64,000 nt of DNA from Ornithodoros turicata (Eukaryota > Arthropoda > Arachnida > Ixodida > Argasidae), in the NCBI RefSeq assembly GCF_037126465.1, contig NW_026999318.1, positions 3,382,447 to 3,446,446 of the forward strand, in the 5' to 3' direction. Position 1 is the stretch's first letter, and each line of letters starts with the position of its first letter. The notes beneath the pieces were generated by a model. That model did not search any database. It saw only the letters and a program-made list of their open reading frames with translations, and was not told the DNA's origin. Positions 1 to 64,000 of the stretch are shown here, piece after piece. The translations under genes were made by a program, and so were the position numbers.

Positions 1-225
1 CCGACCATTATTTCGGATGGCCTTGTTATATTGGTTGTACCGGTACCGGCGGGAACTGGAACGTGCTTGAAAAATCAAATGAATGAGAAAGAGCGACACT
101 GGATGAGGCGCTTGAGCAAGAAAATTAATGTATTGCGGGGGGACCTCTGGATCCGTTTAGAGTGTGCACTTGTGGATTCATTGTAATGGCTATAATGCTA
201 AATCTTCTGATGACGCTAAGCTCAA

Positions 226-2288
226 AAGGTACACTATTTCTCATGAATTTATGTTACTTCATATTGACTGTTTCGGACCATAAAGTATGACCTGCCCTTT
301 CCTTTCAATAAATATATATCCCCCCCCCCATAAAGTATGAGAATTCGAAAACCAATAATTTATCCAGAACCCCCCGCATCATTAATACCCTCCAAATGTT
401 TGGCGACACAGTCCGAACGTTTTACCTGTCCACTCCCTACAATGTGAGGACCTTGGTGTCACACCAATTTTTTTGCAACACCTCCACATGCTTGAGTTTC
501 TGGATAAACCACTGTCAGGGACAATAAGCACATGGCAAAAGCAGCACGAGCAAAATATATGCTAGGCAGAGATGAAGGCTTGGGCGGGAGGGGGGTTAAA
601 AGCAGGATCGCCTCGCCGTTGTTAGCCACACAAAAGTGAGCGTCGTCACGACTATAGCAAAAAGAAAAAAAAGAAGAGAAAGAAAGATGCCTAAGAGTGG
701 ATGCGTCCCCATGTCTTACTCCCTGCCCATTCATTTCCTAAGTTCCTCAACTTCCTCGTCCCCATGTGCAGTTGGTGTCACTTGTTGAGAAATGGACACC
801 TATTTGTGCGCTCCAGGTCAGCTTCAACCTTCATCGGGAACACCAAAAACGTCGAGTTTGAGTTTGATTACAGAAAAAAAAAGGAAAACCAAAAACGTGT
901 TCATTTCACGTGTGCTTGCTTCGAACCACAAAGCACTGGGACCGTAGACGTGTGCTTCAGTTGTGAAGTCAGGTAGAATCAGGTTTGACACAGGCTGCAC
1001 ATCCGGAGCCGTGTTTACATGAACTCGACAAAAGCAGGTAGAGTTGGTTTATCGCAGCAAATCCTCTCCCATCAGTCCGTGTCAACCAATCGTCTAGGGA
1101 GGATGGATGCGAGGAGGTGCAATAAGTCAACTCGACCTGTTTCTGCCGGGTTGATGAAATCGCGGCTTGGGTCGTACGACCTACATGTACAACATCTGTC
1201 AAACCTGATTTAACAGATATTTACACCTGATGTGTACATACATACACATCTCGAATAACAACTTTATTTTACGATGTTAATTGGGGAATTTCTTCGCCAG
1301 GGGGCGATACTCTACTCCGCACATGTAGAAAGTTCGTTCTGCATAGACAATTAAGTTTCTAACAGAGTACTGGTCCTCTACGAGCAGTGACACATAACGT
1401 ATGCACGCAGCGAAGGCGATGTACCAAATATCCCCCAGATGGGTAATGATGCTGGGTTTACGTACCGCACCAGACACACAAGTGGTGACTTCGCAGCGGC
1501 ATTCGAAAGTAGTGACCAACTCAAGTGTCGTGGAGTGACCGGGAGCAATAGTGCTGCTTACGTCTCTCTCCCTCCCTCTCTCTTTCTTTTTTGTCGTTTT
1601 GGAGATCCTCCTAAGGCAAACCGAGACGGCACTGTGACCTACATTCGGCACCAACTAAAAAAGGCGCAGATAAACGGATATGCCTAAAAGATACACCTCA
1701 GTATTTTTGTCATGTATTACTGTCCACAGATGAACATTCCACGTTGTCGCCTTGTCTGTTTATCGTGTGAAGTATCGTTCGAAGTTCGCACACGTGAAGT
1801 GCATACGTTTTTGTTGTTCCTGGTGAAGGTTCAAGCCAGTACCGGCATGTACTGTTCGCAAGTAGGAAATTTGCGCTCCTCTCCATATTCTTACTGCCCG
1901 AAAGTTGCCTTTTTTTGCGCCCCTCTACGCGGGCTTAGGGCGAGGGGGAGGCAGCTGCCCCCTTGTACCGGTATAGACCCCGGCCCTGCTTGAAGCTGAG
2001 CTGACCTGGAATATAGAAACAAGTGAAGATGTCTATGTTCCAACACGGTACACCTAGCGCACGTGTCGACAAGATAAAGATAAGTTTAACAAGGAAGCTG
2101 AGGAATCCAGGAAGGGAAGTGCCCTGGTCTATGACGAGGGGACGCATACCCTACTAAGCCTTCATCTCTACGTTGCACGTATTTTACTCGTGCTGCTTGT
2201 GTCGCGGGCTTGCTCTTCCGACTTCTCATACTTTACGGTCCGAGAGAGTCATTCCGAGGAAAAAAATCATGAGAAATAGGACACCTAT
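226..2288. mobile_element. Possible 2.06 kb TIR-bounded DNA element
   Basis: Two imperfect inverted repeats of about 65 bp face each other. The left arm (226-290) holds CTATTTCTCATGAATTT and, further in, TCGGACCATAAAGTATGA. The right arm (2226-2288) read on the minus strand holds CTATTTCTCATGATTTTTTT and TCGGACCGTAAAGTATGA in the same order. Similarity is roughly 70 percent. No target duplication is clear and no transposase is recognisable inside. The interior holds a LINE tail on the minus strand (1253-1320) and otherwise anonymous DNA. It may be an old non-autonomous transposon, or two unrelated copies of one repeat in opposite orientation. Confidence 0.35.
1253..1320 (-). mobile_element. 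3' tail of an I-type LINE (fragment 1)
   Basis: On the minus strand this stretch reads GTAGAGTATCGCCCCCTGGCG, shortly followed by an AATAAAGTTGTT tail. The same end is found at the 3' end of the LINE at 12.3-14.6 kb and at 63.3 kb. It is therefore a short, heavily 5'-truncated retrotransposed copy. The coding match stops at about 1320. Confidence 0.6.
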
Positions 2289-5200
2289 TGAGATTTGCCA
2301 GGAGCCTCATTTTAGTCATCACAACGAATGCTCAAGGGCACACTTTAAATGAGCCCAGGGGTCACCTCATGGTAACATTTATTTTCATTCTGAAATGTGT
2401 CATCCAGTCTGGCTCTTTCTCATTCATTTTATTTTTCAAGCATGTTCCACTTTTCGCCTGCACCAGTACGGCAAATTAACATTACCCATACGAAATACTG
2501 ACAGAACGAATCATGCGGTAGACACATGCTGGAAAAGGACCTTTCCTGAATTGAAGTGCGTTCAGTCGTCGGACCGCGTCGCTTCCATATTTTTATCTTC
2601 CTACAACAGGAGAAGACCCTGCTCCATCATTCCGCGATAGATTAGCAGGCTATGATAAGCACGGACGCGCGATGGAAGGATGGCTCTAACTGCGCGCTCA
2701 TTTTCTTGTTATTTTGGTTTCGGCATTGATTGTCCTCTCCCATTTTGGAGCCAATCAAATCTTGCTTACCTCCTGAAGAGTGACGTTGGGCTTTCAGCGA
2801 CACAGAGGAATCCGGCTTTTGGTTACCTTCTCTACCCCTCACGCACAAACAAAGTGGCAAATGCATGAAAGAAACAAAAATAAACCTATACCAGAAAATA
2901 CGCAGATAAAACGAGACCCAGTAAGAGTGGGCCACTGCAGACACCCCATGCTCGTGAACTTCTCCAAGCAATTCATACGCCAGTATCGGATAGGAACAAT
3001 ACACGCGCAAGTGTAGCCAATGTTGTTTAAAAGATACTAAGCCTCTTTATGGAACATCTGCTATGATCGCCATAGCACATCACAGTGCTCATTTAAGGCA
3101 CGTCAAAAACGCAAAACCCACTTGAGTTCCGAGTTTAAAACGGGTAACATCGAAAGAATATCAAATTTTCATATTTAAATTATGTGGATGAACACTTACA
3201 GATGTGACATTCAAGTCTATACACATATGACGTTTTAATAACCCGATACCTGCGGAACGCTTCTGTAACGGCGGCCTGCACCCCTTCCAACTTTCACAAA
3301 CTGGTTTCGACAGTCACATGCTTTGGTAATAATTCTCGCAGACGTCGCAGTCATTAATCATTCCGCAATTCGGGTGGTGAACTGACGTGCCTCGTGTTTA
3401 CACGACGTTCGGCAGCGCAGGATAAAGAGCTGCCCATTTCTGGCCGTTTTTTCCCGTACGAATCGTTGTCTTTGGCATCCGCCTGTGATATCGGGATGTA
3501 AAACGCGAAGGAATGAAATAAGAAACAATGTTTCGAATAATATCATAATTACCTTCCCACAAGACCAGCAGCTGGAAGCAGGATGCAACTGGCTCCTGTG
3601 CCGCTAGGGCAGCAACTGCACTTTTGCGCGGTAGAGATAAGACGAGAGGAAGTGACACTCTCTTTCTCTATATCCGTTCACATATTGCTTATCTGTGTAC
3701 TATCCAAAGGCCGGTTTCCATAGAAACGTTATCAGGGACGGACGCCGAACAGTGAGACAGCGGACAAGAGCTACAGACGCTCTCCATGTGTATTTCAAGG
3801 CTAAAAATTGGCGGCCACATGTGGTCTCTAACTGGAGGTGAACTCGTGTAATATTAAAAGTGCCATTAACAATGATAATAATAATTGTGGGTTCTACGTT
3901 GCAAGATAACCGTGATCATGAGTGACGCTTAGCGGTCCCTAAGTTTGTAAATTTTTCGCTTTTGTTGTTTTCTTTTTTCTTATTCTTCTCCTTGCCTTTC
4001 TACGCGTTAAATCCCCGAATCGTTGCATTGGGTTTCAATAAAAACGTTCGTCAGGCTCAAAATAAGAGGAAACAGAATCTCGTTTTGATTTGTTTTTATA
4101 TCATTTCACCTACTTGGAAATTGGGGAGATAGGCGCAAAATGCATAAGCCCGACAAGGCGCCTCCACCGTTACAAAGTACAGCTCCGGTCAATCTTAATA
4201 ATAACACTGGAAAGAATTTGGTCTGATTTCCCGGCGCGATAACAGCCACCCTTGGGGCACTGGGCGAATGTTAAGGCTACGGTCCCACTTTCCTCCTCCG
4301 AGAACCGCAACTTTCAGCGACTAAAGAGGGCGCTTCGCATTTCTCAAAATGGCGGCGGAGAGGTGATCGCGGAGTTGTTGTGTTTTATCCGTATGTGTAG
4401 TTATTTCGCTGGGTCGCGTTCAGTCGTGAGGTCATGGCTTGACATAAAACCTGAAAAGAAGAGGCAGAGAGCATCCTTCAAGTGCTATTTCCGCTCGCAT
4501 ATGTGATAACGATTCGACCCGATCAGGATACGTTCTGCGAAGACAGGCGTAGGTGTGCTGTGTTAACCAAGCTCCGGCTGTTCAACTCGACAACAGGCAA
4601 CTTGAAGATATTCAACATGATTTCATCAAAGCATCTCCGTGCTGCGCTCTATATAGCTTTGAGCAAGAAAATATGATTTAATCCAACCATGCGTCAACAC
4701 AAACGGTATACTGACAGTGCAAATAGTGAAGCCTTAATCAATAACACATTATCTGACTTCGTGTCTAGTGTTGTAAAACGTTTTCTCTCAAGTAGCATTT
4801 TACGACGTTGGTCATTTTAAAATGTATAAATGCTCACTACAAGAGGCAACAACCTCAGCCTGTTATGTTTATGTTGCCATTCCCCCAGAACCCAATGCAA
4901 TCTACAATGCCAAAGGAACAACAACAATAACAAATAAATCACTATGACGTGGGGGTGATTCACCACTGGAGAGCAGTACACTACCCCATTACACGCCAAA
5001 GGAATGTTCTTTCTCGATGTCAAGTCACAATACCTGTTTCTTTATTCAAAGGTTGAAGCGCGGCTCATAGTTGTTAAAAGGTATGACCAATACATTACTG
5101 AAATGACCAGAAGGTTATGCTATGTGTACTTCTCTCACATTCTCCCTCACGTGTCATAATTTCATGTGTCACAGGTACTGTGTGAATACAATACCAAAAC

Positions 5201-6267
5201 ACATTTTTTAGCTCTTATACAAACATTGTTTGAGGTGTGAGAATTACCAGTGCAATATTTTAGATTATTTATTGAGTTCACCAGTGTACCAGGGCTTCAT
5301 ATAGTTATTATGGGAAGTGCAGTATTTTGTTGTAGCCTGCTTTGCAAATAAATTTGGAGTATTTTAGCAGCTCTTTATATTGGGCAAAAAGACAAACTCT
5401 GGCTTCTTGTGACTGATGAAGAAAGCATACAAACTGTTTCGCAGTGTTTATTTGTATTTTTGTTTGTTTTTATTAAAGCACTATCTACACATATGCACAT
5501 CTTACGAACGCCAGCAGGAATGCTAAATGGCACACAGACGATAGATGATCTTTGCAGAAGTACAAAGAGCAAGAGAATGGATTTATTGGCAAATATGCTA
5601 TAGTTTTTGCAGTACGTGAGTACGGGGAATGTCTTCATTTTAGCTCCTGACCAGCGCAAAAAAGCTTCCGCTGCAAGATTGACCGTCTACTCAAACTTTT
5701 AATAACTTAGCTGTAAATAAACAACCCATTCTCTTACGATTTGTACCTTGTGCTGATCGATTCACGTGCGAACGAGTGTAAACTGACTCTCCTAACAACA
5801 GCGCGGTTGACGCATTGTGGAACACAACACACATTTTCCTGCTTTTAACCGGCAGTTATTATAATTTTTTTTTCGTTGTCCGGCTTCTTTTTTTCCTGTT
5901 TTCTCGTTAGGCTAGCGCGATTTTGCTTTCAACAACAACTATCTGGCTGGCGTAGAGCCGTGGAGAGTTACGATCGCCTCGAATGCAAGCTTGAGGCGAG
6001 AGTCACCGCTGAGCTAATACCAACATCGCCCGCGTGGCGGCGACACCGTAGCTGAAAGTTGCGGAAAGCTGACACTACGGGGACCCACCACCCTATATCC
6101 AGTTGATGCCTGGCAGCAGGGGGTTCTCTCCGTAAACAGGTTCTCTACAAAGCCCGTATAAATAGCCCTCTCCTCTATAAATCTCCCAAAATAGCCCTTA
6201 GGAGTTGGGTTATCCCGCAAGCCTATTATCCCTTCACAGAGGCCAAAATCAATGGTTGATGGGTGAG
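2289..6267. other. No recognisable gene
   Basis: I find no coding region, RNA gene or clear mobile-element signature here. ORFs are short, overlap on both strands and resemble nothing known. Composition is ordinary, with A-rich and T-rich patches such as the poly-T run near 3970 and poly-A patches near 2880. Confidence 0.5.
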
Positions 6268-6545
6268 AGGAACGTTTACCGGAAGGTCGTATCTAGTCTT
6301 ACCTCCCACGAAGCAAGCAAGCAAGAAGCTTTCCGATGATCGGAGTACTTTACACAGAGTCAGTATCACAGCACGTGCCACATATGATCTTATCGAGATC
6401 TAAAAAAGCAAAGTTGATCCCGACCTCTATTTCTTTTATTTTTCTTCTTGCCATAAAAATGAGTTGTCCGACACATGAAACAAGGGACATACTCAATTTC
6501 GATACTCTATTCAATGAGAAAATGCCACAATAAGTGTGAAATTAT
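6268..6545 (+). repeat. Dispersed repeat, copy 1 (partner at 9984-10225)
   Basis: This stretch and 9984-10225 share the same order of short blocks. A block containing ACGGAAGG or CCGGAAGG comes first, then an ACTTCACAC or ACTTTACAC block, then a T-rich stretch ending TTTTTCTTCTTGCCATAAAA, then TTGTCCGACA. They are in the same orientation 3.7 kb apart and clearly diverged. The family is unknown; a decayed SINE or MITE is possible. Confidence 0.5.
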
Positions 6546-7597
6546 ACATACATACATCTGCTTTATCACTCTGAAAAATGTGTAGCACGTCGTACGTCGA
6601 AAGCGATTACCCGTCATTTTGGTGTTTTCTCTCACTGTTGTTTCGGGTACCTGTTGTTTTGTTTGTTACGTTGCTGCCTTCATCATCTGAAGTATTGAGA
6701 AGATAGCGAGTCTTCCTTGTTTCGAAGCTTGATACATTTTGAAGGCGGACGACAGTTTGCACGCCTGTTTCTGTGTCACCTTTTGTAGCTATAACCTTCT
6801 AAGCGAGGAATCTACTGTGTAGTCGTAGAAAAGTGTGGTCTACCCTACGTGCGCTTTCTACTTGAGACAAACAATTACAGGACAGTTATATTAGTCTAAC
6901 CCGAAGTTCAGCGTCAGTATATGCATGTGGTGAAATGAAGCCGCGTGAAAGTGAAAAACAAGAGAATTACATTTTGACTCTTCGTGTTTCCCTATTATAT
7001 CACCTGCAAACAAATGTCGTTGATCACCCATTTTCCGTGACGCGCTTTCCTTCTTTTATGCTTTTGACATTGTTACTGAAACACTCTGTGTGAGTGGTGC
7101 ACAACGCGTAGAACAATTCTTTCATCGAACTGCGCTTCACCGGCCATGTTGCGGGAGAAGCCGACGCGTTGAGCATCGTACTACGTATTCCCACCGCAGC
7201 AGACTGCAGACTAAATCAACCTATGAGCTGTTGGGAATTTATCTTTCCTTATCTCCTCCTTGAAATGTGTAAATGATGCAAAAGAGTACACATTTGAAAC
7301 TTTCTTTTCAAGTGTTTATTTGTCGTGTACCTGTCAATGAGAAAATGTAGGCAACAGTGTTTGAAAATCAAACTGTGTCAGCTTAGGCTCTGCACGTGCG
7401 CAGTCACACTCCGAGAAGAAAACTTTTTTTGTAATACACAACAAAATCAGCCCACCGTGTCCCTGAAATTGCCATTTGTCCGAGAACTTGGTTGCTGTTC
7501 ACGTGATTTCTGTTTAATGAATCAAACGTGGACCTGTTGGTACAACATTATAAAATCGTTAAAAGGCCCAGTGCTGGGAATTCAGGACAGTTATTGA
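6546..7597. other. No recognisable gene
   Basis: Anonymous AT-rich sequence between a dispersed repeat and a hAT-like MITE. A 90-codon ORF at 7325-7597 on the plus strand runs into the MITE boundary and shows no known motif. Confidence 0.5.
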
Positions 7598-8182
7598 CAG
7601 TGATGGGAAGTAGTTAACTACATGTAGTTCAACAACTAGTTGAACTACTGCATAGTAGTTAAAAAGTTGTTAAAGAAGCCATCTCTTAGAATGTAATTAT
7701 AACTAGCAGTTGAACTACATTTTTCTAAGTGAGCCGCATTTGCAGGAAGGGTTGCGCTAGCTGTTTCTCAGCGCGCTCTACAAATTTCTAATTTACACCT
7801 CGGGTCGTCACTAAAAAAGCTTGAAAACGTAATCATACGTAAAAGAAAAGACGTAATCATATGATCTAATAAAAATGCCTGAATAATAACCAAAAGAAAA
7901 AAAAACGACTAAAACACGGGGCTTCGAATATTCCAGCAGTTCTGCTTCATGTAGAGCGCATCATCCTGTTTAAACGGTCGGTGTACACTCAGTATATAGC
8001 AACGCGCACAAAACGCCGAGATAGTTAAAAATTTAGTTAAACGCGTCGGCAGTATATAGTTACAAGGTAGTTTTAACTATTAGTGCTATGATGTAGTTAC
8101 ACTATACTAGTTAAACTACAACTTCAAGAGGTAGTTAGTAGTTGTTGTTAAACTACAAAAAAGTAGTCAATGCCCATCTCTG
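7598..8182. mobile_element. hAT-like MITE (585 bp)
   Basis: The left end reads CAGTGATGGGAAGTAGTTAA and the right end reads TGCCCATCTCTG. Together they form the imperfect TIR CAG(A/T)GATGGG that is typical of hAT elements. Both subterminal zones are rich in AACTAC/GTAGTT repeats in both orientations, the usual hAT transposase-binding pattern. Flanking 8-mers GTTATTGA (7590-7597) and GTTGTAGT (8183-8190) agree at 5 of 8 positions, compatible with an old 8 bp target duplication. No transposase ORF is present, so it is non-autonomous. Confidence 0.65.
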
Positions 8183-8809
8183 GTTGTAGTTGAGCCATCG
8201 CGAACAGTTGTATCTGATCCTAACAGGACCCGTAGGGGTCATGAGCCTGTTTACTTTCGTAGCACGATGCCTTGCTGAAGTTCACACCTTGCCTGCAAAT
8301 AATGTTTGTTTGTTTGTAAGGCAAAAAAACAAACAAACGAATTAACACACTGTTCTTAGTGTAAAGCACCCCAAATATGCTCCTGTGAAAATCTGATCCA
8401 GATGAATAACCCGAACGCAAATCTGAATTCTCCGAAATGTGAGCAAGAATGCTGCGAGCCAAATACCGTCTTCGCTCCCCTTGTGTAATTTCCTTGAAGA
8501 TACGACTACGAACTGCTCTATGTAGAAGTTGTAACTTCTCAAATTTCGCTGTGACAAGCTAAACCACGCCATCCTTCTTCCGTAAGTTTTGGCAACTTGG
8601 ATAGATTGATCACCCATCCAGCCACGAGGACCATTTCCAAAGACATGACGAAAAAGAAAAGAAGAAACAGGCACGTATATCATGCGGCGAGCATAAATCG
8701 CATACGCCGTTCTCGCGTGCGTGTGTCTGATGCGCTCCGTCTCCCGCAACATCGCGGCCGCATCTGCTCACGGCCGCTAGATGGCAGTATTTCAGGAAAC
8801 AGTTCTATA

Positions 8810-8876
8810 GACCGGCCACTGTGGCGTCGCTCATGATCTTAGTTCTCTCGCGACGTAAACCCCCAATTATAATGAT
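8810..8876 (+). mobile_element. 3' fragment of the tRNA-derived SINE
   Basis: The segment GTGGCGTCGCTCATGATCT followed by TCTCGCGACGTAAAC and an AATTAT-type tail matches the 3' third of the intact SINE at 58717-58991. The tRNA-like head is absent, so this is a truncated copy on the plus strand. Confidence 0.7.
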
Positions 8877-9983
8877 AACAATTGAAGAGTAGGCTACATA
8901 TTCATTATTTATGTCCTGGCGACTGGTCAACCTGTGAAAGAGAGGCTTTTCGTCCACGTTATGCCGCCTATTTTCCACATTATCACGTAAATTTTATGGG
9001 CGGCATCAGACACTTTGAGCACCAATGTAGTTGTTTTTGACAAAAACGACAAAGAAAAAAAAAACGCGAGAAAGATGGAGGGAGGAAGGGACATTACCTT
9101 CTACCAAAAATGTATCGCAGTCAACCCCATAGCATCTCGGGGTTGACCCCGAACTCTATACTTTACGAACTAAAATTGCCACCCCCTCCAATTGTCTTGA
9201 TGGGAAAGTTATGCGTCAACTTGTACAATTTCAGGAAGGTGAATTGCATTGTTGCATTTTTTGTGATACGGTATGCCATGTCAGTTCCTCCAATGTCGCT
9301 AAGGTGTGTGTTGGGAGCGCGCAATCATATTTTTGCGAGATTCACAACGGTGGTGGCATTCGCTCCACGTTTTTTTCATTTCTTTTTACAAATTATCGGA
9401 ACTCTCTCCCAGGTTTCGGCATTTTTGAGTTTACGATAATCCTTTCCTTCGACCTTGTGATAGTTCGGCTCCATGATATTTCGGCGCGTAACAACCACAG
9501 TTCTGAAAACAGCCACACGGCCTCTTCCTGATTCCGTTATGTTGCATAACCTTGCTGCTTTATCACCAGAACCATCTCGAATCCGGGGTTCTGGTTTCTC
9601 TTCTTGTTGTTTATTGTTATTCTTAGCTTTAGTCTAACACCGTTTAGCGAGGAATGAATGAATTTTCTAATAGATCATCAATGCAATATGGCGCAAAACG
9701 TTATGCGGACTTTGCTAATGTTGGAGTGCCATTCAAGAAATCAATGAACGAAATTTCATTCCAAGCTCTCCTACGGATAAATGGCATTAGTCACACAGGT
9801 TCCGTAGCACGGTTTTCCTAAAACAGTTGACATGGTTCCAGAAATACCAAGTTTTTATTTTTAGTTTACTAAGTTGCTAACTAGCTACCATGTTTTTGTG
9901 GCTTCATAAAAACTATTAGCTGGGAAGCTACATATGTAAGGACGCGTACATGTTCACTCGCAGGAGTCAAGGACGTTGGCACA
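8877..9983. other. No recognisable gene
   Basis: Two overlapping plus-strand ORFs of just over 100 codons (9110-9439 and 9211-9531) lie here in different frames. Neither shows a motif, signal peptide or homologous neighbour. I regard both as chance ORFs in anonymous sequence. Confidence 0.45.
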
Positions 9984-10225
9984 TGGAACGAACGCTTTAC
10001 GGAAGGTTTTCGAGATCGTGCAATGCGAAAGACCAGAATACTTCACACTGACGCAATCTCACAGAATAGGCCTCATCTAATTTTATCAATTCCCCCCACG
10101 CCCCTCAAAAAAGGTATATTTTATCACGATTTGCTATCTCTTGTTCTCTCTCTTTCCTTTGTTTTTCTTCTTGCCATAAAAAAGCATTTGTCCGACAAAC
10201 TCCCCTTGCCTACATAACAAATTTT
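9984..10225 (+). repeat. Dispersed repeat, copy 2 (partner at 6268-6545)
   Basis: Same block order as 6268-6545, including the shared TTTTTCTTCTTGCCATAAAA followed by TTGTCCGACA. Divergence is high with several indels, so the duplication is old. Confidence 0.5.
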
Positions 10226-11217
10226 TATCACATGGTGCAGACGGTACCTCTGTTCAGTCATACGCGGTACATGACGGCGCACACCTGCGTAATTCGGGGA
10301 CGGGTTTTTCTTTTATGTGTTTGCGTGTGTGACTGGACACGTTCCCTTGTCGACAGACAGTGCTGTGCGTAGCGGCGCTACTCGCAGCGCAGCTGTTTTC
10401 GCTACTTTTTCAGTAGCGGAGGAGCGGTCGCGCGAAATTTCTAACCAATAGCGGAAAAATAATTCCCGCTAAAAATTTTGGTAACGTGTCCGATGCTGCT
10501 ACCGCTACTTTCCCGCTACTTTAGTGGGCAAGACAAAAGAAGTAACTCGTATTCCACGCCATTTCACTTCGACATGGCGGTATCCGTGTCTGAAGTCTCA
10601 CAATCCAGCATGATCAAAGTGATATTTTCTAATTTCTGTACGCTCTTATTCTGCCTAGAATAAAGGTTTCAGAGCTGGTATCGACGTTACTCGTGCTTAT
10701 TGTTCCTGCATAAAACAATATTTTATTGCCTATGCGTTGTGTGGGCTGTACTCATCATGGTTACATGTTCGTCATAAAAAGAATATCTCACGAGGCAGCT
10801 TGGCAGTAGCGCAAGTTGGTGCAGACAAGTTGGTGCATAACCCGGTTCCTTCCGTTCGATTAGAAAACAATGAAGAAAAAAATAGAAAAGATAAAGGAAC
10901 AAGACGACGAAGCGTGTGTTTTGGAGACGGAAGAGAATACACGATTTCAAAAATTGCATGGGTGGCCCACCAGAGAGCGCCGTGTTGCGAAAGTCCCGCT
11001 GCATCTTGGGATTTAGTTTTCATGAGTCAGAGAGAAGAGAAAGAGCGCAAACAGTTTCGGTTTTCTTTCTCCTTCACCTCCCGCAACCTCGAGCAACGGG
11101 CAGCGAGCACGAATGTAAACCATTTCCCATGACGCATTGCGCGATGCACGTGACTTGGGCGACGGAGGGCCCCCGTGCGGAGCACAAGGGCAATATCTGA
11201 AATCGCCCATTAGCTCG
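10226..11217. other. No recognisable gene
   Basis: Includes a CpG-richer patch near 10360-10520 with repeated CGCTACTTT-type words. ORFs overlap on both strands at 10.7-11.2 kb. None shows recognisable domains. Confidence 0.45.
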
Positions 11218-11469
11218 TACACTCTTAAGAATGAACTTCACCGCATAGCACGCTCCTAGCCAACCATTATCTCGAATGATATTGTTATCTGCCCGGATTT
11301 GTTGAAAACGGGAGGCGTACGCCTTTTTGTGACACTTATGCTGTTCACAATTGTCACAAAAAAGGCGTACGTCTCCCGTTTTCAACAAATCAGGGCAGAT
11401 AACGATATCATTCGAGATAATGGTTGGCTAGAAGCGTGCTATGTGGTGAAGTTCATTTTTAAGAGTGTA
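11218..11469. mobile_element. 252 bp fold-back MITE
   Basis: Starts TACACTCTTAAGAATGAAC and ends with the complement, TTCATTTTTAAGAGTGTA. Almost the whole element is an inverted repeat. The arms also hold AACCATTATCTCGAATGATAT and GGCGTACGCC-type blocks with a short centre near 11335-11355. The boundary TA on both sides fits TA-targeting (Tc1/mariner-type) insertion. ORFs on both strands are simply mirror images of the palindrome. Confidence 0.75.
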
Positions 11470-12282
11470 GCCTTTTCTGTGTTCACATTCATTGCCTAGC
11501 AGTGACAATTATTTTGTAGGAGCCTGCTTGCTGCCCCTAACAGCTTTATCTAACACTCAGGATGCCAGTGACACTTGCAGTAACTGAAGATGATTCAGAA
11601 TGCGCAGCCAGGTGCGCAATTGTTATGATTCAAACCTATTGCGATAATTAGGTTCATTACGATAATTATGTTGATGATACCGATTACACTTTTATATTCG
11701 CTTGAGACCAGGGCTGCTTGCGTACCGAACGTAGTGCTGCACAAAATGCTACAGTCGTTCAGTGTACCGCTAGATTTGGTCCACAGGTACACACCACGCA
11801 CGTATTGCTCACTAGGCGCAACAATAGGGTTCTACGATTTTTAGTTCCGTCCACAACAACGATTTGGAGCCAAAGCCAATACGTTAGGCCGAGCACACGT
11901 TGCGAGAATGCGAGAAAGACAAACAAGGAAGCACACAAGAGACACGTTTCGAATAATTGCCTTATGCGTTCCCTCACGATTTTCTTTTACAATTAGACAT
12001 GTGGTACAATAACCGAAGAAATGTGAACTTTCCCGTTATATGCCTCAGTCATCTGTCCTCTGGCCGTGTGCCATGCTAACCCGATTGCAGCAGGACAGTG
12101 GTCGGAAATCTCGTGCAAGTTGGTCTATTTCCTGCTCGCGCATAACGTATTCCAAGTGTTAGAAGACTTTTGTGGGAGAAGCTAATCTATTTTGCTAATA
12201 AGCACGATAACTTTTCATCAGACCGCAGGACATTGCAGAAGGTAAAAAAAGAAGACAAGAACATAGGGTGAGACAACAAAAA
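11470..12282. other. No recognisable gene
   Basis: Anonymous sequence between a fold-back MITE and the LINE tail. Short ORFs at 11.6-12.0 kb overlap on opposite strands and show no motif. Confidence 0.45.
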
Positions 12283-12392
12283 CAACAGCTTTATTTCAGG
12301 ATTTCATGATGATGGGTGGGGAGTTTCATCGCCGGGGGCGATACTCTACCCCATTGCTGGAGGTGAAGCAGGGAATTAAGGAATGGGTCCCG

Positions 12393-13330
12393 TTACAATG
12401 AGGATCGAAGTCCTGTGGCGTCCAAAAAGGCGAAGAGAGTCTTGAGGGCAGAGCGTTGGTGAGCTGCATGCGGCCAGGGGCCAAGCAATTTTGTGAGGGA
12501 GAGGGGACGGGAGTCTCGCTCGTTGAGTGAGGCGGAGAGTACGGAGCGGGAAGGGTGGTAGTGTGGGCAATGGAGAAGAATGTGCTCGAGATCTTCAACA
12601 GCACCGCAGTGACTGCAGTGGGCAGAGCTAACTTGTCTCAAGCGGTAGCGCCACTGTGCTGTGAAGGCCACGTCGAGGCGCATTCGATGAACTAATGCGG
12701 CGGCTTGACGAGAGATATGTGCTGGCATGCGGAAAGCGAGCGCTGGGTCAACTCTGCTCAGCATGGCGGGGGGTAGTATGTCAGTGGCCCGTTGGCGGGT
12801 AGCCAGAGGAGTCACAAGGCTTTGAAGTATGGACCGCCGATCGCCTCTCCGCAGTGCAATCCGCGTCCGTGTCCGAGACGAGAGAGCTGCTTCGGCGGCG
12901 CTGTCCGCCAGTTCATTGCCTTCGACGCCGCAATGGGCGGGAACCCATTGGAGAGCGAGCCTATGTCCTGCTTCGTAATCAAGTTTGTAAGCGCTTAACA
13001 CATCCATAACCAACGGTGCGGAGGAGCCTCGTACGCCAGAATTTTCAATTGCTTGCAGCGCAGATGCTAAGTCAGTAAAGACCTCCCAATTCCGGGGGGC
13101 GGGGGAGGAACGATGTGCTGCAAAAAGAAAAGTATGGCGTAGAGTTCCGCAGCTGTGGATGATGTACAATGCCAAAGGCGACGACCTTGAACTACGCCTT
13201 CGTCAGGCATGACAAATGCTGACGCGGACTTTCCATTTCGAGATGCGCCATCGGTGTAAGCGGCGGTAGAGGTGGAAAACTTCGCGTCTACGAGGGCATA
13301 AAAATGGGCTCGAAGGACTTGAGGGGGAAC
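12393..13330 (-). pseudogene. LINE ORF2 RNase H and C-terminal zinc-knuckle part
   Basis: RNase H would remove the RNA strand during target-primed reverse transcription. Upstream of the 260-codon open stretch (12393-13175), the frame carries AAYTDGASRNGK, the first catalytic Asp of RNase H. The open stretch then shows STAAELYAI-type context for the Glu, FTDLASALQAI for the second Asp and LQWVPAHCGVEGNELAD, the His/Asp end of the fold. Near the C-terminus a C-x2-C-x7-H-x4-C knuckle follows (CSHCGAVEDLEHILLHC). The family is I-type LINE ORF2. The frame differs from that of the RT upstream, so the ORF is broken. Confidence 0.8.
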
Positions 13331-13345
13331 CTGAGCTCTGCGGAC

Positions 13346-14577
13346 CTAGAGGCCAGGAAGACGTGCGAAGGTGGTTGGCACAGGCATAGACCAGGGGGCG
13401 TTCGGCGGTGTGACAGTCCTAGGTGTGAAACCGGTGAGAGCGTGGCGTGTCCTCTGCGCCACGCGATGGAAATCACTTTGAGGACGGTGTAGAATTTTCC
13501 TAAAGAGTGGGTGACGGGGAACGTGAGCACGCAAACGTTGGAAGTGTCGAGCCGTTTCCCGCTCACAGAGGATCTCCACCTGGAGTCCTCCAGCTTCAGC
13601 TAGGACTTGCCGTGTTTCAGCCATTCTTGGAACGCCAAGGCAGCGACGAAGGCTTAGGGCGAACAGGGTCCGAAGGGTATTTAACGATGTTGCAGAATCC
13701 CCATGCAAGACTGGAAGGCTGTAAAGCACAGTCGCCCTCACCAAAGCCGCGGGAACGGCTAAGAGGGAGGGTTGATCACAGCCCCAGCCGAAGCCCGAAA
13801 GATGTTGAATGGCAGGAAGCCGTCGCTGCACTTTGGTTTCAAGGTGCTTGATGTGGCGAGCCCAGCGCAGGTGGGAGTCCAGGACCACACCAAGGAAGCG
13901 ATGGGAACGCACAGGCTCGAGCTTCCATGGACCACCCCAGAGAGGGAAATTACTCATAGCCTTGTGGGTGAAAGGGAGCTCGACGCACTTTTCGGGGGAA
14001 AGGTCCATTCCAAGTCGCGTAAGGTACAGATGAACGTTGTTTAAGGCTTCTTGTAAACGGCGCTGAAGGGCTGGTCGTGACTTACCTACTGTCCAAAGGG
14101 TAACGTCATCGGCATACACGGAGAATGGTACCTTGCGTGGAACTATCGATTTTAGCCCTGCCATTACCACATTAAAAAGTATAGGACTGATAATGCTTCC
14201 TTCCATTGATGAACAGGGTGCTTGGGGCGTTGGCCGTGGGATGTGCGGACAGCGAAAGTTTGGTCCGTAAGGAAATCGTGAAGCCAGCTGAAAAGTAGAC
14301 CAGAGACTCTAAAAGACCGCAACCCGTGGAGCACACAGATGTGCGAGACGGTATCATAGGCGCGCTTAATGTCCAGAAAGACCGATACAACGATCCGCCG
14401 ATGAGCACGAGCATGTTGGACTGTAGAGACCAGATCGAGAACTGGATCCACAGAGCTTCGGTGGCGGCGAAATCCAGCCATTTCCTGAGGGAACGCACCT
14501 TGTTTTTCGAGCCAACAGTCGCGGCGATGCAAAACCATTCTCTCCATCAGTTTTCCGATACAGCTTGTTAGGCTCAC
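13346..14577 (-). pseudogene. LINE ORF2 reverse transcriptase (broken)
   Basis: The reverse transcriptase would copy the LINE RNA at a nicked genomic target. The amino-terminal part (14164-14577) reads through motifs such as FLDIKRAYDTVSH, the RT domain A with catalytic Asp. Around 14205 the frame shifts to a second open stretch (13346-14206) with SPILFNVVMAG (domain B) and FSVYADDVTLW, the YADD catalytic box of domain C. It then continues with FLGVVLDSHLRW (domain E) and the thumb region. The endonuclease that normally precedes RT is missing because of 5' truncation. Strand, motif order and the following RNase H agree; the frameshift means no active product. Confidence 0.85.
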
Positions 14578-14595
14578 GGGACGGAAGTCATCCCC

Positions 14596-15249
14596 ATATC
14601 ATCGTCATCATGTATTTCTCGCTCTCTCTCACGGGGCGAAAGTAGAATAGGGCATTTGGGTGAGACTAAAGCAATGTACGGGTCAATTTCAGGTATGTTA
14701 GTACGGGCAGTGTGATATTGCTAAGAACATGCCCATGCTGAGTTCATCATACTGCGGAAGCGGCCATTCACTTGGCAAGGCAAAACAACGGGATCAGGCA
14801 GTGAGACAACCGTAGCAAAGATAGAAAAAGAGGAGCTGGAACACAGCCGTTAGAATTTGGTAAATGCATATATTGTTTATGGTAACATCTGGGTCGAGCT
14901 GAACCGCGTCACATCGTACGCCTGTCTCTTGGATAGCTGCAAGTGAAAGTTGGCACCACTGTGGTAACCTGAAAAAGGCAAAATGCACAAAAACTTGGCA
15001 ATGTCCTCACGGGCAGAAATGAAATATCAAAGTGAGATACACAGCAGAAGATAGTTCCAAACCTAGAAAACACTGTCCATGCTCACCCTTTTACACCTGT
15101 GCTTTACCTCAGACTATAAAAAAAAAATCATCGGGGGAAAGTCGTAATACAGGTGCTTCTCAGTCTTGCCCCCTAGAGCAATGGCACTAAGGCCGCTGAT
15201 GCCTAAGACCATACAAGGGGGGGGGGGGGGGGGGCAAAGACCGCAGCTT
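14596..15249. other. No recognisable gene; contains an 18 bp poly-G run
   Basis: Anonymous sequence upstream of the truncated LINE. An uninterrupted G run occupies 15217-15234, a potential G-quadruplex and a place where assembly length is unreliable. Confidence 0.45.
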
Positions 15250-15257
15250 GGATTGCC

Positions 15258-16063
15258 GGTGCATGTCTAGTTTAGCGGCGCCACTCGATTTCGAACTTCT
15301 AATCTACATACCTGGATAGAATTTTGCATGGTGCATCCTAATCCAAAATAATCAAGCGGCGGTCGGTTCTACAAATTCCTCCAGAGATCAGTTTCCCCTG
15401 GAAAATTTCGGCAGCGGCGACCATGTCATCTCCATGCGCCCATTGTTTACCAATGACAGCTTACGCACACCTTGCACTCTTCCCAGCATGCCTTTCGCCT
15501 GTTCGTTGCTAAGACGCACAGCAACTCCGCTATCGGACGACAGTCGGCCTCCTCCTCACGCAATTGCTCCGCGCCAAAATTAGCACTGTCTTCTGTCAGC
15601 ACAGTCTCGAACAACTGCGGGGGGGGCTACCGCCCCCCCCGGACCCCCCCCCCCCCCCCCCCGCGTGTAATATGTACTGACCTGGCCTAACCCAACCTCA
15701 CTATACTTCGTTTAGTGCGGGAAACCAAGCTCTATGGCTGATGCGTAGGAGTACCACAAATGATACCCGTCGAGATCTAGTGCCTTCATTGTGCATTCTT
15801 GGCAACGAGCGAGAGGGAACAGGCGAAATGCATGCTGGGAAGAGTGCGAGGTGTGCGTAAGCTGTCATACGTAAACAATGGGCGCATGGAGATGACATGG
15901 TCGCCGCTGCCGAAATTTTCCCGGGGAAACTGATCTCTGGAGGAAATCGTGGAACCGACCGCCGCTTGATTATTTTGGATTAGGATGCACCATGCAAAAT
16001 TCTATCCAGGTATGTAGATTAGAAGTTCGAAATCGAGTGGCGCCGCTAAACTAGACATGCACC
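15258..16063. mobile_element. 806 bp fold-back element with 8 bp target duplication
   Basis: The element begins GGTGCATGTCTAGTTTAG and ends with the exact complement. Arms of about 260 bp (15258-15517 and 15797-16063) match nearly base for base, with a few indels such as a 9 bp difference near CGCCTGTTC. The 8-mer GGATTGCC lies immediately outside both ends (15250-15257 and 16064-16071) and is a perfect target duplication. The central 280 bp holds a G run and two long C runs (15620-15662). No transposase is encoded. The 8 bp duplication suggests hAT-, P- or related chemistry, but the termini match none I can name. Confidence 0.85.
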
Positions 16064-16071
16064 GGATTGCC

Positions 16072-16823
16072 TACGGGGAAGAACAAATAAATAAGCGCAA
16101 ACGCATCAGCGCAAGCGCACTGCACCAGTACAAAGTTACAACCACGTGGTTACAACTTACCGCTTCTCTCTCGCCAGCCGCCGACACAGCTTGCGGACCG
16201 ATTTCCGACCGCAATTCCGCGGTTTCCGAGGATTCTTGCACGGCAGTGTCATTGCCATGCGTTTCCAGTTTGTGCGAAGCGGGAGCAGCAACAATACTAT
16301 GAACGTGCAGCCTACCGCAATATCAACAGTCCAAATCAGAACACGACTGTCAACACCAGTCAGCACGGCGTGGATCAATGCATCCGCAGCACAGCAGGAC
16401 GTAAACAACCTGACGTACGAGCAGAAGTGACGCAAGCGCCACCTTCCGCAGAATATGGGAGTTGATCACACGGTAGTTACATGCTCCGCCACAATGTGGC
16501 CACCGGAAATCTTGAATAGTTTCGGTTTGGTCGGAAAAGTTTTGGAATGACTTCGGAACGTAATAACCTGCGCTGTGCTCTTGCAATCATGCTGAAATTT
16601 TCAGCAGTTGGTTTGCGCATAATTCTTTCTTTCTTTCTTTTATTGCTCACAAACAACGAAAAACAACATACAATAATAAACAGGACTGCGAGGGCAAGCC
16701 CTGTGATGCAGTCCAGGCAGGAACACAATTCAAGGAAACACACTGGGCGAGGAGCACTGTCATGAGTACAGTTGGAAACTAGGATGCATTAAAAAAATGC
16801 ATTAACACATCCGAGTCGATGGG
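16072..16823. other. No recognisable gene
   Basis: Contains a short (TTCT)n microsatellite near 16625-16640. Overlapping ORFs on both strands at 16.05-16.76 kb are without motifs. Confidence 0.45.
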
Positions 16824-17210
16824 GATTTTGATTTGATTTGATTTGACTTTACTGGCGCAAGGATATCAAAGATCATGCTGCGCCGAATAATTTTGTTGAG
16901 TTACTCTACATTAGGTCCAGTTCAGTCAGATATTTGCATTATCAAAGACTATGAATTTGCTATACCCATTGTCAGATCTGAGACTGTGTATGTTCTCATC
17001 ATGCTGCAGAGCCCACATCATTGTGACACTGGGTAAGGACAACCAAGCTCGCTACCGGCCGAATGGTGCCAAACGTGTGGGCAGGTCGCAGCAAAGTTAG
17101 TATGGGGTGATGTGTAATGTACATAGAAGATGATCTGTGGTTTAATAAAGTATATGGTTGTGTGTGAATATAACATTTGCAACGAAAAGCCACGGAGCTT
17201 TGATGTACCA

Positions 17211-17365
17211 CCAGGCGAGGGAGTCACCAATATTCCTCTGTTTCATTATGAAACTTCGGAGGTACATCTGGCGAGGGGCTCACCGAACCCTCTACCCAGA
17301 GGGATTCCGAGGGTGCCCCCGGCGAGGGAGTCACCTATACTCCTCTGTCCTTCTGGACTTCGGGG
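17211..17365 (-). repeat. Degenerate tandem repeat in the LINE 3' UTR
   Basis: Three head-to-tail units of about 50-60 bp, each starting with GGCGAGGG(A/G)(G/C)TCACC and followed by a CTCT-containing block and a (T/G)CGGGG or TCGGAGG block. Units begin near 17215, 17270 and 17320. The repeat lies between the LINE stop codon and its 3' tail. Confidence 0.55.
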
Positions 17366-17429
17366 CACGAGTCGATGGGGAGAGTGAGGGAAGACAAAGA
17401 CAGGAAAAATGGCAATGACATGTTGCGAT

Positions 17430-18089
17430 CTATTGAGATGAGCGGAAGTAGTATTGAATACTGCGCTTAAAAGCGGTGGAGTTGGTAATTGTGCGCAAGT
17501 TTCGGGGCAGATTATTCCAGGTCTGGCTGCCAAAACATGCTAATGATAGTGAGCCATAATTAGTTTGAGGCGTGGGAAAATGCAGTGTATTGGTGTCGTG
17601 CCTAAGCGGGTAAGGCCGAGGAATCTGGTGCCTACTAGCAGGTGTGTGAAAGAGATCGTGCATGATCAGAGACACTTTGTACTTCAAAAGGTCGAAACTA
17701 TTAAGGACACCAAGAAGTGGAAAAGCAAACCTTACGGATTCTCGAGGACGTAAATTGAGTATAATACGGAGCGCCCTTTTCTGAGCCACCAGCAAAGGCT
17801 GTAAGTTGCTGCAATACGTAAGACCGTATACCTCCAGGCCGTAGGAAAGGTGTGAATGGAACAGCGCGTAATAAACAATGAGCAAAGTGTTGATAGGGAC
17901 AAAGGACCTGAGCTTAGCTAGAGCATACAGACCTGACGTGATTTTATTTTGAACGTGACTAATGTGCGCCTGCCAGTTTAGGTGTTCGTTGAGTATAACA
18001 CGCATTGCCCATCCACTGCCACTTTTAGGCTTGTGTGGTGACATTAGAACACATCGAAACACGAGGCCAAAGAAATGCATTTTTTTCAT
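17430..18089 (-). pseudogene. CR1/L2-like reverse transcriptase, C-terminal part
   Basis: Open for 219 codons. ILNEHLNWQAHISHV is RT domain E/thumb, normally preceded by YLGV. LYALAKLRSFVP, YALFHSHLSYGLEVYG and LLVAQKRALRIIL are the standard thumb blocks of CR1/L2 and Jockey-group enzymes. The C-terminal FGSQTWNNLPRNLR is the block often seen close to the end of CR1/L2 ORF2. The catalytic YADD part is absent through 5' truncation, so the protein would be inactive. Confidence 0.8.
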
Positions 18090-18186
18090 GTTTTACTGAA
18101 GGCGCTTCCTGATTATCGGCGTCATATACCAAAGAGCGAGACGGTCCACCCTCCACGTATCATAGAACAACACACTGCAACAAATT

Positions 18187-18900
18187 GTGCTACAACCCTG
18201 TGGATCTTCAAGATCCACAGATCGCCAACAATTGCTCCAAAGATCTCCTCGAGCCAATGGAAATTCTGCAGTAAATCTCACTGTCACATTCAATGGCAGC
18301 GTTCCTAACATTAGCCGGATACTCAACCGCCACTACACAATTCTTTCACAATCTGATCGGATGAAGGAAATATTCTCACAGCCACCGCGCGTAAGTTATC
18401 GCCGGGCGTGGAACATCCAAGACAGACTAGTAAATGCCAAAATTAACAAACTTCCAGAAAATAACATTGGTTGCCACCCTTGTAATGCAACTAGATGCCA
18501 AATTTGTAAATCAATGCAATCCGCTAACTCTGCAGATAGTACCAATTCTAATTATCGGGTCAACATTAATGGCGACTTTAACTGTAATTCTTCCAATGCT
18601 GTCTATCTTCTTCAATGTAATGAATGCAACGCCCAATATATCAGACAGACAGCTACTTCATTTAGAACGCGATTCAATAACCACAAATCTGACGTCGCGA
18701 AGAAACCTAATCTGCCAGTGTCGCGCCATTTCAGTAAACCAAGACACTCAATCACCAATATATCTATTTTCATCCTGCAGTCAGGCTTTCTTTCCCAGCG
18801 GCTCAGGGAACAGCGCGAGTCTTATCTCATTCATAAATTCCAGTGTCAGATAAACGAAGATCCAGGAATCCTTTCTACTATTCGCAACCTGCATTCCTAA
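18187..18900 (+). pseudogene. Penelope-like GIY-YIG endonuclease region
   Basis: The 237-codon frame holds the two signatures that follow RT in PLE proteins. The first is a CCHH-type linker, GCHPCNATRCQICKSM. The second is a GIY-YIG nuclease domain with AVYLLQCNECNAQYIRQT, then FRTRFNNHKSD and PVSRHF, and finally REQRESYLIHKFQ. In active enzymes the YIG box has Gly; here it is Arg (QYIRQT), so cleavage activity is doubtful. The RT itself is missing or out of frame upstream (18093-18187). The nuclease would nick the target for reverse transcription. Confidence 0.8.
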
Positions 18901-19105
18901 TCCAACACAATACATACACTCTTGTCTACATGTCTCTTTTTCAGGCTCACGGGTATTTCCTCAAGGTCCTGCTGCACAGACCCGGTCATTCCCCTTTCAC
19001 TTAGTCACAAACCTATGTTAGTCATGACAAAAGCGCATGCGCTGCTCTCTTTCCCTTGTACATAACCCTCTCCCATATATAAAGCTTGTTCTTGTCACCA
19101 AACCC

Positions 19106-19145
19106 CAGTCCCGTCGAAGGCAGCGCTGACTGCCGAAACGTCGAC
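19106..19145 (+). ncRNA. Degenerate hammerhead-ribozyme motif of the PLE tail
   Basis: CCGTCGA takes the place of the hammerhead box CUGANGA and has two core substitutions (U4 to C and A6 to U). A 5 bp stem II follows (GGCAG...CTGCC), then GAAACGTC. That box is exactly the GAA plus palindromic ACGU stem III plus cleavage-site C of minimal PLE hammerheads. The core mutations predict loss of self-cleavage. Confidence 0.55.
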
Positions 19146-19337
19146 CCCTATCCCTATATGTGTTAATAAACTCCCCTTTGTGTTTTCCTGTAAGCTCTTT
19201 GTCGTCTTCTGATTTTTCCTGCTTATTTCATTCTCGTGGTCAACCGCCCTCCTAAGCTTCTAATCTATATATATATATACATATATAGGGTGAGGTAAAA
19301 AAGGATTATCAAACGGCCACGAAGTTTTACAGAAGTT

Positions 19338-19717
19338 CAAAAAAAGACGCGGAAACAGATTTTAGGGAAGTTACAAACACTGGTTTATTAGATAGGGAGA
19401 CGTTAAAAAGTACTTAAATAGGTTTGGTACATGACGTCATAATCGGTACGGGCACGCCACAGGCGTTTGTCAATGAGTCAGATTCGGGTCAGATCTGACT
19501 CATTGACAAACGCCTGTGGCGTGCCCGTACCGATTATGACGTCATGTACCAAACCTATTTAAGTAATGTGTAACCAGCTATGCATCTTTTGTCCTGACGA
19601 AGACAGTGCCACTGTCGAAACGTCGACTCCTTGCCCATTTTACTTTTTAACGTCTCCCTATGTAATAAGCTAGTGTTTATAACTTCCCTAAAATATGTTT
19701 CCGCGTCTTTTTTTATA
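19338..19717. mobile_element. PLE-type inverted-repeat tail, ribozyme on one arm only
   Basis: Two arms mirror each other around about 19485. The left arm begins AAAAAAAGACGCGGAAACA at 19338 and the right arm ends TGTTTCCGCGTCTTTTTTT near 19716. The arms share TTAACGTCTCCCTA and GTACCAAACCTATTTAAGTA blocks. The right arm has about 80 bp extra (after 19566 to about 19642) containing the hammerhead motif. In the left arm this interval is cleanly missing, and the join carries a 2 bp overlap. The structure lies between two (AT)n microsatellites (about 19264-19287 and 19718-19754). Confidence 0.7.
19581..19637 (+). ncRNA. PLE-type minimal hammerhead ribozyme motif
   Basis: CTGACGA (19594-19600) is an intact core box. 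After one extra A comes stem II, GACAGT paired with ACTGTC (6 bp, 3 nt loop), then GAAA (19617-19620) and CGTC. The predicted cut follows C19624. A15.1 and U16.1 frame a palindromic ACGU stem III, so activity may need a dimer. Stem I can form from GTC before the core and GAC after the cut, plus an outer GCA/TGC pairing. The extra A after the core is tolerated in at least one natural viroid hammerhead (established knowledge). Confidence 0.65.
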
Positions 19718-19719
19718 TA

Positions 19720-19755
<36 letters not shown>

Positions 19756-21090
19756 GGGTGTCTCAGATAAATCCCCGGGCTGAATAATTCGGGAACGGCG
19801 CCATCTATCGGGAAACTTTCTTTTTTGTTACCATCTCTAAGATATCGTCCCCCAGCCATGCAGTGTGAAATGTGCGCTCCTTCATTAATTAGCTAAAAAT
19901 AAAAAACAATTACCCGGAAATGACAGCTTTCAAAGTACGCGTCCGACGGTACCGCGACATCTACTACACTATTGGGGATCTTGAGTACATACCCCTCAGA
20001 GAAAAAAAAATCATCGGGTCTAGTCATTTTCGCGAGTAATTAATTCGTTTCGGTTTACATATTTTCCTCGCGTAGGACCGCAAACACAAGTTCTTTCACA
20101 TTGCTATCCGCCTCGGAATTACGTGTTCTTCTGCATGTTTGGCAGCAGGGAGTGCTGATCGAAAACTAATAGCCTCAGAACCCGCTTCGCCAACCTTCCT
20201 TCCTGTTCATCTGATTGATGTACAGTCCGCTCTATGGGGCCGTCATGTAGTCAAGATAACGTGCTTTTATCGCCAAAACAAAGAATGTACGCACGAAACA
20301 AACAAGCAAAACAAAGGAATGAAGCGGGGATTCTGTTGTTGTCCTGAGCTTTCGTACCATGAAATAACAAGCCTTCTGACCAATTGACCTTCTATTCACT
20401 TTCAATCTCGAAGCAGGAGAAATTATGCGTATCATGCCATTTCCCCACTTGGTTTCGCTTCTGTAATGCCATATTCTCTGAATGTCCATAGGCGACCGTT
20501 GGATGTATCGACGGTGGTGTGACAGTGCAGAGAGCGATGTGCTCCTTATGCACCGCCACGATGTATTCCTGTGCTTGCAACCGCAATGAAGATTCGTTCT
20601 TTACTTATAATGAAGGCAACCTCTTAAGTTCAAACTACAAAATTAGGAAAACACAAATTTGATTTATTGCGGCACAGGAATCACAGGACGTGTTCAAAAT
20701 GTCTTCCTTCCGCGGCAAAGCACATACGGAGCCGCTTTTCACTAGGTCGGGCAAAAGCATTTCGTAGGTCGGACAAAGGCATTTCGTCGAGGTAGTCTTG
20801 GACAACGTTCCCGAGCACTTCACCGATGTACCTATGTGAAGTTAGGTGCCCGTCAAAAATGTATGGGCCAATGACGCTGTCACCATGAATGCCACACCAG
20901 ACATTAAATGACCACTGCCACTGGTGCTTACCATGCAGCATCCAGTACGGGTTAGTAGGATCCCAGTAGTGTCGATTCTGGGCGTTGACATTTGCGTCGC
21001 GCCCAGATCGCGATTGTGCCGTAGTCTTCTGCCCGTTCCGCGCAGATGGCTCTCTCGTGTGGGGCTTGACGAAATTGCCGTAGATACACC
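19756..21090 (-). mobile_element. IS630/Tc1/mariner-type transposon, copy 1 (internally deleted)
   Basis: A minus-strand copy of the same family as 28684-30380. The last 1 kb, including the 3' region 20060-20640, matches that copy closely in opposite orientation. The 3' terminus reads GGGTGTCTCAGATAAATCC on the plus strand next to an (AT)n run, a style common to termini of this superfamily. The coding region is much shortened. The 5' end breaks at about 21090, next to a small inverted repeat. Confidence 0.7.
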
Positions 21091-21094
21091 GCAC
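20681..21094 (-). pseudogene. Transposase remnant of copy 1
   Basis: The 137-codon frame is collinear with the transposase of copy 2 but lacks two segments. The first lost segment includes the first catalytic Asp box (IWTDEARFG in copy 2). The second includes the HDGAPAH and SPDLTPLDFF boxes. The retained parts are the HTH-to-core junction, NVWCGIHGD and the C-terminal AAEGRHFEHVL. All catalytic carboxylates are gone, so this copy cannot transpose by itself but keeps its 3' sequences. Confidence 0.75.
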
Positions 21095-21109
21095 TGTACA
21101 TATTCACAC

Positions 21110-21224
21110 TTTCTGCAGGGGAATTTGGAGCCCTATTGGGATGGCGGAAGGGGCTCCGGGGGCCACTCCCCCCCTCCCCCCAGGAATCCTCAAGGGGCTC
21201 AATATTCCCCTGCAGAAAGAGCGC
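21110..21224. repeat. Short inverted repeat with G/C-rich centre
   Basis: CTTTCTGCAGGGGAAT at the left and ATTCCCCTGCAGAAAG at the right form a 16 bp inverted repeat. It encloses about 80 bp with a C-rich stretch and two further short self-complementary blocks (GGAGCCC/GGGGCTC). It is probably a small MITE. Confidence 0.55.
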
Positions 21225-21665
21225 GGGCTATGACGGTTCGATGGTAGTACTTCCCACACGTGAATTCACTTCCTTATAACATCGCACCACCACCACCACC
21301 ACCATTCACTTTGTGTATTCCGTTAACGTAAAGGCTCACCGTGCCAGAGCTCGAAAAGGGATACTAATCCGAAGAAGCGCGAAGAAAGCGATAAGAAGCG
21401 CCGCATTAACCTGTGCCGAGGACAAAAGCATCTGTCACTCTTCATTTTCTTTTCTTTATTTAGACTAGCTCGAGTTTGCGGGACGTAGGCATGAATTGAA
21501 TGTGCATGGTGGTTGTGTCTCGGCTGGGGGAGGGGGGCACCGTTTAGCAGGTACCCAATAAATTCCGTACGTTGTAGCGCCCCTGGTGAAGTCCAGTTTG
21601 TCTTGACCATGATGTGCTGATATCACTAAGGTGTGCACACAGTGAGACTGGCCTTGATCAACGCG

Positions 21666-21832
21666 GTCTGCCACCCAAGCAGCACAATGTACTGAAAGTC
21701 GAGTGCAATAGAGGTGGACGGTATGTGTCTTATCAATGTTCTCTAGTTTCATCAGTCTGCTCAAGGCCTTCCACCTACCTGTCCACCCCTATTGCACTCG
21801 ACTTTCAGTACATTTTGCTGCTTGGGCAGCAC
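21666..21832. mobile_element. MITE-like element with 50 bp inverted ends
   Basis: CCCAAGCAGCACAATGTACT onward (21674-21719) is mirrored at 21781-21829, where AGTACATTTTGCTGCTTGGG closes the repeat. The shared core is GAAAGTCGAGTGCAATAG and its complement. The spacer is 61 bp. No target duplication is clear. Confidence 0.65.
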
Positions 21833-22521
21833 CTGACTTCGTACATGGCATTGATAGGGTAGGATAAATCGCACTTTATCGCACATGTCACACTGATATG
21901 TATTCTTGTTTTCATTGGGCGCAACTTCTGTTTGGAGGCAATAAAAACCCCGGAATATTGCGCCATGTCAAATGTCAAGATATTTGATTTGATTTTTATT
22001 GGGTCATTTCTTCAAGTTAAAAGGTCACAAAAACTGAGTGGTCCCTTACCAGAAGCTAGTGATGGGCCCACTAAAGATGTTCATCAATGACATTGGCAAC
22101 AGTGACAGCAAAAAAAAAAAGAAAAATAAATGTCTAGAAAAATCACTGTAAAGTACAGCACATAGCCACAAAGTGCAGCATATAACCACAAAGTACATTC
22201 ACTGAAAAATAGAGCGACTATTGGTTGTAATCGGCATATTACGGATTTACCATATATGTACTCGATCCTCCGACAGAATGAAGTCCTGTAATGATTTTGA
22301 GAACAGCTGGGTGTTTCTTACTTCTATCGGCAACTGGTTCCAAATGCGCACTCCCAAATGCTGAAGAGTCCTGGTACCATAGACATTATTTGCACTTGAA
22401 ATGATAAGCTTTTTATCTGTTTGCATCCTAGTTGGTCTGCGCGGTTGCTGATGTTATTTCTGATTACGTTTTTCATTATTTGAGCCCATCGCTGAACCAC
22501 TAACTGCTCCAAGGTAAGAAA

Positions 22522-24157
22522 CTACAGGGTATTGAAAAGTACCTTGGACGAGGAACGGTTATTGGTACCTGTTATAATCCTAACCGCACGTTTCTGTAAC
22601 GTTATTAGTACCCTTAAATATGTATGGTATATACTACCCCATGTTTCCAAACAGTAGGTGAGATGACTCTGTATAAAAGAGAAGTACAACAGTTTCATTA
22701 CGTGCAGTGGAAATATGTGCCTACACTTGATGAGTAAATGACAGCCATATGCCAATTTTCTTCTAAGTGACTCTATATGTGGCTTCCAACATAGTGTGTT
22801 ATCAAGTATTATGCCCAGGTACCGAACCTGATTGGACTGTGTTATAGGACTATCACACAACTTCATTTGAAAGCTGCTGGTGTCTATCGGACTTTTAAAA
22901 GAGTGAAATATAAGAAATGTGGTTTTATTTGTATTTAAGGTTAGCTGATTACGAAGCAACCATCTTTCTAGTGCACGCAAATCTCCTTGCATGGTGTCTG
23001 AGATATCCTTAAGTGTTGGACTCGATATAAATAAGCATGTGTCGTCTGCATAAAGGTAAGAAGTAAAGACTTTTAAGCTGTTTGTGAGATCATTTACATA
23101 TCGGGCGAACAGTATCGGCCCCAGCACAGAGCCCTGCGGTAACCGACATTTATGTCCAAATACGCGGATGATGTCCCATCGATAGTTACCAGCTGTTTAC
23201 GTCCTGACAGGTAGCTACGGAAGAAGCTATTTATGTGTCCCCCAAAATCCGTACGAGTTAATTTATCCAACAGTATAGCGTGATTGACAGTATCAAAGGC
23301 TTTTCTTAAATCTAGAAACAGCCCCAGCACAAGTTTTCTGTCATTGAGAGCAGTGTTGATAAACTGGCTTACTGCTAAAGTGGCTGTTGCAGTGGATCTG
23401 CGCGCTCTAAAGCCATGTTGACTGTCGCTAATCACGCCATACTTTTCAAGAAAGGACGTCACTCTCTTACGTATTATTTTTTCGAATATTATATTTATTG
23501 TGTTAAGAACAGAGATAGGGCGGTAATTTTTCAATTTTCAAGAACATCTTTATCAGCACCTTTAAATATCGAAACAACCTTGGCAACTTTCAAAGTATCG
23601 GGATAAACCCCTACTGAGACTGAGTGGTTGTAAAGATAACATACCGGATGGCTAAGTATGTCCACCAGCCTCTTAATTATCGAGACACTAATATTACCAA
23701 CACCCATTGCTGTATTGGACTTCATGCTGTAGATTATGCCGATTACCTCCTGTACATCAATAGGTTCAAAAACAATGCTGTTGCTAGGAGTTTGTTCTAC
23801 TTGCTCTGCGAGCTCTCCATCGCCATTTCCAATAAAAGCATGGGCAAGACTTTGCCCTATCGAGACAAAGTAATGATTGAAATTCTCACACAATTCTTGA
23901 TGTGTAACCCCAGCCCTGTCTCTGTCTGGGAGGACCTGAACTTTTGGTGTAGCAATTACAGAGTTGATAATTTTCCACATCTGCTTACTATCCCCATGAG
24001 AGCGAGATATAATGTCATGGTAATACTTTGATTTCACTTGCTGCCACTCCTTAGTTACTATATTTCTGTAGTATCTGTACCTGTTTAAATAATATGCGTT
24101 ATCCTTGTGTTGTCTAAATTTGCGATACCATTTTTGCTTTATCTTTAGAATGTTCAA
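22522..24157 (-). pseudogene. LINE ORF2 reverse transcriptase (frameshifted)
   Basis: The RT is readable across three frames. In 23531-24157: the pre-RT linker and start of RT. In 23094-23534: KNYRPISVLNTI (domain 1), QHGFRARRST, then LFLDLRKAFDTVNHAIL, domain A with the catalytic Asp. In 22522-23127: GPILFARYVNDL (domain B), TSYLYADDTCLF (domain C, YADD) and VRYLGIILDNTLCW (domain E), then the CR1/L2 thumb. Frame changes lie near 23525 and 23120. Catalytic residues are intact, so the damage is in the frame only. Confidence 0.85.
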
Positions 24158-24630
24158 AACTATCTGTCATCCAAGGACAAAGTGGTGCGTCGTACGCCTT
24201 GCCTACCATCTTCCTTGAATCATATATAGCGCTTCTCACGAGGGCCAAAAATACGTCTAATTCAACATTAACGTCTGTGTTACACATCAATGACCAATCC
24301 ATACAGGAGAGTTGCTGACGTAGTCGTGAATAGTTAATGTGATATTTAGATGGTCTGGTGACGTTATGACGCAGGTCCATATTTGGGATAACAGTAAACA
24401 CAGGGTAATGATCTGTGATATCATAATTCAAAACACCGGAATCGTCAGCGTTTTCAATATTAGAAAGAACTTGTGCAGGCTGTAACACGTGTGGGAGAGT
24501 TGATTAAATTACGGAAACCGAAAGAAGAAAACAGACATTCATAGGAAGCACCGCCATCGTGTAAGGTATCAATGTTAAAGTCCCCAGCGATAAACACCCG
24601 TTTCTTCAACGCAGCAATTGTAAACAATGT
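24114..24630 (-). pseudogene. LINE ORF2 endonuclease, C-terminal half
   Basis: Downstream of the DNA-transposon insertion the APE-type endonuclease resumes with IAALKKRVFIAGDFNID, the GDFN box of the active site. It then reaches LINSPTRVT and, one frame over, NYDITDHYPVF, the (S/T)DH box with the catalytic His. The frame change falls at about 24470. The nuclease would nick target DNA to prime reverse transcription. Confidence 0.8.
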
Positions 24631-27045
24631 CCCAGTAAACCATATATGTCTCAGAAACGTCCACACGATATCCCACACGGGATTTTGGGATATCCCAGGG
24701 ACTAGGCTGAATAGCCCGTTGACGTCTCTGGGACAGACAGATGACCCGTATTTCTTCCACATTTGCTGATCCAGGGAAGGTTCCAGGAATGTCTCTCAGG
24801 GATACTTGGACATATAGAGGACATATACAGGACGTATTATTATTATTGTATTTTGTAGCTTTTTTTGCAATTTTTACTTCTTCTACGGAAAATACTAGTC
24901 TGCAACAGAGAACATCGTATCAACGAACTCTTGTTTATTGAACACAAACCAAGTACAGTGATGTTACATGCACTGTAAGAAACGCTCTTTCTAATAGTAC
25001 AAAATATGATATTACAACATAAATAGGCTAATTATTAACAATATAGGGTGACACGGATAAGACGCATAGTAAGACAATAATGGTCATAATAATAATAATA
25101 ATCACGTGATTGCTACGCCACTTCGCAACCGTCATCCCTGAAACATACCCAATAATATAGTTAAATCCATCTATTGGGATAGCAGCTCAAACAGTGTCAT
25201 AAATAGGCGTAAAGAACAGACACTCTGCAAAAAGTGGGAACAAATGCAAGAAAGTGACTTGCCGCAGTTTCTCTCACAGCATAGATGGTTACATGTGGAA
25301 GCAGCCTAATCACTGGCAGACCCAAGCGACGTCTTCCGGTTTATGCCTGGCTCTTCAGTGTTGTAGAGACACCAGTAACTTTACACATGTGTGAGGCTAT
25401 CCATGGTTGTGTGTGAATACTGTAAAACCGTCATGTTTTATTAATCTAGAGTCACATCGCGTCCATGTGACATCTAAGAAACATAAGCGGTCATGCAAAA
25501 AACAAGGAACTTTGAAAAGCAGTGCAGTCAAACGTGAAAACATAACTGCTATCCTTTATATGAAAGACAACTGTAGCTGAGCCAAGCTTATCTACTAGCA
25601 GGCTGCACATAGTTAATAGAATTTGCTTCACCATTGCTTTCATCATCCCCAATCAAATCCTGAATCAAAGAGATGTGAAGCATAGGACTTGCACTTTGTA
25701 CCTGTACACACACAATCTCACACAGTTCCCCGTTCGCATGAGTTCGTCAGTGATACGCACCAGACTCCGCAGGTAAAGCAAACTACAGCTGTTTACTCAG
25801 ATACAAAGCTGTCATTGCTCCACACCTGTGACTGTTGAAAAAACAACAACGCACAAGTCTTAAGTGAGGCAAAAGGAAGAACGAACTCACCTTAATTGCA
25901 AAGCCGGAGAACAAAGGAACGCTAGCTCTCGCACACCACGGCAATCGTTGTTACGCACAACGTAGTTGTTCGACGTACTGGCCAGTACTGCCTCGATGCT
26001 CCCGAGATTCCAGTACAAAATACGCATGATGCTGAGGTTCCAAAGACCCTTTCGCGTAACAAGTCATATCCTACCGAACCGCTACGACGACGCGCCTCGC
26101 CTGTTTGAAACGGCGGTTGGAGAATGGCGATGGCGATGAAGCAGACGTCGTTACGCTTCGGCTCGCGCTTGTTAGGAACTTCGTTCTTGTTATATCCCTC
26201 AACATACGTGACCGATCATTATAATTCCCGTGGAAAATGTTTTCTCTCTCTCTCTCTCTTGTTTATTGACTATGGTGCGATACGCGATGAGTCGTTACAA
26301 ATATGATTAGAAAAGGTATGGATATGAGGGTATAAAATCAATATTATTATTATGAGGAAAGAGTGAGAGAAGTATCACATCAAACAGGCCTTCCTCTACA
26401 TGCGAACGGCACAGAACAAATTGGGTGCGCAGTATGTTGAGTAAAGACGCAACGACTTTTCCGTTCGTGGTAAAAGTTGACAATATGTTGAAGGTACAAT
26501 GTAGAACCCATGCAAATATTTGCTGCGAAAATCTTTAGTTGAGTGGCTCTTGGAAAACCAACGTTGTTCTTTATGTTCACAATCCACCATTGACCAGGTA
26601 CAGTTGAAATAGCGTTGATTCAGCACTATCTATCTACATACTACATTGCTCAACATTAGTCAACATTACACAACGTGCATTCTACGTTACACCAACAGTC
26701 GGTGTTGACTAGTAGCTTATTCTGTGAGAGCTTTTTTATTTGTTCTGTTGTACATGTCTGAAGTGAGAAGTGATTTATTTAAGGATAGTTTACAACCTTT
26801 TTATGCAAAAAATGAAATTGCCACGTCTGAGAATGCTGGAAATGGCTCTTATCTACACAATAAATCCTTGTAAGGTAAAGAAATGTCATTGTTGTGATAT
26901 TCGTAGCATATCCACAGAATATTCACTGGGGGATATTTGCGACGTCTCATAGTGGATATACAGAGGACGTTGTGAGGATACGAGAGACATCTGTGACGTG
27001 TGAGACCAATTTGGGAGGTCTGTGGGATATTGATGGTTTGCTGGG
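24631..27045. mobile_element. DNA transposon nested in the LINE (2415 bp, 2 bp duplication)
   Basis: The left end reads CCCAGTAAACCATATATGTC and the right end, read on the minus strand, CCCAGCAAACCATCAATATC. These are imperfect 20 bp TIRs. Both subterminal zones carry many short direct repeats of the GGACATAT/GGACGT type. Removing 24631-27045 plus one 2 bp copy restores the LINE endonuclease reading frame exactly, which gives a 2 bp duplication (GT on the plus strand). No transposase is recognisable in the 2 kb interior, which has short ORFs only. The 2 bp duplication with subterminal repeats resembles CACTA-type elements, but the terminus is not the usual CACTA, so the class stays open. Confidence 0.75.
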
Positions 27046-27476
27046 GTGTTTTCAAACGCTTCAAGAAATATCGATATGTTACACCTCGGAGCTCGATATA
27101 CCACTCCCACTATAACACTACCTGGCAATTCTAAAAACAGAGCCTCACAGAACCCTGGTATCTCAAGAACGATATCAGCTCGGAGATTACATTTCACATT
27201 TTTATGCACAAATAGGCCGACGCCGCCTCCTCTATGTCGGGACTGTAACAATCGGGGTTGAGAATAGAACACATAGTCATGAAGGTGATAACACTCATCT
27301 CGCATTAGCCATGTTTCCGTTAGAGCTATAACGTCAAATTTAAAAGTTAGCGTGGACAATAGAACAACTAGTTGATCGAAATTCTTTCGAACGCTCCTTA
27401 TGTTCAAATTTAATAGCTTAAACATGGTACCATTGGACAGGTTGTTCAATTCAGTAATCGATACAATATCATCCAT
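27046..27476 (-). pseudogene. LINE ORF2 endonuclease, N-terminal half
   Basis: The start codon at 27476 opens ORF2. LLNLNIRSVRKNFDQL is the N-terminal APE-endonuclease box with catalytic Asn. DVIALTETWL holds the catalytic Glu, and SRHRGGGVGLFV and VIVGVVYRAP follow as usual. The reading frame is broken after EAFENT by the DNA-transposon insertion. Its continuation is at 24630. Confidence 0.85.
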
Positions 27477-27519
27477 ATAAACAGTTTAGGAGTAGGCAAC
27501 AAAATAACACATAACGAAA

Positions 27520-28325
27520 TTACACACAATGTGACAGCTGTAATTCCCGTAGGTTTTTTTCAGACTGAATCTGGACAGCTTTAGAATTCTCAGTTCGACG
27601 GACGAATATCTTTCCGTCATTGACCCATGCGTACCTCCACTTATTTTCTTTTTTTTCGTGGATAGTTTTTCCCAAAAGAAGCTTAAGCTCTTGACACAGG
27701 TGCTCATTAACATAGACTGGCTCGTTGTGCTCATACCCAAAGTCCGAAGTGGTCAGTCGCCTACGCCTTGACGCGGACACTAACGAATCTCTAGCTTCTC
27801 GAGAGAAAAACCGAGCAATAATATTGAGCTTTGACGGGTCCTGCGTAGGCACCCTATGAGCAACCTCAATTGCGTCTGGTGATAAATCCACACCCAGTTT
27901 TGTGGCTATTTCGCAAACTAGGTCGGTGCTGTTCTCGTTAGGCCTCAACGGAAAGTTTCTTATTTCCACATTGTTCCTGCGTGAGTACTGCTTAAGACTA
28001 ACCACCTCGGCCCGGAGCACAGACAGTTCACGTTCCAGGAAACAGTTTTGCTTGTAACTTGTGCAACTTCCATTTTTAACGCAGCCGTCTCTTCTTGAAT
28101 GGACTTAAACGCAGTTTTCATTTCTTCAAATGAATCGCTCATGTATTGCATGGAAGTGGACAATCCTAAGCGTTCTTTCTCAAGAAGAGACTTGACATTG
28201 GTTATTTCTGTTGTCACATGCTTAGTCAGTTGACTGAACTGTGCAGTCAGATCGGCTATGGCCTTATGAATTTCCTTTACCTGTGCTACGTTGGCCATAT
28301 TTATATGCAGGAAGTCAGCAATCAA
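27520..28325 (-). pseudogene. LINE ORF1 (coiled coil plus RRM-like nucleic-acid-binding region)
   Basis: ORF1 proteins coat LINE RNA. The first part (27960-28325) is a heptad-rich coiled coil with few helix breakers. After a frameshift near 28020 the second part (27520-28020) contains LKQYSRRNNVEIRNFP, a short RRM-like core with KLNIIARFFSREARDSLV, then a basic, aromatic C-terminal domain. This organisation is the L1-ORF1-like (Transposase_22-like) type found in several LINE clades. It ends 43 bp before ORF2. Confidence 0.75.
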
Positions 28326-28408
28326 ATATCATGCACAATGACAACAAATTCTCAGGCAGTGGCACAGCGTACTCAGGTGCAGACACGGAATATAAAATTC
28401 AAACCAAC

Positions 28409-28685
28409 CTGCAATTCAGAATAAGACGCTTAGACGTGTATCACACAGCTGCACCGCTGCCAAAAGAGTAGTGCGTCGGGTCCGTAATCCGGCTTTTAAC
28501 AGTTCATTCCAAACATTGGTGGGCGTATCCTGTTGCTGCGCTCCGAGATATTGTTGTTGTTCCCTGCCGAAGTCAAGCGCTGGTAGATAGGTGTGATGTT
28601 CCCAGACAGACAACACGAAATCTGCAATTCAGAATAAGACGCTTAGACGTGTATCACATAGCTGCACCGCTGCCAAAAGAGTGAC
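28409..28685 (-). repeat. Duplicated 64 bp block in the LINE 5' UTR
   Basis: CTGCAATTCAGAATAAGACG onward to CTGCCAAAAGAGT occurs at 28410-28471 and again at 28622-28683 with one or two mismatches, 212 bp apart in the same orientation. The second copy ends exactly where the transposase-bearing element begins. It may be tandem 5' promoter monomers, as in some LINEs, or a local duplication. Confidence 0.7.
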
Positions 28686-30380
28686 GTAATATGGGTTCGT
28701 ACTCCAACGACGAACGAGTGGATATGATCCTGGCCTTCGCGGAATCTCAGAGGAACGCATCTTTGGCTGCAAGAATTTACGCCCAGAGCTTTCCCCAGAG
28801 GCGCTACCCGGATCATAACACAATATTATCCGTCTACAGAAATTTTTCAATCTACGGCACCTTCGTCAAGCCCCATACGAGAGAGCCATCTGCGCGGAAC
28901 GAGCAGGTTACGTCCAGTGTTCTCGAACATATCCGCGATCATCCACATGCAAGTGTCCGTTCCACAGCAGCTGCCCTTGAAGTGAACCGCCCTTGAACAT
29001 GGCGCATATTGAAAAAGGCCGGTAGACATCCTTACCATCCGGACATACATCAAAGACTCATTCAGGCTGACTACGGCAGAAGAGCGAAATTCACGAACTG
29101 GTCACTTGCCATGCTAGAGGACGACGAGGACTTTCTATCAAAAGTCATATGGACCGATGAAGCGCGATTTGGGCGCGACGCAAACGTCAACACCCAGAAT
29201 CAGCACTACTGGGCTTCTACTAACCCGTACTGGCTACTGCCTGGTAAGCACCAGCGGCAGTGGTCATGTAATGTCTGGTGTGGCATTCATGGTGACCGCG
29301 TCATTGGCCCATACTTTTTTTGACACCTAACTCCACATAGGTACGTCGGTGAAGTGCTCGGGAACGTTGTCCGTGACTACCCCGACGAAATGCCTTTGTC
29401 TGACCGACGCGGCGTCTGCTATCAGCACGACGGCGCCCCAGCTCATGCATCGCGGACGTCCGGCCTATTGTTAGACTTCGTTTTCGGAGACAAGTGGATA
29501 GGCGCAAGAGGTCCTGTTCCCTGGCCAGCCCGATCCCCTGACCTGACTCCTTTGGACTTTTTTTTCGTGGGGATACACAACGGACAGAGTGTACGACACC
29601 GATCCAGCGACGCCGGAAAACTTGAGGCGAAGGATCGAGGAATGCTGCGCACAGATAACCGTTGAGCAGCTACGAGGAACCGTGGAACTTGAAAAGCGGC
29701 TCCGTCTGTGTCTTGCCGCGGAAGGAAGGCATTTTGAACACGTCCTGTGATTTCTGTGCCGCAATAAATCAAATTTGTGTTTTCCTAATTTTGTAGTTTG
29801 AACTTAGGAGGTTGCCTTCATTATAAGTCAGGAACGAATCTTCATTGCGGTTGCAAGCACAAGAATACATCGTGGCGGTGCATAAGGAGCACATCGCTCT
29901 CTGCACTGTCACACCACCGTCGATACATCGTCCAACGGCCGCCTATGGACATTCAGAGAATACGGCATTACAGAAGCGAAACCAAGTGGGGAAATGGCAT
30001 GATACGCATAATTTCTCCTGCTTCGAGATTGAAAGTGAATAGAAGGTCAATTGGTCAGAAGGCTTGTTATTTCATCGTACGAAAGCTCAGGACAACAACA
30101 GAATCCGCGCTTCACTCCTTTGTTTTGCTTGTTTGTTTCGTGCGTACATTCTTTGTTTTGGCGATAAAAGCACGTTATCTCGACTACACGACGGCCCCAT
30201 AGAGCGGACTGTACATCAATCAGATAAACAGGAAGGAAGGTTGGCGAAGCGGGTTCTGCGGCTGTTACTTTTCTATCAGCACTCCCTGCTGCCAAACATG
30301 CGGAAGAACACGTAATTCCGAGGCGGATAGCAATGTGAAAGAACTTGTGTTTGCGGTCCTATGCGAGGAAAATATGTAAA
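28684..30380 (+). mobile_element. IS630/Tc1/mariner-type transposon, copy 2
   Basis: A plus-strand copy with a long transposase pseudogene and a 3' region of about 630 bp that matches copy 1 (20060-20680, minus) nearly base for base. The left side begins immediately after the LINE 5' UTR repeat and only 6 bp before the start codon, so the 5' TIR is missing. The right side stops at about 30380, where the hammerhead-bearing tandem repeat starts. Copy 1 carries about 300 bp more at this end. Confidence 0.75.
28691..29750 (+). pseudogene. DDE transposase with N-terminal HTH (DUF4817-like)
   Basis: The transposase would excise and reinsert the element. The N-terminus (residues about 1-60, SNDERVDMILAFAESQRNAS) is the helix-turn-helix module annotated in insects and ticks as DUF4817. 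The DDE core shows VIWTDEARFGR (first Asp), YQHDGAPAHAS (second Asp) and PARSPDLTPLDFF (third acidic position, about 36 residues further). Two in-frame TGA stops (28994 and 29321) and a frameshift within the T run near 29557 break it. The C-terminal AAEGRHFEHVL and stop at 29750 come from the shifted frame. Relatives are often labelled Tc3-like in databases. Confidence 0.85.
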
Positions 30381-30385
30381 AGCTA

Positions 30386-30447
30386 CCCAGGGCTGACGAG
30401 CCGCAAACACGGCGAAACACGTGTCCTCTGGTGCTGTCGCATCGTTC
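30386..30447 (+). ncRNA. Type I hammerhead ribozyme, unit A (5' strand of stem I truncated)
   Basis: CTGACGA (30393-30399), stem II GCCG with loop CAAACA and CGGC, then GAAA (30414-30417) and a palindromic ACACGTGT stem III. The predicted cut follows C30425. The outer stem I strand CGCATCGTTC is present (30438-30447), but its upstream partner is missing because the array begins here. Self-cleavage of this unit is therefore doubtful. Confidence 0.65.
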
Positions 30448-30654
30448 CATGAGTATCTGTTTCTCTACGTGCAGCCATAGAAGCCATCTTAATTTGTAAG
30501 TTTGAATTTCAAACACGTTTAGCATCATTTACTTATTTTTGATGTTTTTTTTTCCTCTCTATAATTCACTGTCTCACACTGTGGCATTGAGGAGTGCTCA
30601 GTCAACCTCCCAGGTGTATATCGCTCGCTGAGTGACCCCTGGTTTGCCAATCCC

Positions 30655-30732
30655 GAACGATGCGCAGCTACCCAGGGCTGACGAGCCGCAAACACGGTGA
30701 AACACGTGTCCTCTGGTGCTGCCGCATCGTTC
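30655..30732 (+). ncRNA. Type I hammerhead ribozyme, unit B
   Basis: All core boxes are present: CTGACGA (30678-30684), stem II GCCG...CGGT with a G-U closing pair, GAAA, then ACACGTGTC with predicted cleavage after C30710. Stem I is closed by a perfect 10 bp outer helix, GAACGATGCG paired with CGCATCGTTC. It also has an inner helix next to the core (CCAGGG with CTCTGG, including a G-U pair). The internal loop between them lies where tertiary contacts form in natural type I hammerheads. The C to T change at the base of stem II is the only weak point. Confidence 0.8.
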
Positions 30733-30941
30733 CATGAGTATCTGTTTCTCTGCGTGCAGCCATAGAAGCCATGTTAATCTGTAAGTTTGAATTACAAACA
30801 CGTCTAGTATCATTTATTTGTTCCTTTAATGGCTTTTTTCCGGCATTATAATTCACTGGCTTGCACTGTGGCATTGAGGAGTGCTCAGTCACCCTCCCAG
30901 GTGTATATCGCTCGCTGAGTGACCCCTGGTTTGCCAATTCG

Positions 30942-31019
30942 GAACGATGCGCAGCTACCCAGGGCTGACGAGCCGCAAACACGGCGAAACACGTGTCCTC
31001 TGGTGCTGCCGCATCGTTC
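30942..31019 (+). ncRNA. Type I hammerhead ribozyme, unit C (best conserved)
   Basis: Core CTGACGA (30965-30971), fully paired stem II GCCG/CGGC, GAAA, stem III ACACGTGT and predicted cut after C30997. The 10 bp outer stem I (GAACGATGCG/CGCATCGTTC) is intact. The distance from cut B to cut C is 287 nt, so a transcript through both sites would release a monomer of that length. Confidence 0.82.
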
Positions 31020-31080
31020 CATGAGTATCTATATATATATATGTCAAAGTGGTTAATATATCAGACTGCTACGAAGTTGA

Positions 31081-31184
31081 ATAAAAGTAAAATAATAAGA
31101 CGTGGACGACAGAAAGTGGAAGAGATTACAGGACAGTTAACTTTCCTGTAATCTGTCGTCCACGTCTTATTATTTTACTTTTAT
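31081..31184. repeat. Inverted repeat next to AT microsatellites
   Basis: ATAAAAGTAAAATAATAAGA and CGTGGACGACAG are mirrored by CTGTCGTCCACG and TCTTATTATTTTACTTTTAT. The left arm has 12 extra bases (AAAGTGGAAGAG) before the shared ATTACAGG block. Both sides are bordered by (AT)n (about 31031-31042 and 31185-31197). The layout resembles the PLE-type tail at 19338-19717 on a smaller scale. Confidence 0.6.
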
Positions 31185-31499
31185 ATATATATATATACCT
31201 ACCTTCACTCTAGACTTATAATATATATATATTATGGCCGAACATATACACATATATTATTATACATACACTATGCATACTTATACCCAAGTAACTGCTA
31301 TTTACAAGGACTTACATACATTATTGTAGCGTACGTTTTCCTATACGCCGTAAATGTTTTAGTTGTTTGTGTTCAGCAGATGATGCTGAAGGGTTCCGGG
31401 ACATTTCATCGAGCGCCACTTCATCGAATCGTTTCTTCGTTAGTCTGAAACATTTTATTTGTCCGACGCATTCGAATTACCGTTTAAATGCTGATGTGA

Positions 31500-32290
31500 T
31501 GTGTAATAGAAAAAGAAAAAAATGGGGATTGAAGTCACGACAAAGTCGGACTGGCTACCCCAGACCACTTATCCTCACTTTGTTGAAAAACGAGAAAAAA
31601 AAAAGGGGGGGTTAACCATGTAGTTGATGGCGGGAGACAAAGAACGCGAACTAGAGGGAGCATTTGTTACGAACGAGGGACCAGAAAGTGTCACAAAATT
31701 TCGTTCAGATGGGTTCCTTCAAGGAAACGTAGGAGCGCTTTCAATGCAGCCGCTTGGTGATTGAATGGGCGAAGACCCAGGAGCTTTACAAGGTCAAGGC
31801 GATCCAGACTTGATTCTAGTGCCCTGCTACTGTCGGCATACTTGGGGCATCTGAGAAGGATGTGCTTTTTGTCCTCGACAATATCGCACTCACTGCAGCT
31901 TGGAGATGGTGGCTTGGCCAGTTTGTAGAACAATTGACCGTAGTACGGGACATTCAGCCGGAGCCTATGCAGGATATACGCTGCTTGTGGAGGAAGCGAC
32001 GGAGGTACCTGGAAGCGTAGCACGGGGTCGACGCTGTACAACAGCGAAGATCGAGCAGATCCTGGCAGTCAAGAAGGTTCCCACATTTATTGCCTTAGTT
32101 CACGAATCATCCTCTTTGCGACGCTGCTATGCCGGAACTTCCAGGAATCCACTGTAATATGATATCATGAGCTTGTGAGACTGCGGCATCATATAGGTGC
32201 AGCGCATCATGAACAATTATGGCCAGAACCCTGTGATGAGCATAAAGGCCAATGGCTCTAATCCATATCTTGAGTCAATGTACACACACC
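31500..32290 (-). mobile_element. 5'-truncated I-type LINE (second family member)
   Basis: Minus strand. The RNase H end is recognisable in fragments (ILQWIPG near 32135-32160 and acidic positions upstream to about 32290). The ORF2 C-terminus follows at 31691-32041, then a 3' UTR of about 190 bp ending in an A-rich tail near 31500. It belongs to the same broad group as the 12.3-14.6 kb LINE but has a different 3' UTR, so it is a separate family. Confidence 0.7.
31691..32041 (-). pseudogene. LINE ORF2 C-terminal zinc-knuckle domain
   Basis: The 116-codon frame contains a leucine- and arginine-rich helical stretch (AAYILHRLRLNVPYYG) and the knuckle CSECDIVEDKKHILLRC, C-x2-C-x7-H-x4-C. It ends with AALKALLRFLEGTHL. 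The same arrangement closes the LINE ORF2 at 12393. RT and most of RNase H are lost or frameshifted. Confidence 0.75.
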
Positions 32291-32323
32291 ACTGAGAGCG
32301 CGTGGGTTGAGAAACTGCACTCT

Positions 32324-32408
32324 AAACCCGGTGGCGGATAAATAAGCGCTATTTTTTGCAAATTTATAGCGCTTACTCTGAGGCCGGATATATCCGCCAC
32401 ACGGGTTA
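32324..32408. repeat. 85 bp hairpin-type element
   Basis: AAACCCGGTGGCGGATA at the left pairs with TATCCGCCACACGGGTT at the right. Inside, AAGCGCTAT pairs with ATAGCGCTT around a short T-rich loop. It could be a very small MITE or a structured RNA element. Confidence 0.5.
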
Positions 32409-34650
32409 ACCACCACGGCTTCTATGCGCCTCCACGTTACACGCCGCGTGCTCTATGCGCCGCGGCTCCTATACGCCTCCGCTGTTATGCGTTGCGCGTT
32501 TTATTCGCTTCAACCGGTATGTGCTACTTCAACCATATCTTTTGTTTCCAATTACCACACTTCACGCACATGTGTGGAAAGCGAATTCAATCTTTATTGG
32601 CACACAACACACAAAGATCATATACAGCACCACTGTACTTCGGTATCAATCACGCCTGAGGGTGTACTTCTGACAAGACAGTTGCTTTCTTAAGCTACTG
32701 AATTTTCACAAAAAGAACTATAATAGAGCAATGCGAGCGTGGCTGTTGCAGGTGATCTTGTTGAAAACATGTGCAATACAGAAGAACATTATTCCCTTTT
32801 TTTCTTTTTTTCAATCAAAATGCATTGCCCAGATGGCAAATTAGATACAACAGCAACAGAAATTAAGCTGAACAATTTCGCGCCTCAACATGCTGTTCCC
32901 TTGCTAATACAACAAATCAGTTTTAGAGCAGGCAACAGTACTGTACCAGAAGCACCAATGTCCGATGAACTTGAAGGGTACTCCTGGATGAGGTACTTCA
33001 ACACAAAAGGACTTCTTCAGTTGTGCTTGAGGGACCGGGTCACTATGATAAAAGTAATCTGAGTATGATGTCTGTCCATTCTCACTTTGGTAGGATGCAG
33101 TGAATATGATATCTCTCAGTAGATTATAATCAACAGAACTAAAATAAGAGTGCAGTTATGAACGCTGCTATACACACTTAGGATGGTAAGGGATTAAGTA
33201 GGCGCCCATGAACTTTCCAAAATATGAAGGCAAGACAAAACTGTTTGTCCTGCATTACAAAGCAAGTTCGCAGGTGAATCCACATTAATCGCGATCCCAA
33301 TAAGACGCATGTATATACTCTGCATAGGAGTCTCTCTGGGCCCACGTTTGTAAAAAAGAAAAGAAAAAAGATCAGTGCAGACATTTAAGCATTTCTACAA
33401 TTAACAGAATAATTTGTGACACACATTCAAATGCTCACACTCTTCTACATTAAAGTGTCGTGTTTTTATGGTTTTCAAGTGCCTATCTTTCCAATTTATT
33501 ATTGAGAATTAAATGGTGCGGCATAGACACGAGTAGAAAAGGGCTTAACTTTAAGCTATCTCAGTAAACGAACACCAGCTGCTACGAATAATTCGAAATG
33601 TCCTTACCCGAAATATTCAGATCACAGGGTTCCCCCCAGTGTAGTTGGAGGACGGAGTGTCACTAGTTAAGTCTGAAAGAAAGAAGAGTTTCACAAGGAG
33701 GAAAATTAAACGCAAGTACAACAGGACGTAGAAACGCAATCACGGGAAGGTTAATTACCGGTATAGACGCGCAGAACATTTTCTTCGTCTGAGACAACTA
33801 CGAGAGGTGGTTGTGCTGCAAGTATGGAAATATTTCGTAAGCGTGCTCGAAAAGGTACGCAATGCGCAGCCTGTTGCTTACCGGCATTTTCATGGCGGAT
33901 CGGCGGATACCAACAGTGCACGGAGGCCCGGCTGACAAAGTCGTACTGACAAAGTTGTTATTTCTTGCGAAAGTTGTACGATGTCAACGATGCGTTCATA
34001 CTGCCCATCAGTCTAGACAACGGCCTTCTACAACGCCAGCGATGTCACAATGTATCGCAGCCAAGGAGACAAACCAACAAACTGCTTTGAAAATAATAAG
34101 AACTTGGGAACATTAGTAACCGCCACGATTCTATCCGCCGCACTGTTTCGCGAGACACTCAACAAACAAAACAAAGAAATACGTCCAGTTTTCTTTCAGT
34201 GAACACGTGCGGGGAGCTTGTTTTCTTTGTCTTGTTAATGCGTTCTTTTTGTTGTTGTTAACGATTCAGTGGTGTGGCGGATAAGGCTGGCAGACAATTA
34301 ACAAAAGCAGCAAAATATGCCCTTCTTATCCGTCCTTTATCCACGACCGGTCTTAGAGTGTATGAAGCTTAGCGCCAGATGGATCTCATGGAGCTCAGCT
34401 GATGAAGCCTATGTGGTGTGTGGCAGCCGTGCTGATCTTTCGGCACCCACCGATGATGATCGCCTCCTTGAAGTTGAAGAGCCATGGAGGAAAAGAAATT
34501 ATTGCAAGTTAGAGAGAAGAACAGCTTCAGGCATTGACAAAAAATACGCACCTCGTTGAGCAATACTAACTGAGTAAAGTGAAAAAAGTCCACTTATACA
34601 ATGCGGTGCCTGTGCGCACAACACGCAAATATAGTCACTTGAGGACTTGG
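32409..34650. other. No recognisable gene
   Basis: Mostly AT-rich anonymous DNA. The start (32417-32500) contains a loose repeat of ATGCGCC/ATACGCC words. A 107-codon plus-strand ORF at 32739-33062 has no known motif and no supporting context. Confidence 0.45.
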
Positions 34651-34760
34651 AAGTAGAGTCCTGCACGACCCGCGGGCACCCGCGCGTTGTTGCGGGTGGC
34701 GGGTGTAGGGTTTCGGTGTCGTGCGGGTAGCTGGTCGGGTGCGGACATCATTGTTGACGG
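34651..34760 (+). mobile_element. Possible hAT-like terminus (solo end)
   Basis: TAGAGTCCTGCACGACCCGC resembles termini of a widespread hAT MITE group. It is followed by the subterminal GCGGGT-rich stretch usual in that group (GCGGGTGGCGGGTG, then GTGCGGGTAG and GGTCGGGTGCGG). I find no matching opposite end within the next 2 kb, so this is at best a broken element. Confidence 0.35.
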
Positions 34761-37270
34761 CGTTTCATCCTGTGATCTGACACATAGTGAAGGCAGCTAC
34801 AAAAAAGGCAATCTTTGTGAACGGACTACGTTTTACCCTCTTCTTTCTGTTCTTCAGCAACCACGAACGCACATGACGAGCCAGATGTCGTTGTAGATGC
34901 ATCGATGAGAAGCTGAATTCTACCCACCGACCTCTCCATTATGCCTATACTAAGCTGCCAGAGGATTCGAAGCAAGTTTCTTCTGTTTGCAAAGAAAACC
35001 CCACTAATTACTAGCACAAAGCAGGTTCTCTGTTTATTGCAGTAATGTAAAAGTAATGCAAATGCCATGAGTCCGATTGGGAGAATGTACAACGAAATGA
35101 AAACAGTATATGCAAAGAGTGTGGGCTGATTCAACGGAACTGTTTTTGGAGGGTTATGGACAATTGCTCGCCGTCGGAGCGCTGAAGCTGAACAATAAAA
35201 TGATCGAAGTGTGAGAACATGTAGAGCGTGTTGGTTGAACGACATGGTAACAAAAGCGCTAGAACGTCCGTCCGTGTTACTTCGCGTCTCTTACCATGTT
35301 GATAATAGATCACTCAAGTAACAACACCCTCACCATGAGAAGCACACATTTTTCTGCCACCACTGAAAATGACTAAGTTTTTATGAGCAAATTTGCTGAA
35401 ATAATATTTTTATCGCAATAAGATACCTGAAATGTATAGGACATATCTCACGGCTTTGTACTACGCACATGTTGTCGCGGCGCCATAAAACTCCCAATCA
35501 TCATCATTTGTACTACGCACCAATACATGTATGTAATATAAGGACACACGCGTATCATAACATTCATGAAGTATAACTTTTACTGTAAGTCTGGTTTCTT
35601 GCTGGCTTATGCTGGCGGATCCAATCATGTTTAGCAACCTATATGACATACTCATACTGTTCACAGGAAGCTTAGTTTTCCCACCTCACTGTTAACGACT
35701 TCAATGAGCGGTACCTAGTATTAAACTGTTTTCTCCGTTTATAACTCCGGCGACTCTCTTTAGCAGTACTGACCCTACAATTTGTGATAACCATCCACGG
35801 GTCATTCGCCCTCCAAATGAAACAGAGGTTTCGCAACTCAGTCATTCATTCTTAATATTTAAATGTAATTACCGTATAGATGTTACCGAGACAGTTCATC
35901 TACACCTGGACAATATGAAACGTGTAGTGGACCTTTGTATTTGCTTTATATTCTCGGACAGCGCGCTGTTTTATGAATCCCAGACTGCTGATACATATAT
36001 TCCAAGGAAGGTAAAATGATTCATGTGTCGTTAAAGGAGGACTCGGGGACAATCCGTAACTATTATAATGGCGCTGTATATAACTTCGATACATTCTTCC
36101 GAAATGAGAAATAAAGTTGGTTTGGCAGTCGGGGAATCGATAGTTGCCAAAATTGCTGGGATGCTCAAAACGAAACCGAAACTTCTGAGGGTTCCCTCTT
36201 CAACCTTCTGTACCATGCGTGACGTCACCGATAGTCTCGTGTGGGGTAAAAAATATTCGCAGGCGGTAAAAGCAAAACCTAAAGAAATCCATAAAAGGGG
36301 AATATCTGTGAGGTGAAGTCCAGTGGTGCTGGACTGCTTTTTCGTGGAGAAGCGCGCAATCACTCAAAGGGAAATGTTCCTTTTCTAATTATCTGAACCG
36401 CTTGGGGATGATAAATTGTATTCACTGAAATATCATACGGTACAGAATTGATGTCGCACTGCTGCCTGAACACGCTTTTGGTGCGTTCCTCTTTCGCATC
36501 CGATCTTCATTGAGTATGTTTAGAACACATCTGTTTAATATCGATATCAATTTTAGGTGGTTTCAAATAACGACGCAGACAGAATAATGAGACAGAAAGT
36601 CCCGGTTTGACTTGAACACCTTTCTGAAATTGACTTGAGGCTGAGAGCACTGCAGCCTACGTGGGAGATGCCAACATCTGGACGTTCTGCGCAGACTGTG
36701 GAGATACTGGAAAACGTTTGAATGGCTCAACTGGCTTTTGTACTACTCTCCACGTGTTCTGCCAGGGATCTTGCCAAATAAATATCTGAACAACTGGGTA
36801 CAATTTGTAACAATCATACACGTTCTTCTTGGACAGCCTGTGGCATTGGACAAACTGGACTGGACAAATTGGACTGGTCAAACAAGAGATAATTTAATTT
36901 CTATCTGAGTATCAAAAATTATACGGGAAGAGATGTATGACGTATAATGCACACCTTTTGCTACACTTGGTGGACACTGTTCGGGAGTGGTGTCCACTCT
37001 GGAGATATTCGTCATTCCCATTTGAAGGCACGGCACTTTCATGAAGCTTCTCAATGGCACACGGTATATGCAAAGCCAAATAGTTGAGAAAGAAAATATT
37101 TGCTCCTTCGTAAATTTTCAAAGCTTTCTCAGGTGTGCTGAATATGTTGAATCTTTCATGCAAGAAACCATAAAAGGTTACAGCCTCTGAAAAAATATAT
37201 CTATGCAGGATTCGGTTGTGATCCCAATCACACAAATAAAAAAACTATATAAGAAGAAACAAAGTAAGCA
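34761..37270. other. No recognisable gene
   Basis: ORFs of 60-139 codons occur on both strands, for example 34826-35245 minus and 36031-36363 minus. They lack conserved motifs, signal peptides with plausible continuations, or collinear neighbours. I treat them as chance ORFs. Confidence 0.45.
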
Positions 37271-37639
37271 TCTGGGAAAGTAACGCGGAGTTGGTGTCTT
37301 ACAGATTGTGTATCATCGTGTATGATGTGAAAAACGGCAGACAAGTGATAATACAATAAATAGACTCATAGTGTAAAGGACTGTAATGGACCGCCGTACA
37401 CGTTGATGCCGTGCGGCTGTAACGTTGCAAATTTCGAAATGAAAAAGGATTCTCGATTTTTGCGATTTTCATTTCGAAATTTGCAACGTTACAGCCGCAC
37501 GGCATCAACGTGTACGGGGTCCATTACAGTCCTTTACACTATGAGTCTATTTATTGTATTATCACTTGTCTGCCGTTTTTCACATCATACACGATGATAC
37601 ACAATCTGTAAGACACCAACTCCGCGTTACTTTCCCAGA
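37271..37639. mobile_element. 369 bp near-perfect palindrome
   Basis: TCTGGGAAAGTAACGCGGAG opens the element and its exact complement closes it. Arms of about 170 bp agree at nearly every position. The centre near 37445-37470 is a short unpaired loop containing GATTCTCGATTTTTGCGA. Near-identity of the arms suggests recent formation or gene conversion. No duplication of target DNA is obvious. ORFs on both strands here are mirror images. Confidence 0.75.
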
Positions 37640-38110
37640 GTCTGGAAGCTCTTAGCCATCAAGGTGCTGTGTGTCCTCAATCCTTCGCCCTTGAGCCCTA
37701 ATTCCCCGTACGCATTCTAAAGCCTTTTGTGCCAACTGGCTGCTGTGCCTATTCATGTGCTGTTCACTGGTTTCCTCCACGTAGAACTCCGACTCGTCTG
37801 TATGTCTGTCTGACCTTGTCGAGCCACCTCCTACTGATTGCGTTTTGTTTTTCATTTTCATTTTTGTTGATATTTGTATCGCGTTTGTAGTTCTCTTCAC
37901 CCTCACCCTTTTCTCTTGTACCATGTGACTTGGCTTTTTGATATATGCTTCACCACTTGTAACAGGTCCTCAAACCTGAAGAAGTGCAGACTACTGCACG
38001 AAAGTCTTGTTTTTAATGTATATAGTAAACAACTGATGCTCTTAACCGTCTTTGTTATTTTTGATTCTGCATCGCCGGAAACTTGCACATTGTTTTTCTT
38101 TCCCTTCATT
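37640..38110 (+). mobile_element. PLE-type tail remnant
   Basis: An anonymous T-rich stretch is followed by a hammerhead-like motif (37976-38006), the arrangement of the PLE tails at 19.1 and 19.6 kb. No PLE coding sequence is recognisable on either side. The assignment rests on the motif and its setting only. Confidence 0.35.
37976..38006 (+). ncRNA. Hammerhead-like motif, probably decayed
   Basis: CTGAAGA, an extra A, stem II GTGCAG with loop ACTA and CTGCAC (6 perfect pairs), then GAAAGTC. Compared with the minimal PLE hammerhead it lacks the C in GAAACGTC, so stem III cannot form. The core and stem II are otherwise intact. Confidence 0.45.
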
Positions 38111-38427
38111 CAACTTCAACTTCACTTCACACCATGCCGTTCATTCAACTTCAACTTCACATCACATCATGCCTTTCATTCAACATCACATCATTCTCTA
38201 TGAGGTGATGGTGAATGAAGTCAGTGAAGGCCATCATGAATGAATTCGCCGACCTATGATCTTGACTGGCGCGGTCGACAGGATGCATCATCCCGTAACT
38301 GATCGCATCGGACCGTGGTTACTGATACCTCTCCTGCTTGCTACGGGTACCCGCAGCCGGTCCACACCAATCGCTTGAAGACGCACGCAGGTTCGGTGGG
38401 TTTGCCTTCGGCTTTCTCTGTGAAATC

Positions 38428-39060
38428 ATGGCGGTTAGGACTAGGGCGATGACTAATCAGGAACAGGCACTTCTGGAGTAACAAGACGGGGAGAGCCATA
38501 GCGTAAAGAATGATTTGGCCGATCGGATTCGGGAGAAGGAATTGGAAATTCAGGCTCTCCAATTGCAAATGGAACTCAAGGGCAGAGAAATTGAAGTTGG
38601 AGACACGGTCGTTGGGTGAAACGGGTACTCGTGGTGGTCGTAGCCGATTCGGGGAGTATGCCAGTGAGTTGCGGGCTGTTTTAGATCCTATGCCGGACAG
38701 CGACGCTTTAGTCCCATCTTGGTTCAAAAATGTAGATACATTGTTCACTTCGCTTGAAATTCCGTTGGAAACGCAGGGGGTTGTCATTTTGCCGTTCCTC
38801 ACAGAGCGTATGCGATCATTTGTGGCAAATCAGACCAACGATGCAACGTTGGCGTACTCAGAACTCAAGAAATTTGTACTAAAAGAGTTACGGCTGACAG
38901 CTAATGAGTACAAGAGATTGTTCGCGTCGACTAGAAATGGGGAGACTGAGTCATGGAGCCAGTTTGCTACGAAGATGGAGACTCTGTTTGAGTAATATGT
39001 TGCTAGTTGTCAGGTAGAGAGTTTCACCGACCTTAAGGATTTGGTAGTGGCTGATAGTTT
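38428..39060 (+). pseudogene. Ty3-like LTR retrotransposon Gag (broken)
   Basis: Gag would form the retrotransposon particle. The ATG at 38428 opens a short frame stopped by TAA at 38479, beyond which coding continues as a charged coiled-coil stretch. A frameshift near 38585 leads into the capsid-like part (to 38995) with PSWFKNVDTLF, VILPFLTERMRSFV and TESWSQFATKMETLF. These are standard blocks of a Gag family common in tick Ty3-type elements. Another stop (TAA, 38993) and a few further codons run directly into a polypurine tract. Protease, RT and integrase are absent, so this is an internally deleted copy. Confidence 0.75.
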
Positions 39061-39350
39061 AAAGGGGGGAGATGTCAGAGTAAGTCAAAACGATTCAGCT
39101 AGGAAGAATACAACGTAACTTCCGCCATTCAGGTAGCAGCAAAACAACGTAAGTTTCATCATTCATGGCATTGTAAAAGTACCGTTACTTTGTTTCTGCA
39201 AATCTTCATCTCTGGTCGACGTTACGGTACGATGTATCTATGCGTAACTAGAGCATGAATTACGTCGAATGTCCGTTAGCTGCTCAGTGTTAATATAACC
39301 TCTTTTTCGGGGCACTATTTCTGAGAAATCGGCGTCCCCAGCTATGGTTG
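39061..39350 (+). mobile_element. Polypurine tract and start of a 3' LTR
   Basis: AAAGGGGGGAGA (39061-39072) is a polypurine tract. TGTCAGAG follows at 39073, a plausible LTR start with the usual TG. The LTR end could not be fixed and a matching 5' LTR was not found upstream of 38428. Gag is thus fused almost directly to the 3' LTR. Confidence 0.5.
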
Positions 39351-39519
39351 ATTAAGCATTTTCTACGTTAAGTTTACGATGTTGTGTGGACTGGGTATCT
39401 GCGCTGCGTGTAGGCATATTTTCGCCATCGAAGAGCTTGAACTGTCGACCCGAGTATATGTTGGGAGGTGAAACAGGAACAACATATCCAGGAACTCGCT
39501 GCACGTGACGCAACAGCGC

Positions 39520-39735
39520 GGCAGACGCATTTCTAACTAAAACAATACTCCCTGAGAAGCGATGAAAGAAAGAAGTCACTGCAAAGGTTAGCCAGCTGTA
39601 GGACTCGCACCCACACCTTCTGGTTTGCCGCTCCAGTGCTCTGCCGATTGAGCTAAGCGAACACACCTCTCCAACGACTTCCAATGGTGCGTCATTTGAG
39701 GGGACAAACCACATCCACTCACTCACCCATTCCAC
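39520..39735 (-). mobile_element. tRNA-derived SINE, minus strand
   Basis: Read on the minus strand, 39663 to 39590 gives a tRNA-like head. It has TTAGCTCAATCGGCAGAGC (A-box region) and GGTGCGAGTCCTAC (B-box region) with tRNA-like spacing. It is a different head from the SINE at 58717. Boundaries are approximate and a target duplication was not found. A genuine tRNA gene is unlikely because acceptor arms do not pair. Confidence 0.55.
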
Positions 39736-41254
39736 TTTTCACTTTCACCAGCCTCACAACATCACTCTCCGAGAAACGGCCGTTTCCCAGGTGTTGTGGT
39801 CGGAAATTCATTTTTCATATCTCATCATTTTCTAGCCTTTCACACCTGCTGGGAGCTGCGCATGTAAATGCAACTATTCCAAACCCGACCTCGGATAGCT
39901 CCAACTGGATGCGCACGTAGCATAAAGGCATCAAATCAGCGAAAAACTGTTAGGCTCCGTTCTTACGCAGCTATCTAGACGCACTTCAGCACAACACATT
40001 ATCGCGGTGGAGATACGTACATCTCGCATCAGAGTTAACTTCAACGCCATTCGGGCCTGCGGATCATGGTGGTGCTTAGTAGAAATTACGGCGGAGGATT
40101 TTTTGGTAATCGATTTACAGTTCGAGGGGTGACCCTAGTTATGAAGGCGCTGTTTTCTGCTATGCGCTGCCAGGGTGGATCTCTTCCCGCGTCACAGGCT
40201 GGAGCGGTGTTCAACTTAACTTTGACGCGAGGCGTACATGTTAAATTGCCTGCTTGATCTGTCAGCATAAGAAGACTACACTTTATCACAGAGGGCAACT
40301 CGCATGCCATCCCACACTTGACACACGGAGACAGTTTGTGATGGTTTACTATATGGATATTAAGTCAGTTGACAAAGACTCGTTACAAGTGAAGTTGCTT
40401 CATAAAATAAAAAAAAATTAAAAAATGCAGCAGTTATGAAAAAGAGCTTGAAGTTATCAAGTTAGTTTGGAAAAGTAACAACATACTTTGAAGTTACTAT
40501 CCACGTAATGTGCACGCTTTAGTTGTCGGCCTTCGTATAATTATTTCCGATCTTGCTGTTACAATGAATAGAGTGCAAGACGTTTCATAATTATACTTAT
40601 CTTCAATACCATGAACGAAACTGTGGCTTTTTGTGTGCTTCCTTAGGTTGTAAGATTTTATTGCCCCGATAAAGCACAAGCACAACATGGAAACCAAAGC
40701 AGGTTTCAGAATTAGTTCAATGAGCATATTATGTGGAACCTCGTCACGTATGGCAGTTTCTCTAGCTCCGCAGTGCCCTGCACAATTCGAAATGCACTGC
40801 TCGCCGTTGTGAAGAAAGCTTTGTCACCTCAGTCTCCCAATAGAAGGCCAAAATTGAAGTCGTATCGTGCACCCAAACTGCAACAATGCAGCTTAGTCGG
40901 ACCAGAGGCGCAGTGCACCTGCACATGGCTGTTGTCTAATTAGAGAGGGAGAAAAGAAAGGACGCAGCTAAGCGTTATTTGTGAACCAGAACTCAACAAC
41001 AGCAACCTTGAAACTTACAGGAGTTACGCCTTCAAAAGTTCGACTTTTAAATGGATCGAGTTGCTCAAAAATTCAGGTACTCAAAAGTTAAGTTAAAAGT
41101 TACCAAAAGGGTAACTTTCTTACAGTATTCCAATCCTGTGTTACTATCCACTGATGAAGGAAACGCCAGCGATGTGGAGCAGCCCATAAACGTAATAGTC
41201 GATCTGTATTGCCACTGCACTTCTTTCCCTGAGACGTGTGCAAACCAAGCGTAA
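39736..41254. other. No recognisable gene; possible decayed hAT-like zones
   Basis: The stretches 40430-40500 and 41085-41125 contain repeated AAGTTA/TAACTT and GTTAC/GTAAC words in opposite orientations, as in hAT-like MITE ends. Clear termini are missing. A plus-strand ORF at 40066-40257 has no recognisable motif. Confidence 0.35.
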
Positions 41255-41695
41255 AGCGTGAACGCATGGGCCGAAAAGCGTCCGGATTCTTTCCGAAGCG
41301 AATTCGGGACCGAACTTTTTTCAGAGAACAGAATTCCGTGCCGAATTCAGCGGTCTGGCGAAGCCAGATTTCTCCCTCGAAATGGGAAGTGACGCCAACC
41401 GAAAAAGTAGGAAGCATCCAATGGCTATTCAGCCCGAAGGAGAACCATAGGAACGATGACGTAGCAAACGGGTCGGATGTGGCCGTGTGTGCGACTTCTA
41501 CCCCATGAATACAGGGATTATTTCATTGAGCTGGATGGTTGAATGGCGATGGGCCCCAAGGTCAGAAGTCTTCGGCAAAAATTCGACTTGCATTTCGGTA
41601 GCATGCGGTGATGCGCAGAATAAAGTTCGGTTCCGATTTCGGTTCGGGTAGTTTTCGGACAGTTTTTCGTGCCATGCGGTTCATCCTTAAGACCA
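41255..41695. mobile_element. MITE-like element with ~70 bp diverged inverted ends
   Basis: CGCATGGGCCGAAAAGCGTC onward at the left matches, in reverse complement, the right side (41610-41690). That side contains CGCATGGCACGAAAAACTGTC, TCGGAACCGAAC and TTATTCTG-type words in the same order. Similarity is about 70 percent. The interior contains no transposase. Confidence 0.5.
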
Positions 41696-41879
41696 CGCTT
41701 GTAGCAGTCAAGAGGGAAGGGCAAGAACGGCGAGACGAACGCGGAACGTGAGGAAGGGGTTCGGAGCCAATTTGAACCCTTGGTGAATTAGAAAACACGG
41801 CACTTTAATAGGAAAGATTGCTGGTGGACGATCTTTTCGATAGGAACCCCCAACCGTTCCCAGCAAAAAACTTTACGGG

Positions 41880-42025
41880 GCGTTCGCGATGGTGATGGTG
41901 GTACTGCTGAAAGAGATCGGCGTTGTCGGCCTCACAGAGGTGGGCAACGTCACGACTAATGCTCTGGGGGATTGTGTGTCCTGGGCCTACTTCTAAGGGA
42001 ACTGTGCCTTTCGCAAAATCTCCAA
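41880..42025 (+). repeat. Dispersed repeat family X, copy 1
   Basis: Shares GGGCAACGTCACGACTA with 58430-58445 and TCCTGGG(C/G)C(T/G)ACTTCTAAGGG-type sequence with 45620-45645. The three copies (also 45530-45665 and 58370-58510) are in the same orientation and diverged. The family was not identified and is probably a SINE or LINE 3' segment. Confidence 0.5.
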
Positions 42026-42069
42026 GTCCCTCTAAAGGTTGATTAGACTGGCTGAGTGGGCCTGTTGCT

Positions 42070-42212
42070 ACGTAGCTATATGAAGAAACTGGAGCTAGAG
42101 GGATACCGGGGGAGCAGCCGGTCCCGTTTACTCGTCCTTGCTTGTTTGTCCTTACGTCCTAGTGCTTACGTTTACTTGTCCTTACAGCTCCAGTTTCTCC
42201 ATATCACTTTAA
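42070..42212. repeat. Short inverted repeat, MITE-like
   Basis: ATATGAAGAAACTGGAGCT at 42077 is mirrored by AGCTCCAGTTTCTCCATAT at 42186 with one mismatch. The 90 bp between contains several CTTACGT/CTTGTCC repeats. No target duplication is clear. Confidence 0.5.
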
Positions 42213-43016
42213 AGGGACGGTGGCGACCGGAAACCCATCCATGAAACTGATACAACAATGTTCGGCACCAACCGACAACCTACTCAGCCAATTTTTTCGT
42301 CCAAAAGCGCTTAGATATTAAACGAACTAATTTTAAAGATCAGCACTGCTTCCGCAGCTGCAGAGGCTCCTGCGGTGTGACGTCACTCGCTAACCGGAGG
42401 AGTGATAGGTCAGAGGACAAAGGCCCCGTGCAGACGCTCCGTAACTCTGCTACATGACACTATAGTTTCGAAATCCACAGGAACGGATGCCACCGTGCCT
42501 TCAATGAGCAAATTAGTACCGAAGCAGCGGAGGCGATCAACAAAGAGAATTCATTTAAGTGAAGTTAACATAGTGATACATCTACGTGTCATGATAAAGG
42601 CGGTGAGCGTGCACAAGAAATGAACTGAATGGTCCGCTACGATGTACCTGCCTTCACGCTCTTATGATGCTTACTTCGTGACGTTTGCTGCACACGTGAC
42701 GGGATGTCGTGACATTTATCTCACAAGCTTTCAGTGTTTTTTACAGATTTCATCCGAAATAATTCGGAGCAACTGTCGTAACTGACTGCAAACGAGCTTC
42801 TTCCTCGCGAACAAACTAAAGGTGAAACATCTTCGAGAACAATATGCGAGGAAACTTACCTACGTAGGTCTCATTAAGCCACTAGAATGTCAGAGGCCAT
42901 CGTAGAATTCGTTTTCATTTGTCAGTTTCATTTGATTGATGACTTTCGGTTTCCATGCGGATGTTACAAAACCGGGCACAGACGAGCTATTGCAAGGAAC
43001 AGTACTTGTTACAACC
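42213..43016 (+). promoter_or_regulatory. Upstream region and presumed promoter of the metalloprotease-like gene
   Basis: The 800 bp before the start codon hold no recognisable coding sequence. An arthropod-type initiator TCAGT lies at 42922-42926, about 90 bp before the ATG. No TATA box is clear at the expected distance. The assignment of a start site is inference; a further non-coding exon upstream cannot be excluded. Confidence 0.3.
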
Positions 43017-43056
43017 ATGAGAACGGTCGTGATCCTCGCCATCCTTTCCTTAGCAG
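43017..43056 (+). CDS. Exon 1 of a tick metalloprotease-like gene (signal peptide)
   Basis: The ATG at 43017 opens a 13-codon stretch, MRTVVILAILSLA, a basic residue followed by a hydrophobic core. It is a secretion signal that completes in exon 2 (small residues follow at the junction). The exon ends with G at 43056 before GTAAGC, a good splice donor, in phase 1. Joined to exon 2, the Gly codon at the junction is completed in frame. The expected product is a secreted M12B (reprolysin-type) zinc protease of the tick salivary family. The catalytic domain lies beyond this window, so the function rests on propeptide similarity. The exon is far too short to stand out by itself. Confidence 0.6.
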
Positions 43057-44839
43057 GTAAGCATGAACCTATTCACTGTCAAATTAGCCTATTTTAATTA
43101 AGGAAGAGCACCAGAAGCATGCATCGAATACAGCGATGCGTCCATTTATGAATGTTATGAAAAAATGCTAAAGTTAATCGAACGATAACAGCAACCGCAA
43201 GAAGCCAGCTTCGCACGGACGTTGTTCTCACCCGTCCGCCCTTCCTTCTTGTAACGGACAGCACACAAAGCCATCAATGTCTATGGTGTTGTTCACACAT
43301 TCGTTTTCTTTTCTGTCTATCTTTCGCACGACTGTTAACGTGATCGTTTCTAGAAACTCCCCACATCCTCTAGCTTGGATCGCTTTTTTGTGGATCAGGC
43401 AGGAAGGTCCCCCCTTCCCCTGGGCGCGGATCCGGTTGCTTTCTAGAAGTTCGTAGCGGGGAGGAAAGGGATAACCTCATATCTAACCTAATGCTTTGGG
43501 AGGGAGGAGTGATCTCCCAAGCGTCCCCAGCCGGGTCGACCACTGGTGCACGAACTTGCTCGTGCGTAGTTTACAAGGGAGCTCGTTCGCACGAACCTGA
43601 CCTTTGCTTCGTTCTTTTGCACGAAGCGAAAAACGTCCCTTGTGTGAGCGTGGTCTTTGTTTGGTGAGCTTAACCTTTCGTCTGTTATCTCTCTGGTAAA
43701 GCGTGCATGCAGGGGCAGCGGAACGGGGTGGACAAGGTTACATTGTCCCCCTGATATTCCTAGAGGGGGGGCAGAATCGTCATTACCACCAGGTGGAAAA
43801 GGGCTCAGGTGGGCTAATTCAAAATATCTCAGGGGCAAGCAATCCTGTGGTCATGCACCTTGTGAAATTCGTAGTCAAACTGAAAAAGTATTCGTGTGCA
43901 ATAGCCGCACTTTTCTTTGCGTTTCAGTTTCCTGAATGGAATGACGCTATACGCAGCTCCTAGCTGCACAGGGAGCTGCGCGTCCATATTCGCGCGTCCC
44001 ATGAAGTGCGTGGCGCCGGGTAGTCTGGCGCGTAGACGCTTGCATCAGAGAAACGGACGTGAAGTGTGTACAATGCGTGCCGGAGCGTTGACTTGTGTGT
44101 TTTTTCTTCGTGTTTGTGCGTGTGTACTCACATGTATGCCAATGCCAGCAAAAGATTAAAGGATGTTCCTCCCCCTTATCACGCCAAGAATTTCTAACCA
44201 CAGATACCGCAGTGCATCCGGGTTGGGACATTGGGGGAGGGGGGCGCCAACCAGGGGCTGGTCCCCCTGAACTCAAAACCTTCCGCCGCCCCTAAATGCG
44301 TTGCACTTAATATTGGTTACCTGAGCTGGTGTCTCCGCCCTACGGTTTTTTTGCTACTACCAGGCTGTCTAATATTTTGCAGCGATAGCTGTAAAGTGGA
44401 GGTATAAAGGGGGGCGCGCGAAATTCTGGAGTAGGCGGAACTGCGCTTGAAGCACGGTAGTCTGCTGAATCATCCAGTAAAGCGCTTCCGCCCGCGACTC
44501 ACAGAGGGCGCCTCAGGCTCACATTGAGATAAACCATAGAGTTATTATAGTGAGGACTCTAGAAAACGAACTTGACGCGCTCCTAATGGACCGTTTGCTA
44601 GCAACCCTGCGAAGACGAAGTCACATGCACGTGGTCACGTGTCACAGCAGTACGGCGAAACGGGCGGGTATACAGTCAATATAGGAAGACTCTAGAAAAC
44701 GTACTTGGTGCGCCGTCAATGGGATTCACCTATCCCCGAGCGTGACCGCCCGGGCGCAGCAGTCCGTTGGTCATGAACACAAACTGCAGCCCCCTAACTA
44801 TAGCGGAGCTGCCCCGTTTGTTGCCAACCCTGTGCAGAC

Positions 44840-45010
44840 AGTGGGATGACAAACGAGGGAACGAGCCGATGGAGGGAACGATGTCCGCAGCAGGAAGCGA
44901 GGCAAGCCGTGTAATTGCGTTGAGTACGTACCAATCTTCGGGATCCGTGCAGAATTGAGTCGTGCTATCGGAATAACAATATAAACGTTGTCACATCGAA
45001 CGTGAATCAT
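44840..45010 (+). repeat. Dispersed repeat family Y, copy 1 (partner 50150-50310)
   Basis: GAGGCAAGCCGTGTAATTGC and GAGTACGTACC with following words agree in order with GAGGCAGCTCTGTGAATTGT and GCGTACGTACC at 50203-50240. Both have the same orientation and strong divergence. The family is unknown. Confidence 0.45.
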
Positions 45011-45529
45011 GTCTTATCTATGATACAACCTGCGACATCGCCAACCCTTTGCTTTCCACCGAGACAGATGAAGATGCCTACCGTCTATGCCGTGTTGAAA
45101 TGGCGTTTGTATGCTTTGCGAGCGAAATCAATAAATCGTTACCCATCATAACAAATGTAGGCATGTATTTCCGAACGCAACAGCATTCTAAAGACGAATA
45201 CACGCAGTAAAGCGCCATTTTGCTGCTGCTCAGCGAACATGACCAGAATTCAGGGACACCTCCTTTGATGCAGGTTCTGCATGGTAGCAGAAGAGCATGT
45301 AGGAAAGCCAACTTGAAAGAAAAGTATGAGGTGAGGAAGAAGGAAGGTGGAACGTGGGCAGACGAGAAAGGGAACATAAGATATCGCGCGCGGAGCCTGG
45401 CTATCAGCAGCAATTGCCTAACGCAGAATGGAAACGTGATAATCAGCTCTCATAACTTTTGCCAAGCCTTTCTTTGCTGTACTGCTGCTCATAATTCTGG
45501 GCTGCTACTGCTGCTACTCGTAACGTGTG

Positions 45530-45665
45530 GATCGGGATGACCGGCACTCGTAAGGCTGGTCAATATCCATTTTTGTTCTCTCTGTGGGAAATGGGGATGC
45601 TGTCGAGGATGAGAAATGGCGTCCTGGGGCGACTTCTAAGGGGACTGTGCCGGTGTATGTGTGAC
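45530..45665 (+). repeat. Dispersed repeat family X, copy 2
   Basis: Contains GTCCTGGGGCGACTTCTAAG followed by GGGACTGTGCCGG, the best-conserved block shared with the copies at 41880 and 58370. Confidence 0.5.
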
Positions 45666-47528
45666 AGCGTCGGAGGAAAACCTCAGAAATTACAATACAT
45701 TATGATGACAAAAAAAATCTATAGGCTACGAAGACGAATTCCGTAACTGCACTTCACTTTGTTACTTGTACCTTGTTACTCCGTGATCACTGTGTCATGC
45801 ACTTTAGTTTGTTCATGAGGACATTTCAATGCTTAATTCCAAATTTTGCGTGTTGCAGTCTCTTCCCGCCACCATCAAGAAGGTTTGTCGGTTACCAACA
45901 CCCTCCCCTAAAAAATGAAAATAAACAAACAAACAAGCAGAAGAGTGCTTATATATTCAGAACATCTATACGTGGCAGCAGAGTCACGTTCGACACAAAA
46001 AGTCATTGGTAAACCAACACCTCCTAGATAGCGTCGGACCTGCGCGCTTACGTCACCTATGGAGGCCTTTCCTACTTTGCGATCTGCTTCGAGCTTTCTT
46101 CTCGTTCGCTCTTTCATTTACTTCATAGCAGCATCCACAATAGTAACAGCGGGCCTTCCTGTGTGACGTAGGGCGCGGGCCTTCTCCTTATCTTGGAGGT
46201 GTTGCGTAAACTCTGCTCAAATAAGTCCGAGAAACCGAGAAGAAGGATGAAAGGTGCAATCGCAAACTGTGGTGATAAGATGGTAGGGAGCAACGGACGT
46301 CATATCAAAGTTTCCTTTCACCGCACCAAGAGTAGAGTCACGCAAACGTCCGTGATGTTTCCCGCAGATAATCGCCATTCTTCTGGAATTTTTGCGGGCG
46401 TCTAATTCGCTTTATTGTGGAATGGAGTGAACATGGTAGAACATTTTAGCAAACCGTTCATAACGCGGCTTGCCTGAACGTAGCTTGCCAGTGGATACGA
46501 TTCTGAGTCTTACATAACTGCAAATTGGCACCGACAAGCATGATAACCTTACAGACGGTCTACTAAAACTGCTTTTATGCGCTTGCTATTGATAACCTGA
46601 AATAAGAGACTACTGTCGTGCCGGTTCTTGTGGGGTAGACCCTCCAGGGTTATACTCTACATCTTTGCAATTACGCAGTCGACGTATTTTCATTAATTAC
46701 AAAGATTAATTACGAAAGTTAATTACCGGCTGCGCTATTTACTGATACACCACCACCATTGAGTAGATCCCGTCGGGAATAGATATATTCAACGACTTTT
46801 GCGAAAAAAAAAAGTCAATCGCAGATTTAATAAAATTTACTCGGTCTTACGTCACGTACCCTGTATATATGACAATAAGCATACATGTATTTTTAACATA
46901 TTCATTGTTTTGGTGCCTAGAACGAGTTAACCCGCATATACGGCCTTGGACAATGCTGAGGACGAAAGTTTTGGCGAGTTGGGGAATAAAGCAAGTTTAA
47001 GCCACATGTCCGAAATTTATGCTAAATGATTGACATGTATTTACACTGCAAGCAACACGCATTGTAGTTTATTCATCTAAATTCCCTTTACCATTAGAGC
47101 GCATCAAAGTTGACCCGCATAATTGGTTCCGTCGTCACATCGATCTCGAATGAGACTTTGATGAGTTGCGCGTTCACAGAGAACAAAGGACGTTTAAGCC
47201 ACAAGTTCGAAATTTATGTTAAAGGATTGACAATCATCTACATTATAACAAACACCCGCGGCACTGTGCAAAAGAGAGATTCCTGTAACGGTGAAGTAAG
47301 TCGGATTGCAATGGAAAGTCATCTGCTATTCACATGTTTAGTGCACAGGCGATCGCAGAGCATTACCGCAACTAAATCAAACCAAACAGCATGCAGTGTG
47401 ACATAGAGGCAGTACGGCATTATTAAGCCAAAACTCTGACGCACTCGCCCTGCCGTTACTCTCATAACTCCCTCTACAAAAAATAAAAAATAGAAAATAC
47501 ATGAATATAATAATAATAATGAACACTA

Positions 47529-47602
47529 AGCAGGCCGCGGATCGAACCACGGCCCTCGAAAGCTACAACCAAAGTCGTCACCAGTGGGCCAACACCGCCA
47601 GT
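47529..47602 (-). mobile_element. tRNA-like SINE head, minus strand
   Basis: Read on the minus strand it shows TTGGCCCACTGGTG (A-box-like) and GGTTCGATCCGCGG (B box) at tRNA spacing. The 5' and 3' arms (GGCGGTGTTGG and CCGCGGCCTGC) pair poorly. I see no clear SINE body, so it may also be a tRNA pseudogene. Confidence 0.4.
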
Positions 47603-47654
47603 TGCTGTCACCTTCAGGAATGAAGATACAGACGCTTCGCAGGCCACACTGAGC

Positions 47655-47980
47655 TTGTCAACACTTCTTTTGTCGTGGGAACAACATTGGCGCGGCCCAC
47701 AGTTGCGCACAAAGTTGCAAAGCGTAAGAGACAACTTCACCTTTCATGTCTAACATGGGCATTTTCTGCAGAACCCATTGTTCTGGCCAAGTACGAGAAA
47801 AATAGCACACCAATGCATTCTGCCACGAAGCCAACACGGCGAAAATAAGTCCTCCATGAACAAAACTGTGACGTTCTTGCGCTTCCATTCCACTTGTACG
47901 CCATCGAAGGGCCTCTCACAACAACACCCATGTGTGGGCATTTCTTTCTAAAGCTCAGGCTCAACAGATATTCTAACAAA
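47655..47980 (-). other. Unrecognised minus-strand ORF cluster
   Basis: Three overlapping minus frames (47658-47888, 47737-47979, 47750-47941) cover the same stretch without known motifs. The even coverage of frames could reflect a decayed coding segment with frameshifts, or low stop-codon density by composition. Confidence 0.2.
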
Positions 47981-48794
47981 ACCAGATGAGATGCATTGCT
48001 TCAATAGAGGGCAGCGAGTACGCCGGTCAAGCCAACTTTAAGAAGCTGTGTCTCTCGCTTCTGGGAATGCTTTTGGAAGTTATTATCAGTGTGTGCAATA
48101 TAATTACGTGAACATGCACTGTTGTGTTTTCAGATGTTCTTAAAACTGAACGGAAATCTGCGATAAACGAAAAGTATACTGTTAAAATTTTCTCAAATAC
48201 GTTAACACAAACGAATTCATCTAACAGCGACATCTTAATAATTTATATGACAAGAGATAACGCTTCAAAATTCGTGTTCCACCCGCGGGCGCATAATGTA
48301 CCAACCATGCTCTCAAAATTATATCTAACTCAAGAAATGAGGTCAAAAGCAGTTACTAAATCTAAATAAGCAGAGAAAAGTTCAACTGACGCGTAAAGGT
48401 AACTTCCCTGCTACACACCGCTGCAACGCGGAGAAGCCACTTTGACTGTTTCCAAATTTTGGCATCTGGGCCAAGTTTGCCGTACAAGGGAACCGCAGAC
48501 TATTGAGTGACTCTGGCAGTTCTTCTAAATGTTCAATCTAGAGGTAGCCTACAACGCATATCCACGGGAATATTACAGTGCATCATACATTACCAGATAT
48601 ATTAAGCGATGAAATCGTTTCCTGCGTGAAAATCCCCATACCTCCCATGTATTCACGGTCCAAAAAGCGGGATGTCTGGGGAACCAAAGGCATTTCATGT
48701 ATAACGATATTTTTCGTTTGTATAAGCTTAGAACAGATGCCTGAACGTGTATCCTCGGGAATATTACGATACCTTGGATAGAACAGCTGCTACA

Positions 48795-49230
48795 GCGCTT
48801 TCCTATTGTCTTGGCGGCAAGTTTCACTCAATGGTCGCGAGAGGGCGCAAGGCGTCGCTGTCCACGAAAGCTGGGAATGCAACGGGAACCGGAAATGGCA
48901 GAAACGAAACCACCCGCCATTATATGCGCTGGTCTGTCAGGTTTCGTGATGATCATGGAGGATGGAAAGAGAGGAGGAGCCCTGTTGTTCTGAGAAGTGA
49001 AGCCGAGATTGGGGGCCACTCCAGTGACATCACCGCTTGCCTTCCGGTTTCGGTCACATACATCTCTATGGGAGCCCTCAACGCATAGTTTCGGAATACT
49101 TGGAGAGGTGTGGTGGTAGCGCGCCGAAGTGGCCCCCAAAGTGGCGTGTGCAAAGCGCCCTCATTGGACAGTTCAGCCAACGTGACCCTCACCTGGCTCC
49201 AAAGAGGCTACAGCTCACCTCCTATCCCCA
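48795..49230. other. CpG-richer patch without recognised gene
   Basis: This 430 bp stretch is richer in CG dinucleotides than its surroundings and open on both strands in several frames, for example 48747-49088 plus and 48828-49139 minus. No domain is recognisable. A short downstream word AATAAAGTGACGAACGAAC near 49309 looks like a LINE tail. Confidence 0.25.
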
Positions 49231-50149
49231 CGTCACTTGCAACACGCTTCTCACTTCTGTCGAAGAGCCGCTGGGGCGCCTGCTTTTCTTCTTTCCTCCA
49301 TGGTGATAATAAAGTGACGAACGAACAACAGCACACAAGCAAGTGATGTAGTGGCATAATATTCACTGCGTATTTGTTTAACAAATATGTATGAGATACA
49401 CACATAGTACGTCGAATTTATATAGCAAGTGATGAATTTAGGAAAATGAGCACGTGAAGTTAAGCGGAATGAAGCAGCCAACGGAAGGCAACGCCTTCCA
49501 TGACCAACGGATGGCAGCTCACGTGTAGTCACGCTTTTTTGAGCGAGTCCGACCTTCCTGGGTGGAGATGAAAGCACAGGGGTGACCCAAACCCGCAATT
49601 GTTGTCACTACCCTCAAGCGGGTGCTTTTGGCAAAGCTGCCATCTTGTCCTGGTCGCACGTCATAGAAAACATAATTTTGAGGTCATGTGACTTTGTTTC
49701 CATGTTGTTTTGCTGCTTACCGACATATTTCCGTCGTCATCACGCCTAGAGATGAACGTATTTAGCGTAAACTATGCCGTGCTTTTTCTGCAACATGGTA
49801 GCCCATTCCTCCTTAGTTTAAGTACATCGCATCGGCTCAGCGAGTCTTAACACGCGGTCGTCATGACATCTTTGGAAGTCCTCAACACGACGAGGACTTA
49901 CGTGCAAAACTGCGCGTTTTACTACGATTATCGGAAGAAAATAATTACCGTGAAATGAAAATAATTACGACATCCAAAACGTCGCGCAGAAACAACAACC
50001 GCAATGTTTAGAAACAGTTTGGCCGCCGATCACGGGCGCCCCCATCTATAAGGTCACGTGTGACGTTAGCTGTGAAGTTGACGAGGACCTGTCCAGGACG
50101 CATTCCGTTCTCCCAGCACGCTTTCGTCTGCGAAGCAATACATTGGATG

Positions 50150-50310
50150 CCACCCCAGTGGATGAAGGGAAGGAGGCAACGACAATGGCCAGCGGAGGAA
50201 ACGAGGCAGCTCTGTGAATTGTGTTGCGTACGTACCGCCCTTCTGGGTGCGCGTAGCATTGAACAGCGCTGTCGGTATCACACCGTCAATGTTGTGGATC
50301 ATATCCCATA
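50150..50310 (+). repeat. Dispersed repeat family Y, copy 2
   Basis: Partner of 44840-45010. The shared order is GAGGCA, a GTGAATTG/GTGTAATTG block, CGTACGTACC, then GCTGTCGGTAT or GTGCTATCGGAAT. Confidence 0.45.
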
Positions 50311-50689
50311 TCTGTGATTGTGTGTGTAATTAAGAAAACAAATAAAAAACTTTACGTAGATTAAGAAGTCAAATTTAGCACAATGAAGCAACCCACGGAA
50401 TGCAAAGCCTTCGATGCCAAACGATGGCGGCTCTGTTGTGGTAACGCTCCCTCGAGTAAGTCCGACATCCATGGGATAAAACTTCCGCTAAAGTGCTATA
50501 CGCCTCACAGAGGGTGCCACAGTCTCACGTTGTAATGTCTCAGCGTGTCGACAGGAGAACATTTGTATAACGAGCAGGACACGACGAGGAAAAGTGTGGA
50601 AACCATCGTCCCTCCGAAATCGTCGTCGTCAGTGTTACCGTCGTCGCCATCCAATCCAATCCAATCCGTCGCCATCCGTGTACCAATCG

Positions 50690-50785
50690 ATGGGCCGACG
50701 AGGCCGAGATTGCTGGTCATGTAGCAAAGGTATACGAGAGGACTACCAGTCTCGCAGTGCATCAACGACGCCGTAAAGTCGTACG
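50690..50785 (+). repeat. Direct repeat with 51180-51270
   Basis: GTCGCAGTGCAACAATGGCG at 51240 corresponds to CTCGCAGTGCATCAACGACG at 50750. Both are preceded by AGGTATA(C/A)(G/A) and a GAGATTGC/GTGATTGCC block and followed by CCGTAAAGT. The second copy ends exactly where the MITE at 51269 begins. Confidence 0.5.
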
Positions 50786-51268
50786 TGCAGTGTATACAGT
50801 CTGGTACAGTTGCGCGAGTGGCATTCGCCGGGAGAGGTGGCTGCGAAGCGCGCCCGCAATGCGGCATGGCAACGCGAGCGTCGGGTGGCCACCTGTCCGG
50901 ATATCACCCAAACGGTTCGGAGATTCAAGACTTGCGTTCGGTGTCCGGGTGAAGGTGGAATCCGAAGATAAAATGTTCGGGAATCGGCCAAGTCGTAGTA
51001 AAAGCCTTACGACTTCGAGTTTCTCGTTTGCGTCATCGTCACCAAAGATTGAGCGATAGCTAAAATGAGCAATGAAAGCTACGTTGATCCACACGACGAT
51101 ACTGCAGAGAATCTATTATTAGAGCCCCCTGGACCCAGTGCTCAGCTTTTTAGACTCAAGAACTTGATACAGTCCTTTGCCGGGCCGGCGAGACCGTGAT
51201 TGCCCGTCAGGTATAAACGTACACGAGTTGCACTATCACTGTCGCAGTGCAACAATGGCGCCGTAAAG

Positions 51269-51847
51269 TACCGTAATTTCACGTGTATAAGCCGCACCGC
51301 AGATAAGCCGCAGGATGCGTTTTTAGGAACGTTTTGAATATTTTCTGGCAGATAAGCCGCACTCGCAGATAAGCCGCGGGCAATACGAGACGACTGATTT
51401 GTGAGACAAAAGAGACCATAGAGCAGGCCATAAGCCTTGTGGTCCATACTACAGGGTCGGCATAGTGTACAACAAAGGAGGTCAGCTCTAGAGTTCTACC
51501 AAGATCGGATTGTGCCCTTGTTGGGCGTTTTTCATGGATTGATGGGTCAGTGGTCTTCCTGACAACGTGAATCACTGTCACCACTTTCGTTAAAGCCGCC
51601 TTGGGGAATGCACCAGGAAGATCAATCTACTCGAATGTGGACCCGTCCCTGTTACGTACTGTTCGTGCATCGGCAGGGCAGTGCTGTGTCAGAGACACTG
51701 TCGGCCCTTTCGTTAAAACCGGCGTATGGGAAAAATACCAGGAAAAAATAGTCATCAGATAAGCCGCACCGGTGGATAAGCCGCAGAGCGCCCGTGAGAA
51801 AAAAAAATCGCGCATAAGCCGCTGCTAATACGCGTGAAATTACGGTA
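51269..51847. mobile_element. 579 bp MITE with ATAAGCCGC subterminal repeats
   Basis: Ends are TACCGTAATTTCACGTGTAT and, at the right, GCGTGAAATTACGGTA, a TIR of at least 15 bp with TA at both borders. At least seven copies of (G)ATAAGCCGC lie within the two subterminal zones (51286-51380 and 51755-51825). The TA duplication suggests Tc1/mariner-type mobilisation. The interior (51385-51750) carries only chance ORFs. Confidence 0.75.
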
Positions 51848-51965
51848 ATTCTCGCCGCAGCTGATTGCAATTTACTGTTGAAATTGTCTAGCTGGACCCG
51901 ACAGCTATCGCTGTTGGTGGAATAGTGCGTAGGATTTGTTGCGTTAATTCTGCCATATTTTTGTT

Positions 51966-52757
51966 TTATTCAGAACTGTCTCTAATTATGTCGGTGTGGT
52001 GGGATAGCGACTCTTCGAGCTCCGTAGGAAGCTGTGGCGGACTACATAGTAAACCTGCCATTACGCCCGATTCCGCCTCTTCCTGCGATTGGTGTTCATA
52101 CAACTGTATAAGGGAACGGAGAAACGTGTCCTCGACGTCCCTCTGAGACGTTGATACGCTGCCCAATGTCGTTCGAACGCAGTCGATGCGCATTCGTGGC
52201 TGCGTGGATACTTCCTGGTTACGGGTGTACCTTACGTACATGGGATTGTCAATCGACCTGTTCCCGCTTAACATGGGAAACGCAGTGCGGGACATGATCC
52301 GGAGAGCACGGTAGTATCTTTCTCTTAGCAGTTCCAAATATTCCTGCATGAGCAGAGTTGCAGCCCCGCTTCTCTTTACAATTTGCATTGTAAGTTGCAC
52401 ATTCTTTGCAATATGTCCCGCAGATGCACCGTGTCTTTCTGTCCTTTTTCCTGACCAGCTGGGCCATTCCAACCAAAACAAGCCAGAGGTGTAGCTCGAC
52501 CCTCTTAGATTTCGCATTCCCTTAGGCATGTGTATGTAGGATATCAACTGTTTTCTCAAGATTTGGCGTCTCAACATTGGGGGCGCCTCGAACTTGGCCC
52601 AAACATGGAAAAGTGTTGTCCGCTCCGCACGCCCTTCGGACACATACAGACGACATTTCTGCGCTTTCTTTGCCTGGTAATTTCCAGAAGTGCATATGGA
52701 ACGAGAACAAATCTGATGGCATAGTGAGAGCTCAAGAACGGAGCGCGTTTTGAGCAC
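51966..52757 (-). pseudogene. Unrecognised minus-strand coding region, frames alternate
   Basis: One frame is open for 263 codons (51966-52757), the longest in the window. A second frame (52249-52722, one stop at about 52520) carries a Cys-rich motif, RCICGTYCKECATYNANC followed by KEKRGC, which looks more like real protein. The downstream part of the first frame (51966-52240) is acidic and protein-like. I infer a gene or transposon ORF with at least one frameshift. The Cys pattern recalls Cys-rich tails of some arthropod transposon-encoded proteins, but I do not recognise the family. A coding role of the 263-codon frame over its full length is doubtful. Confidence 0.35.
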
Positions 52758-52939
52758 AGTTTATGATTAATTTTCGGGAAGTTAGCATTCTTCGCCCGAT
52801 ATTATTTATGCTCATAAACTATAGAAATTAGCTTCACGTAAAAATATGAAGCTGATTCATTGTGTACTTGAGCGCCCGAGAATATCGACAATTCGCAAAG
52901 AATGACACTTTTCGAACACTATTTTCACATACCTCAGGT

Positions 52940-53420
52940 AACTTATGGAAAATCTACCATACTCCGTTGCAGCTCATTCCTTAGTCGAGGTCGTCTAGGA
53001 AGTAAAAAGTGATGCCTTTGTGGCCCTATCCTGTGAAAAGGAACCCTCTTCTTTCCTATTTTGAAAATCTACAGATATATTTGTTCTTACGCCAGAAAAA
53101 AAAAAAGAGAAAGATTCGTCAGCGCGCTCATATCCCGTCTGTAAGGTAACATTATCACCCTTTGCACGAATTTCGCCTCCTGCTATTCTGCCAAGCAGTA
53201 CCGAGCACTCACAGTCGCGACTTCCTAACAGCTTTGTCGTCATTTATAATCGTTTTCACATACCTAAAGTCGTCTAGGAAGTGAGAAAATCACACACTTT
53301 GAAAGACAGACCATCTCCTGTAACGTAATAAAATTCTCCTGGTATATTTCGTCTTAAAAGGGGAAAAAAATTCTTCAGCGCATTTACATCCCGCTGTGTG
53401 AGGCACCATTATCGTCAGTT
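52940..53420. repeat. Diverged tandem duplication (~290 bp period)
   Basis: TTTCACATACCT, GTCGTCTAGGAAGT, TCCTGTGAAA/TCCTGTAACG, ATATATTTGTTCTTA/GTATATTTCGTCTTA and CATATCCCG/ACATCCCGC occur in the same order at 52925-53150 and 53255-53410. The duplication is old. Confidence 0.45.
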
Positions 53421-54078
53421 TTCTCCCACTGTTTGCTGCGGATCTTACTGCGCCCGCTGACCATAGCTATTGGCAGACCACGTGAGAACACGACGTAACA
53501 CTCTTGGGGAAACCATTTATTATGGTCTCCTTGAGCGCCCTTCTCCCACAACAGAAAGTAAAAAAAAAGTAAAAAGATATACGCGCAGTGCCTTTCTTTC
53601 ACTTGAAATGCGGTCGTCCCATGCAAACGTCCCAGACATTGCGCTCGACCATGCTCGATTTCTTTTAAATAAATTGGAGTGTATTGTTCCCATGTAGCCA
53701 ATGCTCTCCAGGCTAATTTTTGTCGCAAAAAATGTATCGCGCCGTGGCCGCCTCTTGAAGACTGTGATAAGGCATTTGTGACCTATCCGGTGAAGAAAAA
53801 TTCTAACAAAATAACTTTTTCGCAAACTCCAACCAAATCTCTTCTGAGTGAAGGCAAAGTATAGCATTTTCGTGCCAAGGCAGTTGAAGGTTGAGCGACA
53901 CTTGTTATGATTTTATGAGAGTTTATGAGTTTGGAATCTTTTACGGAACCCTCTAATTTCTTCAGATTCATTTTTAAACTGTTTTGCGCAGTTGTCTAAG
54001 AGGCATAGAACGTGTTTAAAATATATTGAGGGGCGCAGACCTTGAAGAGTACGCAGAAAAAAATTATCGATTTCGGAA

Positions 54079-54944
54079 ATATTGTAAAAGTGGTTAATTT
54101 CGCGATCTTAATGTTTCACGAATTCGTGTGGGAGCGCGTTTCGGGAATATTTCGCGGGACCTTAATTTCGCGAAATCGTGTGCGAGCGGGCGGAAAACGC
54201 GGGATCGCGGAGGTCGGAGGTTCATGACACTGCCGACAGTAAACAACGAAAATTACTCGTCCTCTACATTGCCGGCTGTCTTATAGAGGCTTACCGAGAG
54301 CTCCAATCCCGTAACGTTGACATGCGTGCTGGTTTCGTGAAAGCCGGTATCTGCAATGCCAACAGATACATTACGCGAGCACACTGCTGATGTTGAAGTG
54401 GTGTTTCAGTTATAGACATATTTGACAAGAATAAAGTGTGAGAATAAAGGTCGTCATAACGTGCCCATCGGTCGTCGTGCCCATAACTTTTCATCCCTGC
54501 TGCCTATATTTCGCGGGACCTTAATTTCGCGAAATCGTGTGCGAGCGGGCGGAAAACGCAAAACGCGGGATCGCGGAGGTCGGAGGTTCATGACACTGCC
54601 GACAGTAAACAACGAAAATTACTCGTCCTCTACATTGCCGGCTGTCTTATAGAGGCTTACCGTCAGCTCCAATCACGTAACGTTGACATGCGTGCTGGTT
54701 TTGTGAAAGCCGGTATCTGCAATGCCAACTGATACATTATGCGAGCACACTGCTGATGTTGAAGTGGTGTTTCAGGTATAGACATATTTGACAAGAATAA
54801 AGTGTGAGAATAAAGGTCGTCATAACGTGCCCATCGGTCGTCGTGCCCATAACTTTTCATCCCTGCTGCCTATATTTCGCGGAAACTTAATTTCGCGAAA
54901 TTCGCGAAAAATAAGTCTTCGCGAACATTTCTACTTTTACAGTG
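54079..54944. mobile_element. Non-autonomous DNA transposon with internal 360 bp tandem duplication
   Basis: Termini are ATTGTAAAAGTGGTTAATTT at the left and, on the minus strand, CACTGTAAAAGTAGAAATGT at the right. Subterminal TTTCGCG/CGCGAAA words are abundant. Inside, a unit of 359-366 bp starting TTCGCGGGACCTTAATTTCG is present twice (from 54151 and 54510), and its first 25 bp recur at 54876. The opposite arm of the surrounding inverted repeat keeps the empty site near 56323, so the insertion point can be read directly. Confidence 0.75.
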
Positions 54945-55199
54945 TTGATTTTTACGATATATTCAGCCCTCAAGAACACTGAGGTGGTCCTGATAAAAAT
55001 GAGACAAATTGCATTTAATAGTAAGGCCCTTGGACATTTATTTTACAAAGTTTCATCGAAACACTGTTTGCTTTGGCAGCGAAAAAAAAAATTTCTTCAC
55101 CAAAACTTCACCCCCCCCCCCACTCATCTAGCGTTATCCCGCAAGGCTGCTTCAACCTAAGACGCAACACCGCACGGCTTACTGCGGCAACGCAGTTCA

Positions 55200-55700
55200 G
55201 TAGGCGCATAGGGCCCAGGGATGTAGTTCAGTGGCAATGGGCACTGACGGACTATTGAATAGCAGGAATCTGTACCAGAAACACGCCGTTTTAAGGTGCA
55301 GATGACGGACGAACATTCGTTCTGCGTTGGCTAAGGCCAGCAGAAGCCGTAAGCTGCAGAGCTTCACAACTGGAGAAAAAGTCTCGAAGTAGTCGAAGTC
55401 GTGTACTTGAGATGTTCCAATTACCACAAGTCGTGCTTTCTATTTGGCCTGCGAGACCTCTTTTTATGCGATTGACCGATTTCTACTTGAGGACTTTCAT
55501 ATCGGTTTCTCGTGGTATGAGGGTCCATGTAACCATTTGATAGAGCAAAGTAAGTTCGTCTTCCATTGCACTTTCCCATTCTTTCCGTTGGTGGGAAGTG
55601 AACGCTTCACCATAGCTTTGAGGCTCTTGTAGCTTCTCCTCGACGACATTGCAGTAGCTCTTCTTGAACGGGTCAATTTGTAGTTGGTCAGGTACCTTTG
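55200..55700 (-). pseudogene. Copia-type Pol fragment (integrase-RT junction)
   Basis: Minus strand. QVHDFDYFETFSPVVKL and LRLLLALANAE are the start of Ty1/copia reverse transcriptase (usual form: YxETFxPV then LRxLLALA). Upstream in other frames lie KARLVV and a segment with WESAMEDELTLL, matching the conserved KW..AM..E block that precedes it. Frame changes and stops separate these pieces. The fragment ends near RT domain 2 (HLHLKTA). It is a short relic of an LTR element. Confidence 0.7.
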
Positions 55701-58071
55701 TTACATGTGTGGACCTTCACAATTCAATAACTGGCAGACTATCAACGACTGGCGTTGAGCAGGCAATACAGGGTGTGCGATAAACAGGGAAACCGCGACA
55801 ACTTCACTCTCTCAGCTACCACCAAAGAATACAACAGCAGAAAGGAAGACTAAAAGTGTTCAAGTAATGTCAATGAATATCTGGAGCTAGCTCAGGAAGA
55901 CGATCAAAGGAAGCTAGATGGATTAGGTCCAGACCCGTCGTCGCAGAAGTACAACCTTGGCTCCAGTGCTCATTGTCTACTGCGCCGCCGCAGAAGGCAG
56001 TTCTCATGAGAACCTGAAGCGTCGACAGTTAATTTGTGCAACATGTTTTTGCAGGCAACGTAAATCTGTTTCGGCCGCTCCTGTGTGTGTTTGGTAGAAG
56101 CGGCGGCAATTCGTCTTGGGGTGAAGCAGCCTTGCGGGGCAACGCCAGATGAGTGCGGGTGCGGTCAAGTTCAATTTTTTCTTCGATGCCAAAACAAAAA
56201 TTGTTTCCACGAAACTTTGTAAAATAAATGCTGAAGGAACGTACTATCAAATACAATTTGTCTCAAATTTTTATCAGGACCACTTCAGTGTGCAATTGAC
56301 GGCTGAATGTGTCGTAAAAAGCAATATTTCCGAGATTGATATTTTTTTTCTGTGTACTCTTCAAGTCTGTGGGCTTCAAAATATTTTAACACGTTCAATG
56401 CCTCCCAGACAGTACCGGTAAACACTTTAAATAGCTCCGAAAAAATTGCAGCTTTCAGTAAAGAATTCCAAAAGATCTCGAAATTTTACAGTTTCCTTGG
56501 GGCATAAACTCTCGATAAAAAGTGTCGATCAACTTTCAAAGGATATTGGCACGAAAGTGTTATGCTTCGCCTTCAGTCAGAAGAGATTTGGTTGGAATTT
56601 TCGAAAAAGCTATTTTGTTAGAACTTTTTCGCAAGGTAGGTCCCAACGCAATCTTCAAGAGGCTGTCAAGGCAATTAATTATACTTTCTTTTTTTTTTCG
56701 CGGCGAAGATAAGCTGGCAGACCATTGGTTGCATGGGAACAATCAATTGCAGTTTATCTGAAAAAATCGGGAATGGTCGAGTGCGAAGTCTGGGGCGTTT
56801 AGCATGGAATGAATCCAATATAAAGTTTTGCTTCTTAAAACTTAAGAAACAAAAACTTCTTTCTTAAGAAAAAATACACATGTAGACTTCCCAAATGGTA
56901 TGAGAGAGGCTGTATCTTTCACAAAGGCACTTCGTTTTTACTCAGTAAACAACCTCAAATAACATGGACGACACAAACCCGCCAGTTGTTTAATTTCACA
57001 CGAGCTGTCCCGGCTTCTTTTGTTTGGCTACCACATGGTGACCGACAACACCGGTTAAGTTTGCGCCCGCCGACATGTAAGGCATATCACGTACGGCGTA
57101 CTGCCCATTCTGCATCTCTGCAGAGTCCCAAGTTCCCACTCAGTGAGTGGCAACTACGTCGATGATCCGCAGACACTTCGAAGTCCTCATTATTCACCAC
57201 TTCACAGGGAGAAAGCATCGAAACACAAAAAGAAAACGGATCAGCGTTGACCTCGATAGAAGCGCCGTCGCCCCTCTGAACCGTAATGACACCACTGATG
57301 ACGTTTTCTCCTCCTCCTCCTCCTCGTTTGACCCCGAGGAGCGAGTCGAGCGGGAACGCGCGCGACGACGTTCGAGTGTGCTTTTTTTTACGAAAAATAT
57401 CGCGTACGGAGAAAATTTGAGTGTTAATCATCAAGCTAAGTTACGTGGTTTCACAACGCGTTTGAAACTCAATTTTTGGAGAAGGCCTTCTGTGCTCCTT
57501 TAAAGCTCGATTACCGCACAGGGTGAAGTGAATGGCTTTAGCCGAGATGGTCCACGGCGTCTGCTTCACGACCTGCTTATTTAACTTTCGAATTGACGAA
57601 AATTACGAATGAAGTGCCTCCAATTAATTTCCACTTCATATCCTCCAGTACTTGATTCCCCGTAGAGGCAATTAGCGTGCAGATGACTCACTGACCGTAG
57701 AGGTTTTTTTCTAGTTTCTATCATGACAATTGCTCTTCTCTTCTAGTCTGCATTCCAGGTGTCTCCGCACCTTGCCGTGGTTTCCTCATACCTACTAAAT
57801 ATCAAAAGGTAATGATGATGGTGAATAAGACATCTGCAAATATGCGCGGCTTTGCAATGCCCTGGCGAACGGGAATCCTATCAGTCAGACATGTCGAGAC
57901 TCCGCATGTCCGGGGAGCCGGTCCTTCATATTTGGAGAAGGGCCCCTTGATAACGCGGTCCGCCCCTGGGTGGGCAGTGTCTTTGAATGGTACGGCCCAT
58001 AACAAGGTCGTCGGGGCTGCATCGCTTGCGGTGCTGTTCCGGGAAATGATTTTTCTTCCGCCTATTAAGGC

Positions 58072-58245
58072 ACATACATTTCGTTCTCTCTGGTGGGTTA
58101 TACGACCAGGCGGACATCCTGTGGGACAGCGCATGCAACTAGATGACTAATTAGCTAAAATTCATTGATTAACTTATTAATGAGACGTTTTCCGGGAGAT
58201 ACGAGATAGTAGAATTGGAGCCAGTCATTATTCAAATCCATCGTT
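58072..58245. repeat. Inverted repeat arm (partner 59162-59346)
   Basis: ACTAATTAGCTAAA, TAGTAGAATTGG and AATCCATCG occur here and, in reverse complement and the same order, at 59162-59346. The outer words TTATACGACCAGG and TTATACGGCCAGG also correspond. Arms are about 175 bp at roughly 75 percent identity, with the SINE between them. These are either the ends of one transposon or two opposed copies. Confidence 0.55.
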
Positions 58246-58369
58246 CTTATTAAACGCCCTTCCAAGCACACGTAACCCTGTAAACACGCAAGCGTGCAAC
58301 TGAGAGGAAACCAAAACAACGCACGTCTCTAGCGCAGAAACGGCACGACCTTGGCCTTATCGGGGCCGG

Positions 58370-58510
58370 AGAGCGGTGGTGCCGGTGATGATGGAACTGC
58401 TGTCGTAGTCGGACACGCTCAAGCGGGCAACGTCACGACTACGACAGGGTGGGATCGTACCTCCTGGGCCGACTTCGTGCATCCTGGGCGAGCTGTGCGA
58501 GACATTTGTT
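58370..58510 (+). repeat. Dispersed repeat family X, copy 3
   Basis: Contains GGGCAACGTCACGACTACGA and TCCTGGGCCGACTTCGT, matching the copies at 41880 and 45530. Confidence 0.5.
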
Positions 58511-58716
58511 TTAAAGTGTCTGAGAAAAACCCAGCAGAAACGCTCAGACATCACAGCCGGCGCCGGAGACCGGTCATTCTGGCCAACAGATTAGCGCCAA
58601 CTCCAAACAGGTGCATCCCTCCAAAGCACATTGCCCTCGCACGTAGAATGCCTCCCGCTCTTTCTGCGCTAGAGTAGTGCGTAGTGGTGGTGTCTGCTCA
58701 TTTGCATAGCAAAATT

Positions 58717-58991
58717 ACCGGCCTCGGTGGCTCAGTTGGTAGCGTGTTCGCCTTCTGATCCCGAGATCGCGGGTTCGAACCCGGCCGAGGACGCCAGCAA
58801 CTTGGTGGCAGGGTACAAGTTGCTTAGACACGCCGTCTTCCGCGAGGGACGTTAAATACGGGGTGCCGTGCGATGAGCTTTCATCGCACGTTAAAGAACC
58901 CTCAGGTGGGCAAAAGCAATCCACAGACCGACCGCTGTGGCGTCGCTCATGATCTCAGTTGTCTCGCGACGTAAACACCCAATTATTAATA
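58717..58991 (+). mobile_element. Complete tRNA-derived SINE with 13 bp target duplication
   Basis: The 275 bp element has a well-kept tRNA-like head. TGGCTCAGTTGG is the A box and GGTTCGAACCC (58772-58782) the B box of an internal RNA polymerase III promoter. A body follows (GTGGCAGGGTACAAG, CATCGCACGTTAAAG, GTGGCGTCGCTCATGATCTC) and an AATTATTAAT tail. GCATAGCAAAATT flanks it perfectly on both sides (58704-58716 and 58992-59004). The perfect duplication indicates a young insertion. A second, truncated copy is at 8810. It lies in intron 1, in the same sense as the gene. Confidence 0.85.
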
Positions 58992-59161
58992 GCATAGCAA
59001 AATTCGGGAATTTATGGCTCAATAGAATACAATATAATGTTTATTATTACCAAAGCAAAACTTATACAAACAACCTCCTAAGAGACCGACAGGATAAAGG
59101 TACTAAGATGCGTAGCTGGCTAAAGACACTCAAGACGCGTTCGCTTCTCAGGGCGTTCAGA

Positions 59162-59346
59162 AAGGACGATGGATTTCAATGGATGGATGGATGGAGTGGC
59201 CCCAATTCTACTACCTCGCATTTCCCAGAAACCATCGAATTAATAGGTTCATTAATGACATTTAGCTAATTAGTCGTCGAGTAGGTGCAGAGGCTGTCCT
59301 ACATGATGTCCACCTGGCCGTATAAGCCACATGCGAAACGAAATTT
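59162..59346. repeat. Inverted repeat arm (partner 58072-58245)
   Basis: Mirror of 58072-58245 with an added (TGGA)n microsatellite at about 59178-59196. Confidence 0.55.
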
Positions 59347-59468
59347 ATGCAGCTCTGATAGTTTTTTTTTTTCTTTCAAAATCTATGTCGAATTAAAAAA
59401 CACATCCTGTGTAGTTAATCTCATGACTAAACTCTCCATTCCCCGGCCTTTTCCCTTTCGTGTAATAA

Positions 59469-59520
59469 GTATATTACCCCCCCCCCCCCCCCATTCATCT
59501 TCTCAAAATAAAGTTGTTGT
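59469..59520 (+). mobile_element. LINE-type tail after a poly-C run
   Basis: A C run is followed by CATCTTCTCAAAATAAAG and a short GTT repeat, TTGTTGTTGTT. The AATAAAGTTGTTGTT end is shared with the I-type LINE tails at 12.3 and 63.3 kb, so this is probably a very short 5'-truncated copy. Confidence 0.4.
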
Positions 59521-60266
59521 TGTTCTCACGGGACATTATACTCTTAAATTTCCACCTGCACGTCATAAAGTAGTACATAAAGGTAATCTGAATAGGGTTC
59601 AAAACTGGACTCTTTGGTGCATCATTTTAAAATGGATAAAAAAACAGCACACAGCACCGATAATCTTGCATTATTGCATTGCATTGCATTGCACCGATAA
59701 TCTTGCATAAGGTTGCAGTATTCATAGTGTAGTGATGGAACGTGTAAATAAATCGACTTCACTTACTACTACATATCTAGAAGAGAATAAAGGCTCTCAT
59801 CCTCCGGTGTCCATTGCGCCATCGTCACACGTGTACATGTGTGAAAATAACACAATACAACTGCGCGGTTACAACTTCTATTGATTGTGTCTCTTTTCGA
59901 AGTTTAAGCGATCACCGTGTGAACTTCTATCATCTCATGTGTGCTTGTGCGTGTGTGCAGAAATAGAAAATTTAAGTGGGGAAATTAATTTACTGATCGG
60001 CTAATGTAATAGATAATCATCTGTCTGTCACGATTTGTCCTAATATGAAGTTCTACGTTTCTCGATTCTGCAATTCAATCATCCTTAGTACAACAATCAG
60101 AAGGCACGTCTTCAGCGTACTTTTCCTACTGCGCTACGAAACTTCACTTCATTTGCTGGACATCGTTTCTTCTTTGATCCGAATAATATACGTGTTGTGT
60201 ATGCATATGTTGTTTTGACGATATTCGTTTATATTGGTATAGAAAAGAATGTCTTACTATTTGCAG

Positions 60267-60439
60267 GGGCGACAGCAAGCAAGATCATTTACCCAACTCT
60301 GGTGGAAAGTAGGGACCTTGACGGTCACAAAGTTGTACACATCGACGATGATCTAACACTCACCCTGCGCAGGAGCGACTTTCTGGGGAAAGGTCTTTTC
60401 ACTTTCCAACTGGAAGATGGGCAGCTCCGTCCCGAACTC
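60267..60439 (+). CDS. Exon 2 of the metalloprotease-like gene (propeptide start)
   Basis: The acceptor TTTGCAG ends at 60266 and the donor GTACGT starts at 60440. The exon is 173 nt, enters in phase 1 (completing the codon left by exon 1) and leaves in phase 0. It encodes the end of the signal peptide and the start of the propeptide. SKIIYPTLVESRDLDGHKVV and DDDLTLTLRRSDFLG match the pattern 'P-x-L-x-E-x-R-x-x-G-x-K-V, I-x-D-D-L-T-L' typical at the N-terminus of tick metalloprotease precursors. The splice sites fit the change from protein-like to random sequence on both sides. The match is by eye only. Confidence 0.7.
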
Positions 60440-61768
60440 GTACGTTAACATCAGTTCAACGCGCACCTTCACACAAACGCAGAATCTACACAGGAGGTCG
60501 AAACTTATTCTAGAACCTGCCATTGGTATGGCTATTGTGCGACCATAAAAAGGTAGAAAATCCAGCGAATAGATGAGAGAATGTTAAGGGCCTAGCATCA
60601 AGACGAGAGCCGCCGACACAATCTGTTTGGTTCATTAATGCGCTCCTGCTTCCTGCTTATGATTTTCATGTTTCTGAAACGCGCTCTCGACGTTTACACT
60701 TGAGACTGGGAGCATGGCAAGCTAAAGTGCTGCAGAAGCTAAAGTTGACCTGTTGGTCCAAACGGTCCTCAAAAAGTCATCAGAAAAAGCGCATGTCTGC
60801 TAGCTATCGCCCATACAATGATATCCTCGGGTCATCCCAGGGATGTTGTCTAGGGACAGGAATAACATCTTTCGAACATCCCCGTATGGTCCTCAGTTTT
60901 TCAGAAAAGCGTGAAAATGTAACGCCACGGGCCACCCTCAGAAGTTCCTCAAGAGGTCTCCCCAAAACATACTCAGTAAGGTTTTAGGAGCAAAACAGGA
61001 TGTCTTATAGTAATTTATTTATATATTTATTTTGAGAAGTGAGCGCACATTTTCACTACAAGGTCGTTTCTCTTTTTTTCTGGCATTTTTGCAAACTCAG
61101 CTACCAGCTTTCCATTTTCGGTTTCTCCTTTTTATTTGTTTAACATATTTCCGATAACGGGCAATAAGCACGTAAAAAGCAAGCAGAGAGAAATATCAAA
61201 GGTTCAGAAAAAATATTTCCAGGAGCACTAAGTCCAAGCAACCCACTTCGAATTTGCCTCCCAAGAGAAAGCAGATACTATTTATTGCTTGTTAGGCGAC
61301 CTAGATAAATTCGTGGGCCTTATACTCGCCTCCGAACCAAAGCGACGGGTGAGTTGCTAAGTTTAATTCCATTACGCAAACAAATAATACAACAAACGAG
61401 GAATTGTTCAGAGTATTACCTCTCCATCGACGTAAAGCCTGTATTTCTTACTGCTTTTGTTTTGACACATTGGACAAGACCTTGGAAAGTCAAAAACAGT
61501 GCAACAGAATCGAGCGTTTCTGCCTTTTTTGCGGTAAATACTCCATGTATCATAGGCAGTCACCTTTTTTGCGGGAAGAGAAATCTGACAGAGGACCGTC
61601 CTTTGTCTATGACAAACGTCATTCGGCCTCAGAGATCGGCTCAAAAAGAACAAAACAAAAGTATCACTCAATATTTGGGTAGTCTTCGCAGGTAAACTGA
61701 AAAAAATAATATTTATCATCCAGCTAGTTATCCACAGGGACGCACACAGGACGTATCTGAATGACTGT

Positions 61769-62000
61769 TCATGGACAATCCGCTTGCATCATCTTCAGGA
61801 CGTTCTGCGGATTCATATCGAAGGACGAGGACACGATGACAGATGATGACGCTGTCTGTTCTTTGGGAGTCTCAAGTTTCACCTGAGTCACTTCACGATG
61901 GCCGCGGCCTACACGACTCGATATACGTGCCATTTTCACCAAAGATACAGATCCTTTCCTCTTAAAACCGGCTTCTGAAAAATGCATTGGGCATACTTTT
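61769..62000 (-). other. Possible THAP zinc-finger end (relic)
   Basis: On the minus strand the frame reads VCPMHFSEAGFKRKGS, which recalls the C-x2-H-F-x-x-x-x-F part of THAP DNA-binding domains. A hydrophilic tail follows to a stop at 61769. The first half of a THAP domain (C-x-V...R-x-C) is not visible upstream. THAP domains occur in P-like and Kolobok transposases and in host proteins. The call is weak. Confidence 0.25.
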
Positions 62001-63317
62001 ATCGGTTTCGCTTTTCTTTTTTCTTTTTTTTTTGTTCAAATCGCTAACCCTGAACCCTAAACATTGTACACACCAAGCTGCGCTTCATCTACCAATGCAG
62101 AGTCATTCAATTATCTGAGCAGGCATCTACCATCAGCATATTTGAATTGCTCAGCCGGTTCCTCGTACCCAATCTTGAGCTGATAGCCGTCGTATATTTA
62201 CGTCGGCTATCTCTAGGAGCTGAGTCTCTACCCTCCACTCAGCTTGACACGCACTAACCTATCCCCATCAGTCCTGCGGGCATCGGGGCTGACTTTCCGC
62301 CTCACAATGTGTCCCACAGGATCTCTACTACTGACGTTGACAGACTACTGCTGCGAGTCCTTCCAGAGGAGCGCATGCTGGTGAATGTCGCACAATAGAA
62401 ACATGCCGAATTTACCCGGCCAGAACGGATCCCAGACGGGTGGTCACCCACCACAGGCTCCAGGCGGACAAATACTCACCACACGTATCATCTAACTGCA
62501 ATATTGTCACTTCATTGTCATGTTTTGTGGCAAATATAGCAACGCAATCATTTCCATTAATATATTCAGCTATATGAAATGAATGAATGACTACACTTGC
62601 AAAATCTAAGTGATGCTCGTTTCAATTCAACCCTGTATAGCTCTCACAGAAATGCAAATACATTTGTACACCCCTGTGATACAAATCACGATAGTCATCT
62701 TTTATGGGTTCACATATGCATACTGAGGTTTCCTTTTTTTTTTTCAATGCATGTCATGTATACTTAGCAATGACGTACGGTATTTGCGTTACTTTCCCGG
62801 GAGACTTCATAGCTTTTTATGCGGGCAGTAGAAATTCCCTGGGTGACAAAATCTCTAACAGTGTCCATTTTGAAGCTCGTGTCTCCCGGACACCAGGTGC
62901 GTGTACGGGAGGTTGAGTTCTTCCCTGCGGACTAAGCACAGTGGAAGGTTCTTGCCCGGTTTGTTGAGAAATGTGAGTGCCCGTGGGTATCCTCGGAAAA
63001 TTTTGGATTCAGTACTACCCCTACTCCCCCCCCCAGAAAAAAAATGCGGGCCGGGATCATACCTATAAAAGGGAGGGGGAAAGTAACTAAAATCATATGA
63101 GATCCTTGTTTGGATCCTCACAGTGAGGCGGCTCATAATCCCATTTCACGACCTTATATCGCCCTTAGCAGGAATTGAAAATGTCAGAATCGGCCCAAGG
63201 GTATCTTATAGTCAGATAAAAATTGCCGGGCTTCAGCGTTTCGTTGGTGGGAAAAGCTCTTTTGACCTTTCTGGACGCAATACGACTTCCGATCCTTATT
63301 TATGAACGGGCTCATGA

Positions 63318-63402
63318 TTTCATTCCCCACATCACCACCAGCGATGGGTTAGAGTATCGCCCCTGGCGATGAACCTCCGCATTCGTCATATTAAAAATAA
63401 AG
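63318..63402 (+). mobile_element. 3' tail of an I-type LINE (fragment 3)
   Basis: CACCAGCGATGGGTTAGAGT, then TATCGCCCCTGGCGATGAAC and an AATAAAGTTGTCGTTGG tail match the 3' end of the LINE at 12283 in the opposite orientation. The match starts at about 63318, which is the 5' truncation point. Confidence 0.65.
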
Positions 63403-63749
63403 TTGTCGTTGGAGGTGAGCAATGGTCCGGTGAGCAAATGTCCGCTTCGCAAGCAGTATAGTCGGGCGCTCCTCCGCTACGGTGTGATCCCATTCCAGAT
63501 TGCAGAATGCAGAGGTAGCCGAAAGATGTAACAATAAAGCAATAATGCGAGTGGATAATGTTCCTGTACAGTTGCGGGGGTGGCACGTCCTAATTTAAGA
63601 GCCGTCATGGAAGCAGTTATCCTCACTGGTCATCTCGAGTAAGGTCCAGTGTGGTCATATAGCTCTAGGACGTGTGCGCACATTTTTGGGTTTGGGCTAT
63701 ATTATGACGAATATAACATAACTAATCCATTGAATACATACCAATGCAG

Positions 63750-63836
63750 GTGAACACCGCTATATTTAATTTGCATGAGGACACTGAGCACTTGTCGTCT
63801 GTCGTGGTGCACGAACTGCAAAATGGTGTGCAATTG
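63750..63836 (+). CDS. Exon 3 of the metalloprotease-like gene (propeptide)
   Basis: The acceptor ends at 63749 and the donor GTGAGT begins at 63837. The exon is 87 nt, phase 0 at both ends, with no stop. It encodes FNLHEDTEHLSSVVVHELQN and NGVQL, corresponding to the 'Y-H-D-x-x-x-x-A-S-V ... x-D-G-V-x-V-E-G' segment that follows in M12B-type tick precursors. The three exons together give exactly 100 codons (40 + 173 + 87 nt) with no stop. The furin-like site, the HExxH zinc site and the Met-turn would lie on later exons beyond 64000. Confidence 0.65.
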
Positions 63837-64000
63837 GTGAGTACCCTCTCCCTGCGTCTGTTTCTCTGTGAAATGTTCAATGAAAACTAAGGTCTGCGAA
63901 AGTCACAAGGACGATACTGTCGGACGTAGTATAGAAAAATACGGAGGTGTTGGTCGCTCTTAGCTTGACAACAGCAACCCTAGAACGGTTATGTAAAATG

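Follow-up and report, generated by a model that had tools for sequence, protein, structure and literature searches.

The tandem array and other features of the window

The window, the whole stretch of 64,000 nucleotides of Ornithodoros turicata DNA analysed here, carries a tandem array at 30381-31030 on the plus strand. The array consists of 2.26 head-to-tail units (A, B, and C) of 285-287 bp. Tandem Repeats Finder gives it a period of 287, 2.3 copies, and 92% matches, in agreement with an earlier note on this DNA, which had described a repeat of about 286 bp in 2.26 units at 30381..31030. When the unit is compared with the window by BLAST at E 1, no further copy appears beyond the array ends. 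The array contains three hammerhead cores and two complete hammerhead bodies. The distances between the predicted cuts define two monomers, one of 285 nt (30426-30710, plus strand) and one of 287 nt (30711-30997, plus strand), which are the limits of the unit length of 285-287 put forward in the earlier note.

The array has a GC content of 49.1%, compared with 45.3% for the window; the 285-nt and 287-nt monomers have 46.3% and 49.1%, respectively. The longest sense frame without a stop is 41 codons. For the longest antisense frame, of 120 amino acids, none of the 13 candidates of a protein search is a relative at E 10. The array contains no frame of at least 150 codons, and the nearest such frames listed are at 27520-28104 and 34826-35290. 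Neither Rfam nor ARAGORN finds a tRNA match within the array, and T runs of 9 and 6 on its sense strand would probably terminate Pol III. A tRNA-like unit, or one transcribed by Pol III, is therefore unsupported.

Elsewhere in the window, a second tandem array at 54147-54901 (366 bp, 2.1 copies, 95% matches in Tandem Repeats Finder) contains TTTCGCGAAAT motifs and has no Rfam match. A tRNA at 39590-39662 on the minus strand is called by Rfam only, and a tRNA-Gln (ctg) at 58720-58796 on the plus strand by ARAGORN only. Remains of reverse transcriptase (RT) elements lie at 12393-14308 and 22522-23196 (minus strand); RVT_1 is matched twice there and RNase H once, below threshold. The RT fragment at 13349-14308 has seven relatives, including three from Ornithodoros turicata (37-42% identity), one from Dermacentor andersoni (26%), and another at 31%. 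The remaining two are partial proteins labelled Bradyrhizobium sp. 33ap4, at 69% (the top match) and 35%, which probably represent animal DNA in a bacterial assembly. At 26886-28104 on the minus strand, a sub-threshold Exo_endo_phos frame (E 0.003) lies beside a Baculo_FP_2nd frame; the two are perhaps parts of one more LINE.

Type I hammerheads and their folding

Each unit contains one type I hammerhead on the plus strand, and all three score above the gathering score of the Rfam model RF00163, which is 34 bits (E values refer to the whole window, both strands). The hammerhead of unit A (30387-30431) scores 40.6 bits (E 7e-7) and is also matched by a descriptor. The hammerhead of unit B scores 35.8 bits at 30672-30716 (E 2.8e-5), barely over the gathering score, and that of unit C scores 40.6 bits at 30959-31003 (E 7e-7). 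The matches cover all 45 positions of the model. With the outer stem I included, the motifs of units B and C span 30655-30731 and 30942-31018 on the plus strand, respectively, with support from RF00163 and a constrained fold, and in unit B from RF02275 as well. Rfam reports no hammerhead in the window outside 30381-31030, and neither Rfam nor a strict descriptor reports one on the minus strand of the window. A viroid-like replicon, with ribozymes on both strands, is rejected, since the hammerheads are on the plus strand only.

None of the three motifs has lost any of the conserved core bases. Every unit has CTGACGA and GAAA, as well as the ACACGTGT that precedes the cut-site C. The predicted cuts follow the C of each ACACGTGTC, that is, C30425 in unit A, C30710 in unit B, and C30997 in unit C. 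The earlier note had given every unit the CTGACGA, the GAAA, the palindrome, and a GCCG/CGGC stem II. The first three hold throughout, but the stem is GCCG/CGGC only in units A and C; in unit B it is GCCG/CGGT, with a G-U pair at the core end. The core-end pair of stem II in active hammerheads is usually G-C. Therefore, the predicted cut at C30710, which both monomers need, may be weak.

In units B and C, the outer stem I is formed by GAACGATGCG and CGCATCGTTC over 10 bp. Inward of it lie a bulged C, four pairs (CAGC/GCTG), an internal loop, and six inner pairs, which bears out the 10-bp outer stem I and the internal loop noted earlier for these two units. The two units have the complete type I architecture, including a stem II loop of CAAACA and helix III. 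The intramolecular helix III has two pairs, A-U and C-G, with ACGU as its closing loop. Loop II of the array hammerheads resembles loop II of the Rfam consensus, and from the sequence it may contact the internal loop of stem I. Unit A lacks the outer 5' strand of stem I, because the array begins at 30381, inside stem I.

A loose CTGANGA...GAAA pattern has nine matches in the window, where 3.72 would be expected; three of the nine lie in the array, and the pattern on its own proves nothing. A strict type I descriptor, composed once the sites were known, specifies the core bases, a 4-bp stem II with a loop of 4-12, GAAA, a helix III of at least 2 bp, and a 5-bp stem I. It matches the three array sites alone on both strands of the window, and has no match in 200 dinucleotide-preserving shuffles. 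Thus, looser patterns do arise randomly, but nothing speaks for chance as the origin of the full motif. The descriptor counts, together with the E value of 7e-7 for RF00163, reject a chance origin at the sequence level and leave it a negligible probability.

The minimum free energy (MFE) structure of the isolated motif is not a hammerhead in any of the three units. The constrained hammerhead is less stable than the MFE structure by 5.1, 7.4, and 5.1 kcal/mol for units A, B, and C, respectively. The Rfam type I consensus behaves likewise (-7.8 for the hammerhead and -12.8 for the MFE structure, a gap of 5.0 kcal/mol), indicating that part of the bias comes from an energy model that leaves tertiary contacts out of account. 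A pair of motifs could also be joined through the 8-bp palindrome ACACGUGU. The summed energies, which cover units B and C but not unit A and carry no loop or initiation corrections, are -73.5 for B+C, -75.1 for C+C, and -71.9 for B+B, each time against -73.0 for a pair of inactive folds. The paired hammerheads are slightly favoured in two of the three combinations. Since the ACACGUGU-joined motifs roughly equal two inactive folds, the pairing would about cancel the penalty of the single hammerhead, and cutting as a dimer is possible in this model but not required. Amphibian hammerheads are described as acting best as dimers, and invertebrate retrozyme hammerheads as mostly self-cutting well as monomers, with a helix III likened to the two-pair helix of HHR_Amex2 (PMC7229834, PMC7761336).

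The circular 285-nt monomer has an MFE of -73.6 kcal/mol (z -2.38, 100 shuffles) with 57.5% of its bases paired, and the circular 287-nt monomer has an MFE of -85.4 kcal/mol (z -2.13, 100 shuffles) with 54.4% paired.

Divergence between units and the insertion site

An alignment of units A and B over 287 columns shows 26 differences, two of which come from a 2-base gap. The hammerhead accounts for 2 differences in 75 columns and the rest of the unit for 24 in 212 (Fisher p 0.03). The differences cluster, 21 of the 26 falling inside 112 columns; the corresponding p value of 0.00045, from 20,000 random placements, flatters the clustering, as the 112-column length was picked post hoc. A second conserved stretch lies shortly upstream of the hammerhead, at 30577-30651 on the plus strand, with one A/B difference in 75 columns. 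No folding signal is found in 30578-30665 (z 0.18). This non-ribozyme stretch is as well conserved as the hammerhead, and therefore the conservation is not ribozyme-specific.

The divergence speaks against a single RNA circle as a recent template, which would give near-identical units and fits poorly with 26 clustered differences in 287 columns. Its source is either an old insertion, or a multimeric template of unlike units, or an exchange that mixes units. The pattern of conservation is more likely older than the insertion, because selection on one inserted array is unlikely to guard these particular parts. A more specific proposal combines two elements: the 75-nt block would be a recognition site for the RT of a partner Penelope-like element or LINE (or a promoter), and arrays would be copied from multimeric, sequence-mixed transcripts. 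We regard the combination as unlikely.

Heterogeneous units would also fit exchange between arrays of ordinary satellite DNA, spread by unequal crossing-over with the ribozymes as passengers. A hammerhead-bearing repeat of about 286 bp in head-to-tail order is in keeping with such an origin, and the newt, schistosome, and cricket satellites were long viewed in this way. However, the array has 2.26 units only, and the unit sequence is undetected past either end. In addition, the repeats of newts and salamanders have since been reinterpreted as retrozymes from which circular RNA is made (PMC7229834). An origin as ordinary satellite DNA is thus quite improbable.

The array is flanked by short repeats. 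The left copy, ATATGTAAAAG at 30372-30382 on the plus strand, overlaps the array start by its last 2 bases, and the right copy, ATATGTCAAAG at 31039-31049 on the plus strand, follows a short TA run. The two match at 10 of 11 positions. Among 20,000 pairs drawn at random from the window, 1.4% match equally well, and the share rises to 3% for the 202 pairs with matched AT content. As a possible target-site duplication, the pair is weak and merely suggestive; in animal retrozymes such duplications, where they occur, exceed 4 bp. The right end of the array passes into the TA repeat, which is compatible with, though not specific to, an AT-rich target. In purified form, a Penelope-like protein cleaves AT-rich DNA and initiates reverse transcription internally (PMC11167929).

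About 50 bp past the array lies a foldback at 31081-31184, an inverted repeat of 78% over 116 aligned columns. It has a below-threshold MIR4376 match, and part of it resembles 19680-19737. Below-threshold microRNA-like matches at 11294-11391 on the plus strand (MIR535, E 0.00094) and at 37401-37510 on both strands (mir-363, E 0.29 and 0.45) are probably other foldbacks.

The same observations bear on the state of the array. It could be a decayed copy, that is, an old and silent retrozyme insertion in which the ribozymes merely survive. The 26 of 287 columns that differ between units A and B, the missing outer stem I strand of unit A, the G-U pair in stem II of unit B, and the flanking repeats that match at only 10 of 11 positions are all in line with decay. 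In contrast, all three motifs keep their conserved core bases. We give decay a probability a little short of even. A decayed copy overlaps with the explanation that we prefer, a genomic copy of a retrozyme, and differs from it in activity, not in identity.

Retrozyme reading and comparison with known systems

An open frame of 244 codons at 18166-18900 on the plus strand is Penelope-like. The protein search finds four relatives, with identities of 63%, 59%, 45% (Ixodes persulcatus), and 37%, and Pfam gives a weak GIY-YIG match (E 0.024), below the cut-off. Its relatives and those of the RT fragment both point to ticks. The presence of a Penelope-like fragment in the same window counts for the retrozyme reading. 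It is also what would be seen if the array were the pseudo-LTRs, or tandem ends, of an autonomous Penelope-like element that has lost its coding part, since such elements are described as bearing type I hammerheads in tandem pseudo-LTRs (PMC7761336, PMC11167929). However, the Penelope-type hammerheads in the description of PMC7761336 are minimal, without helix III or loop contacts. The array motifs fill all 45 positions of RF00163 and are not minimal: they have a 2-bp helix III with a tetraloop, a loop II of CAAACA, and an internal loop in stem I, and two of the three have the long outer stem I with its internal loop. The units follow one another directly, head to tail, with no RT-GIY-YIG frame between the repeats. 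The array has no frame of at least 150 codons, and some 11.5 kb separate it from the Penelope-like fragment. Descent from such pseudo-LTRs is therefore very improbable.

We conclude that the array very probably represents an animal retrozyme of the non-LTR kind, inserted in the genome as a non-coding and non-autonomous element. Every unit has a type I hammerhead with a canonical core; the tandem units fall within the roughly 150-450 bp of animal retrozymes, have a GC content below 50%, and are non-coding. The reading is favoured because the unit length, tandem layout, GC content, and non-coding units fit the published description (PMC7229834). The lower divergence of the hammerhead than of the remainder between units A and B, the restriction of the strict descriptor matches to the array, and the TA run at its end also count in its favour. 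The ribozyme anatomy and the retrozyme candidate proposed in the earlier note are in this respect upheld, by three RF00163 matches over the gathering score in tandem units. Several observations count against a retrozyme. The monomers are 54-58% paired, whereas metazoan retrozyme RNAs are reported in PMC4918200 to be more than 70% paired. In addition, the MFE structure is not the hammerhead in any of the three motifs, which also holds for the Rfam consensus. The G-U pair of unit B, the clustering of the A/B differences beside a non-ribozyme stretch as conserved as the hammerhead, the weakness of the target-site duplication, and the lack of a second copy in the window, the viral and prokaryote contigs, and the phage records point the same way.

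By analogy with its relatives, the array would be transcribed, cleaved, circularised, and moved. Read-through transcription would yield a multimeric RNA. The hammerheads would cut this multimer after C30425, C30710, and C30997, either singly or paired through the palindromic ACACGUGU. A foreign RT, from a Penelope-like element or a LINE, would then copy circular or multimeric RNA into AT-rich DNA, giving a short tandem array. Which RT moves animal retrozymes is still open, as discussed in PMC7229834 and PMC7761336. The circular-RNA experiments in animals that these two papers present concern coral, mussel, and axolotl.

The earlier note stated that its author was aware of no account of this family. 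The kind of element is published in animals, and a putative one from a tick has been figured. For the sequence itself, a text search finds no paper, although such a search cannot settle the point. We therefore regard the array as a further example of an established kind of element, possibly with a sequence family of its own.

Among Rfam motifs, HH9 (RF02275) resembles unit B end to end, including the outer stem I, the UACC strand of the internal loop, and the CAAA of loop II, but the match scores 35.7 bits at 30660-30733, under the gathering score of 52. In amniotes, HH9 occurs as one conserved motif and not as a repeat. Isolated human hammerhead motifs are mentioned in PMC7229834. Exact DNA patterns find no relatives in IMG/VR viral contigs (two patterns) or in prokaryote contigs (one pattern), and a distant search of phage records finds no relatives of the unit; viral, prokaryote, and phage collections are improbable places for tick repeats and may omit genomes near that of the window, so these misses say little.

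With the Penelope-like elements described in PMC11167929 and PMC7761336, the array shares the tandem layout, the type I hammerhead, and a possible AT-rich target. Unlike them, it has no coding region but does have helix III, together with a long stem I interrupted by an internal loop. A genome that holds a probable retrozyme this close to Penelope-like remnants is a reasonable place for comparing insertion ends.

The animal non-LTR retrozymes described in PMC7229834 resemble the array in their type I hammerhead, in a tandem arrangement whose units measure a few hundred base pairs, in a GC content below 50%, and in the lack of coding capacity. Such retrozymes are further characterised by the absence of LTRs, of a primer binding site, and of a polypurine tract, by numerous copies dispersed over the genome, and by linear as well as circular monomer RNA. 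The array differs from the animal retrozymes of PMC4918200 in the lower pairing of its monomers, and from those of PMC7229834 in that its units are 9% divergent inside one array. A putative retrozyme RNA of the tick Argas monolakensis, a prediction drawn in Fig. 7c of PMC4918200, is likewise a type I hammerhead retrozyme in a tick, and is likened here by its description only. On the retrozyme reading, the array adds a clear retrozyme with three intact ribozyme cores in a tick and is otherwise a routine member of the animal retrozymes.
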